Assembly: GCA_016932415.1 (NCBI GenBank)
Contig: JAFGCX010000010.1
Location: 62,001-126,000, forward strand
Source of the DNA: Candidatus Krumholzibacteriota bacterium
GTDB taxonomy: Bacteria; Krumholzibacteriota; Krumholzibacteriia; Krumholzibacteriales; Krumholzibacteriaceae
DNA length: 64,000 nucleotides
Direction of reading: 5' to 3'
The translations under genes were made by a program, and so were the position numbers. The notes under the pieces were generated by a model. The model did not search any database and was not told the DNA's origin. It worked only from the letters and a program-made list of their open reading frames with translations. Shown here piece after piece: positions 1 to 64,000 of this stretch (the first letter of the stretch is position 1; each line of letters starts with the position of its first letter).

Positions 1-2
1 CA

Positions 3-341
3 TACCAGGGTTGGGCGAGAGGACTTGGGGAGGAACTTGTAATCGAACTTAACAGGTTCGCCGTCGGCCAGGCCGTTCCCGACCTGACATTTCTGTTCGA
101 TCTGGGCGTCGAAGAAGGGTTCAGAAGGGGTCCGGACAAGAGAGAATCGAACGGGGTTCGAAAACGAGACAGGCTCGAGAGAGAGGATATAGCATTCCAC
201 GAGAAGGTCAGGGAAGGTTATCTGAGGATCGCGGGCAGAGAGAAACAAAGGATCGTAGTCATCGACGCTATTCTTCCCCTTGATTCAGTCGTCGACTCTG
301 TTTTCCGGAACATCAGGGCTCGCATGGACGTACAATCATAG
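3..341 (+). CDS. tmk: Thymidylate kinase, C-terminal part (5' end outside window)
   Basis: The first 113 codons of the window are the end of a P-loop dTMP kinase, which phosphorylates dTMP to dTDP in the cytoplasm. The reading frame enters from the left edge, so the Walker A part is missing. Seen: YQGWARGLG, PDLTFLFDL (the P-D-x-T segment after the DR(Y/S) region), a lid-like stretch with RDRLERED, then FHEKVREGYL, an order typical of the Tmk C-terminal half. The frame closes with TAG. About 180 nt without a recognisable gene separate it from the protease gene, so the two need not be cotranscribed. Confidence 0.85.
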   Translation, partial: YQGWARGLGEELVIELNRFAVGQAVPDLTFLFDLGVEEGFRRGPDKRESNGVRKRDRLEREDIAFHEKVREGYLRIAGREKQRIVVIDAILPLDSVVDSVFRNIRARMDVQS

Positions 342-536
342 AAGGGTTGAGGAAAAACCCGGAAAAGAAGCATACGTCGGCGGGGAGTATTAAAATGGTT
401 GTTCAACCCGCGGCCGGGGTATATATTTTTATTCAGCAGTCCTGAAAAAGGGATTAAAACGGATCGGTCCGGGATGGCGATCGCTCTGATCAGGATATGA
501 CAGTGACATCCGAACGACATAATGGAGGTCTCTATT

Positions 537-2102
537 TTGAAGTTTAATAAAAAAGTCATCATCACACTGGTTTTCCTGATCGTAATAGCTGCCGGCTCAT
601 TCTTCGTGTGGGCCTCCGATCAGCGGGAAAAGAACGAGGAACTTGAATATGAACATCTTAATCGCTTCCGGGACGTAATGGTCAGGATTCTTGACTACTA
701 TGTCGAGGAAAAGGAATTCAAGGAGCTCATAGACGCCGCTATAGCGGGCATGCTCGAAGAACTTGACGTCCATTCCGTCTATCTCGATCAGCAGGAGTAC
801 GAAAACCTTATGATCGATACGGAAGGTGAATTCGGCGGTCTGGGTATTCAGATCGTCGTAAGGGAAGATTATCCCACGGTGATCTCCCCCATAGACGATA
901 CTCCCGCTTCGAGACTCGGCATTCAGGGGGGAGACAAGATTGTCGATATAGAGGGGGAATCGACCAAGGGGTGGAGTTCCGAGGATGCTGTCAAAAAACT
1001 CAGGGGAAGGCCGGGTACCCAGGTCAACATAAAGATAGGGCGCGAGGGGCTTGATGAGTCTATTCCGTTTACGATCACCCGCGAGATAATCAAGGTCCCG
1101 AGTATTACATATTCGACGATACTCGATGATGTCGGATACGTAAGGATAGCACGTTTCGCCAAAAAGACCGCCGCCGAACTGAGCAGTATTCTAAGAGAGT
1201 TCGAGAAAGAGAATACCAAAGGGGTTATTCTCGATCTTCGCGGTAATCCCGGCGGGCTTCTTTCGGCGGCATTCGAGGTTTCGGATCTCTTCCTCGACAG
1301 GAACAAGCTTATCGTCTATACGGAAAGCCGTATTCCCGAGAGCAACCAGAAATTTAATTCAAACGCTAGAAATCTCCATGGCAGCTACCCGATCGTCATA
1401 TTGATCAACGGAGGTAGTGCTTCGGCGTCCGAGATCGTTGCCGGAGCTCTCCAGGACTGGGATCGAGCAGTCATCGTCGGCCAGACCTCTTTTGGAAAGG
1501 GATCGGTCCAGACAGTCTTCAAGGTGGGAGAACACGACGCGTTAAAGCTGACGACGCAGAAGTATTTTACGCCAAGCGGCAGATGCATACACAAAGATTA
1601 CGATGAGAACGGTGATGTCATAAAGAACGAAGATTCTGAAAAGGAATATTACACCGCATCTGGCAGGGTGGTATACGGCGGCGGCGGGATATCTCCCGAC
1701 TGGAAGATAGAGCTCCCCGAGTTCACTGAATTCCAGAGAAAACTCGAGATCAGGTCGGTTTTCTTCAGCTTCGCGGTCCATTATACGGCATATAACGTAG
1801 TGGGAGAGGATTTCGTGGTCGATGACAGCGTGGTAGAGGAGTTCAAGGCTCACCTTGCGGAAAAGGAAATAGAAAATACATCTGAAGAATGGACCGATGA
1901 GAATTCCGATTATATAAGGAGGGCGATCAGACGCGAGATATTCCGCAAGCTCTATGGCACAAAGGGAGCATATATAGCGACCCTCGACAGGGATGAGGAA
2001 GTCGTAAAGGTCCTCGAAATGTTCAGGCAGGCCGGAACTCTCGACAAGATGTTCTCCTATGTTGCCGAACACCGGAAAGCAGCCGCAACGGAGGATAAGT
2101 GA
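537..2102 (+). CDS. S41 family C-terminal processing peptidase (CtpA/Prc-like)
   Basis: A secreted or membrane-anchored serine protease with a Ser-Lys dyad, expected to trim C-termini of envelope proteins. An N-terminal hydrophobic segment (about residues 8-25) is followed by a helical region, a PDZ domain (about 80-165, with GGLGIQI and GDKIVDIEG) and the S41 core. Nucleophile motif GSASASE lies at about residues 293-299 and the general-base lysine is in FGKGSVQ shortly after. An extra C-terminal region of about 130 residues follows. I chose TTG at 537 because a perfect GGAGG lies 8 nt upstream; the in-frame ATG at 522 would overlap that site. The stop overlaps the GTG start of the next gene, so the two are translationally coupled. 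Confidence 0.88.
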   Translation: MKFNKKVIITLVFLIVIAAGSFFVWASDQREKNEELEYEHLNRFRDVMVRILDYYVEEKEFKELIDAAIAGMLEELDVHSVYLDQQEYENLMIDTEGEFGGLGIQIVVREDYPTVISPIDDTPASRLGIQGGDKIVDIEGESTKGWSSEDAVKKLRGRPGTQVNIKIGREGLDESIPFTITREIIKVPSITYSTILDDVGYVRIARFAKKTAAELSSILREFEKENTKGVILDLRGNPGGLLSAAFEVSDLFLDRNKLIVYTESRIPESNQKFNSNARNLHGSYPIVILINGGSASASEIVAGALQDWDRAVIVGQTSFGKGSVQTVFKVGEHDALKLTTQKYFTPSGRCIHKDYDENGDVIKNEDSEKEYYTASGRVVYGGGGISPDWKIELPEFTEFQRKLEIRSVFFSFAVHYTAYNVVGEDFVVDDSVVEEFKAHLAEKEIENTSEEWTDENSDYIRRAIRREIFRKLYGTKGAYIATLDRDEEVVKVLEMFRQAGTLDKMFSYVAEHRKAAATEDK

Positions 2103-2764
2103 ACGAAAAAACAGCAATCGTCTGCGACTTTGACGGTACGATCACGGTCAGGGATGTGGGCCATCATTTTTTCGGAAAGTTTGTGCGCGACAGGGCCCTC
2201 TGGGAAGACACTCTCGAAAAATGGAAGATCGGGTTGATCTCATCAAGAGAGTGCCTGTTGAAGGAACTCGAACTGATCGATGCCGGAAGGGAAGATCTCG
2301 ACCGGTTCATAGAGAAGGAGAGTTTCGATCCTTACTTCAAGGATTTCATCGATTTCTGCGACAGAAACGATTTTGAGTTCGTTATTCTAAGCGACGGACT
2401 CGATTATTATATAGATTCGATGCTGATGGACAGGGGTTTTGGATATCTTGACTACAGGGCGAACCATGTCGTCTTCGACGAGGGGAAGATATCGAATATC
2501 GAATTCCCATATTTCAATACCTGCGATTGTACCCTGTGCGGCAACTGCAAGAAATTTCATCTTGATCAGCTTAAAAAGAAGGGATACAAGACAGTATATA
2601 TAGGAAACGGTTATAGCGACCGGTGCCCGGCTGAACACGCCGACATCATTTTCGCAAAGGATGATCTTCTTTCCCACTGCAGGCAGAAGAAACTCGATCA
2701 CGTAAAATTCAGTAATTTCCGGGATGTCGAGCGGGAACTTACCAGCCACCTTTACCGGGAATAA
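2099..2764 (+). CDS. HAD-superfamily phosphatase, MtnX-like
   Basis: A 221-residue phosphatase of HAD subfamily IB. Motif I is DFDGTI at about residues 11-16, motif II is the ILSDG region, and the acidic motif III lies in YIGNGYSDRCPAEHAD. A cysteine cluster, CDCTLCGNCK, sits in the middle, as in MtnX-type proteins that hydrolyse 2-hydroxy-3-keto-5-methylthiopentenyl-1-phosphate in methionine salvage. No other methionine-salvage gene is nearby, so the substrate is an inference. The GTG start overlaps the TGA of the upstream protease gene (GTGA). It converges on the reverse-strand gene that ends at 2778. Confidence 0.72.
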   Translation: MNEKTAIVCDFDGTITVRDVGHHFFGKFVRDRALWEDTLEKWKIGLISSRECLLKELELIDAGREDLDRFIEKESFDPYFKDFIDFCDRNDFEFVILSDGLDYYIDSMLMDRGFGYLDYRANHVVFDEGKISNIEFPYFNTCDCTLCGNCKKFHLDQLKKKGYKTVYIGNGYSDRCPAEHADIIFAKDDLLSHCRQKKLDHVKFSNFRDVERELTSHLYRE

Positions 2765-2777
2765 TGAAACATCCTGT

Positions 2778-3164
2778 TCACGCGCCCGGCTCGGTCTCAT
2801 CCATAATGTCTTCGTGGTGCTTTCTCATGGCGTCAGTGTACAGCCTGCTTATATATCCTATAAGATCGAAGATGGCGCGATCGCTGATCTCTTCTTCCGA
2901 TCGAAGATCTTTCATCCTCTCCATTACATCGGTCAGGTCATTTTGCGTGACGATCCCGCTCTTGTAACAACTCCAGAATTTATCGAGCGTATATGAAAGA
3001 TCCTCTCCATATTTTTCATTCAACTGGGGAGTAAGCGCCGAGGAGATCGCCTCTCCCTGGCGGTAATAGACCTTTCTGGAAATATCGCCTCTCAGCATGA
3101 AAAGGGCCGCTATGGCCAAGATGACCAGAGCGATCAATATTATCACCGTAACGCGCGTCGACAT
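2778..3164 (-). CDS. Small membrane-anchored protein of unknown function
   Basis: A 128-residue protein with one N-terminal transmembrane helix (about residues 6-24, strongly hydrophobic and free of charge) followed by a charged, mostly helical cytoplasmic or periplasmic domain. No family is recognised. It lies downstream of the alpha/beta hydrolase gene on the same strand with a 22-nt gap, so they may form a two-gene operon. A purine-rich ribosome-binding site (GGAGGAAAG on the minus strand) precedes the ATG. Confidence 0.6.
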   Translation of the reverse strand: MSTRVTVIILIALVILAIAALFMLRGDISRKVYYRQGEAISSALTPQLNEKYGEDLSYTLDKFWSCYKSGIVTQNDLTDVMERMKDLRSEEEISDRAIFDLIGYISRLYTDAMRKHHEDIMDETEPGA

Positions 3165-3186
3165 TCTCTTTCCTCCTCGAAATATA

Positions 3187-4080
3187 TCATAAGGTCTTCA
3201 TGAACCAGGCTGTCGTAAGGGAAATAGCCTTTTCCAGACCTTCCGTCACCAGGGTGCCCGGGCTGTTTCTAACACCGAAAGTGTGTCCGCAGCCTTCTAT
3301 GATCTCCATTCTTATATTATTCGATCCTTCCCGCGAGATAAATCTTTGAGCCTCCCGCAGAGTCACTGCCGCGTCCCGCCTGCCATGAATAATAAGATAC
3401 GGGATTGAGAGCCTGGAAGCTCTTTCCGGAAGATCATATAATTTTTTTCGTCTGTCTATATCTTCATAATATGAATAGTCGAGCCAGAGTTCCCCTTCAG
3501 CCCTGAGATCCCTGAAAGTGAGCCTGCCGGTCCGTTTCCATTCTTCCTTGCGCCTCTGTGAATATCTGTCGAGATTGGATGGCGACGACCAGGTGACGAG
3601 GGATCTTATACCGGGAATCGAGGAACAGACGAGAAGGGAAACGGCGCCTCCCCGGCTGTGACCAAGCAGTCCGATACGGTTCCTGTCTATATTGACAGGC
3701 AGCAGACCGGAGGCCGCGAAACGGCAGACAGCCTCGAGATCGGCTATTTCACTCGACACGGTGTTTGCCGCGAACTCTTCCGGTCTTGTGATCATGCCTG
3801 TCGCCCGGTCCGTGCCGTTATGGGAGAAATCGAATATAAGCGTGTGAAATCGATCGGATGAGAGGCGTTTCGAGACAACAGGGAAAAACCCCCAGCGGCT
3901 GTATCCGAGAAATCCATGTGAGATTATTATAAGTGGCATTGGTTCTTCGGGTGCGCAGCTTCTCAGGTCGGCAAAGAGGGTGGTCCCTCCCGGAGCGCTG
4001 ATCCTTATCTCTTTCTCGTACAGTCGTATCTTTTCTTGCTTGCCCTGCACCGGATATCGTCCTTTCGAAAAACCGTTCAA
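3187..4080 (-). CDS. Alpha/beta hydrolase (serine esterase/peptidase-like)
   Basis: A 297-residue alpha/beta-hydrolase fold protein of the dienelactone hydrolase/acyl-peptidase-like type. Seen: oxyanion-hole segment SHGFLGYSRWG, nucleophile elbow GHSRGG (G-x-S-x-G), a lid-like insertion with YSYYEDIDRR, the IHGRRDAAV acid segment and the catalytic histidine in GCGHTFG. No signal peptide, so probably cytoplasmic. The longest frame starts with TTG at 4080, but the GTG at codon 11 (4050) has a better AAAGGA site and may be the true start. Substrate unknown. Confidence 0.75.
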   Translation of the reverse strand: MNGFSKGRYPVQGKQEKIRLYEKEIRISAPGGTTLFADLRSCAPEEPMPLIIISHGFLGYSRWGFFPVVSKRLSSDRFHTLIFDFSHNGTDRATGMITRPEEFAANTVSSEIADLEAVCRFAASGLLPVNIDRNRIGLLGHSRGGAVSLLVCSSIPGIRSLVTWSSPSNLDRYSQRRKEEWKRTGRLTFRDLRAEGELWLDYSYYEDIDRRKKLYDLPERASRLSIPYLIIHGRRDAAVTLREAQRFISREGSNNIRMEIIEGCGHTFGVRNSPGTLVTEGLEKAISLTTAWFMKTL

Positions 4081-4178
4081 ATGGCAATATACCTTATCGG
4101 GCTTTCAAATGCCATCCTTGCAAAGAACGCGGTGGTAAAGTATTATCTCTTAAGTGATACTATAATGGAGGTCGGCTT

Positions 4179-5012
4179 TTGAGAAAAAGAATAATAACAG
4201 GGATATTACTGACGGTTGTGCTTCTCTTTGTGGCGAGGAGAATATCGACGAACCGACCCGATATGCTTGAGGTAAGCGCCGGTGAAGTGACTCTGAGTCA
4301 CACGAGCGTATTCGAGCAGGTCGGAGAGGGTACGCCTGTCCTGATCGTCGAGACAATTTCGGGACACGCTGAGATACGGGGCCTGGAAATCGTGTATTCG
4401 CTGCCTGGTGAGGAGGACGGGATCAGAAAAAATATGGAAAGATCAAGCGATGGTGACTGGGTAGGAGTACTTCCCGGAATGTCCAAAGGGAAAAGGCTCC
4501 GGTACTATTTTGAAGCTCTCGCCTCTGATGGGGAAGTGATTAGGATCCCGGAAGAAAAGAGTGCCGGGCTTCTTATAAAATACAAGGGGGAAGTCTCTTC
4601 GGCCGTACTGGTCTTTCATGTGATTTTCATGTTCGGGGCTTTTTTCTTCATGATAGAAGCGGCTCTCTCGGCTATCGGAATCTTATCCGCGGGAGAGAGT
4701 AAGAAGATGACGATCTTGATGGTAAGGTGGCTGATCTTCTTTACATTCATCGGTGGATGGCCCCTTGGTTTTATTCTCAACAGGCAGAGGTTCGGACCGG
4801 TATGGGAAGGGTTCCCCTTCGGATATGATATAACCGACAATAAAACGCAGATAATGTTTCTGTTATGGGCTGTCGTGACAATCCTTTCCTGGAGCAGTTT
4901 TATAGGAAAAGGTGAGGACGCCGACAGGATCGGCAGGAAAGGTTTCGCTGTATCCGTGCTGGCCGGTTTTTCCTTGAGCCTGGTGATCTTTCTTATTCCT
5001 CACAGCCTTTGA
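4179..5012 (+). CDS. Membrane protein of unknown function
   Basis: A 277-residue protein with an N-terminal membrane segment (about residues 5-20), a soluble region of about 120 residues that looks extracytoplasmic and beta-rich, then four hydrophobic helices (roughly 145-168, 182-200, 220-238 and 255-275). I recognise no family. The TTG start is preceded by GGAGG at good spacing, in a TATAATGGAGG context very like that of the S41 protease gene. It is divergent from the hydrolase gene and ends 15 nt before dus, with which it may be cotranscribed. Confidence 0.65.
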   Translation: MRKRIITGILLTVVLLFVARRISTNRPDMLEVSAGEVTLSHTSVFEQVGEGTPVLIVETISGHAEIRGLEIVYSLPGEEDGIRKNMERSSDGDWVGVLPGMSKGKRLRYYFEALASDGEVIRIPEEKSAGLLIKYKGEVSSAVLVFHVIFMFGAFFFMIEAALSAIGILSAGESKKMTILMVRWLIFFTFIGGWPLGFILNRQRFGPVWEGFPFGYDITDNKTQIMFLLWAVVTILSWSSFIGKGEDADRIGRKGFAVSVLAGFSLSLVIFLIPHSL

Positions 5013-5027
5013 TCAGGGAGAAGCAAG

Positions 5028-6029
5028 TTGGTTCCTGAGAGCCCGGGAAAAATGGACGACCTTTTCACGGTAAGCAGGGTCTGCCTGGCTCCGCTGGCCG
5101 GTTATTCCGACGCGCCTTACAGGCTGCTCTGTGGGGAAGCTGGGGCTGATTTCTGCGTGACGGAGATGGTAAGCGCCGATGGCCTGGCCAGGGGTGGGGA
5201 TAAAACGGAAAGGATCATCGACAGGATGAACGGTGAAGTTCCCCTGGGGATCCAGCTTTTCGGATCGAAACCGGAAGTTTTTGCCGAAGCCGCGGCGGTC
5301 GTGGCGGGCGGGGATTTCGCTTTTATAGATCTGAATTTCGGTTGTCCGGTAAAAAAAGTAATTAAAAAAAACGGTGGATCGGCGATCATGCGCGATCTTG
5401 GCCTGATGGAAAAGATATGTGCAGCAGTTGTCGAAACTGTCGATCTTCCTGTCACGGCAAAGATACGGAGCGGTTGGAACCGTATGGAAGAGAATTATAT
5501 GGAAGCGGGCAAGGTCGTCGAAGATGCCGGAGTGAAAGCGATAGTGATGCATCCAAGGTACCGAAGCCAGGGATTTTCGGGGAAGGCGGACTGGGAGCTT
5601 ATAGCAAGATTGAAAGAAACTGTATCGATTCCGGTGATAGCGAACGGCGACGTAAAAAGTGTTGATGATTACTTTGAGATCGTGGAATCGACGGGTTGCG
5701 CTCTTGTCATGATAGGAAGGGGAGCTCTTGGCGCGCCATCGATATTCCGCCAGATAAAGGAGAGGCTTCGGGGGAGCGAGGCACGGGAAGTCTCCATGGA
5801 CGAAACGGTCGATCTGCTTGAACGATTGTTCAGAATGGAGATAGAATGGAAAGGTGACCGGCTCGGGCTTCTCGAGATGAGGAAGTTCTACCGGTGGTTT
5901 CTCAGGGGTCATGAGGGAATGAAGGATTACAGGCGGAGACTCGCCGTAGCGGGACTTGCCGAAGAGGTATTGGAAATATTTTCAGATCTCAGGGAGGATA
6001 TTAAAAAAAGATGGAAGAGAACCGGATAA
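5028..6029 (+). CDS. dus: tRNA-dihydrouridine synthase
   Basis: An FMN-dependent enzyme that reduces uridine to dihydrouridine in tRNA, 333 residues, in the usual size range. Seen: LAPLAGYSDAPYR near the N-terminus, the FGCPVKKV segment containing the catalytic cysteine region, the GGSAIMRD segment, KIRSGW, and IANGDVKSVDD plus MIGRGALGAP in the FMN phosphate-binding part. The TTG at 5028 follows AGGGAGAA; an ATG at 5052 is an alternative. The 3' end overlaps larB by 19 nt, an arrangement that implies cotranscription. Confidence 0.9.
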   Translation: MVPESPGKMDDLFTVSRVCLAPLAGYSDAPYRLLCGEAGADFCVTEMVSADGLARGGDKTERIIDRMNGEVPLGIQLFGSKPEVFAEAAAVVAGGDFAFIDLNFGCPVKKVIKKNGGSAIMRDLGLMEKICAAVVETVDLPVTAKIRSGWNRMEENYMEAGKVVEDAGVKAIVMHPRYRSQGFSGKADWELIARLKETVSIPVIANGDVKSVDDYFEIVESTGCALVMIGRGALGAPSIFRQIKERLRGSEAREVSMDETVDLLERLFRMEIEWKGDRLGLLEMRKFYRWFLRGHEGMKDYRRRLAVAGLAEEVLEIFSDLREDIKKRWKRTG

Positions 6030-6787
6030 AGAGACTGCTCGAAGAGGTCGCATCTGGCAAAATGACTGCCGAAGAAGCGGTGGACAGGTTAAGGATCCTA
6101 CCATACGAGGATATAAAATATGCCAAGGTCGATCACCACAGGGCTCTGAGGCGGGGAGTGCCTGAAGTCATCTTCTGCCAGGGCAAGACTGACGAGCAGA
6201 TAATCGGAATAGCGGGAAAGATCATCGACCAGGGAGCAGATCTTCTGGCGACGAGATGCGATGCCTCAACGTTCTCGAGGATAGGAAAAAAGATTCCGGG
6301 AGCGGTCTTTCACAGTGAAGCCTCTCTTTTTGCCGTTGTTCAGAAGGAGATCGGCAGGAAAGGCAGAGTCGCGATTGTAAGCGCCGGGACTTCAGACCTT
6401 TCCGTTGCTGAAGAGGCTGCTTTCACCGCTTATTATTTCGGTTGTCAGGTCGATCGGTTCAACGATGTCGGCGTGGCCGGGATCCATCGTCTTTTTTCAT
6501 GCTGGGAGGATATCAGGAAGGCGGATGTGATAATCGTCGTCGCCGGCATGGAAGGGGCGCTTGCGAGCGTGGTGGCAGGTATAGCCGAATCACCAATCAT
6601 CGCTGTACCGACAAGCGTGGGATATGGAGCGAGTTTCGGAGGGCTTGCCGCTCTGCTTGCGATGCTGAACAGTTGCGCGGGTGGAGTCACAGTCGTAAAT
6701 ATCGATAACGGTTTCGGCGCGGCATACGCCGCCGCGATGATATGCAGGAAGATCTGCATGGGAGACCGGACGGAAAAAGGAGAATGA
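6011..6787 (+). CDS. larB: Nickel-pincer cofactor biosynthesis protein LarB
   Basis: LarB carboxylates nicotinic acid adenine dinucleotide and hydrolyses its phosphoanhydride, the first step in making the nickel-pincer cofactor of lactate racemase-type enzymes. The 258-residue protein shows an N-terminal helical part (EEVASGKMTAEEAV), GVPEVIFCQGKT, then the PurE-like core with VSAGTSDLSVAEEA and VPTSVGYGASFGG. It overlaps dus by 19 nt and is followed by larC after 87 nt. No larE or larA is present in this window, so the later sulfur-insertion step and the user enzyme must be elsewhere. Confidence 0.88.
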   Translation: MEENRIKRLLEEVASGKMTAEEAVDRLRILPYEDIKYAKVDHHRALRRGVPEVIFCQGKTDEQIIGIAGKIIDQGADLLATRCDASTFSRIGKKIPGAVFHSEASLFAVVQKEIGRKGRVAIVSAGTSDLSVAEEAAFTAYYFGCQVDRFNDVGVAGIHRLFSCWEDIRKADVIIVVAGMEGALASVVAGIAESPIIAVPTSVGYGASFGGLAALLAMLNSCAGGVTVVNIDNGFGAAYAAAMICRKICMGDRTEKGE

Positions 6788-6874
6788 TCCTGACCTGATC
6801 GCAATGACTTGCATGTTCCCGACCGATGGTAGGAGATCGATCCGGTAAGCGGTGGCGGGAGCGGGGATTCTAAC

Positions 6875-8119
6875 ATGGGGGATGAATTGAAAAGTAAAAT
6901 CAAAAAAAATCCGGGGATACTTCTGGTAGACCCCGCGGCCGGATTAAGCGGCGACATGTTTCTTGGATGTCTCTTTGCCCTCGGAGCTGATCCCAAAAAA
7001 GTTGCGGAGGCAGTTTCGAGCCTGCCGGGGCTTGAGCCTTTCAAGATCGTCTATGGCAGGGTAAAACGGCAGGGGATATCAGCCGTCAGGGCAAGGGTCG
7101 TCTGCGCCGATTCGGCAGGATCGAGAGATCTCAGAAAGATACTTTCAATGATCAAGAGAAGCGGCCTCGACGCTGATATCAAGGAAAAAGCTTCAAGGAT
7201 CTTCCGGGTTCTCGGGGAAGCTGAGGGAAAGATTCATGGAGTACCGATGGAAAAGGTGCATTTCCACGAGGTGGGCGCGGTAGATTCGATCGTCGATATA
7301 GTAGGAGCTGCTGTCGCGCTTGATCAACTCGGAAGCCCCGAACTGTACCACAGGCCGTTCAGGCTTGGAGGAGGCATGATATCGATATCCCACGGGCTCT
7401 TGCCGCTGCCCGCGCCTGCGACTGTCGAACTTCTCAGCGGCCGGACTGTCACGATGACCGGCGAGAAAGGGGAGATAGTGACTCCCACGGGAGCTGCGAT
7501 CATGAAAGCCCTTGCCTCGGAATTATCTCCCACGGAGTCTTTTTTGATCGGGAGGACAGTGTACTCGGTCGGTACGAGAGAATCAATCGATGGACCTGGC
7601 AGGTTGAGGATAATGGAGGCTGAAAGAACCGCAAAGGGAGCTTCGGTGGCGGTCATTAGAACGACGATCGATGATATGAATCCGGAGATATTCGGATATC
7701 TTCAGGAGAGACTTTTTAACGCGAATGCTCTTGATGTATATCTGACCCAGGTCGTTATGAAGAAAAACAGGCCGGGGACTCTTCTGACCGTGCTCTGTGA
7801 ACCGGAAGAAAGAGAGAAGATCGTCTCTATAATATTCTCAGAGAGTTCGACGATAGGGATGAGGATCAGTATCGAGCAGAGAGCGGAACTGGAAAGGTGG
7901 AAAGGGAAAGTAGAAACGCCTTATGGGACGATCGAACTGAAATGCGCCCGTCTGCCCGATGGTACGGTCCGCGTATCGCCTGAGTATGAATCGTGCAGGG
8001 TTGCGGCGATCAGTAGTGGTGAGCCGATAGGCGCGATATACGAATCGGCTAAAGCATGTCAGGGTCTGTCAGGAAAAGGCGAAAAGGTTCCGGTCAGGAT
8101 AGGAAAAAGGGTGAAGTGA
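6875..8119 (+). CDS. larC: Nickel-pincer cofactor biosynthesis protein LarC (nickel insertion)
   Basis: LarC is the CTP-dependent nickel insertase (cyclometallase) that finishes the nickel-pincer nucleotide. The 414-residue protein starts with VDPAAGLSGDMFLG, the family hallmark, and carries the histidine-containing HFHEVGAVDSIVD segment and a C-terminal domain beginning near TTIDDMNPEIFGY. Some lactobacilli need a programmed frameshift to join LarC1 and LarC2; here both halves are in one continuous frame. The stop overlaps the ATG of the lipoprotein gene (ATGA). Confidence 0.9.
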   Translation: MGDELKSKIKKNPGILLVDPAAGLSGDMFLGCLFALGADPKKVAEAVSSLPGLEPFKIVYGRVKRQGISAVRARVVCADSAGSRDLRKILSMIKRSGLDADIKEKASRIFRVLGEAEGKIHGVPMEKVHFHEVGAVDSIVDIVGAAVALDQLGSPELYHRPFRLGGGMISISHGLLPLPAPATVELLSGRTVTMTGEKGEIVTPTGAAIMKALASELSPTESFLIGRTVYSVGTRESIDGPGRLRIMEAERTAKGASVAVIRTTIDDMNPEIFGYLQERLFNANALDVYLTQVVMKKNRPGTLLTVLCEPEEREKIVSIIFSESSTIGMRISIEQRAELERWKGKVETPYGTIELKCARLPDGTVRVSPEYESCRVAAISSGEPIGAIYESAKACQGLSGKGEKVPVRIGKRVK

Positions 8120-8868
8120 TGAGGACGGCCACCATGATATCGGCGATATGCCTTGTTTTTTTCCTCTCCTGCTCTTCGACCAGACAACTGAGGACGGGGA
8201 AGGTCTATGAGAAAGTGATTACCCACAAGGTCGGTGCCGATGATACATGGGGATCGATAGCTGAATCATACTATGGTGACAGGGATCGGGCGGAGCAGCT
8301 TGCCGGATATAACGGGGCCGGTGATCTTGCGCCGCCTGAAAACGGTTCCGGTGTGAAGATCCCTATGAGCCGGAGCGATCTGGCCCAGTTCGACAGGAGG
8401 CTGGAAGCGGTCAGAAAGTATAATGATGGTATCGGTCTTGTCTCGGAGGGCAGGTTCAGGGAAGCTGTCGGAATATTCCAGGAAGCGCTCAGGATCAATC
8501 CTTCCTTTCCCGACGCATCGTTCAACCTCGCCGTTACATACCAGAGACTCTCCCTCTATAAAGATGCCGCCGAGGTTCTTGAAACCCTTGTTACCAGGGA
8601 AAAAGGTAATCCGGAATATTTTTATGCTCTGGGGGCTTCATATTTTCATATGAAAGATTATGTAAAAGCAAAACGATCATTCCAGGATGCCCTTGTTATT
8701 GATGGGGTTCACCTCAAATCGCTCTTTTCCCTCGCGGTCGTTTATGAGAAATCGGGCGATTACCAGGACGCGGAAAAATGCTGGGAAAAATATATCGGGG
8801 CAAGCGAAGAAGGACAGTGGATGGAAGAGGCGAAATCGCGTCTGCAGTCGCTTCGCGACATGAGATGA
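8119..8868 (+). CDS. Lipoprotein with LysM-like and TPR domains
   Basis: A 249-residue envelope protein. The N-terminus is a lipoprotein signal (hydrophobic stretch ending LSCSS, cysteine at about residue 16). It is followed by a LysM-like peptidoglycan-binding region (about 30-80, with TWGSIAESYYGD) and three to four TPR units (about 95-235, e.g. GRFREAVGIFQEALRINP and KAKRSFQDALVID). The start was set at the ATG overlapping the larC stop, because the longer frame begins inside larC. No link to nickel chemistry is visible; it may simply share the transcript. Confidence 0.75.
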   Translation: MRTATMISAICLVFFLSCSSTRQLRTGKVYEKVITHKVGADDTWGSIAESYYGDRDRAEQLAGYNGAGDLAPPENGSGVKIPMSRSDLAQFDRRLEAVRKYNDGIGLVSEGRFREAVGIFQEALRINPSFPDASFNLAVTYQRLSLYKDAAEVLETLVTREKGNPEYFYALGASYFHMKDYVKAKRSFQDALVIDGVHLKSLFSLAVVYEKSGDYQDAEKCWEKYIGASEEGQWMEEAKSRLQSLRDMR

Positions 8869-9087
8869 CCGGATCGATCACGAACCAATCATTAAATACG
8901 TAAAGTATTTTCCATTCCAGACGATTATCAATAACGCGACCGAAGAAATCCGTTACTCAGAGGGGTTCTCTGAAGAAAGACGGACCCATATAAAAAAATA
9001 ATGATTTCACGCGGGCTGGCCGACCGATGCTAATGGAACAGAGATTTGCAACAATCGGGGGAAATCGTGCCTGTCCGCGTTTTTTTA

Positions 9088-9116
9088 TTGACATCTTCAA
9101 GTAAAAGACATAAACT
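9088..9116 (+). promoter_or_regulatory. Sigma-70-type promoter for the Fic gene
   Basis: A perfect -35 TTGACA (9088-9093) is followed after 17 nt by TAAACT (9111-9116), which matches the -10 consensus at four of six positions. It lies about 100 nt upstream of the Fic start, in AT-rich DNA. Confidence 0.6.
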
Positions 9117-9139
9117 CACCCAATAATTAGTACAATATA

Positions 9140-9156
9140 TATTCTAAAATAGAATA
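9140..9156. promoter_or_regulatory. Perfect 7-bp inverted repeat, possible operator
   Basis: TATTCTA-AAA-TAGAATA lies about 25 bp downstream of the predicted -10 element, near the expected transcription start +15 to +35. A repressor bound here would block transcription. The Fic protein encoded next has a C-terminal winged-helix domain, so autoregulation is possible but unproven. Confidence 0.45.
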
Positions 9157-9214
9157 ACTGTTTAATAATAAAAGATATATATAGACATAATAAAACCCTA
9201 AGATATGGACAAAA

Positions 9215-10393
9215 ATGACTTTTGATTACCTTTCAACTCATCCCTGGATCAAATTTGAGGTTGATATGCGAAAGATGCCTCCACACCTCTGGGAGATGCT
9301 CGGAAAGGCTGAGTACGGATCATCTGTCATCCGGTCTATTCCCGCTGATCCGGACGAGGTCTCCGCGATTGTCTCGGATGCCAGAGCGCGGGGACTCTTT
9401 GGATGCGCTTCTCTCGACGGGAGCAGCCTTTCGCTTGATGAAATCCGCAATCTCACGGATCGCTCAGCACTGACCGGTATCGGGAACCAGAAGCAGAGGG
9501 ATGAACTGGCCTCCCTTGGAAAAACATTCGCATCGGTGGAGGAGAGAAACGGCAGTCCAGGCAGACGATGGGATATAACCCCCGAGGATATTATAGCTTT
9601 TAATCGGTCTCTTTTTGAAAAAGTCGATAAAAATGATTCCGGGAAAGGATACGTTGGAAGAGAGACAGGTATCAGGAAGGGGAAGATAGATCTGTCCGGC
9701 TACCAGGGTGTTCCGGCACGAGATTGCCGGTATCTTCTCGAAAGGTTATGTTCGGGATTATCATCGATAAGAGAATCTTTTCCTCTCGGGGAGGGGATCA
9801 TAAGCGCTCTCCTGACAGGTATGCTGGCACATATATATCTTTCGTGGATCCTGCCGTTCAGTGAGGGAAACGGACGCACCGCCAGGATCGTCGAATTCCA
9901 GATACTCTCCGCCTCGGGGATACCTGAATCTGTTTTGTACCTTCTGAACGAGTACTATTTCAGGACACAGAGGGATTATCAGGCCAACCTCTACTCGGAT
10001 CCCCTGCCTTCGGGTGACCTGATACCTTTTATGACATATTCCATCGGGGGGCTTATATCTGTGACTGGCAGATATCTGGAACGATTGTTCCTTAACAGTG
10101 AGCAGACAGTGTGGGAGGATCATATCCGGCAAAAGTTCAGTCGGGAGAAAGGTAAAAAGGCGGAAAGGCAAAAGATACTGGTGATAGAGATATCGAGAGA
10201 GCAAGGGCCGGTATCTTCCTCATCAATCAGATATCTGACGCGCCGGGTCGCGAAAGCTTATGAAGGGACAGGTGAGAAGACTATTGCGAGGGACCTGAAA
10301 AGGCTCGTCGATTTGGGGCTTATTGAACGATCACGAGGAATTCTCAGAGCAAGGAAAGAATTACTGAGAAAATGTGGAGGCTTCCCTCGATAG
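9215..10393 (+). CDS. Fic-fold protein with C-terminal winged helix; catalytic His replaced by Leu
   Basis: A 392-residue Fic protein. The N-terminal part carries ASLDGSSLSLDEIR (residues 65-78), which aligns with the inhibitory-helix region usually ending in E-G/N, here Asp68-Gly69. The Fic motif region is WILPFSEGNGRTAR: the anion-hole residues Gly218-Asn219-Gly220-Arg221 are intact, but the histidine that normally precedes PF is Leu213 (codon CTG). AMPylation normally needs that histidine, so the enzyme is predicted inactive as a transferase or changed in function. A winged-helix DNA-binding domain follows at about 315-385. It is first in a likely operon with an NTF2-like and a cupin gene. 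Confidence 0.85.
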   Translation: MTFDYLSTHPWIKFEVDMRKMPPHLWEMLGKAEYGSSVIRSIPADPDEVSAIVSDARARGLFGCASLDGSSLSLDEIRNLTDRSALTGIGNQKQRDELASLGKTFASVEERNGSPGRRWDITPEDIIAFNRSLFEKVDKNDSGKGYVGRETGIRKGKIDLSGYQGVPARDCRYLLERLCSGLSSIRESFPLGEGIISALLTGMLAHIYLSWILPFSEGNGRTARIVEFQILSASGIPESVLYLLNEYYFRTQRDYQANLYSDPLPSGDLIPFMTYSIGGLISVTGRYLERLFLNSEQTVWEDHIRQKFSREKGKKAERQKILVIEISREQGPVSSSSIRYLTRRVAKAYEGTGEKTIARDLKRLVDLGLIERSRGILRARKELLRKCGGFPR

Positions 10394-10418
10394 CCTTCAG
10401 TGGCGTGAAAGGAGATAT

Positions 10419-10838
10419 ATGGACAGGCTTTCAAGGGGGGATATCGAAGCGATCCTCGACAGGTGGCTCGATGCCTGGGACAGGTACGATCTTTCCGGTG
10501 TGATCGAACCGTTCGCTGAAAAGATCGTCTTCGAGCACTGGGACGGAAAAAGAATAAAGGGGAAGAAGCAGCTTCTTCTGGCATGGAGAAAATGGTTCGA
10601 TGATAACGGCGGGTTTAAATTCGTTAAGGAAGAGATATTCATCGATGAGACTGCGCAGAAAGCACTTTTCAGATGGACCTACAGGGGACCGGCGTTCAGC
10701 GACCGCTACCGGGGCGGGGAGGAAGTCAGAAAAGGTATCGATATTCTGGTTTTTAAAAGCGGCAGGATCGTTGAGAAATCATCATACTCAAAGACAATGA
10801 TCGAGATAGATGGGAAAACACTGAAATCGGAGCGTTAA
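10419..10838 (+). CDS. NTF2/SnoaL-like domain protein
   Basis: A 139-residue single-domain protein with the cone-shaped NTF2/SnoaL pattern: an N-terminal helix pair (DIEAILDRWLDAWDRYDLSG), VIEPFAEKIVFEHWDGKRIKG, then alternating strands ending with KSGRIVEKSSY. Such folds bind or transform small molecules, and the ligand cannot be told here. The start at 10419 has AAAGGAGATAT directly before it; the longer frame overlaps the Fic gene. It is followed by the cupin gene after 14 nt. Confidence 0.65.
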   Translation: MDRLSRGDIEAILDRWLDAWDRYDLSGVIEPFAEKIVFEHWDGKRIKGKKQLLLAWRKWFDDNGGFKFVKEEIFIDETAQKALFRWTYRGPAFSDRYRGGEEVRKGIDILVFKSGRIVEKSSYSKTMIEIDGKTLKSER

Positions 10839-10852
10839 ACAAAGGAGAGGAA

Positions 10853-11191
10853 ATGAATACCGTTGACGCGTTGGCAGCGCCGGGAATGGAGAATCCTCAT
10901 GGTATCAAAGCCAGCAGATTATATGACACTCAACACGCCCAGGTAGTCCACATGACTCTGGGGCCCGGAGAAGCGTTAAAAAGACATATCACTCCGGTAG
11001 ACGCGATCTTTTATGTTCTCGAGGGCAGGGGCGTAGTGGAGATCGGAGGGGAGAAGAAAGAGTTCGGTCCTGATACCCTGATAGACAGTCCCGCGGGGAT
11101 CCCGCATTGCTGGTATAACGAAAGCGCTGAATTACTCAGAGTCCTCGTGATAAAGGTCCCAAGGCCGGATTCAGCGACAAAACTACTGTGA
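10853..11191 (+). CDS. Small cupin-domain protein
   Basis: A 112-residue single cupin barrel. Cupin motif 1 is visible around GEALKRHITPVDAIFYVLEGRG and motif 2 around DSPAGIPHCWYNE. Metal ligands appear to be partly present (His in motif 1, His in PAGIPHCW), so metal binding is plausible. A clear AAAGGAG site precedes the ATG. Function and ligand are unknown; the gene belongs to the short Fic, NTF2-like, cupin gene string. Confidence 0.72.
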   Translation: MNTVDALAAPGMENPHGIKASRLYDTQHAQVVHMTLGPGEALKRHITPVDAIFYVLEGRGVVEIGGEKKEFGPDTLIDSPAGIPHCWYNESAELLRVLVIKVPRPDSATKLL

Positions 11192-11304
11192 ATATAAGGA
11201 ATGGTGGCCCGCGGCTATTATCTGTTGATATAGCGCTCACATGCTGCTATTCTTTTTGCCGGGCCAGACAGGCTGATGACATCACTATCAGAATGAAGGA
11301 TAGT

Positions 11305-12186
11305 ATGAAGAGCCAGATTGGATCACCCTCGGTCTTTATAAAGATCAGTCTTTCTGCCTTTATAATCTTTTTTGCCCTCACAATTACGTCATTTTCCAGG
11401 CCGCTGGCGGCGGAAAGGCTCGTCCTGGGCGTACACCCCTATCTTTCTTTTAAAGAGACCAGGGAACGATTCACTCCTCTCGCCCGGTATCTCGAATCAG
11501 AACTGGAAACCGAGGTGGTTTTACAGATAGGAATGGATTACGAGGACCATATTCGCAGTATAGGCGATGGAAAGGTCGATATCGCCTATATCGGTCCGAA
11601 CTCGTATATAAAACTCGTAGATAAATTCGGGAGACATCCTCTTCTTGGCGCGATAGAGACATCAGGTACGGATTTTTTCACGGGAAGGATCATCGTCAGG
11701 GAAGAAAGCCCTGTCAAGGATATCAGCGAGCTGAAAGGGAAAAGGATAGCTTTTGCCGATAGAAATTCAACGATGGGGTATGTGGTGCCCCTCTACCTGA
11801 TACTGCAACATCTGAAAAGAGACGATTTCATGAGCAATGCTGTTTTTGCGGGCAGCCATGTCAACGTGGCAAGGGGAGTGCTGGCAGGTGATTTCGACGC
11901 CGGCGCCGTCAAGGAAGAGGTCTACCTATCTTTAATGGGAAAAAGTCTAAGAGCGATAGGGACGACGCCTCCGATCCATGAGCATCTTTTTATAGCCAGG
12001 AAAGGCCTTTCGCCGGAATTGATTTCCGATCTGCGTGATCTTCTTTCCACCATGAAGGATACGCCGCGGGGAGTCTCCGTCATGACTTCAATCCATGGCG
12101 GGATGACAGATATCTCGGGAGTCGATGACTCGGATTATGACGAGCTTCGCGCGATCATAAATTTCCTCGAAAAGAACGGCGACTAG
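11305..12186 (+). CDS. PhnD-like phosphate/phosphonate-type periplasmic binding protein
   Basis: A periplasmic substrate-binding protein of the PhnD (phosphate/phosphite/phosphonate) family. A signal peptide (about residues 1-30, ending LAAERL) precedes LGVHPYLSFKETRERFTPLA, the KVDIAYIGPNSYI segment, the ELKGKRIAFADRNSTMGY segment and HVNVARGVLAGDFDAG, all typical of the family. The frame is open upstream to 11188, but ATG 11305 gives a normal signal peptide and has AAGGAT before it; 11293 is possible. No ABC permease or ATPase follows. Instead a histidine kinase gene starts at the very next base, so it is probably the sensing half of a signalling pair. Confidence 0.82.
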   Translation: MKSQIGSPSVFIKISLSAFIIFFALTITSFSRPLAAERLVLGVHPYLSFKETRERFTPLARYLESELETEVVLQIGMDYEDHIRSIGDGKVDIAYIGPNSYIKLVDKFGRHPLLGAIETSGTDFFTGRIIVREESPVKDISELKGKRIAFADRNSTMGYVVPLYLILQHLKRDDFMSNAVFAGSHVNVARGVLAGDFDAGAVKEEVYLSLMGKSLRAIGTTPPIHEHLFIARKGLSPELISDLRDLLSTMKDTPRGVSVMTSIHGGMTDISGVDDSDYDELRAIINFLEKNGD

Positions 12187-14289
12187 ATGAGATCCGGATT
12201 ATCGGATAAAAAAGGACTCTTTTTCGCTCTCAGCCTTGCCGGGTATCTCGTCGCAATTATTACAATCTCCCTGTCATTTGCTATCAACAGGAAAGATTCG
12301 TTGATGTCGGCCAAAATGAAACGGGTCAATTCGGAGATCGAGTTTCTGACCGAGCATGTAAGACACCACCTTCAGAAATACGATTATACCGGAGCGGATG
12401 CTTTTCTCAGCCAATGGGCCAGATTCAACAGGGAAGATTTTTCAGAAATGAGGCTGGCCGGCGGGACGGGATTTCTGATAAGCGATTTCAAAAAGAGAGA
12501 AAATCCGGCCAGAACGCAGATAGTATCGAAGAGAATCGAATACTCATATGACAGGTCGGCCACCCTGCATCTGGTGATCGACCTCTCTTCAGTATATAGT
12601 GAGGCTGCCGGTTATTACAGGGCTCTCGGAGCGATCGTCCTTATCTCGACAGCGGCTATATTCTTCATAGCATGGCTCGCCGTCAAGCAGCGATCGGCCG
12701 CGGTAAGGCTTCGAAAACAGGCTGAAAGGCTGAATGTCCTGTCGAATGCCATCGAACAGAGCCCGATTTCCATTCTGATCACCGACAGGGAAAGGATAAT
12801 AGAGTACGTCAATCCACGATTCAGCGAACAGACAGGGTTCAGTAATGAGGAATCGATAGGCAGGGAAGCTTCGACCTTTCTTTCCGAGAAGACATCCCCT
12901 GAAGAATTCAGAAGGCTTGTCGATACAATCTCGAAGGGGGAGATCTGGCAGGGAGAGTTCCTTAACAGAAAGAAAACCGGAGAATGGATCTGTGAATATT
13001 CAACGATCGGCCCGATAACCGATAAAGATGGAGAAATAACTCACTTTATCGGATTCAACGAAGATATTACCGAAGAAAAATCATTGAGGGAGCAATTGAA
13101 CCAGTCCCAGAGGCTTGAAGGGATAGGGAGGTTGGCGGGGGGAGTCGCTCACGACTTCAACAATCTTCTCTCTGTGATCATAGGTCATTGCGAGCTGGCG
13201 ATGGAAGATATGGATGAAAGGGATACGGGATTTCAGGACCTTGTGCAGATCGCCCACGCCGCCGGTAACGCAGCCGACCTGACCCGCCAGCTTCTCGCTT
13301 TCAGCAGGCAGCAGATAATCGAGCCCCGGACGATCAACATAAACAGGCTTATAGAAAAAATGGAGAAGATGTTCACCAGGATCCTCGGCGACGATATATC
13401 GATAGAACTTGGACTGGAAGGTGGTATATCACCGATCAAGGCCGATCCGGGCCAGATCGAACAGATATTACTCAACCTGATAATGAACTCGCAATATGCT
13501 CTTAATGATGGAGCCTTTTCGGGAGGGAGGAAAAGGATAATAATCGAGACGGCCAGACAGGTCTTCGATTCAGATCGTCAATCGATCTCACACGAACAGA
13601 GGCCGGGCGAATATCTTATGATATCAGTGAGCGATAATGGAGTGGGGATGGACCGGGAGACAAGATCGAAAATATTCGATCCTTTCTTCACGACGAAAAA
13701 GACGGGAGAAGGGACCGGTCTCGGGTTATCGACTGTCTATGGAATCGTAAAACAGAATGGCGGAGAGATATCAGCATACAGTGAGCCGGCCAGAGGTACT
13801 GTCATCAGGATCCTCTGGCCTTCGCTCGAATCTTCGGAAAAAGGAGGCAGTGTCTCAGCTGATAAGATAGAGATCACGGGAGGCGATGAGAGGATCCTCG
13901 TAGTCGAGGATGACAAGGATGTCCGCAGGGTCGCTACGATCTCTCTCAGGCATTACGGATATGAAGTGCTTGAGGCGCAAGATGGTAAAACGGCTCTGGA
14001 GATCGTCGATTCGCTTGCCGGCGGTATCGACCTGATCCTGACAGATGTCGTCATGCCGGTGATGGGTGGGGTGGAACTGGTCGGGATCATGAAAGAGAGA
14101 TTTCCCGAAACAGCTATCCTTTTCTGTTCCGGATACACGCAAAGACATATTACAGGAAGTGAGATCGCCGAACTGAACGCCGGATTTATTCAGAAACCGT
14201 TCAGACCGGTCGATCTGGCGATTAAAGTAAGAGAGGTCCTCGACAAGGAGCGGTCACTGTCGACTCTGCTGGATACGGGACAGGGATAG
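12187..14289 (+). CDS. Hybrid sensor histidine kinase with PAS and receiver domains
   Basis: A 700-residue membrane kinase. Two hydrophobic helices (about 10-30 and 145-165) enclose a periplasmic domain of about 110 residues. A PAS domain (about 185-300), a HisKA domain with phospho-acceptor His322 in VAHDFNN, an HATPase domain (N box NLIMNSQYAL, GVGMD, GEGTGLGLS) and a C-terminal receiver with Asp620 in LTDVVMP follow. The gene begins directly after the TAG of the PhnD-like gene. No DNA-binding output partner is encoded next to it, so the target is unknown. The adjacent binding protein probably supplies the ligand signal. Confidence 0.88.
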   Translation: MRSGLSDKKGLFFALSLAGYLVAIITISLSFAINRKDSLMSAKMKRVNSEIEFLTEHVRHHLQKYDYTGADAFLSQWARFNREDFSEMRLAGGTGFLISDFKKRENPARTQIVSKRIEYSYDRSATLHLVIDLSSVYSEAAGYYRALGAIVLISTAAIFFIAWLAVKQRSAAVRLRKQAERLNVLSNAIEQSPISILITDRERIIEYVNPRFSEQTGFSNEESIGREASTFLSEKTSPEEFRRLVDTISKGEIWQGEFLNRKKTGEWICEYSTIGPITDKDGEITHFIGFNEDITEEKSLREQLNQSQRLEGIGRLAGGVAHDFNNLLSVIIGHCELAMEDMDERDTGFQDLVQIAHAAGNAADLTRQLLAFSRQQIIEPRTININRLIEKMEKMFTRILGDDISIELGLEGGISPIKADPGQIEQILLNLIMNSQYALNDGAFSGGRKRIIIETARQVFDSDRQSISHEQRPGEYLMISVSDNGVGMDRETRSKIFDPFFTTKKTGEGTGLGLSTVYGIVKQNGGEISAYSEPARGTVIRILWPSLESSEKGGSVSADKIEITGGDERILVVEDDKDVRRVATISLRHYGYEVLEAQDGKTALEIVDSLAGGIDLILTDVVMPVMGGVELVGIMKERFPETAILFCSGYTQRHITGSEIAELNAGFIQKPFRPVDLAIKVREVLDKERSLSTLLDTGQG

Positions 14290-14378
14290 GGTCCGGTATA
14301 TCTTTATGATGATTCCTCATTAACGGTCCCCTCCCTTGGGCTGTTCCTTCCCCGGCAGTCATGGATTGATGGCGATAT

Positions 14379-14410
14379 TTGACAAATGAAGATTGATGTG
14401 TTAGTTAATA
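14379..14410 (+). promoter_or_regulatory. Weak promoter candidate before the sulfur-carrier operon
   Basis: A perfect TTGACA (14379-14384) lies about 70 nt upstream of the DsrE-like gene, but the -10 candidates (GTTAAT at 14404-14409, spacer 19, or TAGTTA at spacer 17) are poor. It is the only promoter-like element in the 165-nt gap. Confidence 0.28.
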
Positions 14411-14454
14411 GAGGATTTCTTCGGTTTCGTATCTAATGGGGAAGGGAGAATCAT

Positions 14455-14880
14455 TTGGAAAACAAGAAGATGACGATAGGGCTGTTTTCGGGGAGCATCG
14501 ACAGGCTCACAGCCGCGGGAGTGATAGTCAGTGGTGCCGCCGCCGATGATATGGATATCGATATCTTTGTCCTGCTCCAGGGAGCGAGGGTTTTTATCAA
14601 AGGTATGAGTGATACGCCGGAAAAGATCGGCATGGCCGAAAATGAGGCGATGAGGGATGATTTCCTCAAGTCTCTCGAAAGACTCAATGTGATGCCATGG
14701 ATGGAATTTTTCAAAGCGGCGAAAGAACTTGCCAACGTCAAGATCTATGTCTGCGGTCTTGCCGGTAAAATATGGGGTGGAGAGAAGCTTGAAGATTTCG
14801 ACAATATCGTCGACGGAATCGTTGGAATAGGAGAATGTATCACTTCAATGGAAGAATCGGATATACATCTGTTCATTTAG
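14455..14880 (+). CDS. DsrE/DsrF-like sulfur-carrier family protein
   Basis: A 141-residue protein of the DsrE2-like group. Seen: a beta-alpha start (MTIGLFSGSIDRLTAAGVI), the middle WMEFFKAAKELANVKIYVCGLAG with one cysteine in the position where sulfur-relay proteins carry persulfide, and IVGIGECITSM near the end. Members shuttle sulfane sulfur between TusA-type proteins and sulfur enzymes in the cytoplasm. The TTG start follows GGGAAGGGAG. It is first in a string of seven genes that continues through TusA and Qmo-like subunits. Confidence 0.75.
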   Translation: MENKKMTIGLFSGSIDRLTAAGVIVSGAAADDMDIDIFVLLQGARVFIKGMSDTPEKIGMAENEAMRDDFLKSLERLNVMPWMEFFKAAKELANVKIYVCGLAGKIWGGEKLEDFDNIVDGIVGIGECITSMEESDIHLFI

Positions 14881-14896
14881 TGCGAAGGAGCCAGAG

Positions 14897-15148
14897 ATGG
14901 AAAAGGAAGAACTGAAAAACCTGTCTGTAAAAAAGGTCGTTGATGCCAGAGCGACAGCGTGCCCCGGGCCTCTGCTCGCCGCCAAGAAAGCTGTGGGAGA
15001 GATCGCTTCGGGAGAGATATTGGAAATACTCTCTTCAGACGAAGCTACACAGAGAGATATCCCCAAGTGGGCTCAGAAAAAAGGACATGAATATCTTGGT
15101 TCCATAGAAGATTCAGGATATTTCAGCATATTCATGAGAAAAGGATAA
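14897..15148 (+). CDS. tusA: TusA-family sulfurtransferase
   Basis: An 83-residue TusA/SirA-type sulfur carrier. The catalytic motif C-P-G-P is at residues 22-25 (Cys22), preceded by VVDARATA and followed by the helix PLLAAKKAVGEI. Such proteins take persulfide sulfur onto this cysteine and pass it on. It lies 16 nt after the DsrE-like gene and 16 nt before the MvhD-like gene, which points to a sulfur-relay role for the operon rather than a tRNA-modification role. Confidence 0.85.
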   Translation: MEKEELKNLSVKKVVDARATACPGPLLAAKKAVGEIASGEILEILSSDEATQRDIPKWAQKKGHEYLGSIEDSGYFSIFMRKG

Positions 15149-15164
15149 GGTACAGGAGCGAGAT

Positions 15165-15545
15165 ATGGCCAGTATCCTGGTCTTTTCGACTGAAAAGATA
15201 TCAGACCCCGCTATCGACCTTGCCGGGTTGCTGAAGCAGCATTACCCGCCTACCGTCCATACTATCAGTGTGCCTTGCTCCAGCGGCATAAAACCCGCCT
15301 GGATCATGCGAGGGTTCGAACGGGGTTTCGACGGGGTATTTATAGCCGCCGATGGGACAGATTGTCCCTTCAGTGAGACCTGTACTGAAAAGACGGCGGC
15401 GATAGTGGCAAGGACCCACGATCTGATGGAGGAGAAAGGGATAGACAAAGCGAGATTGAGAATGGCGGCGATCTGCTCCGTCTGTTCCGAGGCATTCGTC
15501 AAGCAGGTATCAGGCTTTTCGAAATACCTGGAAGGATTGGAATAA
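15165..15545 (+). CDS. MvhD-like hydrogenase/heterodisulfide reductase iron-sulfur subunit
   Basis: A 126-residue protein of the MvhD family, which carries a [2Fe-2S] cluster and links electron donors to HdrA flavins. Seen: VPCSSG (Cys38), DGVFIAADGTDCPFSETC (Cys67, Cys73) and ICSVC (Cys104, Cys107). Family members usually have a G-C before the DC pair; here that place is AA, so the ligand set differs slightly. In QmoB of sulfate reducers an MvhD domain is fused to the flavoprotein; here it is a free-standing gene 6 nt before the QmoA-like gene. No hydrogenase genes are nearby. Confidence 0.75.
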   Translation: MASILVFSTEKISDPAIDLAGLLKQHYPPTVHTISVPCSSGIKPAWIMRGFERGFDGVFIAADGTDCPFSETCTEKTAAIVARTHDLMEEKGIDKARLRMAAICSVCSEAFVKQVSGFSKYLEGLE

Positions 15546-15551
15546 TACTCG

Positions 15552-16847
15552 ATGGCTCCGGATGCGAAAGAATACGATGTAGTGGTGATCGGTGGCGGAA
15601 TCGCCGGACAGGAGTCGGCTCTGAATCTTGCCAATTCAGGGCAGAGGGTACTCCTCGTGGAGAAAGACCTCTCGATTGGCGGAAAGATGATCCACCTGAG
15701 CAAGGTCTTCCCGACTCTGGATTGCGCCGCGTGCATAACGACCCCAAAGGTATCGGAGACAGCCAGGCATCCGAATATCACAATAAGCACCTTCAGCGAG
15801 TTCACCGGAATCGAAAGGCTTTCTGACGGCACTTTTTCCGGTATACTGACAAGGCATCCAAGGTATGTCATCGAACAGAAGTGTACAGGTTGTCAGGATT
15901 GCGAGGAAGCCTGCCCGTCGATAACGGCAGACCAGTATCAGTATGGTTTCGTTGGAAGAAAAGCGGCGTATGTCCCTTTCAGCATAGCTAATCCGAGAAT
16001 AGCAGCGATAGATCTGGAAAACTGTATACTCTGCGGAGCCTGCGAAAGAGCCTGTCCCGCGGACGCGATAGATTTTACGCAAAAGACTCGGAAGACGGGA
16101 GTGAAAGCGGGGGCTGTGATTATTGCCACCGGTTTCAGGCTTTTCGACCCGGATATCATCGAAAAGTACGGGCTTGGCAGGTACAAAAACGTCATTACCT
16201 CGATGCAGATGGAAAGACAACTTGTGCCTACAAGGCCGTTCAATAACGTACTGAGGCCGAAAGACGGGAAGATACCTGACAACATAGCGTATCTCCTGTG
16301 CGTCGGATCGCGTGACAGGACAATGAACAATCCCATCTGTTCACAGGTCTGCTGCATGTATTCGGCAAAACAGGGTCAACTTCTGATGGGTGCCTTGCCG
16401 ATGGCAGATATCACCGTCTACTATCTGCATATCAGGGCCTTTGGAAAGGGATTCGAGGAGTTTTACCAGCAGAGCATCGGGATGGGTGTCGAGTATGTGA
16501 AAGGCAAGGTAGGGACTATTGAGGAAAAGGAGAACGGCGACCTGGTTCTCAGGTATGAGGATATGAGAGAAGGCAGGGTCAAGGAAGCTACCCATGATCT
16601 CGTCGTACTTTCGGTCGGAATGCTCCCCAACCCGGAAGCGGGCGACCTTTTCAATAATAAAGCGCTGGAACTCGATGAATTCGGTTATGTCAAGCAGGTC
16701 GACATGCTCAGGAATCCGGCCTGTACGAGCATAGAGGGTGTATTTGTCGCAGGCACCGCATCGGGGCCGATGGATATACCCGATTCGATAATCTCATCCG
16801 GCGCGGCTGCCTCCGAGGCTCTCGGGTATCTCAAGAGGAGATCATGA
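15552..16847 (+). CDS. qmoA: QmoA/HdrA-like flavin and iron-sulfur oxidoreductase subunit
   Basis: A 431-residue short HdrA-type protein, the size of QmoA. Order: FAD Rossmann motif VVIGGGIAGQESA (about 11-23), the HdrA cysteine motif DCAACITTPK (Cys58, Cys61), two ferredoxin motifs (CTGCQDCEEACPS and CILCGACERACP, about 115-180), a CVGSRD plus CSQVCC cluster region (about 245-275) and a C-terminal FAD-contact segment GVFVAGTASGP. It should pass electrons between a low-potential partner and the QmoB/QmoC-like subunits at the membrane. It overlaps the next gene by 4 nt (ATGA). QmoA is proposed by gene order; a stand-alone HdrA is the alternative. Confidence 0.8.
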   Translation: MAPDAKEYDVVVIGGGIAGQESALNLANSGQRVLLVEKDLSIGGKMIHLSKVFPTLDCAACITTPKVSETARHPNITISTFSEFTGIERLSDGTFSGILTRHPRYVIEQKCTGCQDCEEACPSITADQYQYGFVGRKAAYVPFSIANPRIAAIDLENCILCGACERACPADAIDFTQKTRKTGVKAGAVIIATGFRLFDPDIIEKYGLGRYKNVITSMQMERQLVPTRPFNNVLRPKDGKIPDNIAYLLCVGSRDRTMNNPICSQVCCMYSAKQGQLLMGALPMADITVYYLHIRAFGKGFEEFYQQSIGMGVEYVKGKVGTIEEKENGDLVLRYEDMREGRVKEATHDLVVLSVGMLPNPEAGDLFNNKALELDEFGYVKQVDMLRNPACTSIEGVFVAGTASGPMDIPDSIISSGAAASEALGYLKRRS

Positions 16848-18835
16848 ATAAAAGGATAGGCGTATATATCTGCCAGTGCGGTTCGAATATCTCCGATTAT
16901 GTCGATGTCGAGAAGGTGCGCGACGCGGTAAAGGATGTCGACGGCGTAGCTCTGGCGAAGATAACCATGTTTGCCTGTGCCGATTCAACGCAGCAGGAAA
17001 TGATCCGCGATATAGAAGATCAGAACCTCGACGGGTTGGTAGTAGCGTCATGTTCACCAAAGCTGCATCTCTTCACGTTCAGGAATGTTGCCGAACGAGC
17101 GGGCATGAACAAGTATAACTATGTACAGGCCAATATCAGGGAACAAGGCTCCTGGGCCCACTCGGACAAACCGGCGGAGGCCACTGAAAAGGCGATAAAG
17201 AGCGTTAAGGCGGCAATCGCGCGGACAAAGCTCTCAGAACCTCTCATCTCGCCGGTGATCTCGTCGGAAAACGTGGTTCTTGTCGTCGGGGCGGGCATAG
17301 CGGGGATGAGAGCCGCTCTCGATCTCGCCAAGACAGGCACCAGGGTATATCTTGTGGAAAAAGACCACTTTGTCGGTGGAAGAGTATCCCAGTGGGGGGA
17401 GATCTTTCCTACCGATGAAAAAGGGCGGGAAGTAATCGGTGATTTCTACGGGGAAATAGTGAAAAACGATAATATCACGCTCCATACCGGGTGTGACGTT
17501 GTCTCCAGGGCGGGTAGCGTGGGCAATTTTGATATAAGGTTGAAGATCAAACCCCGTGGAATAGTACCGGGATCGGGCGCGGGACTGTCAGGCGATTTCG
17601 AGGAAAGGTTATCGAAGGCGATAGATATCTGTCCGGTCTTCGTCGAGGATGATTTCAATTTTGGGCTGACCAGGAGAAAAGCCATCTACAGGAGTGCCGG
17701 CCGGATGCCGGCAGTACCTGTTTTGGACAGGAGAAACTGTACCGGATGCGGCGAATGCGTGAAGATATGTCCCGAAATCGATATTCATGCTGAAGAAACA
17801 TTTCAGGATATAAAAGCCGGTTCGGTGATTGTGGCGACAGGGTTCGATCCATATCAGCCTTCGAAGGGCGAATTTGGATACGGCGAAATAGAAAACGTGA
17901 TCACTTTTCAACAGATGAGGCGTTTGCTGGAGATAGAATGTGATGGAAAGGAAGAAGGCGCCAGATGTGTCAGGAAAGGCACGCTGTTATACAATGGCAG
18001 GAAGATCAGGAATATCGCCTGGATCTTCTGCGTCGGCAGCCGCCAGACGGGAGCGCTTGAAGGAGACAACAAATATTGCTCGAGGTACTGTTGCGCATCT
18101 GCCATCCACGCTTCTATCCTCACCCGTGAGAAATTTGACGGAATCAATAATATTCATTTCACCAGGGGCGTCAGGACGTATGGCAAGCTAGAGATCCTGT
18201 ACGAGGAATCGTCGATCGCCGGGGATATCTATCTGCAGTCGTTCGATGACGCGCCTCCCGTGGTAGCACAGGAAAAAGGCGTCACCACGGTAAAGGTCAG
18301 GGATGTACTGACCGAGGACAGGGAGATGGAAGTGGAAGCCGATCTTGTCGTCCTTGTTACCGGGATGGTGCCGCGTTCCGATACTTCCATAGCCGAGATA
18401 ATGAAGGTGCCTGTCGGGAGAGACAGATTTTTTAACGAAGTACACCCGAAACTTAAACCTGTCGAAACGGTGATGGATGGTATATTCCTCGCCGGAACCT
18501 CGCAAGGCCCTAAAAATATCACTGAGACTCTTAATGCTTCCAACTCTGCAGCTATCAAGGCGCACGCGCTGGTCAGTTCCGGCGAGATCGAACTGGAACC
18601 AACGATGGCGAAGATAGACAGAAAACTCTGCGAGTGGTGCGGCAATTGTTTAGATTCCTGCCCGTTCAACGCGATCGACAGGGAAGAATACGAGGGTAAG
18701 ACGGTAGCCGTGGTAAACACCTCGACCTGCAAAGGTTGCGGTATGTGCCTGCCGGTATGTCCGGTGAACGCTATCCAGCTGACAGGATTCAGCGACAGTG
18801 AAATCATTTCGATGATAGACGCGTTGTCGGAGTGA
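16844..18835 (+). CDS. qmoB: QmoB/HdrA-like flavin and iron-sulfur oxidoreductase subunit
   Basis: A 663-residue HdrA-like protein with an N-terminal HdrA domain (IGVYICQCGSNI, FACADSTQ, ASCSPKLH), a FAD domain (LVVGAGIAGMRAALD, about 146-160), a mid ferredoxin motif CTGCGECVKICP (about 300), the CVGSRQ and YCSRYCC cluster region and a C-terminal two-cluster ferredoxin (CEWCGNCLDSCP, CKGCGMCLPVCP, about 600-650). The place of the HdrA motif D-C-x-x-C reads FPTDEKGREV (188-197), so those two cysteines are missing. QmoB usually ends in an MvhD domain; here that domain is the separate gene upstream. The pair with the previous gene forms a two-flavoprotein Qmo-like core. Confidence 0.78.
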   Translation: MNKRIGVYICQCGSNISDYVDVEKVRDAVKDVDGVALAKITMFACADSTQQEMIRDIEDQNLDGLVVASCSPKLHLFTFRNVAERAGMNKYNYVQANIREQGSWAHSDKPAEATEKAIKSVKAAIARTKLSEPLISPVISSENVVLVVGAGIAGMRAALDLAKTGTRVYLVEKDHFVGGRVSQWGEIFPTDEKGREVIGDFYGEIVKNDNITLHTGCDVVSRAGSVGNFDIRLKIKPRGIVPGSGAGLSGDFEERLSKAIDICPVFVEDDFNFGLTRRKAIYRSAGRMPAVPVLDRRNCTGCGECVKICPEIDIHAEETFQDIKAGSVIVATGFDPYQPSKGEFGYGEIENVITFQQMRRLLEIECDGKEEGARCVRKGTLLYNGRKIRNIAWIFCVGSRQTGALEGDNKYCSRYCCASAIHASILTREKFDGINNIHFTRGVRTYGKLEILYEESSIAGDIYLQSFDDAPPVVAQEKGVTTVKVRDVLTEDREMEVEADLVVLVTGMVPRSDTSIAEIMKVPVGRDRFFNEVHPKLKPVETVMDGIFLAGTSQGPKNITETLNASNSAAIKAHALVSSGEIELEPTMAKIDRKLCEWCGNCLDSCPFNAIDREEYEGKTVAVVNTSTCKGCGMCLPVCPVNAIQLTGFSDSEIISMIDALSE

Positions 18836-18852
18836 CCGGAGGATCGTCAGTA

Positions 18853-19131
18853 ATGAACGACAAGAGATCTACCGTGGACGAGATGAAAAAAACCAGGAAG
18901 GTTCCGGACGGGCTCAACGCGGGGCTGAAAGAGATGCGCGGGATCAGAAAAAAGATCCTGACATCTCTTGGTTCGGAACCTAAGACGATCCCCGCGATAG
19001 CTTCCGAGACCGGTCTCAAGCAGGCAGAAGTCACATATCACCTGATGACGATGAGAAAATTCAACGAGATCGAGGTTGAAAGCATGGATGATATGGACGA
19101 ATATTATTTGTACAGAAAGACAGAGGGATAG
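18853..19131 (+). CDS. Small winged-helix protein inside the Qmo-like operon
   Basis: A 92-residue protein, mostly one winged-helix domain of the ArsR/MarR-like type: helices around IRKKILTSLG, a helix-turn-helix with IPAIASETGLKQAEVTYHLMTM, and a charged wing and tail. It has no obvious cysteine sensor. The ATG at 18853 follows GGAGG by 10 nt. It sits between the QmoB- and QmoC-like genes with almost no spacing, so it is cotranscribed with them and may regulate the operon or contact a subunit. Confidence 0.68.
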   Translation: MNDKRSTVDEMKKTRKVPDGLNAGLKEMRGIRKKILTSLGSEPKTIPAIASETGLKQAEVTYHLMTMRKFNEIEVESMDDMDEYYLYRKTEG

Positions 19132-19135
19132 CGAG

Positions 19136-20299
19136 ATGGTGATGATCAGGCCGGAATTCTCCGATGAGATAAAGAAGTTCGGCGGCGTCGATTTCAACGC
19201 GTGCTACAACTGTGGCAGTTGCACAGCTGTCTGCCCCTTGTCTGAAAATGACAACACATTTCCAAGACGGCTGCTCAGGTACACAGTCCTTGGAATGGAA
19301 GAAGAGATACATAAGTCTTCTGATCCCTGGCTCTGTTATTATTGCGGCGATTGCAGCGAGACCTGCCCGCGCCAGGCGAATCCCGGCGAGATAATGATGG
19401 CCTTGAGAAGATACCTTACGGCCAGTTACGACTGGACGGGATTGTCGAGAAGATTCTATACCTCAAAAGCATGGGGAATCGGTTCCCTGGCCCTGATATC
19501 CGCCATGGTGATCATGCTTTTTGCTTTTTTCCTGCCATTTACCGCTGATCCGGCCACATTGATAAATGAAGAGGGTGGAGTGATGATAAATAATTTCGTC
19601 AGCGGGATGAACGGGGAGACTTTCGTAAGGGTGATCGAGACCGGCGACTGGGTAATGGCGGGAATAATATCGTTCTTCCTGATATCGAATATTTTCAATA
19701 TGTACCTGAAGATCGTGATAAGGAACAGAAAAAAGGTCCGGGTCCCCTTTCACCTGTATATCAGGGAGGCATGGAACCTCTTCTTTCATTTTGGCACGCA
19801 GTTCAGGTTCTCAAAATGCGAGGGAAGATCGTATTGGGTCCTTCACTGGTTGCTGATGTCGGGGTACACGATCATGTTCACGATGATCGTCCTCTTTCTC
19901 CCATGGTTCCAGACGGAGAAGATACACCCCTTTTATCATCCACAGCGTTTCTTTGGATATTATGCGACCTTCGGCATTTTGCTCGCTATTATCGTATGGT
20001 CTGTCAACAGGTTGCGCAAGAGCGGCGAGATACACAAGTATTCCCATAAAACCGACTGGGTCTTCCTTATAATGCTTTTCTTCACGACCCTGACAGGGAT
20101 CATGCTGCACATCTTCAGGATAAGCGGTTATGTACACGCTTCTTATTACACTTACGTCATCCACCTGGCGGTTCTTGTGCCGATGCTTCTTGTCGAAGTC
20201 CCATTTTCAAAATGGTCGCATCTGGCTTACCGTCCACTTGCCATTTATTTTACCAACCTCGTAAACCTTGCTGCCGATCGTCAAAAAAACGGCGGGTGA
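19136..20299 (+). CDS. qmoC: QmoC-like membrane subunit (HdrC ferredoxin domain plus b-type cytochrome domain)
   Basis: A 387-residue fusion: an N-terminal HdrC-type domain with two 4Fe-4S motifs (CYNCGSCTAVCPL and CYYCGDCSETCPR, about 20-80) and six transmembrane helices (about 115-375). Histidine-rich helices such as SYWVLHWLLMSGYT and GIMLHIF fit heme b ligands and quinone exchange. This layout is that of QmoC, which carries electrons between the QmoAB flavoproteins and the quinone pool. The start at 19136 follows AGAGGGATAG; the longer frame overlaps the wHTH gene. It closes the operon. Confidence 0.82.
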   Translation: MVMIRPEFSDEIKKFGGVDFNACYNCGSCTAVCPLSENDNTFPRRLLRYTVLGMEEEIHKSSDPWLCYYCGDCSETCPRQANPGEIMMALRRYLTASYDWTGLSRRFYTSKAWGIGSLALISAMVIMLFAFFLPFTADPATLINEEGGVMINNFVSGMNGETFVRVIETGDWVMAGIISFFLISNIFNMYLKIVIRNRKKVRVPFHLYIREAWNLFFHFGTQFRFSKCEGRSYWVLHWLLMSGYTIMFTMIVLFLPWFQTEKIHPFYHPQRFFGYYATFGILLAIIVWSVNRLRKSGEIHKYSHKTDWVFLIMLFFTTLTGIMLHIFRISGYVHASYYTYVIHLAVLVPMLLVEVPFSKWSHLAYRPLAIYFTNLVNLAADRQKNGG

Positions 20300-20325
20300 T
20301 CCGGCTGCATATGTTTTTGTAATCA

Positions 20326-20345
20326 ATCAGCGGCTGATCGCTGAT
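20326..20345. repeat. 7-bp inverted repeat in the gap after the QmoC-like gene
   Basis: ATCAGCG, a 6-nt loop and CGCTGAT form a small hairpin. It is not followed by a T run, so it is either a weak terminator or a protein-binding site. Confidence 0.3.
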
Positions 20346-20412
20346 CATCCACTTTGATCTTATGAGGCGAGTCTGTTTACTGGCATCAAAATCTTTACAC
20401 GCGGGAGCAGAG

Positions 20413-20442
20413 TTGATATACTTTCCCGCCTGATGGTATAGT
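20413..20442 (+). promoter_or_regulatory. Sigma-70-type promoter before the sulfhydrylase gene
   Basis: TTGATA (20413-20418), an 18-nt spacer and TATAGT (20437-20442): five of six matches at both elements. It lies about 50 nt before the ATG at 20490, which has GGAAAGGGG upstream. Confidence 0.5.
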
Positions 20443-20489
20443 CGATAGTAGTTGATTTTATAAACGAGGATACAGGGAAAGGGGTTTCC

Positions 20490-21884
20490 ATGAAAGAGGG
20501 ATGCAAACTCTGGTCTTATTCCAGAGAAGAGTGGCTCGAATACGGCAAAAAACTGATGGAAGAAAGATCGGAGAAGATCAGGATCGCCAAGACGAAGAAA
20601 TTCGATACTGTCGCGACTCATGGATTGTATGACCCGGACACGTCTCATACATATAACAGCGCGTCGATCATAGAACCGATCTACATGAGCACGGCGCAGG
20701 CATATTATAACAGTGCCGAGATGGAAGCCGCTCTGGCCTATGAGATCCCTACCTGGTGCTATACGAGGATAGCGAATCCGTCGAATTATTTTCTAGAGGA
20801 AACGATAGCCCTGCTCGAGACGTACGGGACCGATCTGGAAGCGAGCTGCTGCGCGATTTCCTCAGGGATGGCGGCGATACGTACGGCGACGGAACCATTT
20901 CTCGAAAAAGACGACTCTCTCCCTCCCGCGAACTTCGTCGCGTCGGCCAAGGTTTACGGAGGGACCTTTCAGCAGTTTGCTCTTCGAAGGGGAGTCGAAC
21001 AGGGTATCGACGTAAGATGGATCCGTGATCCATTCGATCTTGAGGAGTGGAAATCGAACGTCGACGAGGGGACGAGATTCCTTTACGGCGAGTTCCCCTC
21101 CAATCCTCAGGTCGCCATATTCGATATAGCCGAAGTCGCGAAGATCGCCCACGCGAACGGCGTGCCACTTATAGTCGACGCGACATGCGCTTCGCCCGCT
21201 CTGACCCGTCCTCTCGAGCATGGTGCCGACATTGTGGTCCAGTCTGCTACGAAGGTCATATGCAGCAGCGGGTTCGGGATAGCGGGGACGCTTACCTCAA
21301 AGAAGAATATAGTCAGCAAGGTCGGTTGTGATGAGATGAAGGCAGATTTCGCGACATGGACAAAACTTTGGCCGTACAGGGATAATGGGCCGGCGCTGAG
21401 TCCGATGAACGCGATAATGGCTTTAAGCGACCTGAGGTATCTCCGTATGCGGATGGCCCATATGAGCCGAAGCGCCTTGAAGGTCGCCAAATATCTCGAA
21501 GCGCATCCAAAGGTCGACGCTGCTCACTATCCCGGGTTGATCAGTTATCCGGCGCATAAAGTGGCAAAGAAATATATGAAACTTGCCGACACGGATGAGA
21601 ATATGTACGGATTCATGCTCGCATTCGAGATAGCCGAGAAGACTCCGGACGGTTCCGCGAACGCCAGGAGATTCTATGACGCGCTTGAAATGATCTGGCG
21701 TGCTACTGATCTCGGGCGGGTCAAGACTGTCGCCACGCTGAACGCGATCTCTACGCACCAGCAGCAGGGTGAGGAAGGAAGGGCTCTTGCCTCGATCAAG
21801 CCCTCGACCTGTCGTCTGGCGCTCGGTATCGAGGACGTCGATGATGTTATCTCCGATCTTGATCAGGCCCTTGCCAAGATCTAG
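20490..21884 (+). CDS. PLP-dependent trans-sulfuration enzyme, O-acetyl/succinyl-homoserine sulfhydrylase-like
   Basis: A 464-residue fold-type I PLP enzyme of the Cys/Met metabolism family. Seen: WCYTRIANPSN near the active-site entrance, SSGMAAI, VYGGTFQ, the aspartate segment PLIVDATCASP and the PLP-lysine motif VQSATKVICSSG, with the C-terminal STCRLALGIEDVDD. The long N-terminal arm (about 60 residues before IIEPIYMSTAQ) is larger than in many relatives. It would add sulfide or persulfide sulfur to an activated homoserine. It follows the Qmo-like operon and ends at a strong terminator, so reduced sulfur from that module may feed it; the substrate cannot be fixed by sequence alone. Confidence 0.8.
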   Translation: MKEGCKLWSYSREEWLEYGKKLMEERSEKIRIAKTKKFDTVATHGLYDPDTSHTYNSASIIEPIYMSTAQAYYNSAEMEAALAYEIPTWCYTRIANPSNYFLEETIALLETYGTDLEASCCAISSGMAAIRTATEPFLEKDDSLPPANFVASAKVYGGTFQQFALRRGVEQGIDVRWIRDPFDLEEWKSNVDEGTRFLYGEFPSNPQVAIFDIAEVAKIAHANGVPLIVDATCASPALTRPLEHGADIVVQSATKVICSSGFGIAGTLTSKKNIVSKVGCDEMKADFATWTKLWPYRDNGPALSPMNAIMALSDLRYLRMRMAHMSRSALKVAKYLEAHPKVDAAHYPGLISYPAHKVAKKYMKLADTDENMYGFMLAFEIAEKTPDGSANARRFYDALEMIWRATDLGRVKTVATLNAISTHQQQGEEGRALASIKPSTCRLALGIEDVDDVISDLDQALAKI

Positions 21885-21928
21885 GGCTGGACGGGGTCTC
21901 TCTGATCTTCAGTACGATACCTGCCATG

Positions 21929-21961
21929 CAGCCGGGTGCGATCTGCTCCCGGCTGTTTTTT
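21929..21961 (+). terminator. Rho-independent terminator after the sulfhydrylase gene
   Basis: CAGCCGGG (21929-21936) and CCCGGCTG (21948-21955) form a perfect 8-bp GC-rich stem with an 11-nt loop, followed by six T residues. It lies about 45 nt after the stop codon. Confidence 0.88.
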
Positions 21962-22081
21962 ACGATGCAACATATCTTCCCGGGCCAGCGTATAACAATA
22001 TGTGATCGGTGTCTGGCGAGACCGTAAAGGGCGTCGCGGAATCGATTCTGGCAAACATCACTTATAAAGGAGTAACGGGTT

Positions 22082-23353
22082 ATGGCTCTGTCGAGAAAGA
22101 AAAGCATTATCTGGCTGGCGATTATCGCTGTCATAGTAGTAGCTGTCATTATAATCGCCGCTGGGAGAAACGGCGAAAAGATGACATCGGTCCAGGTGAC
22201 TGAGACTGGAAGAGAGAATATGGTCGAGACTGTGACGGCGACGGGGAAGATAGAACCAAGGACCCAGGTGAAGATCAGCGCTGATGTCGCGGCGAAGATA
22301 ACATATCTCGGAGTGATGGAAGGTGACTGGGTCGAGAAGGGAGACCTCCTTGTCAGGCTCGACCAGGAAAGGTATGTAGCAGCTCTCGAACAGACTGAAG
22401 CGAACCTGCGTTCGGTGAAGGCGAACGCCAACCTCGCGAAAGAAAACCTGGCCAAAGCGCAGGTCGATTTCAAGCGGATAGAAAGCCTTGTAAGCCAGAA
22501 TCTCGAGTCTCAGGCGGTCTATGACCAGGCATGGTCAAGTGTACAGATCGAGAAAGCGAGGTATCAATCCGCTCTCGAACTTGTAGACCAGGCTCAGGCA
22601 GCTGTAAAACAGACTGAAGACAATCTTTCCAAGACGACTATATACGCCCCTATGGCCGGGACAATAAGTACGTTGAACAAGGAAGTCGGGGAAATAGCCC
22701 TCGGATCGCAGTTTCAGGAAGATGTAATCATGATCGTCTCCAACCTTGCGATCATGGAGGCTCTCGTCGATGTAGATGAGAACGATATCGTTAACGTGGC
22801 TCTTGGAGATAGCGCGAATATTGAAATAGACGCTTTTCCCGGCAGGATCTTTCATGGAATCGTCAGGGAGATAGCGAGCAGCGCCAGGATAAATGCCGCG
22901 GGGACGACTGAACAGAAGACGGAATTCGAAGTAAAACTGACAATAACTGATTCGGTCGATCAGCTGAGGCCCGGCATGACGGCAAGCGCCGATATAATTG
23001 TCGAGACGCGTGATGACGCTCTATGCGTACCGATCCAGTGCGTCACTGTCAGGACTCCGGACCAGCTTAAGGAAAAAGGCAATAATGACAAGGAAGCGGC
23101 AGACAGCACTCTTGCCGTGAAATATACGCCGGACAGGGATGGATTCGTCTCTGTCGTCTTTATCATAGAAGAGGGGACAGCCAGGGCGGTGCAGGTTGAA
23201 ACGGGTATCCAGAGCGAGACTCATATCGAGATCCTTGCGGGGATATCTGAGGGGGACAAGGTAGTCACTGGAAGTTACAGGGCGATAAGCCAGACGCTTG
23301 GAAACGGGATGGCAGTCAAGGTAGAGGAAGAGACCGGCGGCGAACGGGAATAA
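22082..23353 (+). CDS. Efflux membrane fusion protein (HlyD/MacA-type)
   Basis: A 423-residue periplasmic adaptor of MacA/RND type. One N-terminal membrane helix (about 9-27) is followed by a barrel-sandwich hybrid domain split by a coiled-coil hairpin (about 95-190; VEKGDLLVRLD and TTIYAPMAGTIS are the two lipoyl halves), then beta-barrel and membrane-proximal domains. A strong AAAGGAG precedes the ATG. Two MacB-type permease genes follow in the same direction. It would link them to an outer-membrane channel, but no TolC-like gene is present here. Confidence 0.86.
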   Translation: MALSRKKSIIWLAIIAVIVVAVIIIAAGRNGEKMTSVQVTETGRENMVETVTATGKIEPRTQVKISADVAAKITYLGVMEGDWVEKGDLLVRLDQERYVAALEQTEANLRSVKANANLAKENLAKAQVDFKRIESLVSQNLESQAVYDQAWSSVQIEKARYQSALELVDQAQAAVKQTEDNLSKTTIYAPMAGTISTLNKEVGEIALGSQFQEDVIMIVSNLAIMEALVDVDENDIVNVALGDSANIEIDAFPGRIFHGIVREIASSARINAAGTTEQKTEFEVKLTITDSVDQLRPGMTASADIIVETRDDALCVPIQCVTVRTPDQLKEKGNNDKEAADSTLAVKYTPDRDGFVSVVFIIEEGTARAVQVETGIQSETHIEILAGISEGDKVVTGSYRAISQTLGNGMAVKVEEETGGERE

Positions 23354-23358
23354 AAACT

Positions 23359-24597
23359 ATGAAGATCTTCCGTTTTATACTTGCCGAATCGTTAGGTGTC
23401 GCTGTCAGGGCTTTAATGGCCAATAAAAGCAGGGCGATCCTTACTACTCTCGGAGTCGTAATAGGTATCCTCGCCGTGGCTACGACTATGACGGTATCTA
23501 ACGGGCTTGGTAACAACTTCAGAGAATCGATTGCTGCAGTAGGTTCTGACGTATTATATGTCTCGAGGATGCCATGGATAATAACGGGAGATTTTTTCAG
23601 ATATCGCAACAGGCCCCGGATCACATATAAAGAGAGCGAACTGCTCGCCCGCAGGTTGACCGGATCGAAAGCTGTAAATCCATCGACCGGAACGGCCAGG
23701 AACGTCAAATTCAGATCGAACGTACTGGAAGACGTTACGATTATCGGCACGACAGACAAGCAGATGCTTGTCGCGAGCGGTGTGCCGGAATTCGGCCGGT
23801 TCTTCAGCGCCACCGATGTTCATAACAAAAAATCCGTATGCGTGATAGGGCGGGAGATCCGCGAACACCTCTTCGGGGAGGCCGATCCGCTTCACAAGGA
23901 TATCAAGATCGGAAGGCACAGTTTTTCCGTTATCGGAGTTATGGAAAAGCAGGGATCCGGAGGATTTTTCGGCGGCCCCAATTTCGACAGACAGATATTC
24001 GTTCCTATCACAAGCTTCGCGAAAGCATATGGAAACAGGAACCGCGGATTCACTATAGCTGTCAAGGCTTCAAGCCAGGAGGGGATCGAGGAGTTCAGAT
24101 ATGAACTTACGGGAGAGATGAGAAAGGTCCGCAAGCTCGGGCCGACAGACGAAGATGATTTTTCAATCAACAGCATGGACAGCCTGATGAACGCCTATAA
24201 CAATGTGATGGGCGTCGTTATCCTTATAGGTTTCATAATAACAAGTTTTTCCCTCTTCGTCGGCGGGATAGGGGTGATGAATATCATGCTTGTCTCTGTG
24301 ACGGAAAGAACGCGGGAAATCGGGATAAGGAAAGCGCTCGGAGCGCGTAGGAAGATAATCCTTACAGAGTTTCTGTTCGAATCATGTTTTATCTGCCTGA
24401 TAGGTGGGGGGATAGGCCTGCTTTTGTCCTACGTTGTCGCCGCTCTGATTGACAGCCTCGTCATGCCGGCGTCAGTTTCTCTTCCTGTCATAATGGCCGC
24501 GATAGCGATCTCGTTCATAGTGGGAATCGTGTCGGGAATCATGCCGGCGATGAGAGCGTCGAAGCTTAATCCGATCGACGCGCTGCAGTACGAATAA
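23359..24597 (+). CDS. ABC transporter permease, MacB/FtsX-type (first)
   Basis: A 412-residue permease with the four-helix MacB/FtsX layout: one helix near the N-terminus (about 25-45), a large periplasmic domain (about 50-280) and three helices at the end (about 285-400). The cytoplasmic coupling segment is ERTREIGIRKALGARR and the C-terminus is MRASKLNPIDALQYE, both family signatures. There is no ATP-binding domain. It begins 5 nt after the adaptor stop. Its sequence resembles the next gene in the C-terminal third, suggesting a heterodimer made by duplication. Confidence 0.86.
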   Translation: MKIFRFILAESLGVAVRALMANKSRAILTTLGVVIGILAVATTMTVSNGLGNNFRESIAAVGSDVLYVSRMPWIITGDFFRYRNRPRITYKESELLARRLTGSKAVNPSTGTARNVKFRSNVLEDVTIIGTTDKQMLVASGVPEFGRFFSATDVHNKKSVCVIGREIREHLFGEADPLHKDIKIGRHSFSVIGVMEKQGSGGFFGGPNFDRQIFVPITSFAKAYGNRNRGFTIAVKASSQEGIEEFRYELTGEMRKVRKLGPTDEDDFSINSMDSLMNAYNNVMGVVILIGFIITSFSLFVGGIGVMNIMLVSVTERTREIGIRKALGARRKIILTEFLFESCFICLIGGGIGLLLSYVVAALIDSLVMPASVSLPVIMAAIAISFIVGIVSGIMPAMRASKLNPIDALQYE

Positions 24598-24657
24598 GGG
24601 CGGGAAGAGGAAACTGCTCCGGGCCGGCGGAGGCCGGATGAAAAAGGTGATTTGAGA

Positions 24658-25905
24658 ATGTTTGTCTTTGAAGCGTTGAAAATGGCACTGTCGGCGATAA
24701 AAGCTCACAAGTTCAGATCGCTTCTGACGATGGTCGGGATAATCGCCGGCGTCGCTTCGATTATAGCGGTGATGACAGGTATCTCGGTTGTTCAGACGTC
24801 GATCGAAAAAGAGATCAGTGTCCTTGGCACACAGACATTTCAGGTGCAGAAGCAGGCTGCCGCCGGGGCTATCAGCGAAGCGGAGAGACGGAAGATCCAG
24901 CAACGCCGCCCCACGACGATAGAACATGCCAACGCGATCCGCGAACAGGTGAAAAGCGTCGATCTGGTAGGGCCTGAACTCTGGGGATATAATCATATAG
25001 CGTCTTACAGGGATAAAAAGACGAACAATAATCTTATGATCTGTGGCGGGTCCCCCGAATATACGACTAACAATACGCACTACGTCGAATTCGGGAGAAA
25101 TCTGTCCCAGGAAGATGTCAAGGTGGGAAGAAATGTTGTTCTGCTCGGCTTTGGTGTCGCGCAGGAGCTTTTTCCCTGGACCGATCCCCTGAACAAGACA
25201 ATCAAGATCGACGGACGCAAATTCAGGGTCGTCGGGGTCCTCGAGGACAAGAGTTCGGCTATAGGCGGCCGTTTCAACCAGTACCTGATAATCCCGATAT
25301 CGAGGTTCGTTAAGACATATGGACTGCGTGCTCCTGACGGGATGGAGCGTTCGGTCAATATAACGGTCAGGGCGAGGACTCCTGATCTGTTGCAGCAGGC
25401 CCTCGATGAGACGAGAGTAGTGATGAGAAAGGAGAGAGGCCTGAGACCTCACGAGGAGGATGATTTTACGATCTTTACAAATGATAGCAATATAAAGACT
25501 TTTAATGATACAACGGCAAGTATCAAGGCGGGCTCTTTCATGATAGGGATCATCGCGCTGATCGTCGCCGGTATAGGAATAATGAATATCATGCTTGTCT
25601 CGGTGACCGAGCGGACGAGAGAGATCGGGATCAGGAAAGCGCTTGGAGCCCGCCGCCGCAATATATTGCTTCAGTTTCTTATGGAAGCTGTCATCCTCTG
25701 CAATATAGGAGGTATTATAGGAGTCGCCCTGGGATTTGCACTGGGGAATATCATAAGTGTCGTGACCGATTTTTCCGCCCATATACCTTTCGAATGGACT
25801 ATCGTCGGTATAATCTTCTGTACAGCAGTCGGGGTCGGTTTCGGATTCTGGCCGGCGATGCGCGCTTCAAAGCTCGATCCGATCGATGCTCTGCATTATG
25901 AATAG
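24658..25905 (+). CDS. ABC transporter permease, MacB/FtsX-type (second)
   Basis: A 415-residue paralogue of the preceding permease, with the same MTERTREIGIRKALGARR-type coupling segment (here SVTERTREIGIRKALGARRR) and C-terminus MRASKLDPIDALHYE. N-terminal helix at about 20-40, periplasmic domain, then three helices. The ATG at 24658 has AAGGTG at 8 nt; a TTG at 24652 is too close to the site. The ATPase that both permeases need is not encoded in this window. Confidence 0.86.
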   Translation: MFVFEALKMALSAIKAHKFRSLLTMVGIIAGVASIIAVMTGISVVQTSIEKEISVLGTQTFQVQKQAAAGAISEAERRKIQQRRPTTIEHANAIREQVKSVDLVGPELWGYNHIASYRDKKTNNNLMICGGSPEYTTNNTHYVEFGRNLSQEDVKVGRNVVLLGFGVAQELFPWTDPLNKTIKIDGRKFRVVGVLEDKSSAIGGRFNQYLIIPISRFVKTYGLRAPDGMERSVNITVRARTPDLLQQALDETRVVMRKERGLRPHEEDDFTIFTNDSNIKTFNDTTASIKAGSFMIGIIALIVAGIGIMNIMLVSVTERTREIGIRKALGARRRNILLQFLMEAVILCNIGGIIGVALGFALGNIISVVTDFSAHIPFEWTIVGIIFCTAVGVGFGFWPAMRASKLDPIDALHYE

Positions 25906-26008
25906 AAGATGATCCGCCCGGTTTACGTGAGTTGATCGGTCCGGTATCCTGATCCCGCCGGTCGCTGATCCTGAAGGTACACCTGCCTCACCGTCATCCA
26001 GTATAGTA

Positions 26009-26018
26009 GCAATATTGC
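26009..26018. promoter_or_regulatory. Short palindrome before the sigma-54 activator gene
   Basis: GCAATATTGC is a perfect 10-bp palindrome about 50 nt upstream of the activator start. It is followed by TATTGCAATCATAG, which resembles part of the downstream activator-like sites (27532-27555). It may serve autoregulation; evidence is weak. Confidence 0.28.
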
Positions 26019-26067
26019 AATCATAGTCATTGCGGAAATTCTGAATCGGCGATATATTTACAGTGCC

Positions 26068-27420
26068 ATGACATCAAATACAGATATCATACTTGACAGT
26101 ATAACAGACGGAGTCTTTACCGTGGGGCTTGACTGGAGGGTGACCTCTTTTAACGCTGCCGCGGAAAGGATTACCGGGATCAGCCGCGACGATGCTATCG
26201 GCAAGTTCTGCGCCGAGGTCTTCAAAACGACAGTCTGCGAGAGCAACTGCGTCATGCGAAGGACGATGGAAAACGGACAGCCGGTCATCGACGAGGAGAT
26301 CGTGATCGTACGCTCTGACGGAGAGACCGTTACTGTCAGTGTTTCAACAGCGCTTCTCAGGGACCGTGGCGGCAAGGTGATCGGAGGGGTCGAGACTTTC
26401 AGGGATCTTTCGGTCATCAAGGAGTTGAGAAGCGCCCTTGAGGGACAGCACAGTTTTCAGGATATAATCAGCAGGAGCCACCTGATGCGCAGGCTCTTTG
26501 ATATCATGCCGGAGATAGCGGAGAGCGAAAGCACCGTGCTTATAACCGGAGCGAGCGGTACGGGTAAAGAGCTTTTCGCGAGAGCGATACATGATCTGAG
26601 CGAAAGGAAGAAAAAACCTATTGTAACGGTAAACTGCGGAGCCCTTCCCGACTCGCTTCTTGAAGCGGAGCTTTTCGGTTATAAGGCGGGGGCATTTACC
26701 GACGCGAAAAAAGACAGACCGGGCAGGTTCGCCGTAGCCGAGGGAGGCACTGTCTTTCTCGACGAGATAGGAGATCTTTCGCCCGCGACGCAGGTGAAGC
26801 TTCTCAGGGTCCTGCAGGAGAAGGTCTATGAGCCGCTGGGAAGCACCGTTACGGTAAAAGCCGATATAAGGGTGATAACTGCGACAAACCGCGATCTTGA
26901 ATCTATGGTAAGAAAGGGGACTTTCAGGGAGGATCTTTACTACAGGATAAATGTCGTGAAACTCGATATACCTCCACTGAAAAAGAGGCGAGAGGATATT
27001 CCCCTTCTGACGGATCATTTCATCTGCCGTTTCAACAGGTTGAGAAACAGGAACATCTCGGGAGTCTCGGCGAGGGTCATGGCGATTCTGATGCAGCACG
27101 ATTTTCCCGGAAATGTCAGGGAACTCGAGAATATCATAGAGCATTCCTTTATACTATGCAGGCAGGGGACTATCAAGGTCGATGCACTCCCTGAATATCT
27201 ACGGCCCCTGACAGGCGCAGGCGGCAGCGGGACGATAGATGATCTTCGAGAACTGGAGGGAAGATTTCTTGTCGATGCGTTGAGGCGCAACGGATGGAAC
27301 CGCTCCGCTGCAGCGGAAGAACTGGGAATCCATAAGACGACCCTTTGGAGAAAGATAAAGCGTCTCGGGATCGAACTTCCTCCAGGGGATGGGCGAAGCA
27401 ATAAGGCCGCCGATAAGTAG
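26068..27420 (+). CDS. Sigma-54-dependent transcriptional activator with PAS domain
   Basis: A 450-residue bacterial enhancer-binding protein. A PAS sensor domain (about 1-115) with a cysteine pair (TTVCESNC) is followed by the AAA+ domain: Walker A GASGTGKE (161-168), sigma-54 contact loop GAFTDA (208-213; the usual form is GAFTGA), Walker B GTVFLDEIG, and the arginine-finger region FREDLYYR. The C-terminal Fis-type helix-turn-helix is around WNRSAAAEELGIHKTTLWRKI. It sits directly upstream of an operon with a -24/-12 promoter and two inverted-repeat sites, so it very likely activates that operon. The same regulator/operon arrangement is known for orp loci of Desulfovibrio. Confidence 0.88.
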   Translation: MTSNTDIILDSITDGVFTVGLDWRVTSFNAAAERITGISRDDAIGKFCAEVFKTTVCESNCVMRRTMENGQPVIDEEIVIVRSDGETVTVSVSTALLRDRGGKVIGGVETFRDLSVIKELRSALEGQHSFQDIISRSHLMRRLFDIMPEIAESESTVLITGASGTGKELFARAIHDLSERKKKPIVTVNCGALPDSLLEAELFGYKAGAFTDAKKDRPGRFAVAEGGTVFLDEIGDLSPATQVKLLRVLQEKVYEPLGSTVTVKADIRVITATNRDLESMVRKGTFREDLYYRINVVKLDIPPLKKRREDIPLLTDHFICRFNRLRNRNISGVSARVMAILMQHDFPGNVRELENIIEHSFILCRQGTIKVDALPEYLRPLTGAGGSGTIDDLRELEGRFLVDALRRNGWNRSAAAEELGIHKTTLWRKIKRLGIELPPGDGRSNKAADK

Positions 27421-27497
27421 AAACTCGGCAGCAGTCCCGGAGCTGAGAGGGATCATCACCTGTATAGACAGATTCTGGCATAATGTCCAAACCGATC

Positions 27498-27521
27498 TAC
27501 AGTTGCGTTGGTGCAACTGTA
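27498..27521. promoter_or_regulatory. Inverted repeat, likely upstream activator site 1
   Basis: TACAGTTGC, 6 nt, GCAACTGTA: a perfect 9-bp inverted repeat. It lies about 130 bp upstream of the -24/-12 promoter, a normal distance for an enhancer-binding protein site. Confidence 0.65.
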
Positions 27522-27531
27522 AACGAGCGCA

Positions 27532-27555
27532 TATTATTGCAATAATGCAACTATA
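27532..27555. promoter_or_regulatory. Inverted repeat, likely upstream activator site 2
   Basis: The pattern ATTGC-AATAAT-GCAACT repeats site 1 in register: the TTGC-N6-GCAA core is identical and seven of nine arm positions pair. The two centres are 34 bp apart, about three helical turns, so two dimers would bind the same DNA face. Confidence 0.58.
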
Positions 27556-27637
27556 GATCAACCATGCCATAAACTCATAAATGTATAACACTTTGTAATT
27601 AATTTTGTTAGACGAACAATTTAGAAATACAATTTAG

Positions 27638-27653
27638 TGGCATACATTGTGCG
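27638..27653 (+). promoter_or_regulatory. Sigma-54 (-24/-12) promoter of the orp-like operon
   Basis: TGGCATACATTGTGCG has the invariant GG (27639-27640) and GC (27651-27652) with the correct 10-nt spacing and the TGGCA block. It lies about 27 nt upstream of the first ATG and downstream of both inverted repeats. Confidence 0.78.
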
Positions 27654-27679
27654 TATAATAACGATGGAGCGAAAATGCA

Positions 27680-28081
27680 ATGAAAGTAGCAATTACAATA
27701 TGGAATGGTCGTGTCTCACCTGTATTCGATTCAGCCTGCAGGTTGGCTGTAATGGATATAGGCGAAAAGGGCGATATTTCAAGCAGGGAATTCGATGTAA
27801 GTACTCTCTCCCTTGCTGAAAGGAAAGGGCAGCTCGAAGCGCTGGGGATAGATATCCTTGTCTGCGGTGCGATATCAAACAGGCAGGCACAATTGATCGA
27901 ATCTCTCGGGATCTCGATAATCCCATGGGTTTCGGCAGGTATCAGCGAGGTAGTTACCGCACTTTCGAGCGGTTCTATCGGAGAGATGGATTTTCTTATG
28001 CCGGGATGCCGGCGAAGGGGTCGCTGCCAGAGAAGGGGCCGAGCAGATTCCTTCGCGGGGAGAAGGAGAAGAAAGGAGTAA
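27680..28081 (+). CDS. NifX/NifB-type metal-cluster-binding protein (first)
   Basis: A 133-residue protein of the dinitrogenase iron-molybdenum cofactor-binding family (NifX-like fold), which in orp loci binds a metal-sulfur cluster. The start MKVAITIWNGRVSPVFDSA and the middle DILVCGAISNRQAQLIESLGI fit the family. The C-terminus is a short arginine-rich tail (RRRGRCQRRGR), which is unusual. GGAG lies 10 nt before the ATG, and the mRNA leader from the sigma-54 promoter would be very short. Confidence 0.78.
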   Translation: MKVAITIWNGRVSPVFDSACRLAVMDIGEKGDISSREFDVSTLSLAERKGQLEALGIDILVCGAISNRQAQLIESLGISIIPWVSAGISEVVTALSSGSIGEMDFLMPGCRRRGRCQRRGRADSFAGRRRRKE

Positions 28082-28082
28082 A

Positions 28083-28445
28083 ATGAAGATAGCAATTACC
28101 TCCGTGGGGCAGAGCGAGAAGAGCGAAATGGACCAGAGGTTCGGCAGGGCGCAATATTTCATGGTCTATGACACTGAGACCGGTGGATATAAATCGATCT
28201 CAAACCTCTCATCTGCTTCCGCGGCGCAGGGCGCGGGGATAAAGACATCGGAGATGCTTTCAAAAGAAGGCGTTGAGACAGTCATCACCGGGCACTGCGG
28301 ACCGAAAGCTTTCTCGACACTTGCTGCGGCGAAGATAAAAGTTGTTTTAAGTGCCCAGGGGAAAGTCAATGAAGTCGTCGGCAGATACCTTGCCGGAGAA
28401 TTGGACGAGACAGATGGTCCGGATGTCCAAAGCCACTGGACCTGA
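28083..28445 (+). CDS. NifX/NifB-type metal-cluster-binding protein (second)
   Basis: A 120-residue NifX-like protein beginning 1 nt after the previous stop. Seen: MKIAITSVGQSEKSEMDQRFGRAQYF, with the family's D-x-R-F-G-R-A segment, VETVITGHCGPKAF and a C-terminal helix. It belongs to the same family as the orange protein (Orp) of Desulfovibrio, which binds a mixed-metal sulfide cluster. Whether a cluster is bound here is not visible. Confidence 0.8.
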   Translation: MKIAITSVGQSEKSEMDQRFGRAQYFMVYDTETGGYKSISNLSSASAAQGAGIKTSEMLSKEGVETVITGHCGPKAFSTLAAAKIKVVLSAQGKVNEVVGRYLAGELDETDGPDVQSHWT

Positions 28446-28462
28446 AAAAGGAGATGATCAGT

Positions 28463-28819
28463 ATGCCTAGAGGAGATAGAAAAGGACCTGCCGGGGAAGG
28501 CCCGATGACAGGACGCGGAGCTGGATATTGCAGCGGTAATGATCAGCCTGGATTCATGAGCGCGGGGTCAGGCATGGGACTGCGAAGAGGTGGTGGTCCT
28601 GGAGCAGGAAGGATGAATCGTTTTAACGCCGGTCAGAGAACACCAGGGGGAAGAAGATCGGGCAGGTATGGAGGATATCCCGGGCCGCGCGGATATCGAT
28701 ATACTGAAGAGACTGCCGGTGATGAGAAGTCGATGCTGAGCGCGGAGGCTGAGATCCTGCAGAAGGAACTCGATGCTATCAAAAAGCGCCTGGAATCATT
28801 GAACGATAAAAAGAAATAA
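28463..28819 (+). CDS. Small Gly/Arg-rich protein (DUF5320-like)
   Basis: A 118-residue protein with MPRGDRKGPAGEGPMTGRG near the N-terminus, a glycine- and arginine-rich centre and a coiled-coil-like C-terminal helix (about 85-115, EAEILQKELDAIKKRLESL). This layout is that of DUF5320 proteins that accompany NifX/MinD genes in anaerobes. Role unknown, perhaps scaffold or partner of the ATPases. ATG 28463 has AAGGAG at 9 nt; the earlier in-frame ATG at 28454 is too close. Confidence 0.75.
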   Translation: MPRGDRKGPAGEGPMTGRGAGYCSGNDQPGFMSAGSGMGLRRGGGPGAGRMNRFNAGQRTPGGRRSGRYGGYPGPRGYRYTEETAGDEKSMLSAEAEILQKELDAIKKRLESLNDKKK

Positions 28820-28830
28820 AGGTGCTATAG

Positions 28831-29709
28831 ATGAAAATTGCTGTGGCCAGTGGCAAGGGAGGGACCGGGAAGACTACTGTCGCGGTGAACCTTGCCGCGA
28901 GGGCAGGTCTTCGCGGCGAAAGCGCCATATATGTGGACTGCGATGTCGAGGAACCGAACGGGCATCTCTTTTTAAAACCGGAGATTGAAGAGATCCGGAG
29001 GGTGGAGATCCCTGTTCCGGTGATAGAGGATGAAAAGTGCAACAGTTGCGGCGAATGCGGGAAAATATGCCATTTTAACGCGATCGCGATGATCCTCGAC
29101 AAGGTCCTGCTTTTTCCAGAGTTATGCCATGGTTGTGGAGGATGTTTCCATGCCTGCCCGACAGGGGCGATAACGGAATCTCCGAGGGATGTAGGAAAGA
29201 TTGAAAGTGGAAAGGCGTATATTGACGCTCCCGATGGCAGGAAGGTCGTCGAATTCATTCATGGGGTACTCAATCTCAATGAAGCGATGCCTGTGCCTGT
29301 AATAAGGGACATACGAAAGATGATTCCGGAAAAGAAATGGGTCGTTATAGATGCTCCTCCTGGAAATGCCTGCTCGATGGTAGAAACGGTCCGGGGAAGC
29401 GATTACGCGTTGCTCGTTACTGAACAGACTCCTTTCGGATTGAATGATCTCGAGCTGGCTTGCAGGACTGTAAAAGAACTCGATGTCCCGGTCGGAGTGG
29501 TGATCAACAGGTCGGGGACGGGATACACCGGAGTAAGTGAGTTCTGCGCGAGAGAAGGGATCGAGATCCTCGCTGCTATTCCCGAATCGATGGAAGTAGC
29601 GAGGATATATTCTAGAGGGGATATCATCGTAAATGAATCAGGTCAATTTGCCTCTGTCATCGATGGACTCTTGAAAAAGCTCGAAGAAAGGACAGGGTCG
29701 GCTCGATGA
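28831..29709 (+). CDS. MinD/Mrp-type ATPase with inserted ferredoxin domain (first)
   Basis: A 292-residue deviant-Walker ATPase: IAVASGKGGTGKTTVAVN at the N-terminus, two 4Fe-4S motifs (CNSCGECGKICH and CHGCGGCFHACP, about residues 68-112) inserted in the core, and the WVVIDAPPG switch segment. Such ATPases load or move metal-sulfur clusters in the cytoplasm; in orp loci two of them work with NifX-like proteins. It overlaps the next paralogue by 4 nt. Confidence 0.86.
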   Translation: MKIAVASGKGGTGKTTVAVNLAARAGLRGESAIYVDCDVEEPNGHLFLKPEIEEIRRVEIPVPVIEDEKCNSCGECGKICHFNAIAMILDKVLLFPELCHGCGGCFHACPTGAITESPRDVGKIESGKAYIDAPDGRKVVEFIHGVLNLNEAMPVPVIRDIRKMIPEKKWVVIDAPPGNACSMVETVRGSDYALLVTEQTPFGLNDLELACRTVKELDVPVGVVINRSGTGYTGVSEFCAREGIEILAAIPESMEVARIYSRGDIIVNESGQFASVIDGLLKKLEERTGSAR

Positions 29710-30587
29710 TAAAAGAACTGGTTATCATAAGTGGAAAGGGTGGGACAGGGAAGACAAGCGTGGCCGCTTCCTTTGCCGGCCTTGCCGGCAGAGTAGTGAT
29801 CGCTGATTGCGATGTCGACGCGGCGAACATGCATCTTGTCATGGCTCCGGTCACCAGGGAGACCACCCGGTTCAGCGGCGGCAAAATAGCTCTTATTTCG
29901 CCTGAGATCTGCGCCGGATGCGGAAAATGTCTCGATCTCTGCCGGTATGACGCGATAACAGAAGAGAATGGATCATACGCAATCGATAAAATCGCTTGTG
30001 AAGGATGTGGAGTATGTGCATATTTCTGTCCCGCAAAGGCTATCGAGATGGTCGACGATGAGAATGGAGAATGGTACATCTCTGATACACCGTATGGACC
30101 GATGGTACATGCGAGGCTCGGCGCCGGCGGGGAGAATTCCGGGAAACTGGTCACTCTGGTACGTAACCAGGCAAGACAGATAGCGAAGAAAAATAAAACG
30201 GAGACGATACTGGTGGACGGTTCCCCCGGGATCGGGTGCCCGGTGATAGCGTCGATAACGGGTGCCGACGCTGTTCTTGTGGTGACTGAACCATCGATGT
30301 CGGGACTTCATGATCTTAAAAGAGTCGTAAGTATCGGCAGGCATTTTGGGGCCAGGGTGCTGGTCGCGATAAACAAATATGATATTAACCTTGATATGAC
30401 CGATGAAATACTTGGCTTTATTAAAGACGAGGAACTGGAACTTGCCGGCAGGGTACATTATGATATCGATGTCACACTGGCGCAGATAGCGGGGAAAAGC
30501 GTCGTGGAATTCTCCGATGGCCAGGCAGCTTCCGATATCAGAGAAATGTGGACCAATATAGCCTTAGCTTTGGAACTGGAGGAATGA
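29706..30587 (+). CDS. MinD/Mrp-type ATPase with inserted ferredoxin domain (second)
   Basis: A 293-residue paralogue of the preceding protein: LVIISGKGGTGKTSVAAS, ferredoxin motifs CAGCGKCLDLCR and CEGCGVCAYFCP (about residues 62-108), and ILVDGSPGIGCPV. The two probably act as a pair. Its stop overlaps the ATG of the Mrp gene by one base (TGATG). Confidence 0.86.
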   Translation: MIKELVIISGKGGTGKTSVAASFAGLAGRVVIADCDVDAANMHLVMAPVTRETTRFSGGKIALISPEICAGCGKCLDLCRYDAITEENGSYAIDKIACEGCGVCAYFCPAKAIEMVDDENGEWYISDTPYGPMVHARLGAGGENSGKLVTLVRNQARQIAKKNKTETILVDGSPGIGCPVIASITGADAVLVVTEPSMSGLHDLKRVVSIGRHFGARVLVAINKYDINLDMTDEILGFIKDEELELAGRVHYDIDVTLAQIAGKSVVEFSDGQAASDIREMWTNIALALELEE

Positions 30588-31837
30588 TGAGCGGGAAACC
30601 CGATCAGGAAAAATTGAATAAAAGAATGGGCCTTATCAGACACAAGGTCCTTGTTCTTTCGGGCAAGGGTGGAGTCGGAAAGAGCACGGTCGCGGTAAAT
30701 ATTGCGGTCGCCCTTGCTTCCGCCGGAAAGAAAGTAGGACTTCTCGATGTCGACATTCATGGACCGAGCATCCCGAAGATGCTTGGAATCGAGAATATGA
30801 GCCTTGAGGGGAGTAAAGAGGCGATAAGACCTTTCGAAGTAGGAGATAATCTGCGTGTCATGTCTCTTGGTTTTCTTCTCAGGCATTCCGATGAAGCGGT
30901 GATATGGAGAGGGCCGATGAAGATGGGTGTAATAAGCCAGTTTCTTTCCGACGTCGAATGGGGTGAACTTGATTATCTCGTGATCGATTCTCCTCCGGGG
31001 ACCGGAGATGAACCTCTGTCGGTAGCGCAGCTGATTCCTGACGCCGATGGAGCGGTGATCGTGACTACACCTCAGAGCGTTGCCCTGATAGATGTAAGGA
31101 AATGCGTGACTTTCTGCAGGCAGTTGAATCTGCCGGTCCTTGGTGTGGTAGAGAATATGAGCGGTTTCGTCTGCCCGCACTGTGGCGAACACACCGATAT
31201 CTTCACCAGCGGTGGTGGTAAGGAAATGGCAGAGGATATGGGTATCCCGTTTCTTGGCTCGGTGCCGGTGGACCCTGAAGTCACTCTCGCCGGAGACAGC
31301 GGCCAGCCCTTTATTCTAAGCCATCCGGAGACCGAGACGGGAAAGCTTTTTTCCGCCCTGATAACTCCTCTGCTTTTGCTTAAAAAAAGAGTTATGACGG
31401 GGAAACCTTCGACATGCGGAAGCTGCACGTCATGCGATGATGGCAAAGGGAGGATGAAGATAGCTGTACCGGTGGATAACGGAGCGGTAAGCGCGCATTT
31501 CGGGCACGCGCAGAAATTCATGTTTTACGAGATAGATTGTTCCGACAACAGCATAGTATCGGCTCTCGAAAAGGTGCCCCCTCCGCATGAGGAGGGCGTG
31601 ATTCCGAAGTGGCTTAAAGGTGAGGAAGCGAACCTGCTTATCACCGGTGGTCTTGGAGCAAAAGCGAGGCAGTTGTTCGATCAGTACGGCATCGATGTCG
31701 TGACGGGAGCTCCGCAGGAAGAACCGGCCAGGGTCGTCGGCCTTTACCTCAATGGAGATCTTAGTACGTCGGCTAACGCCTGCGGGCATGAGGATGGGGG
31801 AGGATGCGGAAGCGGGGGAGGATGCGGAGGGCACTGA
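30587..31837 (+). CDS. Mrp/ApbC iron-sulfur carrier ATPase fused to a NifX-like domain
   Basis: A 416-residue fusion. The N-terminal two thirds are an Mrp/NBP35 ATPase (LSGKGGVGKSTVAVN, LDVDIHGPSIPK, IDSPPGTGDEP, and the cluster-binding C-P-H-C pair in FVCPHCGEHT). After a CGSCTSCDDGK linker a NifX-type domain follows (from about residue 287, MKIAVPVDNGAVSAHFGHA). The protein ends in a glycine tail with repeated Cys and His (CGHEDGGGCGSGGGCGGH). Such fusions suggest that cluster transport and the metal cofactor domain share one chain. GGAGG lies 4 nt before the ATG. Confidence 0.86.
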   Translation: MSGKPDQEKLNKRMGLIRHKVLVLSGKGGVGKSTVAVNIAVALASAGKKVGLLDVDIHGPSIPKMLGIENMSLEGSKEAIRPFEVGDNLRVMSLGFLLRHSDEAVIWRGPMKMGVISQFLSDVEWGELDYLVIDSPPGTGDEPLSVAQLIPDADGAVIVTTPQSVALIDVRKCVTFCRQLNLPVLGVVENMSGFVCPHCGEHTDIFTSGGGKEMAEDMGIPFLGSVPVDPEVTLAGDSGQPFILSHPETETGKLFSALITPLLLLKKRVMTGKPSTCGSCTSCDDGKGRMKIAVPVDNGAVSAHFGHAQKFMFYEIDCSDNSIVSALEKVPPPHEEGVIPKWLKGEEANLLITGGLGAKARQLFDQYGIDVVTGAPQEEPARVVGLYLNGDLSTSANACGHEDGGGCGSGGGCGGH

Positions 31838-31930
31838 TTTCTAAAAGGATTAATGGGATTTTGCGCCTGGTCTGGAGATAGACTGGAAAATTTGATCGAG
31901 TTGATCGATCCCGTGAAAGGAGATTTACCG

Positions 31931-33115
31931 ATGAAGGATATCAGAGAGAAGTCGAAGGATACGCAGTGTGTGCATTCGAGCCTTATTCCAGACAAGACGG
32001 GAACAGTAGTTACTCCCATATACCAGACTTCGACATTCAGTTTTCGCAACGCTGATCATGGAGCAGACCTCTTTGCCGGCAGGGAGAAGGGATATATCTA
32101 CACGAGACTGGCTAATCCCACTGTCGAATCGGTAGAACAGTCTGTAGCGATCCTTGAGGGTGGATTCGGAGGTATCGGATGCGGAAGCGGTATGGCAGCG
32201 CTCCACCTTGCCTTTGCTTCGATCCTTCATTCGGGTGACCATGTGATCTGCAGCGAATCGGTCTACGGTCCAGTCGTGGGCCTGTTGAAAGAACAGTTCG
32301 GCAACTTCGGCATATCCGCCACTTTTGTTGATACTACCGATTTGAATGCCATCAAAGACGCGATCAGGCCGGAGACATCGTTGATTCATATCGAGACTCC
32401 TGGCAATCCGACAATGGCTGTCTCAGACATCGCGGCGATCGCCGATATCGCGCACTCAAATGATGCCAGGCTGACAGTCGATAATACCTTCATGAGCCCT
32501 ATCCTCCAGAGGCCGTTCAAACATGGAGCTGATATAGTGATCCATTCGATGACAAAATTCATCAATGGACACGCCGACGTAGTGGCGGGGATGGTCGTGG
32601 CGAAAGATGAGGAGAGCTACAGGCATATAAGGCGAATGTCCAACGCATTTGGCGGCACGATAGATCCATTCAATTCTTTCCTCGTCGCCAGAGGTATCAA
32701 AACACTTTCGCTCAGAGTGAAGCACCAGAGCAGAAGCGCGGAAAAAGTGGCCGGATTCCTCGATTCACACCCGAAAGTCGACAGGGTCATGTATCCGGGC
32801 TTGAAATCCCATCCTCAATATGAGATACATAAGAGACAGTCCGATGGTCCCGGGGCGCTGATAAGTTTTGAGCTCAAGGGAGGGATCAAGGCAGGAAAGA
32901 TCCTTATGGATTCACTTCATCTCTGCGTACTGGCTGTCAGTCTCGGCGGCGTTGAGACACTTATCCAGCATCCGGCGGCGATGACCCACGCGAGCATGGC
33001 GCCGGAGATAAGGAAACAGGCGGGGATCACCGATGGACTGGTCAGGATATCGATAGGGATCGAGGATGTCGATGAGATACTGGCCGATCTTACGCAGGGC
33101 CTGGAAAAGATATAA
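31931..33115 (+). CDS. Cystathionine/methionine gamma-lyase-type PLP enzyme
   Basis: A 394-residue fold-type I PLP enzyme. Seen: TQCVHSSLIPDK, TPIYQTSTFSF, YTRLANPTVESVE, IGCGSGMAAL, RLTVDNTFMSPI and the PLP-lysine motif HSMTKFINGHADVV, with VRISIGIEDVDEI at the end. It would split or form C-S bonds in cystathionine, methionine or homocysteine, releasing or fixing sulfur. The start follows AAAGGAG; the longer frame to 31853 is less likely. It lies 93 nt after the orp-like operon and may be cotranscribed. Confidence 0.82.
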   Translation: MKDIREKSKDTQCVHSSLIPDKTGTVVTPIYQTSTFSFRNADHGADLFAGREKGYIYTRLANPTVESVEQSVAILEGGFGGIGCGSGMAALHLAFASILHSGDHVICSESVYGPVVGLLKEQFGNFGISATFVDTTDLNAIKDAIRPETSLIHIETPGNPTMAVSDIAAIADIAHSNDARLTVDNTFMSPILQRPFKHGADIVIHSMTKFINGHADVVAGMVVAKDEESYRHIRRMSNAFGGTIDPFNSFLVARGIKTLSLRVKHQSRSAEKVAGFLDSHPKVDRVMYPGLKSHPQYEIHKRQSDGPGALISFELKGGIKAGKILMDSLHLCVLAVSLGGVETLIQHPAAMTHASMAPEIRKQAGITDGLVRISIGIEDVDEILADLTQGLEKI

Positions 33116-33169
33116 TGCGCGGATACTGTTATATCGAAGGCCTGAACTGTTTACGCAAATGGAGATGGG

Positions 33170-33805
33170 ATGATATGGAGACTGGCGCAACCCGCGCCTG
33201 AAGCGATAGAAGAGTATAAAAAATATCAGGCCGAAAGAGATCGGATATACCTCGATCATGGTATCGACAAAAAAGGGATGGCCAAGTTTGTCATAGATGC
33301 CGCCGAGCCATTTATCGGACCTGTCCTTGATCTTGGTACAGGCCAGGGTCTCACCGCGATAGAGATAGCCAGCCGTGGACATCGAGTGATTACGGTCGAT
33401 ATTTCCGAGAAAGAACTCTGTGATGCTCACATGAACGCGATCGCCGCGGGTGTCGATTCAAGACTTGAGTTCCAGGTCGTCGATAACAGGACGCTTCCGT
33501 TTGAAGATGATTCTTTCAACCTGGTCACGATGGTCAACGTACTACATCATCTCGATGACCCTGATGCGGCGCTTCCCGAGATATCGAGAGTATTGAGGAG
33601 AGGCGGAAAACTTCTGATATCCGATTTTACCGAGACAGGATTTTCCATACTCGACGGTATTTTGGGTGAAGAGGGAAGGACCCACAAGAAAAACACCGAA
33701 GAGACTGTCGATACGATCTCGAGTAAACTTGGAAAGTACAGCCTTAAGTGCACGATACGCGATTCAAGATTCCATCAGTACCTGATGATCGCCGAAAAAA
33801 GATAG
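33170..33805 (+). CDS. Class I SAM-dependent methyltransferase
   Basis: A 211-residue methyltransferase of the UbiE/Methyltransf_11 type. SAM motif I is VLDLGTGQGLTAIEIA (about 50-65), the acidic end of strand 2 is VITVDIS, and VTMVNVLHHLDDPDAA is the post-motif region. Substrate unknown. GGAG precedes the ATG at 33170. It is oriented with the following repair-type genes but separated from them by 63 nt. Confidence 0.8.
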   Translation: MIWRLAQPAPEAIEEYKKYQAERDRIYLDHGIDKKGMAKFVIDAAEPFIGPVLDLGTGQGLTAIEIASRGHRVITVDISEKELCDAHMNAIAAGVDSRLEFQVVDNRTLPFEDDSFNLVTMVNVLHHLDDPDAALPEISRVLRRGGKLLISDFTETGFSILDGILGEEGRTHKKNTEETVDTISSKLGKYSLKCTIRDSRFHQYLMIAEKR

Positions 33806-33868
33806 TCCGTTCCGTGCGGGAAGGGCATCTATCATGGCCAGGAACCCAGCCTCCTTACGGAGGCAGGA

Positions 33869-34615
33869 ATGAGAATATGGGATATCGATCCCGGGTACTT
33901 AAGCCGCCAGAGCCTCCTTGGTGAACACAGGGAACTTCATGCAATAGTATCTATAATCGTAAACGGGAAAAAGGGCTATTCAAAGCATCCGGAGACGCTT
34001 CGCTGGAATCGTTATGGCTGGGCACTTCGGTCCAGGCACGGGCTCCTGTCATCGGAGATGCAGCTGAGAGGTTTCAGGGAGAAGACTCCGGTCAGGACAA
34101 GAAGCAACAAGGGTATCTGGCCACCGGTCTTTATAGATGAACCTTTCGATCAATATCTTATTCTCATGAAAAAGTATCAGGAGGCAGGCGGCGGGAGGAT
34201 AGAGCTTCCCCGGTCAGCCGGCATGCTGTGGTCTCATCATAAATATTCTGTCATGGCCAGAAATATAGATTTATACAGGGAGATCGGAAGAAAGGTCGCT
34301 GCTGGAAATACCAGCGCCCGTCATCGGATCCTGGCCAGAGAACTCGTTTTGATTTTGAGAGAAAGACCCGGGCAGGGAGGCATAAGAAACGCTCTTGAGC
34401 ATATGTGGGGGTATGTCTCCGATATATATGACGGTGACGCGTCCGGGATCAGTAGATGGTCGATGAAGGGTCTTCTTGGTAAGATACGCAGGCTGGCTGT
34501 CAGCGGGAACAAGAAGTATCTGATCTCTTCAACGGCGCTCGGTGAGCTCGGGGCGTGGATCGATCAGCGGGGCGCAGGTCTCAAAGCGCCTGTTTTATTC
34601 AAAGGAGAAAAATGA
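33869..34615 (+). CDS. Pyrimidine-dimer DNA glycosylase-like protein fused to a DUF1722-like domain
   Basis: A 248-residue protein. The first 75 residues match the Pyr_excise (T4 endonuclease V-like) family: MRIWDIDPGYLSRQSLLGEHRELHAI, where Glu22 corresponds to the catalytic Glu23 of T4 endonuclease V, then KKGYSKHPETLRW and the EMQLRGF segment. The second part (about 125-240), beginning HHKYSVMARNIDLYREIGRK, resembles DUF1722, which is often found next to photolyase genes. A role in UV damage repair is inferred. GGAGG precedes the ATG. The stop overlaps the next ATG. Confidence 0.72.
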   Translation: MRIWDIDPGYLSRQSLLGEHRELHAIVSIIVNGKKGYSKHPETLRWNRYGWALRSRHGLLSSEMQLRGFREKTPVRTRSNKGIWPPVFIDEPFDQYLILMKKYQEAGGGRIELPRSAGMLWSHHKYSVMARNIDLYREIGRKVAAGNTSARHRILARELVLILRERPGQGGIRNALEHMWGYVSDIYDGDASGISRWSMKGLLGKIRRLAVSGNKKYLISSTALGELGAWIDQRGAGLKAPVLFKGEK

Positions 34616-35067
34616 AAAATCATTTTGTTTCGGCTTTGTCGCTCGTAGTGATCTTTATGTCAGTCGCGTCGTGCGGTCTGGAAAATAATGGAGGCGAAGT
34701 GGAAAGATATAAGAAAGAGATAGTCGCGGCGGAAAAGGCATTTGCCGCAATGGCCAGAGAAAAGGGAGTGAAAGAGGCTTTTCTTGCTTTCGCCGCAGAT
34801 AGCGCCGTACTGAATCGTGGAGGCAGAATTATCAAAGGCAAAAAGGCGATAGAGGAATATTTTGAAAGTCAGGGTGAGCGCGAAGTGACACTTTCATGGG
34901 AACCTGATTTTACCGATGTCTCGGTCTCGGGGGACCTTGGGTATACTTTTGGGAGGTATCGGTATGAGGAGACCGGTCAGGATGGAGATATGACGGTAAG
35001 CGAAGGGATCTTTCACACCGTCTGGAAACGCCAGGTGGACGGCCGGTGGTTGTATGTATGGGATTAG
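34612..35067 (+). CDS. Lipoprotein with SnoaL/DUF4440-like domain
   Basis: A 151-residue lipoprotein: signal peptide with lipobox-like VASC (cysteine at about residue 21), then a helix pair and the strand order typical of DUF4440 (KEAFLAFAADSAVLNRGGRIIKGKKAIEEYF, then YTFGRYRYE and HTVWKRQVDGRWLYVWD). Ligand unknown. AAAGGAG precedes the ATG, which overlaps the upstream stop. Confidence 0.72.
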   Translation: MKNHFVSALSLVVIFMSVASCGLENNGGEVERYKKEIVAAEKAFAAMAREKGVKEAFLAFAADSAVLNRGGRIIKGKKAIEEYFESQGEREVTLSWEPDFTDVSVSGDLGYTFGRYRYEETGQDGDMTVSEGIFHTVWKRQVDGRWLYVWD

Positions 35068-35260
35068 CTGCAGATCTGCGGATTCATGAGCTTTGATCCT
35101 TTCTCCGCCTGCTCAATGATCTCTTTCTCCCCTGCGGTGGGCGCGGGCGAATATACTTGTCAAGTTTCCGGTAGCAGCTGTCAAAGAGTGATGTTAGATT
35201 GCAAACCGGTGTATCACAGACCGGGAGATTTGACGGCGCGGCGCGCTAAAGGAAACAAAG

Positions 35261-36313
35261 ATGACGAAAAATCTTACATTTCAGGAAAAATATGACGCGA
35301 TAGGCAGAAAAGAATCTACCTATGAAGGAATATTTTTTACCGCGGTAAAAACGACAGGGATATTCTGCAGGCCATCCTGCAGGGCAAGGAAACCTCTGCC
35401 GGAGAATGTCGACTTTTACGATACCGCGGAGGAAGCCCTTCAGAATGGATTCAGACCGTGCAAGATCTGCAATCCGATCGAGAGACTCGGAGCGACTCCG
35501 GCATATATCAGCGAAATAATAAGCGACCTGCGGGAAAATCCATATCTGCGGATAAGGGATATCGATCTGAGGAAGAGAGGCATCGATCCGGCCAGGATCA
35601 GAAGATGGTTCAAGAGGTATCATAATATCACTTTTCACTCCTACCAGAGGATGCTTCGAATAAACACCGCCTTCAACAGCATAAAAATGGGGGAGACAGT
35701 GACCAATTCAGCATTCGACAGCGGGTATGAGTCGCTTAGCGGCTTTAACGAAAGCTATCGTTCGATATTCGGAGGCTCTCCCACAAGTGTAAAAGAAAAA
35801 TCGATTTTGAATATTGTACGCTTTACCACTCCGATCAGCCCGATGTTCGCCTGCGCAAGTGAAAGGGGAGTATCCCTACTGGACTTTACAGACCGGAAGA
35901 TGCTGGAGACGGAATTTATAGAGTTGCGAAAGAGACTTGATGCCGTAATCCTTCCCGGGAAAAACCATCACCTCGACCAGCTTATTGTCGAGATAAAGGA
36001 ATACTTCTCCGGAAACAGAAAGGAATTCACAGTCGCTATCGATGCCCCCGGGACAGAATTCCAGAAATCGGTCTGGAACGCCCTGCGGGAGATCCCCTAT
36101 GGAGAAACACGGTCATACAGGGAACAGGCGATAGCGATCGGAAATCCCAGGGCTGTCAGAGCTGTAGCCTCAGCCAATGGCCACAACCGCATAAGTATCG
36201 TGATTCCCTGCCACCGGGTCATCGGTTCCGACGGAAGTCTTACAGGGTATGGAGGAGGGTTGCACAGGAAAAAATGGCTTCTTGATTTCGAAAGATCCAA
36301 TATGGGGAGATGA
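35261..36313 (+). CDS. ada: Ada-type bifunctional alkyltransferase and transcription regulator
   Basis: A 350-residue three-domain protein. N-terminal Ada zinc domain: TTGIFCRPSCRA and RPCKICNP supply the four cysteines that accept methyl groups from phosphotriesters. An AraC-type helix-turn-helix follows (about 90-180, with SAFDSGYESLSGFNESYR) and then the methylguanine-DNA methyltransferase domain with VIPCHRVIGSDG (active cysteine) and the GYGGGLHRKKWLL end. It repairs O6-methylguanine and, when methylated, should activate repair genes including its own. The ATG at 35261 is reasonable by context. Confidence 0.9.
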   Translation: MTKNLTFQEKYDAIGRKESTYEGIFFTAVKTTGIFCRPSCRARKPLPENVDFYDTAEEALQNGFRPCKICNPIERLGATPAYISEIISDLRENPYLRIRDIDLRKRGIDPARIRRWFKRYHNITFHSYQRMLRINTAFNSIKMGETVTNSAFDSGYESLSGFNESYRSIFGGSPTSVKEKSILNIVRFTTPISPMFACASERGVSLLDFTDRKMLETEFIELRKRLDAVILPGKNHHLDQLIVEIKEYFSGNRKEFTVAIDAPGTEFQKSVWNALREIPYGETRSYREQAIAIGNPRAVRAVASANGHNRISIVIPCHRVIGSDGSLTGYGGGLHRKKWLLDFERSNMGR

Positions 36314-36506
36314 TTTTGTCATAACAGCCGCATGTTATCCAGCCGGACAATAAGTTTTTTCACTGGACAGCAGTAACATTTACGGGAATACTGTCAATCA
36401 TAAAGGGGTATTAAGCCGCAAATCAAGCAATTGGGGAATGAATCGATCTCTGGAGTTTATACTGTGTTTCATTATTCCGGAAAGCGTCATCAGCGGGAAA
36501 TAAAAG

Positions 36507-38297
36507 ATGGAGATTGAGATACTGACCGTTCTGGCTATCCTGACTGCCACGGTCGTTCTGCTCATTTTCGAAGTTTTTCGAATAGATTTTATAGCGATAC
36601 TGTGCATGCTAGCGCTTGGATGGACCGGTATCCTCACTCCGGGGGAAGCACTTTCAGGGTTTTCAAGTAACGCGGTGATCGCCATGATGGCTGTCATGAT
36701 AATGGGAAATGGCCTGGCAAAAACCGGTATCATGAACAGTTTCTCGGCGTTCATACTGCGTCTGGTGGGCAGCAGCAAGCGAAAGCTCATCGGGCTTGTA
36801 TCTCTTTCAGTCGGGCTTTTATCCGCGTTCATGCAGAACGTAGGGGCTGCCGCGCTTTTTTTACCGGCGGTACTGCATATTTCAAAACGGGAAAAGATCC
36901 CGGCTTCAGAACTGATCATGCCTCTCGGTTTTGCCGCTATCCTGGGAGGCACATTGACCATGGTCGCTTCGGGGCCACTGATCCTGTTAAATGACCTTCT
37001 TCGAAGCGCGGGACTTCAGCCATACGGCCTTTTCGGAGTGACTCCGGCCGGGTTGATCCTCCTGGCGACAGGGATCCTCTTTTTTTTCCTGTTCGGCAGC
37101 AGAGTCCTTCCACATCGTGGGTCGGGAAAAGAGAGCGTGTCGCACCAGAAAAAACTTATCGATACATGGCATCTGCCTTTTACTGTCTGCAGATATTCGA
37201 TTCCTGAAAATAGCCTGCTCGTGGGACTGACAAATGAAAGTTCAGGCGTTTGGAGCAGATATTCGCTTCATATCCTGGCAGTATCAAAAAAAGAGGATGT
37301 CGAATATGCTCCATGGAGAAATACGCGATTTGAAACTGGACATGAACTGGCGCTTCTCGGCGATATAGTCGATATAGAACGTTTTGCCGCCGACTTTCAG
37401 CTTCGGTTTCATGAAAAGCTCGATGGATTCGAGCGGTTAAGCGATTCAGAGTCTGTAGGTTTCGCGGAGATCATCATACCGCCGAGATCTTCCCTGATAG
37501 GAAGGACTCTCCGGGAGGTAGCTCTGAGGAAACAGTATTCCGTAGAGCCGGTCCTGTTTTTTCGTTCAGATAACGAGGTGAAAGGTGATTTCTCCGACCA
37601 GAAATTCAAAGCGGGTGACACGCTCGTCGTCCATGGCCTGTGGGAGAATGTGCAGAGATTGAAGATGCAGGATGATTTTGTAGTTATTACACCTTTCGAG
37701 ATCGAGGAAAAAAGAAAAGGCAAAGCATGGATAGCCGGACTCTGTTTCGCCGGTTCGATCAGTCTGACGATTGCCGGATTTCCAATATCATTTTCCCTCT
37801 TTTCCGGGGCTGTCGCGATGGTTCTGACCCGGGTCATCCGTATCGATGAATTATATAAAGCCGTTGAATGGAAAGTCGTTTTTCTCATCGCAGGGCTGAT
37901 ACCTCTCGGAATGGCGATGCAGAAAACAGGCGCGGCGGAATTTCTCGCGATAAAAGTAATGGGAGTAGTCCAGGGAGGACATCCGGTTTTTCTTCTCGCT
38001 ACGATAGCGGTACTTTCGACTCTTTTTTCACTGTTCATGTCCAATGTCGCTTCCACGGTCGTCCTCGCGCCGCTGGTGATCAATATGGCAAGGATCGGCG
38101 GTCTCGATCCAAGGCCGCTCGTGCTTCTTGTCGCCGTATGCGCGGCCAATTCCTTCGTGCTTCCGACCCATCAGGTAAATGCCATGCTTCTGACACCGGG
38201 GGGATACAAAAACTCTGATTATTTCAAAGCAGGTGGCGGAATGACGATTCTTTTCCTGGTGGTTGTGGTCAGTGTTTTTTATCTGTTATACATGTAG
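36507..38297 (+). CDS. SLC13/DASS-type permease with RCK_C domains
   Basis: A 596-residue membrane transporter of the divalent anion:sodium symporter (SLC13) group. An N-terminal block of helices (about 1-195) with MQNVGAAALFLPA is followed by a cytoplasmic insert of two RCK_C-type domains (about 215-390; NSLLVGLTN and RSSLIGRTLREVALR) and a C-terminal helix block (about 410-595) with FMSNVASTVVLAP and ANSFVLPTHQVNAM. Possible substrates include sulfate, thiosulfate or dicarboxylates. Its place before a persulfide dioxygenase-like and YeeE genes favours a sulfur compound, but that is inference. Confidence 0.8.
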   Translation: MEIEILTVLAILTATVVLLIFEVFRIDFIAILCMLALGWTGILTPGEALSGFSSNAVIAMMAVMIMGNGLAKTGIMNSFSAFILRLVGSSKRKLIGLVSLSVGLLSAFMQNVGAAALFLPAVLHISKREKIPASELIMPLGFAAILGGTLTMVASGPLILLNDLLRSAGLQPYGLFGVTPAGLILLATGILFFFLFGSRVLPHRGSGKESVSHQKKLIDTWHLPFTVCRYSIPENSLLVGLTNESSGVWSRYSLHILAVSKKEDVEYAPWRNTRFETGHELALLGDIVDIERFAADFQLRFHEKLDGFERLSDSESVGFAEIIIPPRSSLIGRTLREVALRKQYSVEPVLFFRSDNEVKGDFSDQKFKAGDTLVVHGLWENVQRLKMQDDFVVITPFEIEEKRKGKAWIAGLCFAGSISLTIAGFPISFSLFSGAVAMVLTRVIRIDELYKAVEWKVVFLIAGLIPLGMAMQKTGAAEFLAIKVMGVVQGGHPVFLLATIAVLSTLFSLFMSNVASTVVLAPLVINMARIGGLDPRPLVLLVAVCAANSFVLPTHQVNAMLLTPGGYKNSDYFKAGGGMTILFLVVVVSVFYLLYM

Positions 38298-38431
38298 ATA
38301 AACGCGAAAAAAGGGTGGTGGAGTAATAGCGGTATCGATGAACCAGATGGATCCGAGGGGAAGAATCCCCTGTCTTCGGTTCGTAGAAGAAAAATTATAT
38401 ACCGGATGTGGCCCGGGCAAAGGGAGGAAAA

Positions 38432-39886
38432 ATGCTGCTAAAACACTATTTCATCGGCAAGATAGCCCACAGCTCGTATATTCTCGCCGGCAAGGAAATA
38501 TGCGCCGTCATAGATCCGCAGCGCGACGTGGATTTTTATATCGACGAAGCGCGGCTTCTCGGGGTGGATATCACTCATATCCTGGAAACGCATCTTCATG
38601 CCGATTTTATATCGGGGCATATCGATCTTGCCGAGAGGACGGGAGCGAAGATATACGCGCCAAAATCGGGAAAATGCAGGTTCGATCACGTCGGGTTGTC
38701 GGAAGGGGATATAATCGAACTGGAGGATATGGAACTTAAGGTCCTGGAGACTCCCGGGCATACGCCGGAGCATATCAGTTACGTTGTAACCGACAAGTCT
38801 CGCGGCGACGGACCTCTGGGCGTTTTTACGGGGGATACGCTCTTTGTCGGTGATGTAGGCCGCCCGGATCTCTTTCCCGATATAGCCGAGGAACTCGCCG
38901 GGAAACTGTTTCATAGCCTTCACGAAAAACTGATGAGACTCCCCGATTACTGCGAAGTCTATCCGGCCCACGGTGCCGGTTCGCTGTGTGGACGCGCGAT
39001 GGGGGCCAAATGGCGTACTACTATCGGTTACGAACGCCTGTACAACGCGGCGCTGCAGATCGTTGACAAGTCCGATTTCGTAAGATCTCTCACCACCGAC
39101 ATGCCTCCCGCGCCGGATCATTTCAGCCGATGCAGCGACATCAACCGGCAGGGACCAGCCATGATCTCTGAACTTCCAGTTCTTCGGGAACTCGATCCCG
39201 CCCAGTTTCACAAAAAAATGCAGGACCCGGGCATTATTGTCCTCGACGCCCGAAGTTATGATTCCTTTGGCAGCCAGCATATTCCAGGTTCATGGCATAT
39301 TGATTTCGGCGGGAATTTTCCGACCTTTGCCGGATGGGTGCTGCCGACCGACAAGAATATTCTCCTGGTCGCAGCGTCATATTCTGAAGCGGTTCATGCG
39401 AATACATGGGCCCGGCGCGTGGGAGTCGACCGTATCGTCGGGTATCTGAATGGCAGCATGTTCGCCTGGGCTGTCGCCGGGCTTCGCACGAGCGATCTTC
39501 ACCTGATCTCCGCTGAGGACCTTCACGATATGGCGACGGGGACTTCCAACATCGTCCTGCTTGATGTGCGTTCTCCCAGGGAATTTGAGGATAATCACAT
39601 AGAAGGAGCTGTAAATATCCCCGCTCCGGAATTGCGGACCAGGTTCAGGGAACTTCACCCGGAAAAACCGACTGTCCTTATATGCAGTACAGGGCATCGA
39701 TCCAGTCTTGGAGCAAGCATACTGGGTCAGAAGGGATTCAAGTCGATCTATAATGTGGCGGGCGGCATGACCGGGTACAGCGCCGCTGGTCATACAAAAC
39801 GTTGCGGAGTCTGCGAAAATCCGCACGGATCGCGCTTTTTCACCGGGTACATGGGTACCAGTCAACACTGGAATGTTCCAAAGTGA
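38432..39886 (+). CDS. Persulfide dioxygenase-like MBL protein with two rhodanese domains (CstB-like)
   Basis: A 484-residue protein with the layout of CstB. N-terminal metallo-beta-lactamase domain (1-240): His54-x-His56-x-Asp58, with Phe59 where two-metal enzymes have histidine, then ETPGHTPEH and FTGDTLFVGD, which fit a mononuclear iron ETHE1-type site. First rhodanese domain (about 255-360) lacks the active cysteine (loop AASYSE, residues 314-319). The second (about 375-465) has Cys418 in ICSTGHRSS. It should oxidise persulfide and transfer sulfane sulfur. GGGAGG precedes the ATG. Confidence 0.85.
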   Translation: MLLKHYFIGKIAHSSYILAGKEICAVIDPQRDVDFYIDEARLLGVDITHILETHLHADFISGHIDLAERTGAKIYAPKSGKCRFDHVGLSEGDIIELEDMELKVLETPGHTPEHISYVVTDKSRGDGPLGVFTGDTLFVGDVGRPDLFPDIAEELAGKLFHSLHEKLMRLPDYCEVYPAHGAGSLCGRAMGAKWRTTIGYERLYNAALQIVDKSDFVRSLTTDMPPAPDHFSRCSDINRQGPAMISELPVLRELDPAQFHKKMQDPGIIVLDARSYDSFGSQHIPGSWHIDFGGNFPTFAGWVLPTDKNILLVAASYSEAVHANTWARRVGVDRIVGYLNGSMFAWAVAGLRTSDLHLISAEDLHDMATGTSNIVLLDVRSPREFEDNHIEGAVNIPAPELRTRFRELHPEKPTVLICSTGHRSSLGASILGQKGFKSIYNVAGGMTGYSAAGHTKRCGVCENPHGSRFFTGYMGTSQHWNVPK

Positions 39887-39898
39887 TCGGAGGGAGAG

Positions 39899-40417
39899 AT
39901 GGAATGGTTGACTGAAACGAGATGGTCGCCCTACGCGGTCGGCATCGGTATAGGTGTCCTGAGCTGGTTGACCTTTGTGATCTCTAAAAAACCGGTCGGA
40001 TGTTCAACCGCTTTTGCCAGGACAAGCGGGATGATAGAAAAGGTCTTCAGAGGAGAAAAAGTAGAGCAAAAATTGTATTATCAGGAAGTCAAGCCGGTGA
40101 TCGACTGGGAATGGATGCTGGTTCTAGGGATCGTATTCGGCGCATTTCTCTCGTCCCTGTTATCAGGAGATTTTCAGTTGCGATGGGTCCCCTCGCGATG
40201 GATCTCTGTATTTGGCCCGGCGCCCGTGCCGAGAGTGATTATGGCGGTAATCGGTGGCATTTTCCTGGGATTCGGCGCCAGATGGGCGGGTGGTTGCACC
40301 AGCGGACACGGAATCAGTGGAACACTGCAGCTTGCTCTCTCCAGCTGGATATCAGCAGTCTGTTTCTTTGTGGGCGGGATTGCCGCTGCTTTCTTACTTT
40401 TCAATCTTATCGGATGA
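39899..40417 (+). CDS. YeeE/YedE-type sulfur-compound channel, first half-size subunit
   Basis: A 172-residue membrane protein with about four helices and the motif GGCTSGHGISG (about 139-149). The single cysteines in KPVGCSTAF and this motif fit the cysteine pathway of thiosulfate transporters of the TsuA/YeeE family. It starts 12 nt after the CstB-like gene. It probably pairs with the next gene as two half-size units. Confidence 0.82.
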   Translation: MEWLTETRWSPYAVGIGIGVLSWLTFVISKKPVGCSTAFARTSGMIEKVFRGEKVEQKLYYQEVKPVIDWEWMLVLGIVFGAFLSSLLSGDFQLRWVPSRWISVFGPAPVPRVIMAVIGGIFLGFGARWAGGCTSGHGISGTLQLALSSWISAVCFFVGGIAAAFLLFNLIG

Positions 40418-40429
40418 CAGGGGGGCAGG

Positions 40430-41005
40430 ATGGAAAAAAACAAACAGGATAAGCCGGGGAAGAACAGAGTAGGCCGGTCCCAGCTCTTGTGGGGGCTCCT
40501 TTTCGGTATGATATTCGGGTTTCTCCTTCAAAAAGGAGGGGCCACAAAATATGATGTGATTATCGGTCAGTTGCTTCTTGAGGATTTCACAGTAATAAAA
40601 ATAATGTTGTCCGCCGTAGCGACCGGGATGATCGGGATTTATACCATGAAAAATCTTGGGTGGGTAAGGCTGCAACCAAAACCAGGTTCGATAGGGATGA
40701 GTGCCATCGGGGGGCTGATCTTCGGTGTTGGATTTGCAGTGCTGGGGTACTGTCCCGGAACGATAGCGGGAGCTGTCGGCAACGGATACCTGGACGCGGC
40801 GGCAGGCGGTTTGACCGGTATCTGGCTTGGTGCCGGAATATTCGCGTCAATATATCCCAGAGTTAAAGAGGGGATCCTTAAGAAGGGCGATTTTGGAACT
40901 GTCACCCTGCCTGGATTATTCAAGGTCAATGACTGGATCGTCGTCATTCCGATGGCAGTTTTATTGACTCTTGTCATGGTCTGGATAGAGTCGGCAGGCT
41001 TGTGA
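40430..41005 (+). CDS. YeeE/YedE-type sulfur-compound channel, second half-size subunit
   Basis: A 191-residue membrane protein with a charged N-terminus (about 15 residues) and about five helices. The motif VLGYCPGTIAGAVGNG (about 102-117) is the counterpart of the cysteine motif in YeeE C-terminal halves. It starts 12 nt after the first subunit. Confidence 0.82.
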   Translation: MEKNKQDKPGKNRVGRSQLLWGLLFGMIFGFLLQKGGATKYDVIIGQLLLEDFTVIKIMLSAVATGMIGIYTMKNLGWVRLQPKPGSIGMSAIGGLIFGVGFAVLGYCPGTIAGAVGNGYLDAAAGGLTGIWLGAGIFASIYPRVKEGILKKGDFGTVTLPGLFKVNDWIVVIPMAVLLTLVMVWIESAGL

Positions 41006-41030
41006 ATCTTTTCGTGTGGAGGGTGGATAA

Positions 41031-41381
41031 ATGAATGAAATCATACATATCACATCCATGATCATCGGCATGTTCGGAGTCGCTATAATAGCCTGGGGAG
41101 TTATCCTGATAATATTCCGTCTAATCAGGCTTGAGATCAGACGTTTCAGGCAGAGATCGATCTATCATGAGAGAGAGAAACTGAGACATCAATTGGGTTC
41201 TTATCTGCTTCTTGGACTCGAATTCATGATTGCCGCGGATATCATCGGCACGATCACCCATCCCACTCTCAATGACATGGCGGTCCTGGGAAGTATAGTC
41301 CTGATCCGTACCGTGATAAGTTATTTTCTTGAGAGAGAAGTCGCCGAATTTTCCCCGTCAAACAACGGAAAGCAGCAATAA
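41031..41381 (+). CDS. DUF1622 membrane protein
   Basis: A 116-residue protein with three helices. Seen: a first helix (IGMFGVAIIAWGVILIIF), a charged arginine-rich loop (RLEIRRFRQRSIYHERE), GLEFMIAADIIGTITHPT and a last helix ending FLEREVAEF, all in the order of DUF1622. Function unknown. Follows the second YeeE gene after 25 nt, so it is probably part of that operon. Confidence 0.8.
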   Translation: MNEIIHITSMIIGMFGVAIIAWGVILIIFRLIRLEIRRFRQRSIYHEREKLRHQLGSYLLLGLEFMIAADIIGTITHPTLNDMAVLGSIVLIRTVISYFLEREVAEFSPSNNGKQQ

Positions 41382-41494
41382 AGACTCTTGATGATTGAAT
41401 AAAGCGGATTGACAGGAAAATACGGGAATCTGTTCGCTGATCATTCAGATATAGCAAGTGTCGGGGCTGATAAAAAGAAAGGAAGGAATTATCG

Positions 41495-42559
41495 ATGCCA
41501 AGACTGTTCAATAAAACGCATAAAAAAGCGGGTCTTCCCCCCGGGACTCTCGTTTTTCATGGCGATAAAAAAATAGATAAAGTAAAAATATCGTTGATCG
41601 ATTATGACGAAAATCAATTCCAGGAAAAGAAGATCGAAAAGATCGAGGATTGCTTTCCATTCAAGGATGAACCGACAGTGACCTGGATCAATATCGATGG
41701 GCTCCATGACGTCGAGATGCTGGAAAAGCTCGGGGAGCGTTTCGATATACATCCTCTTGTACTCGAAGATATCATCAGCGTGGGGCAACGTCCAAAACTC
41801 GACGATTTCGACAATTATATTTTCATCGTTTTAAGGATGCTTTCCTATGATGATAAAAATGACGAACTTCTTTCCGAGCAGGTCAGCCTGATACTCGGGG
41901 CAAATTTCGTCATCTCGTTTCAGGAGCGCGAAGGTGATGTCTTTGAACCGATCAGGGAAAGATTACGCGGTAAAAAGGGCCGTATAATCAAACAGGGAGC
42001 TGATTATCTCGCCTATACCCTTCTCGATATCGTGGTAGACAATTACTTTACCATACTGGAAAAAGTCGGCGACAGGATGGAGGCGATGGACGAGGTCATC
42101 GTCGAGAATCCTGATCCCGAAAACCTTCAGGAAATACAGGCGATCAAACACGAGATGATATTTATCAGAAAATCGATCTGGCCCCTGAGAGAAGTGATAA
42201 GCGGCCTTGAACGGCTTGAATCGAAATTGATAAGACATTCGACACATATATATCTTCGCGATGTATATGACCATACCATACAGGTCATAGACACGGTAGA
42301 GTCTCTTCGCGATATGATATCAGGCCTTCTTGACATTTATATGTCAAGCGTCAGTAACAGGATGAATGAAGTGATGAAGGTGTTGACGATCATCGCGACG
42401 ATCTTTATACCCATAACTTTCATAGCCGGGATCTACGGAATGAACTTCGAATCGATGCCGGAACTTAAAATATCATGGGCCTATCCGGCTGTGTGGGGGG
42501 TAATAATTGCCGTGATCGCGGGGATGGTGGTATACTTCAAGAAGAAAAAATGGCTCTGA
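41495..42559 (+). CDS. corA: CorA-type magnesium/cobalt channel
   Basis: A 354-residue CorA family channel. A large cytoplasmic domain (about 1-285), then two helices with the selectivity motif YGMNF (about 311-315) between them, and a lysine-rich C-terminus (FKKKKWL). It moves Mg2+ or Co2+ across the inner membrane as a pentamer. An AAGGAAGGA site precedes the ATG. Confidence 0.9.
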   Translation: MPRLFNKTHKKAGLPPGTLVFHGDKKIDKVKISLIDYDENQFQEKKIEKIEDCFPFKDEPTVTWINIDGLHDVEMLEKLGERFDIHPLVLEDIISVGQRPKLDDFDNYIFIVLRMLSYDDKNDELLSEQVSLILGANFVISFQEREGDVFEPIRERLRGKKGRIIKQGADYLAYTLLDIVVDNYFTILEKVGDRMEAMDEVIVENPDPENLQEIQAIKHEMIFIRKSIWPLREVISGLERLESKLIRHSTHIYLRDVYDHTIQVIDTVESLRDMISGLLDIYMSSVSNRMNEVMKVLTIIATIFIPITFIAGIYGMNFESMPELKISWAYPAVWGVIIAVIAGMVVYFKKKKWL

Positions 42560-42665
42560 CAGTTTCCGGTAGTAAAGACCTTTATAAGCCTCTCCGCTAC
42601 ATGCCTCTTAGGTTGGGGTTGGAGCGTGATGAATGCTCGATTGAATCTCAACGGGATCATATGAA

Positions 42666-45600
42666 ATGCCGCATCTGAAAGCCTGGCAAAAAGTATCGGT
42701 AGCAGTGCTCCTTCTCTTCTCAATTCCAGCAGCATTGTTCTTCTTTATGACAATCCACCCGGGTGAAAGTGTAGTCCGGCGCATCGCTGTCTCCCGTTTG
42801 AAAGGTGCCTTGGGAAGCGAGGTTAGTATCGGGAGCCTTGAGACAAACCTGATCTCGCGTCTGAGGCTCAATAACGCCAGGATATTTCATGTGGAAAAGG
42901 GCGATACGGTCACTTTTCTGAATATCGATGAACTTCTCGTCTCATACACGATGCGTAGCCTGTTCAAACGAAAATTGCTGATCGAGGACGTGAAACTTGA
43001 TGGCGTTAATCTTTTTGTCCACCGCGATAGCACGGGGCGCGACAATCTGCCAGAGGCGATTAAGGTTGATAGGAAGAAAAACGGAGCGTCCACTCATGTG
43101 TTTGAAGTCGATCTTGGGGAATTGAATATTCTGGATGGACGGATCAGGTACCGCGACGAGACTCAAAATGGGTTTAATACACTCGCAAGCAATATCAGTA
43201 TTACGGCAAAACGGAGAGACGGGAAAAATTATAATATTAATCTTAGATGTCATGATGGCGCGATCGAGCGCGGCGGGATCTCGATTCCCTTCAACCGTCT
43301 CTTTCTTGATGGTAACGCGGGTGCCGGGAAAGCAAGACTGGATTCTCTCAGCGTGGAATTTGCTGGTGCTGATATTTCCGGATCGGGGGCCATTGAGATC
43401 GATGATGGGGTGACTGCCGTTGCAGCGGATCTTCATCTTGCCGCTGATCTAGGCAATATATCACCGCTCCTGGTTGGATTCCTGCCGGAGAAGTACCGCT
43501 CCATGAAGGGTGATCTTTTCGTCACTGCCAGAGTCGACGGGTCGCTGCCGATGCCCCGGATAAGGTGTTCTCTGGATATATCGGATCTTGAGACTGCTGG
43601 TATGAAAGTGCCTGATATAAAGGTGGAAGCCCGCGTCTGCGCCGATTCGCTATGCCTCGATAATATGGAAATGGAAATATTCGGAGGAAACGCGTCATGC
43701 AAAGGAAGTATCAGGACCGATTCTCTGTCAAGCGCGGGGATTGATCTTCTTTTTACCGGACTGGATCTTCATCAGATAGCTCTGGTCATATACTCGGATC
43801 CTCTACCATACGGTGGAAAGGTGGGAGGGGCGTTATCTGCAACCGGTCTTCCTGGCGATCCGGGTTCATGGCATTCCAGCGTCAGTCTGAGCCTGAGCCA
43901 TTTAAGTTACAGATCGATCCCCCAGGACGATATTCGCGTTAAAGGGACTATAGGTAAGGGGAAAGCCGAGTTGGAATTAAAGCAGGACGGAGCAGACCTG
44001 TCAGCGAAACTTGAACTGCTTGATGAAAAGGTGAGTGGGAGGTTCATTGCTGATGTAAAGCGTATAGAACCGATCGTTGCTCTTTTCAATATCTCAGACC
44101 TTTCCGGTGAATTTAAAATGCATGGCCTTATCGAAGGCCGATTCAAATCTCCCGATATAAGCGCTGATATCGCCGCGCGAAATCTCTTATTCAGAAATTT
44201 TCCGATCGATACTCTATCAGGTTCGATCTTTTACGGAGAAAAAGGATTGCGGGTGTCACAGTTGTATTTTAGCGGTATTTCGAGTGAGATAGATACACTG
44301 TCTCCACCTTTCGGGATCTTGTCCCTTTCGGGAGGGTTATCTTACAGCGGCCATTTACGCGATTATCCCGATAACACCACGGGTGAGACCAGTGTACAAC
44401 TCTATCATCCGGGGTTCAATAACGTGAGACTCGATAGCCTGATGCTCATAGCTTCGATGACCGGGCGGGAGATCGATGTATCATCGATGGTCTTGCGCAG
44501 GGATGGTCTGGAGGGGTGGGGAAATTGTAAATATTTCATAGAGGACAGGAAAGGACTTTGCGATATCGGGCTGACGATCGAGGATACTCCTGACAGTTCG
44601 GGAGCTTTACTCGGGGCAGATGGCGCAGAAGATGCCGGGCGGATCTCTGGAACTTTGAACGCTTCCTTCGAGATTCAGGAGAAAGGCCGCTACTCGGTGA
44701 GCGCAGTGGGAGACCAGATCGATCTGGAAATAATCGATATACTGCTTGGTGAAAGAGACAGGATCGCCGGGGATCTCGGATTTGAACTTGAAGCATCGGG
44801 AAACCTTTTTGAACCGGAAGCATCCCTGAAGCTTAAGCTACTCCACCCTCGATTCAGGGATGTGACTGTCGATTCCCTCTATGGGACGATAAAACTCGAC
44901 CGCGATCAGTTGGAGTTGAGGGATTTTGAATTACGCCAGTCGATTCATCGCGCGTCGATACGGGCGACGGCTGGATTACTGCCCACTGAAAGTGGCAGAC
45001 CTTCTCTTCTGCATGGAAGCCCATTTAAGGGCGTATTTATCGTCGATGATATCGATCTCAGTCTGCTGATGATGGCGGTAATGCCATCCATCAGCGCTCA
45101 GGGCAGATGCGCGGTCGATATTGGATGGGATGGTACTCTAGGGTCTCCACGACCCCATGGAAAGATAGCGGTCAGCCAGGGATCGTTGCGGCTGAGGAAT
45201 GATAATCCGGAGATCGATTCTTTAAGCCTTGATGCGTCGATCGTCGATTCGACATTTACCATAAATGATCTGAGCGGAAGAGTCATGGAAGTCCCGTTCC
45301 GGTTGCTCGGTTCCGCCGTCTATGCGGGGAAGCACGATATGGCGACGAAACTCTCTCTTTCCCTGTCAGATCATGGAACGGCTGAAGGGCATGGAGTTAT
45401 AAACAGCGACTCGATCCAGATGAAAATGGATATATCAAATATCGATCTTTCACTTATCAGGCCCTTTATTCCTCTATTTGACCGGCTGTCAGGAAATCTC
45501 CATGCCGCTCTTTCCATCGGTGGACAGACATCATACCCGGTAATAAACGGGAGGATCTCCTGCCGCGAGTTGACTGTGAAGCCAGTGTGGCTGGAGGAGA

Positions 45601-46742
45601 CACTCACAAAGGGCCAGATATATCTTTCGTTCCGGCAGAACACGGTCTTTATCGACACTTTTTCGATCTGGCTGAACGGGGGTGAGATCTATGCCACAGG
45701 TGAAATATCGCATGAAAAAGGTGTGCCTGTCTCCCTGGACCTGAAGTCCGGAATCCGCGATCTGGGGATCGATCGGCCGCGCTCCATTAAGGCGAAAATA
45801 AAAACTGCCGATCTGACCTTAAGGACGGAAGCAGGGTATCATAAACTTGAAGGTGATATAATACTGGGTGAGACGCAGTTCCTGGCGAATTTCAAACCGA
45901 AGTCGATCCTGCCATTCGCCAGATCGATTGAAAGACCAGATCGGGAATTTCCCGACTTTATTGATAAGACCCGGTTTAATATCCGTGTGCGAGGTAGTGA
46001 TCAGATCTGGATAGATAATAATCTGGCGCGTCTGCGCATGAGTGCCGAGGTCGGCCTGATCGGAAATATCGAGAGACCGCTTATCAACGGACGGGTTTCG
46101 GTGGCCAGGGGATATCTTCTTTTTCTGGACAGAAAATTGACGATATCAAGAGGCATACTCGATTTTTCCGACCCGGACAGACTTAACCCCGTGATCGACC
46201 TTGTCGCGGGAACGACAATCAAGAGTTACCGGGCGATGGAAGTCACTACTTATGATGTGACGCTTTCAGTCTCCGGGACCCTCGATGAGACGAAGGTGGA
46301 ACTGACCTCTGACCCGCCTCTCGATAGGACCGATATTGTTTCACTTCTTACTCTGGGCGTGACAAGGACCCAGCTTACCGATCCTGGTGTAGGAAACGAA
46401 CCGACGACATTGAAAGGTGTCCTTCTCGAGCGGGCTCAGGAACTCTCAAGCAAGCGGATGACCGGTTATATATCAAGGAATATCGGAGGAATGCTCGGAC
46501 TCGATCAGGTGACAATCGATGGTAATCTTTTTCGTTTCGATAATTCGTGGGGTCCTGAACTGCTGGCGTCCAAGAAACTGACAGGAAAGGCGGAAGTCAC
46601 TTATCGGACGAACATAGGACATTTGAACGAACAGAGCATCCGGCTTGATTATCACTTCACCGGGCGTTTGTCGCTGCAGGGGGAGACCGATCAGTTGGGC
46701 AGATCTGGTCTGGATTTCAAATACAGGTTGCATTTTAAATGA
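42666..46742 (+). CDS. TamB-like (DUF490/AsmA-type) translocation and assembly protein
   Basis: A 1358-residue envelope protein. One N-terminal membrane helix (about 10-30) is followed by a long beta-rich taco-like body made of repeating strands, and the C-terminal DUF490/TamB domain (about 1120-1358, with INGRVSVARGYLLFLDRKL, SDPPLDRTDIVSLLTLGVT and the end YRTNIGHLNEQSIRLDYHF). TamB-like proteins span the periplasm and carry lipids or help barrel assembly. The stop overlaps the ATG of the barrel gene (ATGA). The ATG at 42666 has a weak ribosome-binding site. Confidence 0.85.
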   Translation: MPHLKAWQKVSVAVLLLFSIPAALFFFMTIHPGESVVRRIAVSRLKGALGSEVSIGSLETNLISRLRLNNARIFHVEKGDTVTFLNIDELLVSYTMRSLFKRKLLIEDVKLDGVNLFVHRDSTGRDNLPEAIKVDRKKNGASTHVFEVDLGELNILDGRIRYRDETQNGFNTLASNISITAKRRDGKNYNINLRCHDGAIERGGISIPFNRLFLDGNAGAGKARLDSLSVEFAGADISGSGAIEIDDGVTAVAADLHLAADLGNISPLLVGFLPEKYRSMKGDLFVTARVDGSLPMPRIRCSLDISDLETAGMKVPDIKVEARVCADSLCLDNMEMEIFGGNASCKGSIRTDSLSSAGIDLLFTGLDLHQIALVIYSDPLPYGGKVGGALSATGLPGDPGSWHSSVSLSLSHLSYRSIPQDDIRVKGTIGKGKAELELKQDGADLSAKLELLDEKVSGRFIADVKRIEPIVALFNISDLSGEFKMHGLIEGRFKSPDISADIAARNLLFRNFPIDTLSGSIFYGEKGLRVSQLYFSGISSEIDTLSPPFGILSLSGGLSYSGHLRDYPDNTTGETSVQLYHPGFNNVRLDSLMLIASMTGREIDVSSMVLRRDGLEGWGNCKYFIEDRKGLCDIGLTIEDTPDSSGALLGADGAEDAGRISGTLNASFEIQEKGRYSVSAVGDQIDLEIIDILLGERDRIAGDLGFELEASGNLFEPEASLKLKLLHPRFRDVTVDSLYGTIKLDRDQLELRDFELRQSIHRASIRATAGLLPTESGRPSLLHGSPFKGVFIVDDIDLSLLMMAVMPSISAQGRCAVDIGWDGTLGSPRPHGKIAVSQGSLRLRNDNPEIDSLSLDASIVDSTFTINDLSGRVMEVPFRLLGSAVYAGKHDMATKLSLSLSDHGTAEGHGVINSDSIQMKMDISNIDLSLIRPFIPLFDRLSGNLHAALSIGGQTSYPVINGRISCRELTVKPVWLEETLTKGQIYLSFRQNTVFIDTFSIWLNGGEIYATGEISHEKGVPVSLDLKSGIRDLGIDRPRSIKAKIKTADLTLRTEAGYHKLEGDIILGETQFLANFKPKSILPFARSIERPDREFPDFIDKTRFNIRVRGSDQIWIDNNLARLRMSAEVGLIGNIERPLINGRVSVARGYLLFLDRKLTISRGILDFSDPDRLNPVIDLVAGTTIKSYRAMEVTTYDVTLSVSGTLDETKVELTSDPPLDRTDIVSLLTLGVTRTQLTDPGVGNEPTTLKGVLLERAQELSSKRMTGYISRNIGGMLGLDQVTIDGNLFRFDNSWGPELLASKKLTGKAEVTYRTNIGHLNEQSIRLDYHFTGRLSLQGETDQLGRSGLDFKYRLHFK

Positions 46743-48532
46743 GACAAAAGAAATTGATATTGTGCGTGTCGATCGGGCTTCTGGTGATTGTTATTCAGAC
46801 CGGTAGTGTGGAAGCCGCGAAGAAATTTAAGGTACGATCGGTGGAATTCGCTGGAAACGAGGTATACAGCGATAAAAGACTCATGCGCCTGATCCTGACT
46901 CGTCCCCATCATTTTTATTCACGTTCCTATTATTATCCGGAAATTTTGCAGGGCGACATGGAAAATCTGCTCCTGTTTTACAGGCAGAGCGGGTTTCTGG
47001 AAGCAGCGATCTCCGATTTCCAGGTAGTCGCCGATTCGACGGCGGGAACGGTGAATATAAGGATAGAGGTCTTCGAGGGAGAATTGACACATATTGAAGG
47101 TATTAGTATTTTCGGTTCAAAAGCTTTCAGTGATACTCTCCTGCTTAATAAAGCGCTTGTCCAGAAAGGCGATCCATTCAGGCGAGGGCGTATCAACGAT
47201 GGAATCCTTTCGATCCTGTCCTTTTACGCCGATCACGGATATCTGGACGCGCAGGTCCATCCTGATATCAGGATCAATGTCGAATCTCACAGAGCTCTGA
47301 TAGATCTTACGATCAAGGAGCATTTCCAATCGCGTGTAAATGATCTGCGCATCGAAAATCTGAAAAAAACTGAACGAAAAACAGTAACGAGAGAACTGTC
47401 GTTCAAGAAAGGTGATCTCGCCAGCCGCTCTGACTTTCTTCGATCCCAGAGGCAGCTTTACCTTACAGGTCTCTTCCAGTCAGTTTTCATCCATCCCGTA
47501 CCGGCAGCTGATCAGGACTCGATGTTAAAGGATGTTATTATAGATTTGAAAGAGAGCGAATCGGTCGAGTTGAATCTTTATCTTGGGTATGGGTCTGTCG
47601 AACAGGGAAGGACAAGAATCGAGTTCAATAATAACAATATAGCCGGCACAGGGCGCAAAACCGGAATATCGACTTATCTGAGTTTTATAAGCTATGGAGC
47701 GGTTCTGTCATTCAGTGAACCAAGGATATTGGGGCTGCGGTGGAAGACCGATCTCAACCTGCTGTACGAGTATCGAAAAGAACCGGCATATGATATCGAA
47801 CGGACCGGAGGCCGCCTCGTTGTCGGCAGGAAGATCCTCAACCGTTCCCTTTTTTCTCTAGCTTATAGATATGAGAAATCAAACCTGTCGAATGTCGATG
47901 TGACATATGATCGTGACAAGCTTCAGAATGACATCAGAAGCCTCAAACTGTCGTTAAGTTATGATACGCGCAGTAATATGTTTAATCCGAATAAGGGTGT
48001 CTATCTAGAATCAAGCAGCGAAATCGCCGGTTCTTTTCTCGGCGGTACCGAGGATTTCTGGAAACTGCTTGGCCGCTTTAAATATTTTTACCCGGCAGGC
48101 GCGTCGACAGTCATAGCCACTTCAATTGAGACCGGATGGATGGGTGTGTTCGGGCAATCCTTGTCGATCCCTTTGAACGAAAGGTTTTATCTGGGCGGTC
48201 CAAACGTAATGCGAGGGTTCGACTATCGAATGGTCGGGCCTCTTGATAAAGAAAAGGATCCCCTTGGAGGTAAATTTCTTCTCGCGTTCAACCTGATTGA
48301 GATTCGCAGGGTAATCTACAGGATGCTCGGGGGTGTGATCTTCGTCGACGCGGGTAATCTTTGGAACAGGATAGATGATTTTCGAACAGCCGATATCCGC
48401 TATAATACAGGAATCGGTATTCGTGCCAACACGCCGCTGGGAATCGTCCGGTGTGATTACGGCGTCAATCTCGATCGACGCGATGGTGAACCGGCAGGCA
48501 GGATCTACTTCAGCATAGGACAGGCATTTTAA
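46739..48532 (+). CDS. Omp85 family outer-membrane protein (TamA/BamA-like)
   Basis: A 597-residue protein with a signal peptide (about 1-27, ending VEAAKK), three POTRA domains (about 28-260, starting FKVRSVEFAGNEVYSDK) and a 16-stranded beta-barrel (about 270-597) with GGPNVMRGFDYRMVGP and the terminal aromatic residue (IGQAF). It should work with the TamB-like partner encoded just before. A stand-alone BamA would have five POTRA domains, so TamA-like is preferred. Confidence 0.86.
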   Translation: MRQKKLILCVSIGLLVIVIQTGSVEAAKKFKVRSVEFAGNEVYSDKRLMRLILTRPHHFYSRSYYYPEILQGDMENLLLFYRQSGFLEAAISDFQVVADSTAGTVNIRIEVFEGELTHIEGISIFGSKAFSDTLLLNKALVQKGDPFRRGRINDGILSILSFYADHGYLDAQVHPDIRINVESHRALIDLTIKEHFQSRVNDLRIENLKKTERKTVTRELSFKKGDLASRSDFLRSQRQLYLTGLFQSVFIHPVPAADQDSMLKDVIIDLKESESVELNLYLGYGSVEQGRTRIEFNNNNIAGTGRKTGISTYLSFISYGAVLSFSEPRILGLRWKTDLNLLYEYRKEPAYDIERTGGRLVVGRKILNRSLFSLAYRYEKSNLSNVDVTYDRDKLQNDIRSLKLSLSYDTRSNMFNPNKGVYLESSSEIAGSFLGGTEDFWKLLGRFKYFYPAGASTVIATSIETGWMGVFGQSLSIPLNERFYLGGPNVMRGFDYRMVGPLDKEKDPLGGKFLLAFNLIEIRRVIYRMLGGVIFVDAGNLWNRIDDFRTADIRYNTGIGIRANTPLGIVRCDYGVNLDRRDGEPAGRIYFSIGQAF

Positions 48533-48534
48533 GC

Positions 48535-48565
48535 GGCTGGAGACTCGGTTTCAGAGGATCCAGCC
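48535..48565 (+). terminator. Possible terminator hairpin after the Omp85 gene
   Basis: GGCTGGA (48535-48541) and TCCAGCC (48559-48565) form a perfect 7-bp stem with a 17-nt loop, followed only by CTTTCC, so it is a weak or rho-assisted terminator. Confidence 0.35.
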
Positions 48566-48786
48566 CTTTCCAACAACCGGATCATTCGGTCTGTGACTGG
48601 TCATGGAGGGGAACCTTTTAGAGGTTTATACTGTCAAAAGAATGGAACAGGAACATGAGAAGATGCCCGTTTTCAAAATGTTTCTTATCAGGTAGAATCA
48701 AAAGGGTATGAAAAGTTCCAGGTCTGAAAAGGCAGAACGATAAAATATGCCGGCTTGAGATGGCGCGGCGCTGAGGTGCGAAGCGA

Positions 48787-49413
48787 TTGCCAGGTTATGA
48801 CAGAGAGCATCAGGATGCTGACATAGAAAATGAAAGCAGGAGATTTGCTCTGGCTTTTCTGGACGGAGAACAGGGCGCTTTCGACAGGCTGATAATACTT
48901 CACCAGCGCGTCGTCTTCAGCCTCTGTCTCAGGCTGCTTGGCGATTATGATGATGCGGATGACTGTGCCCAGGAAGTATTCATAAAAGTCCATAGATATC
49001 TTGGGAAATTCAGATTCGAATCGAGTTTCAGGACATGGCTTTACAGGATCACGGTCAATACGTGTAAAAACCGGTTAGCGTCGCGGGAATACAGGTCAAG
49101 GATGAAAAAGGTGAGTATAGAAGACAGGGATGGAACGGGGGTAGGATCCGAAGAAGTAATCAGGGACAATTCTCCTTCTCCTCTGTCCCTGATCGGAAGA
49201 AAAGAAATGGCGAAAATGATCGAAAACGCGATCAATACTCTTTCCGGATCGCAGAAGCTTGTCGTTGTACTTAAGGATATGGAGGGAGCATCGTACCAGG
49301 AGATCAGTGATATCACCGGACTGAAAGCCGGCACCGTCAAATCCAGCCTCTCAAGAGCGAGGCTCAAGCTCAGGGAAGTAATAAAAGGAATGATAAGCGA
49401 TGAGATGCGGTGA
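48787..49413 (+). CDS. ECF-type RNA polymerase sigma factor
   Basis: A 208-residue sigma-70 family ECF factor. Region 2 is around LIILHQRVVFSLCLRLLGDYDDADDCAQEVFIKV (about 32-65, core-binding and -10 recognition) and RFESSFRTWLYRITVNTCKN; region 4 is around ITGLKAGTVKSSLSRARLKL (about 178-197). The TTG start follows GAGGTG. The C-terminus overlaps the anti-sigma gene by 14 nt. Promoter specificity is unknown. Confidence 0.88.
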   Translation: MPGYDREHQDADIENESRRFALAFLDGEQGAFDRLIILHQRVVFSLCLRLLGDYDDADDCAQEVFIKVHRYLGKFRFESSFRTWLYRITVNTCKNRLASREYRSRMKKVSIEDRDGTGVGSEEVIRDNSPSPLSLIGRKEMAKMIENAINTLSGSQKLVVVLKDMEGASYQEISDITGLKAGTVKSSLSRARLKLREVIKGMISDEMR

Positions 49414-50446
49414 AATAGAGAAAAAACTGTCGGAGTATATTGATAAGGTCTTGTCAGAAGAGGAGATGAAAGAGATCGAATCCCATCTTTCAGGTTGCTC
49501 CGGCTGCAGGGATATCCACGATTCGATGGTGGAGATCGCCGGGATAATGGCTGAGATGGAAAGGGTCGACCCACCCGCTCATTTTATTGAAAGCATAAAC
49601 AACAGGCTTACCAGGCGACCTTCTTTCGGTGGAGCGCTTCGCCGGATGTTTTCGCCAGTCAGGATCAAATTGCCTCTGGAACTCGCCGGGGTGGCTGCAG
49701 CGGTGATATTGATCTTCTATGTCTCTCAATTTAGTCAGAAAGAAGAGCCGGTCGATGATCGAGGTTCTTCAGCCGCGATCGAGGCAGTGACGGGCGCGGA
49801 GACGCGGACAGGTGGATCGGAAAAGGGGAGTACTCAGAAGGAGGCCCGGAGGGAAAAAAATACCGCCGCGCAGCCTGCTGACCACGATAAAGAGGATACA
49901 TTCGAAAAAATCGAAGGCGGACAAGCTACGGTACCGGATCAGATAGCTCAGGATAAGGGGAAGAAGTCCGAACTGAAGATGGCTCATACGGACGATAGAT
50001 CTCAGGTCAGCGGGAAGGATCCCCTGAATGAAGGAATTAGATCGTCTGAAAAAGACGCCGGATCAGCTTCGACTGAAGAAGAATCGGTTGAAAAGGTAAA
50101 ATCACCGACAAGAAGTCTGTCGTCGGGTAGCAGGATGGTAAGACAGCCCCGAAGGTTTGACGTTGAAAGCTGGCGCAAAATGATAGGTTCGGTAGAAGGA
50201 AAACTCATCGAGGTCCGGCCCCCGGATGGGGTCAGCTCTCCTGACAGCGCCGGCGCGGCGGTGTATCTTATCGCCAGGGTCCCGGAGAAAAACTATGAGC
50301 TGCTACTCGTTGAGATTGAGAAATTAAGGGAAGGCAAAAAGATATCGACAGTGGTGACAGAGGCAGGGGGAGGATTTCTGACAGTGCGGATAAAGGTGGA
50401 TGACATTTCAGGGAATAGAGTGACAGAGGATGTTAAAAACCGGTAA
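49400..50446 (+). CDS. Anti-sigma factor with zf-HC2 zinc finger
   Basis: A 348-residue transmembrane anti-sigma factor. N-terminal zf-HC2 domain (about 1-60) with the H-x3-C-x2-C motif in SHLSGCSGC; one helix (about 95-112, ELAGVAAAVILIFYV); a long, charged, low-complexity extracytoplasmic linker (about 115-240); and a conserved C-terminal domain (about 250-348, RRFDVESWRKMIGSVEGKLIEV). It should hold the sigma factor encoded just upstream until an envelope signal releases it. Confidence 0.85.
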   Translation: MRCGEIEKKLSEYIDKVLSEEEMKEIESHLSGCSGCRDIHDSMVEIAGIMAEMERVDPPAHFIESINNRLTRRPSFGGALRRMFSPVRIKLPLELAGVAAAVILIFYVSQFSQKEEPVDDRGSSAAIEAVTGAETRTGGSEKGSTQKEARREKNTAAQPADHDKEDTFEKIEGGQATVPDQIAQDKGKKSELKMAHTDDRSQVSGKDPLNEGIRSSEKDAGSASTEEESVEKVKSPTRSLSSGSRMVRQPRRFDVESWRKMIGSVEGKLIEVRPPDGVSSPDSAGAAVYLIARVPEKNYELLLVEIEKLREGKKISTVVTEAGGGFLTVRIKVDDISGNRVTEDVKNR

Positions 50447-51911
50447 AAAGTCGGTGATAATAGCGGGATTGATAATCGTCACGGGCATCTTCTATACCGC
50501 TACGATCAGGGACGGGCATGACTGGGGCGGTGATTTCAGCATGTACATACATCACGCGATGAATATCGCCGGAGGCAGGGATTATAATGACACCGGATAT
50601 ATCCAGAATCCCTCGCTGAGATTGTTTGCTCCGGAAACATACCCGCCTGTCTATCCCGCCATGCTTGCTCCATTCTGCGTGAGCGGAAGGATCGATCTGC
50701 GAGCGATGAAGATGCTGAACATTGCGGTGTTTCTTCTCTTTCTTGCTGTTCTATACCTGTTCTTCAACAGAAGACTTTCATTCGCCTCTTCGGCAGTCCT
50801 TGTAGCCCTTATCGCTTTCAACAGGTATTTCTGGGAATTCAAGGATAATGTCCTTACCGAGATCCCGTTTCTTTTTTTTACCTACCTGGCTCTGCTGCTT
50901 GTCTCGTCAAGGGGGCGTTTCAGCCGTTCAGCAGGGAAGATGGTGCCCCTTGCTCTTCTTACTGGATTGGTATGCTATCTCGCTTACGGAACAAGAAGCA
51001 TAGGGATAGTCCTGATCCCTTCGCTTCTGATCCTTAACCTTGTCAATGGCAGGAAGATAACGGTATCATCTGTCATATCGATTGTTTTCTTTTTTACTCT
51101 TATGGTATTTCAGGCGCATATTTTCCATAGCGATTCCTCGTATTTCAGACAGATGTCGTTCGATCTTGCCGCGTTAACGGCTAACGCGGCAAGATACGCC
51201 AGATCCTTTGGAGAACTCTGGGTCAATGGATACTCCGATCTATCCGCTTCGATTATCTCCCTTGTTTTTCTGCTGGCGGCTGTGGCGGGGTTCATCATGA
51301 ATCTTTTCTTTACAGAGGCAGGCAGGGATATGGAAGGGAGACCTCGTCACGATCGATGGACGATCGAGATATTTCTCTTTCTCTATCTTTGTCCGATTCT
51401 GATCTTTCCGGGATATGGGGGATCCAGGTATATGATGCCACTGATCCCGATCTATATTTTTTATGCTCTTTCCGCATTCCGCGTTCTTCTGCGGATAACT
51501 GGAAGAGAGAGAACAGGCGTAATGTTGATAGCAACTGTCCTGCTGATCACGTACTCCGGCGCTTTTTCCAAAGCAGATTTCGGTCCCATCGAAGAAGGCC
51601 CGTACTGCCGCGCATCGGTTGAGCTTTTTGATTTTATCCGAGGTGAGACTGACACAGGGGATATCTTTATTATCGGCAAGCCACGGGTACTTTCTCTTTA
51701 TACGGGCAGAACCGCGACGGTGTATCATGATATGGAATCGATCGAAGAATTGCTCGCCCTCGCCTCCGAGGTAAAAGCAGGTTATCTGATAAAAGGCCCA
51801 TTTGAACGCGACAGCGATATCCTGCTTCCCATCATCAACAGTGGGGGGCAAAACCTCAAGAGAGTCTATATCAATGAAGATTTCGAAGTTTTTAGGATAA
51901 TCGATCGATGA
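50430..51911 (+). CDS. Glycosyltransferase family 39-like membrane protein
   Basis: A 493-residue integral membrane protein with about eleven helices. A periplasmic loop near the N-terminus has DGHDWGGDFSMYIHHA, with the acidic residues typical of GT-C (GT39/ArnT/PMT-like) enzymes, followed by ETYPPVYPAML. The C-terminal 100 residues are soluble. It probably transfers sugars from lipid carriers to an envelope acceptor. It overlaps the anti-sigma gene by 17 nt. Confidence 0.7.
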   Translation: MLKTGKKSVIIAGLIIVTGIFYTATIRDGHDWGGDFSMYIHHAMNIAGGRDYNDTGYIQNPSLRLFAPETYPPVYPAMLAPFCVSGRIDLRAMKMLNIAVFLLFLAVLYLFFNRRLSFASSAVLVALIAFNRYFWEFKDNVLTEIPFLFFTYLALLLVSSRGRFSRSAGKMVPLALLTGLVCYLAYGTRSIGIVLIPSLLILNLVNGRKITVSSVISIVFFFTLMVFQAHIFHSDSSYFRQMSFDLAALTANAARYARSFGELWVNGYSDLSASIISLVFLLAAVAGFIMNLFFTEAGRDMEGRPRHDRWTIEIFLFLYLCPILIFPGYGGSRYMMPLIPIYIFYALSAFRVLLRITGRERTGVMLIATVLLITYSGAFSKADFGPIEEGPYCRASVELFDFIRGETDTGDIFIIGKPRVLSLYTGRTATVYHDMESIEELLALASEVKAGYLIKGPFERDSDILLPIINSGGQNLKRVYINEDFEVFRIIDR

Positions 51912-51921
51912 CCATGCGACC

Positions 51922-53106
51922 CTATCGCTGACGGTGGATAATATTCTTGATTTTCCCCCATGAAGCCTTTTCGGCAGATATCGATCCGCACCCGACCGGC
52001 CATGCTCCGATCACCGGGCAGAAAAGACCATCAGGCCTGTTAAGTGGAAAGCATGGAGAATCGCTCCGGAGATAATAATTGCCCGATCCGGATGAACCGC
52101 AAAAAAGCGGGTTCAAGCTGATATTTGTTCCTTCGTCGATCAATTCTGCCGGAATATTGTTGTTCTCGAGATTGCCGTAGATATCTGAACAACCTATACT
52201 GCCGGCCGACCCTGATTCAAAGCTGAATGGCGGGTCGAAATTGAAAGCGATGATCGTCATGGAAAGATCGATCTCACCTGTGTACCAGCAGGAGACAGTT
52301 CCACCGCCCGTCGAGCGGTTATGGCAGATCGTCGCGTTGACCAGATCGAGATATGCCTCTTCGCGTATGCAGATCGCGCTGCCGCCGTTTTCCGCTTCGT
52401 TTCCGTAGAATGTCAGGTCGAACGCGTCGGCCCTGCAGTTGAACATCACCAGGCCGCCCCCTTCATTGAGAGCGGTATTGCGGATGAATACACAGTCGGA
52501 GACATCTATCGTACCATCCCCGTTGGCGAGAGCCAAGCCTCCTCCGAAACGTGAGGCGTCGTTTTCGATAAATACGCAGTTCTCGGCCCTGAAGAAGCCT
52601 TCATTAACGACGCAGGAAATACCAGCTCCCCATTCAGCCCTGTTCCTGTAAAATATGCAGTTTTTTACCACTTCGGCCGCTTTATGTGTAAAGAACCCTC
52701 CGCCGACGTAGTCACCGAAGTCGGGAGCATCGCCCCGCGTCAGTGTGAAGCCATCGACAGTGATGTTGGCAAGTCCGTGGCAGTAGATGACCCTGTTCTG
52801 GTATTCCGCGTCGATAATCGTCACTTCGGCGCCCATCTCGCTTTTAAGAGTCAGGTGCTGGTCTCTTTCGAGAAATCTCACCATCCCCCTGTAATCACCC
52901 GTCCCCTGGTTGGTCCAGGTGTAAGTCCCGGGTCCGACGAGGATGATATCTCCCGCGATAGCGCTGTCTATCGCGGCCTGAATTGTCGGTGCGTCGCCGC
53001 CTCCAGGGATAGTGACATACCACGTGCGTGACAGGCATGAGTCAGTGTGGAGAATGAAAAAAAGAAGGAGGAGGAAAACATCTATCGGACCGGGAGATCT
53101 TTTCAT
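51922..53106 (-). CDS. Secreted right-handed beta-helix protein (pectin lyase-like fold)
   Basis: A 394-residue exported protein. A signal peptide (about 1-26) precedes the N-terminal cap segment GDAPTIQAAIDSAIAGDIILVGPGTY, typical of parallel beta-helix proteins. About eight coils follow, seen as repeats of N-C/A-x-F/I-x-x-N-x-A plus GGG (e.g. NCIFYRNRAEWGAG, NCVFIENDASRFGGG, DCVFIRNTALNEGGG). Cysteines recur in the turns. It may bind or cleave polysaccharide, but no catalytic site is recognisable. It converges on the GT39-like gene and is divergent from the peptidase gene. Confidence 0.8.
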   Translation of the reverse strand: MKRSPGPIDVFLLLLFFILHTDSCLSRTWYVTIPGGGDAPTIQAAIDSAIAGDIILVGPGTYTWTNQGTGDYRGMVRFLERDQHLTLKSEMGAEVTIIDAEYQNRVIYCHGLANITVDGFTLTRGDAPDFGDYVGGGFFTHKAAEVVKNCIFYRNRAEWGAGISCVVNEGFFRAENCVFIENDASRFGGGLALANGDGTIDVSDCVFIRNTALNEGGGLVMFNCRADAFDLTFYGNEAENGGSAICIREEAYLDLVNATICHNRSTGGGTVSCWYTGEIDLSMTIIAFNFDPPFSFESGSAGSIGCSDIYGNLENNNIPAELIDEGTNISLNPLFCGSSGSGNYYLRSDSPCFPLNRPDGLFCPVIGAWPVGCGSISAEKASWGKIKNIIHRQR

Positions 53107-53195
53107 GTCTTTGGTCCTTCCAGTGTGAATGCCAAAAATCAGGATCGAGGAAAGACGCTTGAGGCGGGAAACTCTCCTCCCCGCCAGCCGATTAT

Positions 53196-53224
53196 AAAAT
53201 AGCTATATCGTGTTTGACGGTCAA
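53196..53224 (-). promoter_or_regulatory. Promoter candidate for the beta-helix gene
   Basis: On the minus strand TTGACC is followed after 17 nt by TATTTT, about 90 nt upstream of the ATG. The -35 element lies in an imperfectly centred palindrome, TTGACGGTCAA (53214-53224), which could also be read by a divergent promoter. Confidence 0.35.
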
Positions 53225-53346
53225 GTTCTCCATCTTTCATCTTCTTGCCATTCCTGTCGTAATCTGGTACTCTCTGCGCTCAAGCGGGGGAGTGGATATT
53301 TGTAGATATTCTTCTTCCCTAGCGCTGTCATTTATACTGGTCATCG

Positions 53347-55014
53347 ATGGTGGGCATGATCGTGCCGCTGGCAGATCAAAGCCCGACTGACCTCGGGAAA
53401 GAGTGCTGGATGGAATTCGAGGCTTTTGTCAGAGATCATACGCTGAAAGTGGAAGAACTCGAAAGAGAAGGAAGCCTGGCATACTGGAACGCCTCACGAA
53501 GTGGCAGCAATGATGATTACGCAGTTTATGCCGCGTCTGTAAAAAGACTTGAGAAGATATACGCTGACAAAAGAGATTTCGAATATGTGAAAAAGACCAG
53601 AGAATCTCTCGTTTTCGATGACCCGGAGCTCAGAAGGATATGTGATATCCTTTATCTCAAATATCTTGGTAACCAGATCGACAGTGATCTTCTCGAACGG
53701 ATGGTGGATCTGTCCAGTGAGATAGACAAACGATTCAGTACATACAGGCCTGAAGTCGAAGGAAGCGAGATATCGACTAATGACGTATATAATATTCTCA
53801 GAGAGAGCCATGACGAAAAAGAAAGGCGAGCTGTCTGGGAAGCGAGTAAAGCTGTCGGAGAGAGCGTCAATGGGAAGCTGCTCGAGCTGATTGGATTGAG
53901 GAACGAATCGGCACGGCTGGTCGGATTCGATAACTACTACACGATGGCGATGGTCCTTGGCGAGCAGGACGAGAAAGAACTCCTTAGGATCTTTGATGAA
54001 CTCGACAGGCTTACTGAGGAACCCTATCGATACTTCAAGGAAGAACTCGATCTGAAGTTGTCCGGGATATACGGGATCGAGTCGTCTATGATCATGCCGT
54101 GGCATTACCATGATCCTTATTTCCAGGAACTTCCCGCGACAGGTGCCGGCGATTTCAATCATTATTACAAGGGAAGAGACATAGTCAGGCTCGCCGCGGA
54201 TTTCTATTCGGGGATCGGGATGCCCGTTGACGACATCCTTTCGCGAAGTGATCTTTATGAGCGGCATGGCAAAAATCCCCATGCCTTCTGTACCGATATC
54301 GACAGGAAGGGCGACATAAGGATACTCTGCAATATTATCGATAACAACCAGTGGATGGATACAATGCTTCACGAACTGGGGCACGGAGTCTATGACAAGT
54401 ATATCGACGGAGATCTCCCCTGGCTGATAAGGATCTATCCCCACCTCTGCACCACTGAAGCATCGGCGATGTATTTCGGCCGGTTATCTCACGATCCACT
54501 CTGGATGAAAGAATCGCTTGGCCTGAGTGAAGTGGAAATAGGCGAGATCGGACCGGAACTGAAGAAGGCGATGAGAAACAAACAGTTGATTTTTGCCCGA
54601 TGGGTCCAGGTAATGTTCAATTTCGAAAGGGAGATGTACCGGGATCCGCAGCAGGATCTCTGTTCCCTCTGGTGGGATCTCAAGGAACGGTTCCAGATGG
54701 TGAGGCGGCCCGAAGGCAGGAACAAGCCTGATTACGCGGCCAAGATCCATATAATCTCCTCACCCGTATATTACCATAACTATATGCTGGGGGAACTTAT
54801 AGCTTCACAGTTGCATCACTGTCTCGAAGCGGGTCCCCTGGCTCTGAACGGTCCAAACGGTATATACGGAAACTGCGCTATTGGAGAGTATTTCCGCGAG
54901 AAGGTGTACAAACCCGGCAATATACTTCCCTGGGACAAACATGTCGAAATGGCAACCGGTGAACCTCTGACAGCCCGGTATTTCGTGGAACAATTTGTGA
55001 GGGAGCAGGTTTGA
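53347..55014 (+). CDS. Zinc metallopeptidase, M2/M3-like (gluzincin)
   Basis: A 555-residue cytoplasmic, mostly helical peptidase. The zinc motif is HELGHGVYDKYI (about 342-353), with the downstream glutamate in TTEASAMYFGRL about 25 residues later. The long helical N-terminal part fits M2 (ACE-like) or M3 (oligopeptidase-like) enzymes; I favour M2 by the shape of the helical part and C-terminal region (HNYMLGELIASQLHH). No signal peptide, so intracellular peptide turnover is likely. Several ATG/GTG codons near 53347-53410 could be the start. Confidence 0.82.
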   Translation: MVGMIVPLADQSPTDLGKECWMEFEAFVRDHTLKVEELEREGSLAYWNASRSGSNDDYAVYAASVKRLEKIYADKRDFEYVKKTRESLVFDDPELRRICDILYLKYLGNQIDSDLLERMVDLSSEIDKRFSTYRPEVEGSEISTNDVYNILRESHDEKERRAVWEASKAVGESVNGKLLELIGLRNESARLVGFDNYYTMAMVLGEQDEKELLRIFDELDRLTEEPYRYFKEELDLKLSGIYGIESSMIMPWHYHDPYFQELPATGAGDFNHYYKGRDIVRLAADFYSGIGMPVDDILSRSDLYERHGKNPHAFCTDIDRKGDIRILCNIIDNNQWMDTMLHELGHGVYDKYIDGDLPWLIRIYPHLCTTEASAMYFGRLSHDPLWMKESLGLSEVEIGEIGPELKKAMRNKQLIFARWVQVMFNFEREMYRDPQQDLCSLWWDLKERFQMVRRPEGRNKPDYAAKIHIISSPVYYHNYMLGELIASQLHHCLEAGPLALNGPNGIYGNCAIGEYFREKVYKPGNILPWDKHVEMATGEPLTARYFVEQFVREQV

Positions 55015-55856
55015 TCTGGCTTTTACCTGCCGCCGCAGCGTCGATAGCAATCGCTGTCATTCTAAAGGTTAATGAAGGCTGGAAGGGTGACCGTCTTCTT
55101 CTTGCCGGAGCGAATTATATAGTAGCATCGTCTCTGGCGCTGCTTTTTATTCGATTCAGGGTTCATGTGCCGGCGGCATCGACTTTCTGGCTTGCCAGCG
55201 TGACAGGGATCAATTACGTACTGGCATTCCTGGTACTTATGGCTGGTATATCGAAAGGCCCCCTTGCCGTATCAGTCACTGTGATGCGTCTGTCGGTCGC
55301 TCTTCCCGTTCTGGCCTCGATCTTTTTCTGGGCCGAGAAACCTCTTCCTGGCCAGTGGGCGGGAATGATTCTCGGCGGCGTATCGTTTATTCTTTTCGGG
55401 GCAGGAGTTGCCGGAAAGGGGAAGACGCGTTCAGCCGGCAGGAACTTCTGGCCGGTTATGATGATCCTCTTCCTCGTCACAGGTATCACGAGTATCCTTC
55501 TCAAGTCGTTCAGCGAGACTTTACGTGATGTAGACAGAATGGTATTTACCTGGATTCTTTTTACGGTAGCGGCTGTTTTTACCTGGATAATGATTGCCGT
55601 AAGAAGAGTACCTTTCGACAAAAGGACTTTCATGCTGGGGCTTCTTCTCGGGATCCCCAATCTTCTCAGCACTTTTTTTGCCCTTATAGCTCTCAGATCT
55701 GTACCCGCTTCAATTGTCTTCCCGTTTATAAATGTAACTGTGATAACGGGATCGACGCTTGCCGCCTTTTTCATCTGGAAGGAGAGGCTCGGCAAGGTGG
55801 CAATAACAGGGCTTGCGGCAGCGGTGGTTGCTATTATATTATTATCAATGAAATGA
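55011..55856 (+). CDS. EamA/DMT-type transporter
   Basis: A 281-residue membrane protein with about ten short helices in two halves, as in EamA (drug/metabolite) transporters. Hydrophobic segments recur from residue 1 to 281; FFWAEKPLPGQWAGMILGGVSFILFGAG and FIWKERLGKVAITGLAAAVVAIILL mark equivalent ends of the two repeats. TTG at 55011 overlaps the upstream TGA and follows GGGAGCAGG. Substrate unknown. Confidence 0.78.
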   Translation: MIWLLPAAAASIAIAVILKVNEGWKGDRLLLAGANYIVASSLALLFIRFRVHVPAASTFWLASVTGINYVLAFLVLMAGISKGPLAVSVTVMRLSVALPVLASIFFWAEKPLPGQWAGMILGGVSFILFGAGVAGKGKTRSAGRNFWPVMMILFLVTGITSILLKSFSETLRDVDRMVFTWILFTVAAVFTWIMIAVRRVPFDKRTFMLGLLLGIPNLLSTFFALIALRSVPASIVFPFINVTVITGSTLAAFFIWKERLGKVAITGLAAAVVAIILLSMK

Positions 55857-55951
55857 GTACCCGATCCCGGTGTCGAACGGCAAATTTATCGTTTGCGATA
55901 TCGCGGATGGGAGTCAAGGTATTTTAAAGGATCTTTTAGACGGGAGCAGTG

Positions 55952-56662
55952 ATGAAAAGAAGCATCCTTCTGAGTATCATCCTCGCAGTCGCTTTTACTT
56001 CGGCAGCGGCGACAAAGGAAAAGAGCCCTTACGCGAAATATGTCGAGGACAAGACCGCGGTCAATTTTGTCGCCGCCTATAATAATTACGAGATGGAGCG
56101 GGCGGATACTGTCAACAATATGGCCACAATATTTCTCGCCTATCTTCACATGTCAGAGATGAACCGCAACCTTGATATGCTCAAGGAGAATATCGGGAGC
56201 CTCAGCGGAAAGCACAAGTTCAACTATGCCAATATCCTGCTTAGTCTTGGAAGATATGATGACGCGATAGAGATTTACAAGCAGCTTAATATGGAAACGC
56301 CGAAATGGTCATGTCCATGGCGGCACCGTGGAGAGGCTCACTGGAAGAACGGGGAATATGAGGAGGCCGTGGCGAGTCTTGAAAAAGCGATCGAGACCAG
56401 AGAGACGCATTACGATGCCTATACTCAGCTCGCTCAGGTCCTTACCGATATGAAAGAATACAAGAGAGCTCTCGAAGTCCTGGAAAAAGGATTTACTTAT
56501 TATGGCAAGGATATCGAGGATCCAGAGGAAGAAGTGAATATGCTCGATATCAATTTTCTCTACCTGACGCTTCTCAGGGAGAATGGCAGGATCGAGGATG
56601 CAGATATTTTGAAAGCGAGACTGGAAAAGCTATCTCCCGGCGATGAGAGGCTCAGCCAATAA
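55952..56662 (+). CDS. Secreted TPR-repeat protein
   Basis: A 236-residue protein with a cleavable signal peptide (about 1-19, ending TSAAA) and four TPR-like helix pairs (about 75-230; GRYDDAIEIYKQLNMETP and EYEEAVASLEKAIETRE are clear). A periplasmic protein-protein contact role is likely. The ATG at 55952 has GGGAG at 5 nt; a GTG three bases earlier is possible. Confidence 0.75.
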   Translation: MKRSILLSIILAVAFTSAAATKEKSPYAKYVEDKTAVNFVAAYNNYEMERADTVNNMATIFLAYLHMSEMNRNLDMLKENIGSLSGKHKFNYANILLSLGRYDDAIEIYKQLNMETPKWSCPWRHRGEAHWKNGEYEEAVASLEKAIETRETHYDAYTQLAQVLTDMKEYKRALEVLEKGFTYYGKDIEDPEEEVNMLDINFLYLTLLRENGRIEDADILKARLEKLSPGDERLSQ

Positions 56663-56687
56663 CACCGGCGGGAACTGAAACTGACTG

Positions 56688-56725
56688 ACAGCCCGGTCTT
56701 CCTTTGCGAAGAGGAACCGGGCTGT
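56688..56725 (+). terminator. Strong hairpin, likely terminator
   Basis: ACAGCCCGGT (56688-56697) and ACCGGGCTGT (56716-56725) form a perfect 10-bp stem with an 18-nt loop that can itself pair (CTTC with GAAG). It lies about 25 nt after the TPR gene stop. The T run after it is short (TTGTCGTT). Confidence 0.6.
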
Positions 56726-56769
56726 TGTCGTTCCGGTCCGTGTCGTCCACGCTGTACTGGAGGAAAAGG

Positions 56770-56910
56770 ATGCTCGGAGCGATAGCCGGAGATATAACAG
56801 GATCGCCGTACGAATTGCCGGATCGATTGACACGCTGTCCCCGGCTGAGAGAGGATGAAAAGCCCCGTGTTTTTTCAGGAGGAGGATCATGCTTGCCAGT
56901 TTTTCGATAG
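56770..56910 (+). pseudogene. Remnant of an ADP-ribosylglycohydrolase gene
   Basis: A short frame of 46 codons with a good GGAGGAAAAGG ribosome-binding site starts MLGAIAGDITGSPYE, the hallmark N-terminus of ADP-ribosylglycohydrolases (whose acidic residues bind Mg2+). From there on, the sequence bears no resemblance to the family and stops with TAG inside the next gene. An intact enzyme would be about 250-300 residues, so nearly all of it is lost, most simply by one large deletion. The start and Shine-Dalgarno site are still intact. Alternative: an unrelated short peptide that happens to share 15 residues. Confidence 0.55.
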
Positions 56911-57194
56911 TACCTGTGGGTATCGGAGCGAATCTGGGCAACGAAGTCGCGCAGATTATTTCGATCATAGATGAATCGGGGCTGGAATACCGGATGGGAC
57001 CGATGGAAACAACGGTCGAGGGAGAATTTGATGATCTTATCCGGCTTATAACCAGGTGTCATCACCATATGAAAGGACTCGCGCCGCGCGTCCTGACGAC
57101 GATAAGAATCGATGACTTCGATTCAGGGCAGGGCAGGCTTCACGGGAAGATCGCTGACGTTGAGAAGATTCTCGGACGGCAGGTAAGGAAATGA
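56889..57194 (+). CDS. MTH1187-type thiamine-binding protein
   Basis: A 101-residue protein of the MTH1187/YkoF (DUF77) family: MLASFSIVPVGIG at the start, GLEYRMGPMETTVEGEFDDLI in the middle and a C-terminal helix. Such ferredoxin-fold proteins bind thiamine or related compounds. AGGAGGATC precedes the ATG. The 5' end overlaps the remnant frame of the preceding pseudogene by 22 nt. Confidence 0.85.
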   Translation: MLASFSIVPVGIGANLGNEVAQIISIIDESGLEYRMGPMETTVEGEFDDLIRLITRCHHHMKGLAPRVLTTIRIDDFDSGQGRLHGKIADVEKILGRQVRK

Positions 57195-57264
57195 CTGTCG
57201 CCTGCTTGAGTGAGACCCACGCATATCCGGGATAAGAAGGTAATTACCCGGCAGGAGGAGTGAA

Positions 57265-58110
57265 ATGAGAATTCTGACTATCGCGATCCTGATAACCTCG
57301 ATAGCGGCTGCCGGCTCTAACGCTCAGACGCTGGCGAAAAAGTGGGCAACGGAGCCTTTGTTTGAGACGCCTGAATCGGTTGTTTATGATGACGAGAACC
57401 ACATTCTGTTCGTTTCGAACATCTCCGGCCGTCCTGACGAGAAGAACGGGATGGGTTTTATCTCCAGATTATCGATGAAAGGCGAGATTAAAAAATTAAA
57501 ATGGATAACCGGTCTTAATGCGCCAAAGGGGATGGGAATCTTCAGGGGCAAGCTTTTTGTCTCTGATATAGACGAACTTGTTGTAATAGATATCGCGAAA
57601 AGCGCTGTTGTACAGCGCTACAAGGTCGCTGGCTCGATATTCCTCAACGATATAGCGGTCGACAAAGGAGGAAACGTCTATATATCCGATTCGATGAGGG
57701 ACCAGGACGCGATTTATCGTTTCGACGGGCAGAATGCCGTGTTATGGCTCCAGGGAAGGAAGATCCTCAGGCCGAACGGGCTTTGTTTTGACAATGGCAA
57801 CCTCATCGTCGGCGTATCGGGAGATGGGATGCTTCGTCAGGTAGATATGAAAACAAAAGAAATATCCGACAGGGTCGCGACCGGGTCTAATATTGATGGA
57901 GTGGCTGTCGACGGAAAGGGTAATTTCATCGCCAGCGACTGGAAAGGCAGGACGGTCTTCATCGAACCGGACGGAGTGACGACTGTCCTTCTTGACACAA
58001 GCGCGGAGAAGATAAATGCCGCCGATATATGTTTTCTGAGTAAATGGAATATGCTTCTGATACCGACTTTTTATGACAACAGGGTCGTGGCGTGTACACT
58101 GAAGTATTAA
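57265..58110 (+). CDS. Exported SMP-30/gluconolactonase-like beta-propeller protein
   Basis: A 281-residue exported protein: signal peptide (about 1-20, ending SNAQT) followed by a six-bladed propeller of the SMP-30/NHL type. Seen: ETPESVVYDDENHILFVSN, ITGLNAPKGMGIF, LNDIAVDKGGNVYISDS, LRPNGLCFDNGNLIVGV and IDGVAVDGKGNFIASDW, one per blade. The conserved N/D positions of lactonases are partly kept, but enzymatic activity cannot be claimed. GCAGGAGG precedes the ATG. Confidence 0.78.
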   Translation: MRILTIAILITSIAAAGSNAQTLAKKWATEPLFETPESVVYDDENHILFVSNISGRPDEKNGMGFISRLSMKGEIKKLKWITGLNAPKGMGIFRGKLFVSDIDELVVIDIAKSAVVQRYKVAGSIFLNDIAVDKGGNVYISDSMRDQDAIYRFDGQNAVLWLQGRKILRPNGLCFDNGNLIVGVSGDGMLRQVDMKTKEISDRVATGSNIDGVAVDGKGNFIASDWKGRTVFIEPDGVTTVLLDTSAEKINAADICFLSKWNMLLIPTFYDNRVVACTLKY

Positions 58111-58120
58111 AAGGAAAGTC

Positions 58121-58210
58121 ATGAAAAGTTTCAGAGAAGAATTATCTTTGATTATCCAGGGAAGACGCGAATTTATCAGTATCGATGGTATTGTTAAGGG
58201 CAGTCTGTAA
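58121..58210 (+). CDS. Possible 29-residue peptide
   Basis: A short frame starting MKSFREELSLIIQGRREF, preceded by AAAGGAAA at good spacing and located 11 nt after the propeller stop. No relative is recognised. The frame may be chance; the ribosome-binding site is the only positive evidence. Confidence 0.2.
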   Translation: MKSFREELSLIIQGRREFISIDGIVKGSL

Positions 58211-58239
58211 CGCAGCGAATTGTGGGGTAAAGAAAAGTA

Positions 58240-58268
58240 TTGCCATCAGCCACGATATCGTATAGTAT
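58240..58268 (+). promoter_or_regulatory. Promoter candidate for the pyr operon
   Basis: TTGCCA (58240-58245), a 17-nt spacer and TAGTAT (58263-58268). The transcript would start near 58275, just upstream of the PyrR-type binding loop. Confidence 0.45.
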
Positions 58269-58283
58269 CACTCCACTATGCCT

Positions 58284-58315
58284 TTTAATCTGGTCCGGGA
58301 GGCCAGAAAAGGATC
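58284..58315 (+). promoter_or_regulatory. PyrR-binding loop (anti-antiterminator) of a pyr attenuator
   Basis: TTTAATCTGG-TCCGGGAGG-CCAG followed by AAAAGGAT matches the well-known PyrR recognition hairpin of pyr leaders (pattern GTCC-n-GAGAGGC-n-GAAGGAT) in order and spacing. CTGG (58290-58293) pairs with CCAG (58303-58306). Its GGGAGG can alternatively pair with CCTCCC of the terminator, giving the antiterminator. PyrR plus UMP would stabilise this loop and allow termination. Confidence 0.75.
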
Positions 58316-58328
58316 AGAAGGATAATGA

Positions 58329-59120
<792 letters not shown>

Positions 59121-59170
59121 TCACGGTAGCGGCTGGTATTCGGCCGGTGCTGGAAGGAGGTAATCAGAAA

Positions 59171-60121
59171 GTGCAATTTAACCGCAAAGATCTCCTCGGG
59201 CTCGAGGACCTGAGCGCAGAGCATATCAAACTGATCCTTGATACAGGCGACAATTTCAAGGAAGTCCTCAGCCGGAAAATAAAAAAGGTCCCGGCTCTAA
59301 GAGGTGTCACGATCGCCAATGTCTTTTACGAACCGAGCACAAGAACGAGGATGAGTTTTGAGCTGGCGGAAAAAAGGCTTAGCGCGGACATAATAAATTT
59401 TTCAAAGGCCACTTCATCGGTTAAAAAAGGCGAGACCCTGCGAGATACACTTGAGAACATCAAAGCGATGAAAGTCGATATAGTGGTGATGAGGCACGGA
59501 TCGTCAGGTGCTCACAAGTTTGCCAGCGAATTTCTGGATGCTTCGATAGTCAATGCCGGTGATGGCAGGCACGCTCATCCCACGCAAGCTCTTCTTGATA
59601 TGATGACTCTAAGGGAACATTGGGGGACCTTCAATGGCAAGAGAGTTACGATCATCGGCGACATCCTTCATAGCAGGGTAGCCCGATCGAACATCTGGGG
59701 CCTGACCAAGATGGGGGCGAAGGTGACGGTTTGTGGACCTCCCACGATGATGCCCGTAGATGTCGAAAGACTCGGGGAAGGAGGCGTCAGGCTTGAATAT
59801 GATCTCAGGAAAGCGATCGAAGGCGCTGACGCTATCAATATCCTTCGGATCCAGCTCGAAAGGCAGAAGAATTCTCTTTTCCCGAGTTCAAGGGAGTACT
59901 TCGAGGTCTTCGGAGTTTCTTCGGAAGTACTGAAGGCAGCGCCCCCGGATTGTATAGTGATGCATCCCGGCCCTATAAACAGGGGAGTGGAAATAGCGCA
60001 GGAAGTAGCAGACGGAAAGCAGGCGGTAATCCTGCCACAGGTGACAAATGGCGTGGCGGTGCGGATGGCGGTCCTGTTCCTGATAGCGGGAGGCAAGGTA
60101 GAAGAAGACGAAAATAGTTGA
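59171..60121 (+). CDS. pyrB: Aspartate carbamoyltransferase, catalytic subunit
   Basis: Condenses carbamoyl phosphate with aspartate, the second step of de novo UMP synthesis. The 316-residue protein has FYEPSTRTRMSFE (carbamoyl phosphate motif), VMRHGSSGAHKFA, HAHPTQALLDMMTL and HPGPINRGVEI. GTG at 59171 follows a near-perfect AAGGAGGT by 9 nt; the longer in-frame start overlaps that site. No pyrI regulatory chain is present. It lies 50 nt after pyrR. Confidence 0.94.
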   Translation: MQFNRKDLLGLEDLSAEHIKLILDTGDNFKEVLSRKIKKVPALRGVTIANVFYEPSTRTRMSFELAEKRLSADIINFSKATSSVKKGETLRDTLENIKAMKVDIVVMRHGSSGAHKFASEFLDASIVNAGDGRHAHPTQALLDMMTLREHWGTFNGKRVTIIGDILHSRVARSNIWGLTKMGAKVTVCGPPTMMPVDVERLGEGGVRLEYDLRKAIEGADAINILRIQLERQKNSLFPSSREYFEVFGVSSEVLKAAPPDCIVMHPGPINRGVEIAQEVADGKQAVILPQVTNGVAVRMAVLFLIAGGKVEEDENS

Positions 60122-60194
60122 AAGATCCCTCACGCGTATCGAAAGATATATTCAGTATCGATTGCCTGTTAAAGAGCGAAAAAGAGGAGAGCAG

Positions 60195-61496
60195 ATGGTC
60201 AATTGGAAAGATAAAAAGGAGTTCTGGATCACAGGCGCGAAGCTGGCCGACCCTGAAGCGGGGAAGATAAAAGCTGGCTCAATACTGGTCCAGAAAGGCC
60301 TTATCTCGGAGATCCAGTGGCAGAAGAAGGTAGAGACCGAACTGCCGGTGTTTGATTGTGAAGGGTTTCTTATCGCCCCTGGTTTCATTGATATACACAC
60401 GCATCTGAGAGAGCCTGGAAACGAGGACAAGGAGACGATAGCGACTGGAACCGCGGCAGCTGTTGCCGGTGGATACACGTCCATACTCTGCATGGCCAAT
60501 ACCGATCCGGTGATAGACGATCCAAGCGTCGTTGAATACGTAAACAGAAGGGCCCAGACAGATGGTAACTGCAGGGTCTACGTGACGGGGGCCGTCACAA
60601 AAGGGCTCGATGGGGAGCAGATAACAGAGTTCTTCCATCTTAAAAAAGCCGGCATAGTAGCTTTAAGCGACGATGGCAGATATATAGCCAATTCAAGCGT
60701 GATGAGAACCGCGCTGGAATACGCCAGGATGCTCGATCTCCCGGTCATCGTTCATTGTGAGGATCCCTATCTGACCGACGAATCGCAGATGAACGAAAGT
60801 TATGTCTCAACGCGTCTTGGCCTTAAGGGGGCACATGCCGCGTCAGAGGAGATAGCAGTCGCCAGGGATATCAGGCTGGCTCAGTTGACAGGCGCCAGGC
60901 TTCATATCGCGCATGTCTCGACGGAAGGATCACTCGAGCTTATAAAAGCTGCGAAAAAGAAAGGTGTCGCGGTCACCGCGGAAGTCTCGCCGCATCATCT
61001 GACTCTCGATGAATCGTTGCTCGAAAGTTATGACCGCAACCTCAAGGTGAACCCTCCGCTTCGAGGGCTTTCTGATATAGCCGCCCTGAGAACGGCTCTT
61101 AACGACGGGACTATTGATTGTATCGCTACTGATCACGCTCCTCACACCGAGATCGATAAGCAGGTCGAGTTCAATTTTGCTCCTCCGGGGATGACAGGTC
61201 TCGAGACATCGTTTGCCCAACTCCATACGGAACTTGTCCTTAACGGAAAATTTGAGCTTATCGACCTGATACGGATGCTGACGACCGGACCGGCTGGAGT
61301 CATCGGACTTTCCGGAGGTAAGCTGGCAGCAGGGGTTCCGGCCGACCTGGTCCTGATCGATCCAAAGGAAGAATGGGTCTTTAAAAAAGAAATGATCAGG
61401 TCAAAAGCGTCGAATACGCCTTTGATCGGAAAGAAATTTACCGGCAGGATAAAGGGAGTTTTCCTTGAGGGAAGATGGTGTTCCGATGTATCCTGA
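60195..61496 (+). CDS. pyrC: Dihydroorotase
   Basis: Zinc-dependent cyclisation of carbamoyl aspartate, the third step of UMP synthesis. The 433-residue class I dihydroorotase has the metal motif HTHLREPGNEDKE, VIVHCEDPY, RLHIAHVSTEGSLELI, EVSPHHLTLD and ATDHAPHT. AGAGGAGAGC precedes ATG 60195; the longer frame starts too close to pyrB. It follows pyrB by 73 nt in the same operon. Confidence 0.94.
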   Translation: MVNWKDKKEFWITGAKLADPEAGKIKAGSILVQKGLISEIQWQKKVETELPVFDCEGFLIAPGFIDIHTHLREPGNEDKETIATGTAAAVAGGYTSILCMANTDPVIDDPSVVEYVNRRAQTDGNCRVYVTGAVTKGLDGEQITEFFHLKKAGIVALSDDGRYIANSSVMRTALEYARMLDLPVIVHCEDPYLTDESQMNESYVSTRLGLKGAHAASEEIAVARDIRLAQLTGARLHIAHVSTEGSLELIKAAKKKGVAVTAEVSPHHLTLDESLLESYDRNLKVNPPLRGLSDIAALRTALNDGTIDCIATDHAPHTEIDKQVEFNFAPPGMTGLETSFAQLHTELVLNGKFELIDLIRMLTTGPAGVIGLSGGKLAAGVPADLVLIDPKEEWVFKKEMIRSKASNTPLIGKKFTGRIKGVFLEGRWCSDVS

Positions 61497-61602
61497 CCGG
61501 TGGATGCGCGATCCCGGAAAATCCGGGCAAGTCGGCCCCGGTTGATCATCAAAAGATCTGCCGGAATAAATATTCAGTGTTCCCCTGAGTCAGGGTCATA
61601 TT

Positions 61603-63453
61603 GTGGGAAGATCTTTTCAATCATCTTTTCTGAAAGCGGTTATACCGTTAGTGATGCTTTCTTTCGCTTCTTCGTGCATCTATTTCAACACGATGTATAA
61701 CGCGAGAAGGCTTTACAGCGAAGCGGAGGAAGCCCGCGAGGAGTCGATCAGGACAGGTACCGACAGCGGCCGGGGGTTGAAGACAAAATATGGTGAGGTG
61801 ATCTTCAAGTGTTCGAAGATACTTCGCGATCATCCGGAGAGCAGCTGGGTCGATGACGCGATATTCCTTATGGGGAAAGCCCTTGTCAGGCAGGAAGAGT
61901 ATAGCAAAGGTATCAGAAAGTTTCAGGAACTCCTTACTAACTATCCGGAAAGTGAATATGTTCCCCACGCGTTGTTCTGGCTGGCCCTGGCTCATTTCGA
62001 AAAAAGGGAATACAACCAGGCCCTCGTCTTTACGAACAGGTTCCTCAATAATTTCGCTGATCACGAGATCCGTCACCAGGTGATCTTTCTTGCGGGAGAC
62101 ATTAATCTCGAACTTGAGAATAATGAAGAAGCGCTGAAACTGTACTCCACCGTCTCCGGAGAGGATGCCAGTCGTGAGATCCTTGATGAAGCTCTGTTGA
62201 AGTCGGCAAGACTGCATTACAGGTTCAAGGATTGGCAGAAGGCGGCGGAAAGCTATGAACAGCTTCTCAGGAAAGGGATTTCCTGGGAGTTGCGATATGA
62301 TATCTCCCTGGCGCTTGGTGACTGTTACTCCCGGACCGGGCGGTGCGAGGAGGCAAGGAACATATTCGATGAACTTCTACCGGATGTCCCCAAGGTAAAA
62401 GACCAGGGTCTTGTAATGCTTGGCCAGGCCCGTGCTTATGAGTGCATGGATTCGCTTTTGACGGCTATTGCCAAATACAGGGAGATAACGGGAAAATTCT
62501 CCCACTCTACCTTCTCTGCCGAAGCATATTACAGGCTTGGAATGATCTATCATGAAAAACTCGATTCCCTGCAGAGTGCCGAGGAATCGTTTGCCAGCGT
62601 AAGCAGGGAAGCGAGCAGTTCGGAGTTCGCCCCGCTGGCGATGCAAAAAAGCAGAAGCATCAAAAAACTGATCGAGCTTGAGAAATCATCAGGAAAAGGG
62701 GCGAGTGAAGAGCAGATAGCGCAGGCGAGGTTTTCAGCAGCCGAGATAAAGTTGACAAGGCTTGACGAAGTCGAATCGGCAAAAAATAATTACATGGCCG
62801 TGATAGACAGTTTTCCATCGACATCGTTCGCTCCCGCGGCTTCCTACGCGGTAGCGTGGATATACCAGAAAAAACTGGGTGACGCGCAAAAAGCCCTCGA
62901 AGCGTATCGGGCAACGGTCCTGAGATATCCACGGTCTCAGCAGGCCAGAGGAGCTGTGGCGCAGATCGTCAGACTCGGTGATGAGGACAGCGCACTTATG
63001 ATGCAGGCGTATATAGATTCAGCGATGGCAGATACTGCCGCCGCCGCTGCCGAGGTGAGGATGCGGATGGAAAAAGCGCGCGCCGACAGTATCGAGGCGG
63101 CGCGAAAGATGATGAAGGACGGAATGACCGATTCGACATCGGTCCGGTCGGGCAAGCGCGGCATGGAGAGCGGGACTCCCGCAGATCCTGACAGCAAGGC
63201 GAAGTTGCCGGTTGATTCCCGAAAAAATCCTGTCCCCGGCCCCTTATCCCGTTCTGTGGCGGAAAGAGACAGCCTTGCCGGGGCTTCGGTATCGGCGGCT
63301 GATTCGGTGAGAAAGAATTTCAGCAGACCTCCGCCCGCCCTGATCGACTCGCTCAGGGCAGCGTCAGAGAGGAACCGACCGGTCGACGCCGATTCATTAT
63401 TGAAAAACGAAGCAGACAGCCTGATAACCGGTAAAAGGAAGGAGCAGGATTGA
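61603..63453 (+). CDS. TPR-rich lipoprotein inside the pyr operon
   Basis: A 616-residue envelope protein. A lipoprotein signal ends in FASSC (Cys25). At least eight TPR-like repeats follow (about 45-450; e.g. EEYSKGIRKFQELLTNYPES, which is a YbgF/BamD-like unit, and GRCEEARNIFDELLPD). The last 150 residues are low-complexity, rich in Ser, Asp, Ala and Arg. It resembles BamD/YfgM-type outer-membrane assembly or scaffold lipoproteins, but its place is between pyrC and pyrK. The start is a GTG at 61603 with a modest ribosome-binding site. Its stop overlaps the TTG of pyrK. Confidence 0.72.
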   Translation: MGRSFQSSFLKAVIPLVMLSFASSCIYFNTMYNARRLYSEAEEAREESIRTGTDSGRGLKTKYGEVIFKCSKILRDHPESSWVDDAIFLMGKALVRQEEYSKGIRKFQELLTNYPESEYVPHALFWLALAHFEKREYNQALVFTNRFLNNFADHEIRHQVIFLAGDINLELENNEEALKLYSTVSGEDASREILDEALLKSARLHYRFKDWQKAAESYEQLLRKGISWELRYDISLALGDCYSRTGRCEEARNIFDELLPDVPKVKDQGLVMLGQARAYECMDSLLTAIAKYREITGKFSHSTFSAEAYYRLGMIYHEKLDSLQSAEESFASVSREASSSEFAPLAMQKSRSIKKLIELEKSSGKGASEEQIAQARFSAAEIKLTRLDEVESAKNNYMAVIDSFPSTSFAPAASYAVAWIYQKKLGDAQKALEAYRATVLRYPRSQQARGAVAQIVRLGDEDSALMMQAYIDSAMADTAAAAAEVRMRMEKARADSIEAARKMMKDGMTDSTSVRSGKRGMESGTPADPDSKAKLPVDSRKNPVPGPLSRSVAERDSLAGASVSAADSVRKNFSRPPPALIDSLRAASERNRPVDADSLLKNEADSLITGKRKEQD

Positions 63454-64000
63454 GCCTGGAGAAGAAACGGCCGTTTACTGTCAGGATCGTCGAAAACAGA
63501 AAGTTGTCACCATCGACATATCTGATCATCCTTGAAAGGCCGAATGATTTCCCTGATCCCTATCCCGGCCAGTTTATTTCTGTAAGGGTCAATGACCAGA
63601 CTGTTCCGCTGTTGCGCCGGCCTTTCGGAATAATGGATATCAACAGCGAAACGATGACGATTCTTGTAAAGGCGGTAGGGCCCGGTTCAACTATACTAGC
63701 TTCGAAAGCCGCCGGCGAGCAGGTGGAAATGGCGGGACCTCTGGGCGGCATGCCTTTCAGCCGCCCTGGCGGAAAAGATGTAGTCTTCGTAGGTGGAGGA
63801 ACGGGACTCGGGCCGATAATATTCTGCGCGAGAAGCTGGAAACGTGAAGCTACAGTCGGGAAGATGCATCTTTTTATAGGAGCTCAGACTAAAGAGGAAC
63901 TGCTTGAAGGATTGTACGAGAAAGATTTCGATCAGGTATATACCGCGACGATCGACGGTTCTTCAGGTCACAAGGGAAATATCGTGGAACTCCTCGAAGA
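63450..64000 (+). CDS. pyrK: Dihydroorotate dehydrogenase electron-transfer subunit (3' end outside window)
   Basis: The window ends inside this gene. The 183 visible codons show the FAD-binding half (YPGQFISVRV, LLRRPFGIMD, VKAVGPGSTILAS) and the start of the NAD domain (VFVGGGTGLGPI). PyrK passes electrons from PyrD to NAD+ through FAD and a [2Fe-2S] cluster; the cluster cysteines would lie beyond the edge. The TTG start overlaps the preceding TGA and follows AAGGAAGGAG. pyrD is expected to follow. Confidence 0.88.
   Translation, partial: MSLEKKRPFTVRIVENRKLSPSTYLIILERPNDFPDPYPGQFISVRVNDQTVPLLRRPFGIMDINSETMTILVKAVGPGSTILASKAAGEQVEMAGPLGGMPFSRPGGKDVVFVGGGTGLGPIIFCARSWKREATVGKMHLFIGAQTKEELLEGLYEKDFDQVYTATIDGSSGHKGNIVELLE

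Follow-up and report, generated by a model that had tools for sequence, protein, structure and literature searches.

Gene content and altered Fic motifs

The window, by which we mean the whole 64-kb stretch of DNA analysed, carries on its forward strand a Fic-domain gene that follows a conserved block of genes and precedes a SnoaL-like gene (Table 1). The product of the Fic gene scores 33.3 bits against the Pfam Fic profile (PF02661), above the cut-off of 24, and no other Fic gene was found in the window's genome by a Pfam Fic scan.

Table 1. Positions of the features of the Fic locus within the window
Feature	Positions	Strand	Basis
Conserved upstream block: Dus, LarB-like (AIRC), LarC-like (Ni_insertion), TPR protein	5028..8868	+	Pfam, gene order
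Promoter-like TTGACA-17-TAAACT	9088..9116	+	Consensus match only; 3 in region vs 1.4 expected
Operator-like AGACA at -109, between the -35 and -10 hexamers	9106..9110	+	Repeat scan
Perfect inverted repeat TATTCTA-AAA-TAGAATA, between operator-like repeats	9140..9156	.	Sequence
Operator-like AGACA(TAAT) at -32	9183..9187	+	Repeat scan
Operator-like GGACA at -8, 24 bp from previous repeat	9207..9211	+	Repeat scan; active-type -8 position
Fic-domain protein with C-terminal winged helix, 392 aa, probable pseudoenzyme	9215..10393	+	Pfam, AlphaFold2, Foldseek
Diverged inhibitory motif C-A-S-L-D68-G-S, residues 64-70	9404..9424	+	Translation, alignment with relatives
CTG codon, Leu213, at the catalytic His position	9851..9853	+	ORF translation
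FIC motif LPFSEGNGRTAR, residues 213-224	9851..9886	+	Translation, alignment with relatives
C-terminal winged helix, residues 331-384; 8/8 family-conserved positions kept	10205..10366	+	Alignment, AlphaFold2 model
Putative recognition helix, residues 354-366, with K355, T356, R359, D360	10274..10312	+	Alignment, model
SnoaL-like gene, possibly co-transcribed with Fic	10419..10838	+	Pfam, gene order

Fic proteins usually attach AMP to other proteins, and they are by default read as enzymes. Catalytic AMP transferases of this type carry the motif HxFx(D/E)GN(G/K)R, which includes the catalytic histidine, and class II (self-inhibited) members carry an N-terminal inhibitory motif, (S/T)xxxE(G/N). 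The window protein departs from both signatures: Leu213 takes the place of the catalytic histidine, and the inhibitory motif, C64-A-S-L-D68-G-S70 versus TTAIEGN in nearly all active-type relatives, has SLDGS where the latter have AIEGN. A preliminary description of the locus had pointed out the leucine and the replacement of Glu by Asp68, and both are confirmed. As the CTG codon is two base changes away from either histidine codon (CAT, CAC), one miscalled base is excluded as the cause of Leu213. Glu217, G218-N-G-R221 and Arg224 are retained, and the PADLOC SoFic profile matches the protein with an E-value of 2.4e-24 despite the absent histidine.

The overall fold is that of SoFic, Dde_2494 and Coxiella CbFic2, class II proteins composed of an N-terminal segment, a Fic core and a C-terminal winged helix, from which the window protein differs in having neither the catalytic histidine nor an intact inhibitory motif. 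AlphaFold2 predicts both the Fic domain and the winged helix with a pLDDT of 90.9, and does so again (89.1) for L035, the most diverged complete relative. The Foldseek matches to the window protein model are Fic structures (probability 1.00). The nearest solved structures include 4rgl, 8cil (described as Fic protein 2 of Coxiella burnetii) and 7xux (described as a FIC-domain protein). Within the C-terminal domain, the KTxxRD region conserved in the Fic-winged-helix family is present, and the model has helices followed by a two-stranded wing. Pfam yields only a DeoR/Crp-type match below threshold for this domain, so that its identity rests on models and homology.

A His-less clade at a conserved chromosomal site

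Searching 80 genomes of the phylum turned up orthologue-like genes within the same family and order, and a contig scan with an alignment as query found 319 relatives in many phyla, the best 80 of which were used; with only the window protein as query, the contig scan gave 0 matches. Throughout the phylum search and the best 80 of the 319 relatives, the histidine is present in all active-type relatives whose motif can be read, within HPF[GADN][DN]GNGR in nearly all cases, HPY in two, and with slight variation just after. The only members lacking it are the window protein (LPFSEGNGRTAR), L003/L031 from G016, a Candidatus Krumholzibacteriota genome (QPCGSANGLTAR), L005/L035 from G034 (LPFDTGNALTAR) and L009 from G030 (QPFEMGNEITAR), the last three coming from two Krumholzibacteriota-type families. 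A further protein, L013 from G019, ends before the FIC motif and has a diverged inhibitory motif (DGSL). Taking the window protein first, these four nearest motif-readable proteins have L/Q/L/Q at residue 213, E/S/T/M at 217 and R/L/L/I at 221, so that an acidic residue 217 and Arg221 occur in the window protein only, while N219 and R224 are retained in all four.

When the motif columns are left out, a tree of 30 rows still joins the four His-less proteins in one clade (support 100/98), as does a tree of 87 rows (SH-aLRT 99), with the qualification that these members sit on long branches, of which the tree tool warns. Residues derived throughout the clade, such as G35, R57, A65, G181 and Y247, which replace K, L, T, W and H, together with synteny, speak for a single origin independently of any tree. 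Other Fic genes from genomes of the same family (L006, L007, L010, L011) are of the active type and branch elsewhere.

Gene order places the clade at one site. The block dus - larB-like - larC-like - TPR (names from Pfam) is conserved order-wide, and the His-less Fic gene sits after it, in one conserved slot, in both families. The window's genome (G000) and G016 have identical gene order, with the Fic gene followed by the SnoaL gene; G034 has the same order with one ABC gene inserted between block and Fic gene and a peptidase downstream; and G030 and G019 show matching pieces of the slot at contig ends. In G024, which belongs to the same genus as the window's genome, TPR is directly followed by SnoaL and the Fic gene is absent. 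Absence is in fact the rule among the genomes of the order, which are mostly fragmented drafts, and the gene, although old at this site, is therefore dispensable. Repeated loss is the simplest reading of this patchy distribution, to which transfer within the order may be an alternative.

These comparisons bear on several points raised by the preliminary description. It had offered a recently inactivated enzyme as one possibility, and had noted that a histidine in all close orthologues would suggest a single recent mutation or a sequencing error. The three nearest orthologues have Gln, Leu and Gln: the histidine is missing from all of them but leucine is not constant. With a loss common to two families at a conserved chromosomal site, and a codon two bases away from histidine, recent inactivation and sequencing error are both rejected. 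As to the GNGR loop described as kept, this is true of the window protein but not of its clade, where the other three members have ANGL, GNAL and GNEI.

Selective conservation of the winged helix

Of the positions with at least 85% conservation among active-type members, the His-less proteins retain 27/32 in the winged helix and 172/300 in the rest of the protein. On the catalytic surfaces (inhibitory motif, flap, FIC motif and lid) they retain 50/136, which differs from the winged helix with a Fisher p of about 1e-6; active-type members retain about 95-97% of both sets. At the level of sequence, then, the clade has kept its C-terminal winged helix selectively while its catalytic surfaces eroded.

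Phased repeats in the promoters of Fic-winged-helix genes

Same-strand GGACA repeats with 12-bp phasing surround the promoters of Fic-winged-helix genes across many phyla. In upstream regions of 300 bases each (L031-L110, nearly all active-type), GGACA occurs 164 times on the gene's strand and 15 times on the reverse strand, about 26 being expected, and the commonest spacing is 12 bp. A copy lies at -8 in 32/73 active-type genes. This one may double as a ribosome-binding site, a role that the distal copies cannot have. The phasing also runs on into the first codons: among the 36 relatives whose start codon is followed by R-T-[YFH], 33 write R-T as NGGACA. Sites with three phased RGACA repeats numbered 7 in a scan of 25 genomes, 5 of them at active-type Fic genes, and 12 genes from other Fic subfamilies gave no GGACA enrichment (3 forward, 4 reverse). 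A wider regulon was also considered and rejected, phased repeat pairs elsewhere in the genomes being no more frequent than a reversed-pattern control.

Active-type genes have tandem triples; the repeats of the His-less clade are fewer and weaker, and none of its promoters still contains a strict RGACA triple. The last 130 bases of its four promoters contain 13 RGACA on the gene's strand and 0 on the other (1.64 expected), a count never reached in 5000 shuffles (maximum 8), which ignore the common ancestry of the promoters; moreover, the motif was first spotted by eye in a promoter set that included this clade. Of the pairwise spacings between repeats, 8/15 are among those favoured in active-type promoters, against 1.2 expected, and 0/20,000 random placements scored as high, the favoured set and its threshold having been learned from active-type data after inspection and then applied to the His-less clade. 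The start codons of the His-less relatives are uncertain, which makes their distances to the start approximate and leaves spacings between repeats unaffected. Upstream of the window gene itself there are three phased RGACA repeats, at 9106, 9183 and 9207 (spacings 77 and 24), and they form the only such trio in the 64-kb window.

The inverted repeat at 9140-9156 was examined as a separate, palindromic operator candidate. It is perfect and, with one mismatch allowed, single-copy in the window's genome, but it was not seen in relatives and was set aside.

Interpretation and alternatives

We consider it likely that the product of the window gene is an old Fic pseudoenzyme rather than an AMP transferase, and that it has been retained as a putative DNA-binding autoregulator. 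This reading draws on the protein sequence, the clade and the synteny, on a winged helix that was kept selectively, and on promoter repeats, their enrichment and their spacing. It agrees with the preliminary description in so far as the latter favoured a regulator over an AMP transferase: the histidine loss is clade-wide, and the winged helix and promoter repeats have been retained. The ancestor would have been a class II Fic protein in which an AMPylation domain was joined to a C-terminal winged helix, with 12-bp-phased GGACA around its own promoter. One Krumholzibacteriota-type lineage would have lost the catalytic histidine; the inhibitory motif and lid would have drifted, as would the metal and phosphate ligands in the relatives, while the protein retained its Fic fold and winged helix and the gene its promoter repeats. 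We infer that the present protein most likely acts as a transcription factor, which would bind the AGACA/GGACA repeats at 9106, 9183 and 9207 and repress its own promoter and perhaps also the downstream SnoaL gene, and that its Fic domain could serve as an oligomerisation platform or as a sensor of a ligand or partner.

DNA-binding Fic proteins are already known, namely CccR and CbFic2, both of which have the histidine. CccR, a Fic-HTH protein of Yersinia pseudotuberculosis, represses its own promoter through repeats (PMC9755527). It resembles the window protein in joining a Fic domain to a C-terminal DNA-binding domain and in having repeats in its own promoter, but it AMPylates FtsZ, and its operator consists of two inverted 10-bp boxes set 26 bp apart, where we find same-strand repeats with 12-bp phasing (PMC9755527). 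CbFic2 belongs to class II and carries a DeoR-type winged HTH; DNA stimulates its activity (PMC10628234). Searches of the literature, mostly non-subscription, found no description of a His-less Fic regulator or of a phased-GGACA operator, and none linking Krumholzibacteriota and Fic.

The preliminary description had suggested nucleotide sensing, in which the Fic pocket would bind ATP or another nucleotide via the anion hole and thereby alter DNA affinity. We regard this as unlikely, though it is the alternative that fares best. CbFic2 offers a precedent, with its link between the HTH domain and ATP affinity (PMC10628234), and the loop residues of the window protein, with N219 and R224 kept clade-wide, are compatible with it. 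The other three members, however, have replaced the metal acid at position 217 (by S, T and M) as well as Arg221 (by L, L and I), so that the clade has no phosphate and metal binding in common, and nucleotide sensing is not supported as its function. Judging from its kept Glu217, GNGR and Arg224, the window protein alone may still bind a nucleotide.

A non-catalytic scaffold, whose DNA-binding part would control only the level of the protein itself, seems improbable to us. Bartonella BepC acts without catalysis via protein-protein contacts (PMC7842960), and the Fic fold is present in both the window protein and L035 models. BepC differs in keeping the histidine, its acidic residue being replaced by Lys, and in being a secreted effector (PMC7842960). 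Against a scaffold, no partner is suggested by the neighbourhood of the window gene, and erosion has reached the flap and lid, where targets usually dock.

Two further alternatives are quite improbable. The first is another reaction catalysed without the histidine, as proposed for Fic/Doc clades with altered motifs. Doc clade D2 has the histidine replaced by Gln across a clade, in proteins that are usually single-domain and have no winged helix of the kind seen here (PMC4454073), and most of the loop is kept in the window protein. Variation within the His-less clade at 213, 217 and 221 is nevertheless unlike a conserved new active site. The second is a selfish or defence Fic decaying as a pseudogene, in line with patchy presence in the order and long branches. 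It is disfavoured by three complete ORFs of about 390-420 aa, with 32-38% identity, across two families, by a third-codon-position GC that resembles that of neighbouring genes, and by the region-specific conservation of winged helix and operator. Finally, the protein could inhibit an active Fic partner in the manner of an antitoxin, as Fic1 does for Fic2 in Campylobacter fetus (PMC5651007). This is very improbable here, as G000, G016, G030 and G034 yield no second Fic gene in a Pfam Fic scan and only G019 has another, with the reservation that the scan gives no match for the His-less proteins of G016 and G030 and a very diverged partner could escape it.

If the autoregulator reading is correct, the regulatory half of a Fic protein can survive alone after loss of the catalytic residue, and His-less Fic genes should not carry an AMP transferase annotation. 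The phased GGACA would moreover be a concrete candidate operator for a widespread Fic family, for which the literature searched holds no known site. More tentatively, and with somewhat less than even confidence, we propose that the whole lineage passed from a bifunctional AMPylase-autoregulator to a non-catalytic transcription factor, its dead Fic domain acting as a signal-sensing or oligomerisation module, and that the 12-bp-phased GGACA operator spans phyla and lies partly in the first codons.

Observations on the neighbouring sequences

The SnoaL-like gene, which has the same position in relatives whether or not they carry the Fic gene, opens with ATGGACAGG, placing a GGACA on its own start codon. 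The counterpart in L113 does not show this, and the match is probably due to chance.

In the gap upstream of the Fic gene, the only match to a known RNA was PreQ1, far under the cut-off. A terminator-like stem follows the dus-larBC-TPR block at 9006-9085 (+) in the window, with copies at 6818-6890 in L113, 7858-7934 in L153 and 7808-7882 in L161; an Rfam search of the window and L113 copies gave no match. The stem has a conserved inner loop (GACCGGTGCGAATGRAACA ... CCGGGAAAACCG) and two-sided changes in some stem pairs, and it is present both with and without the Fic gene.
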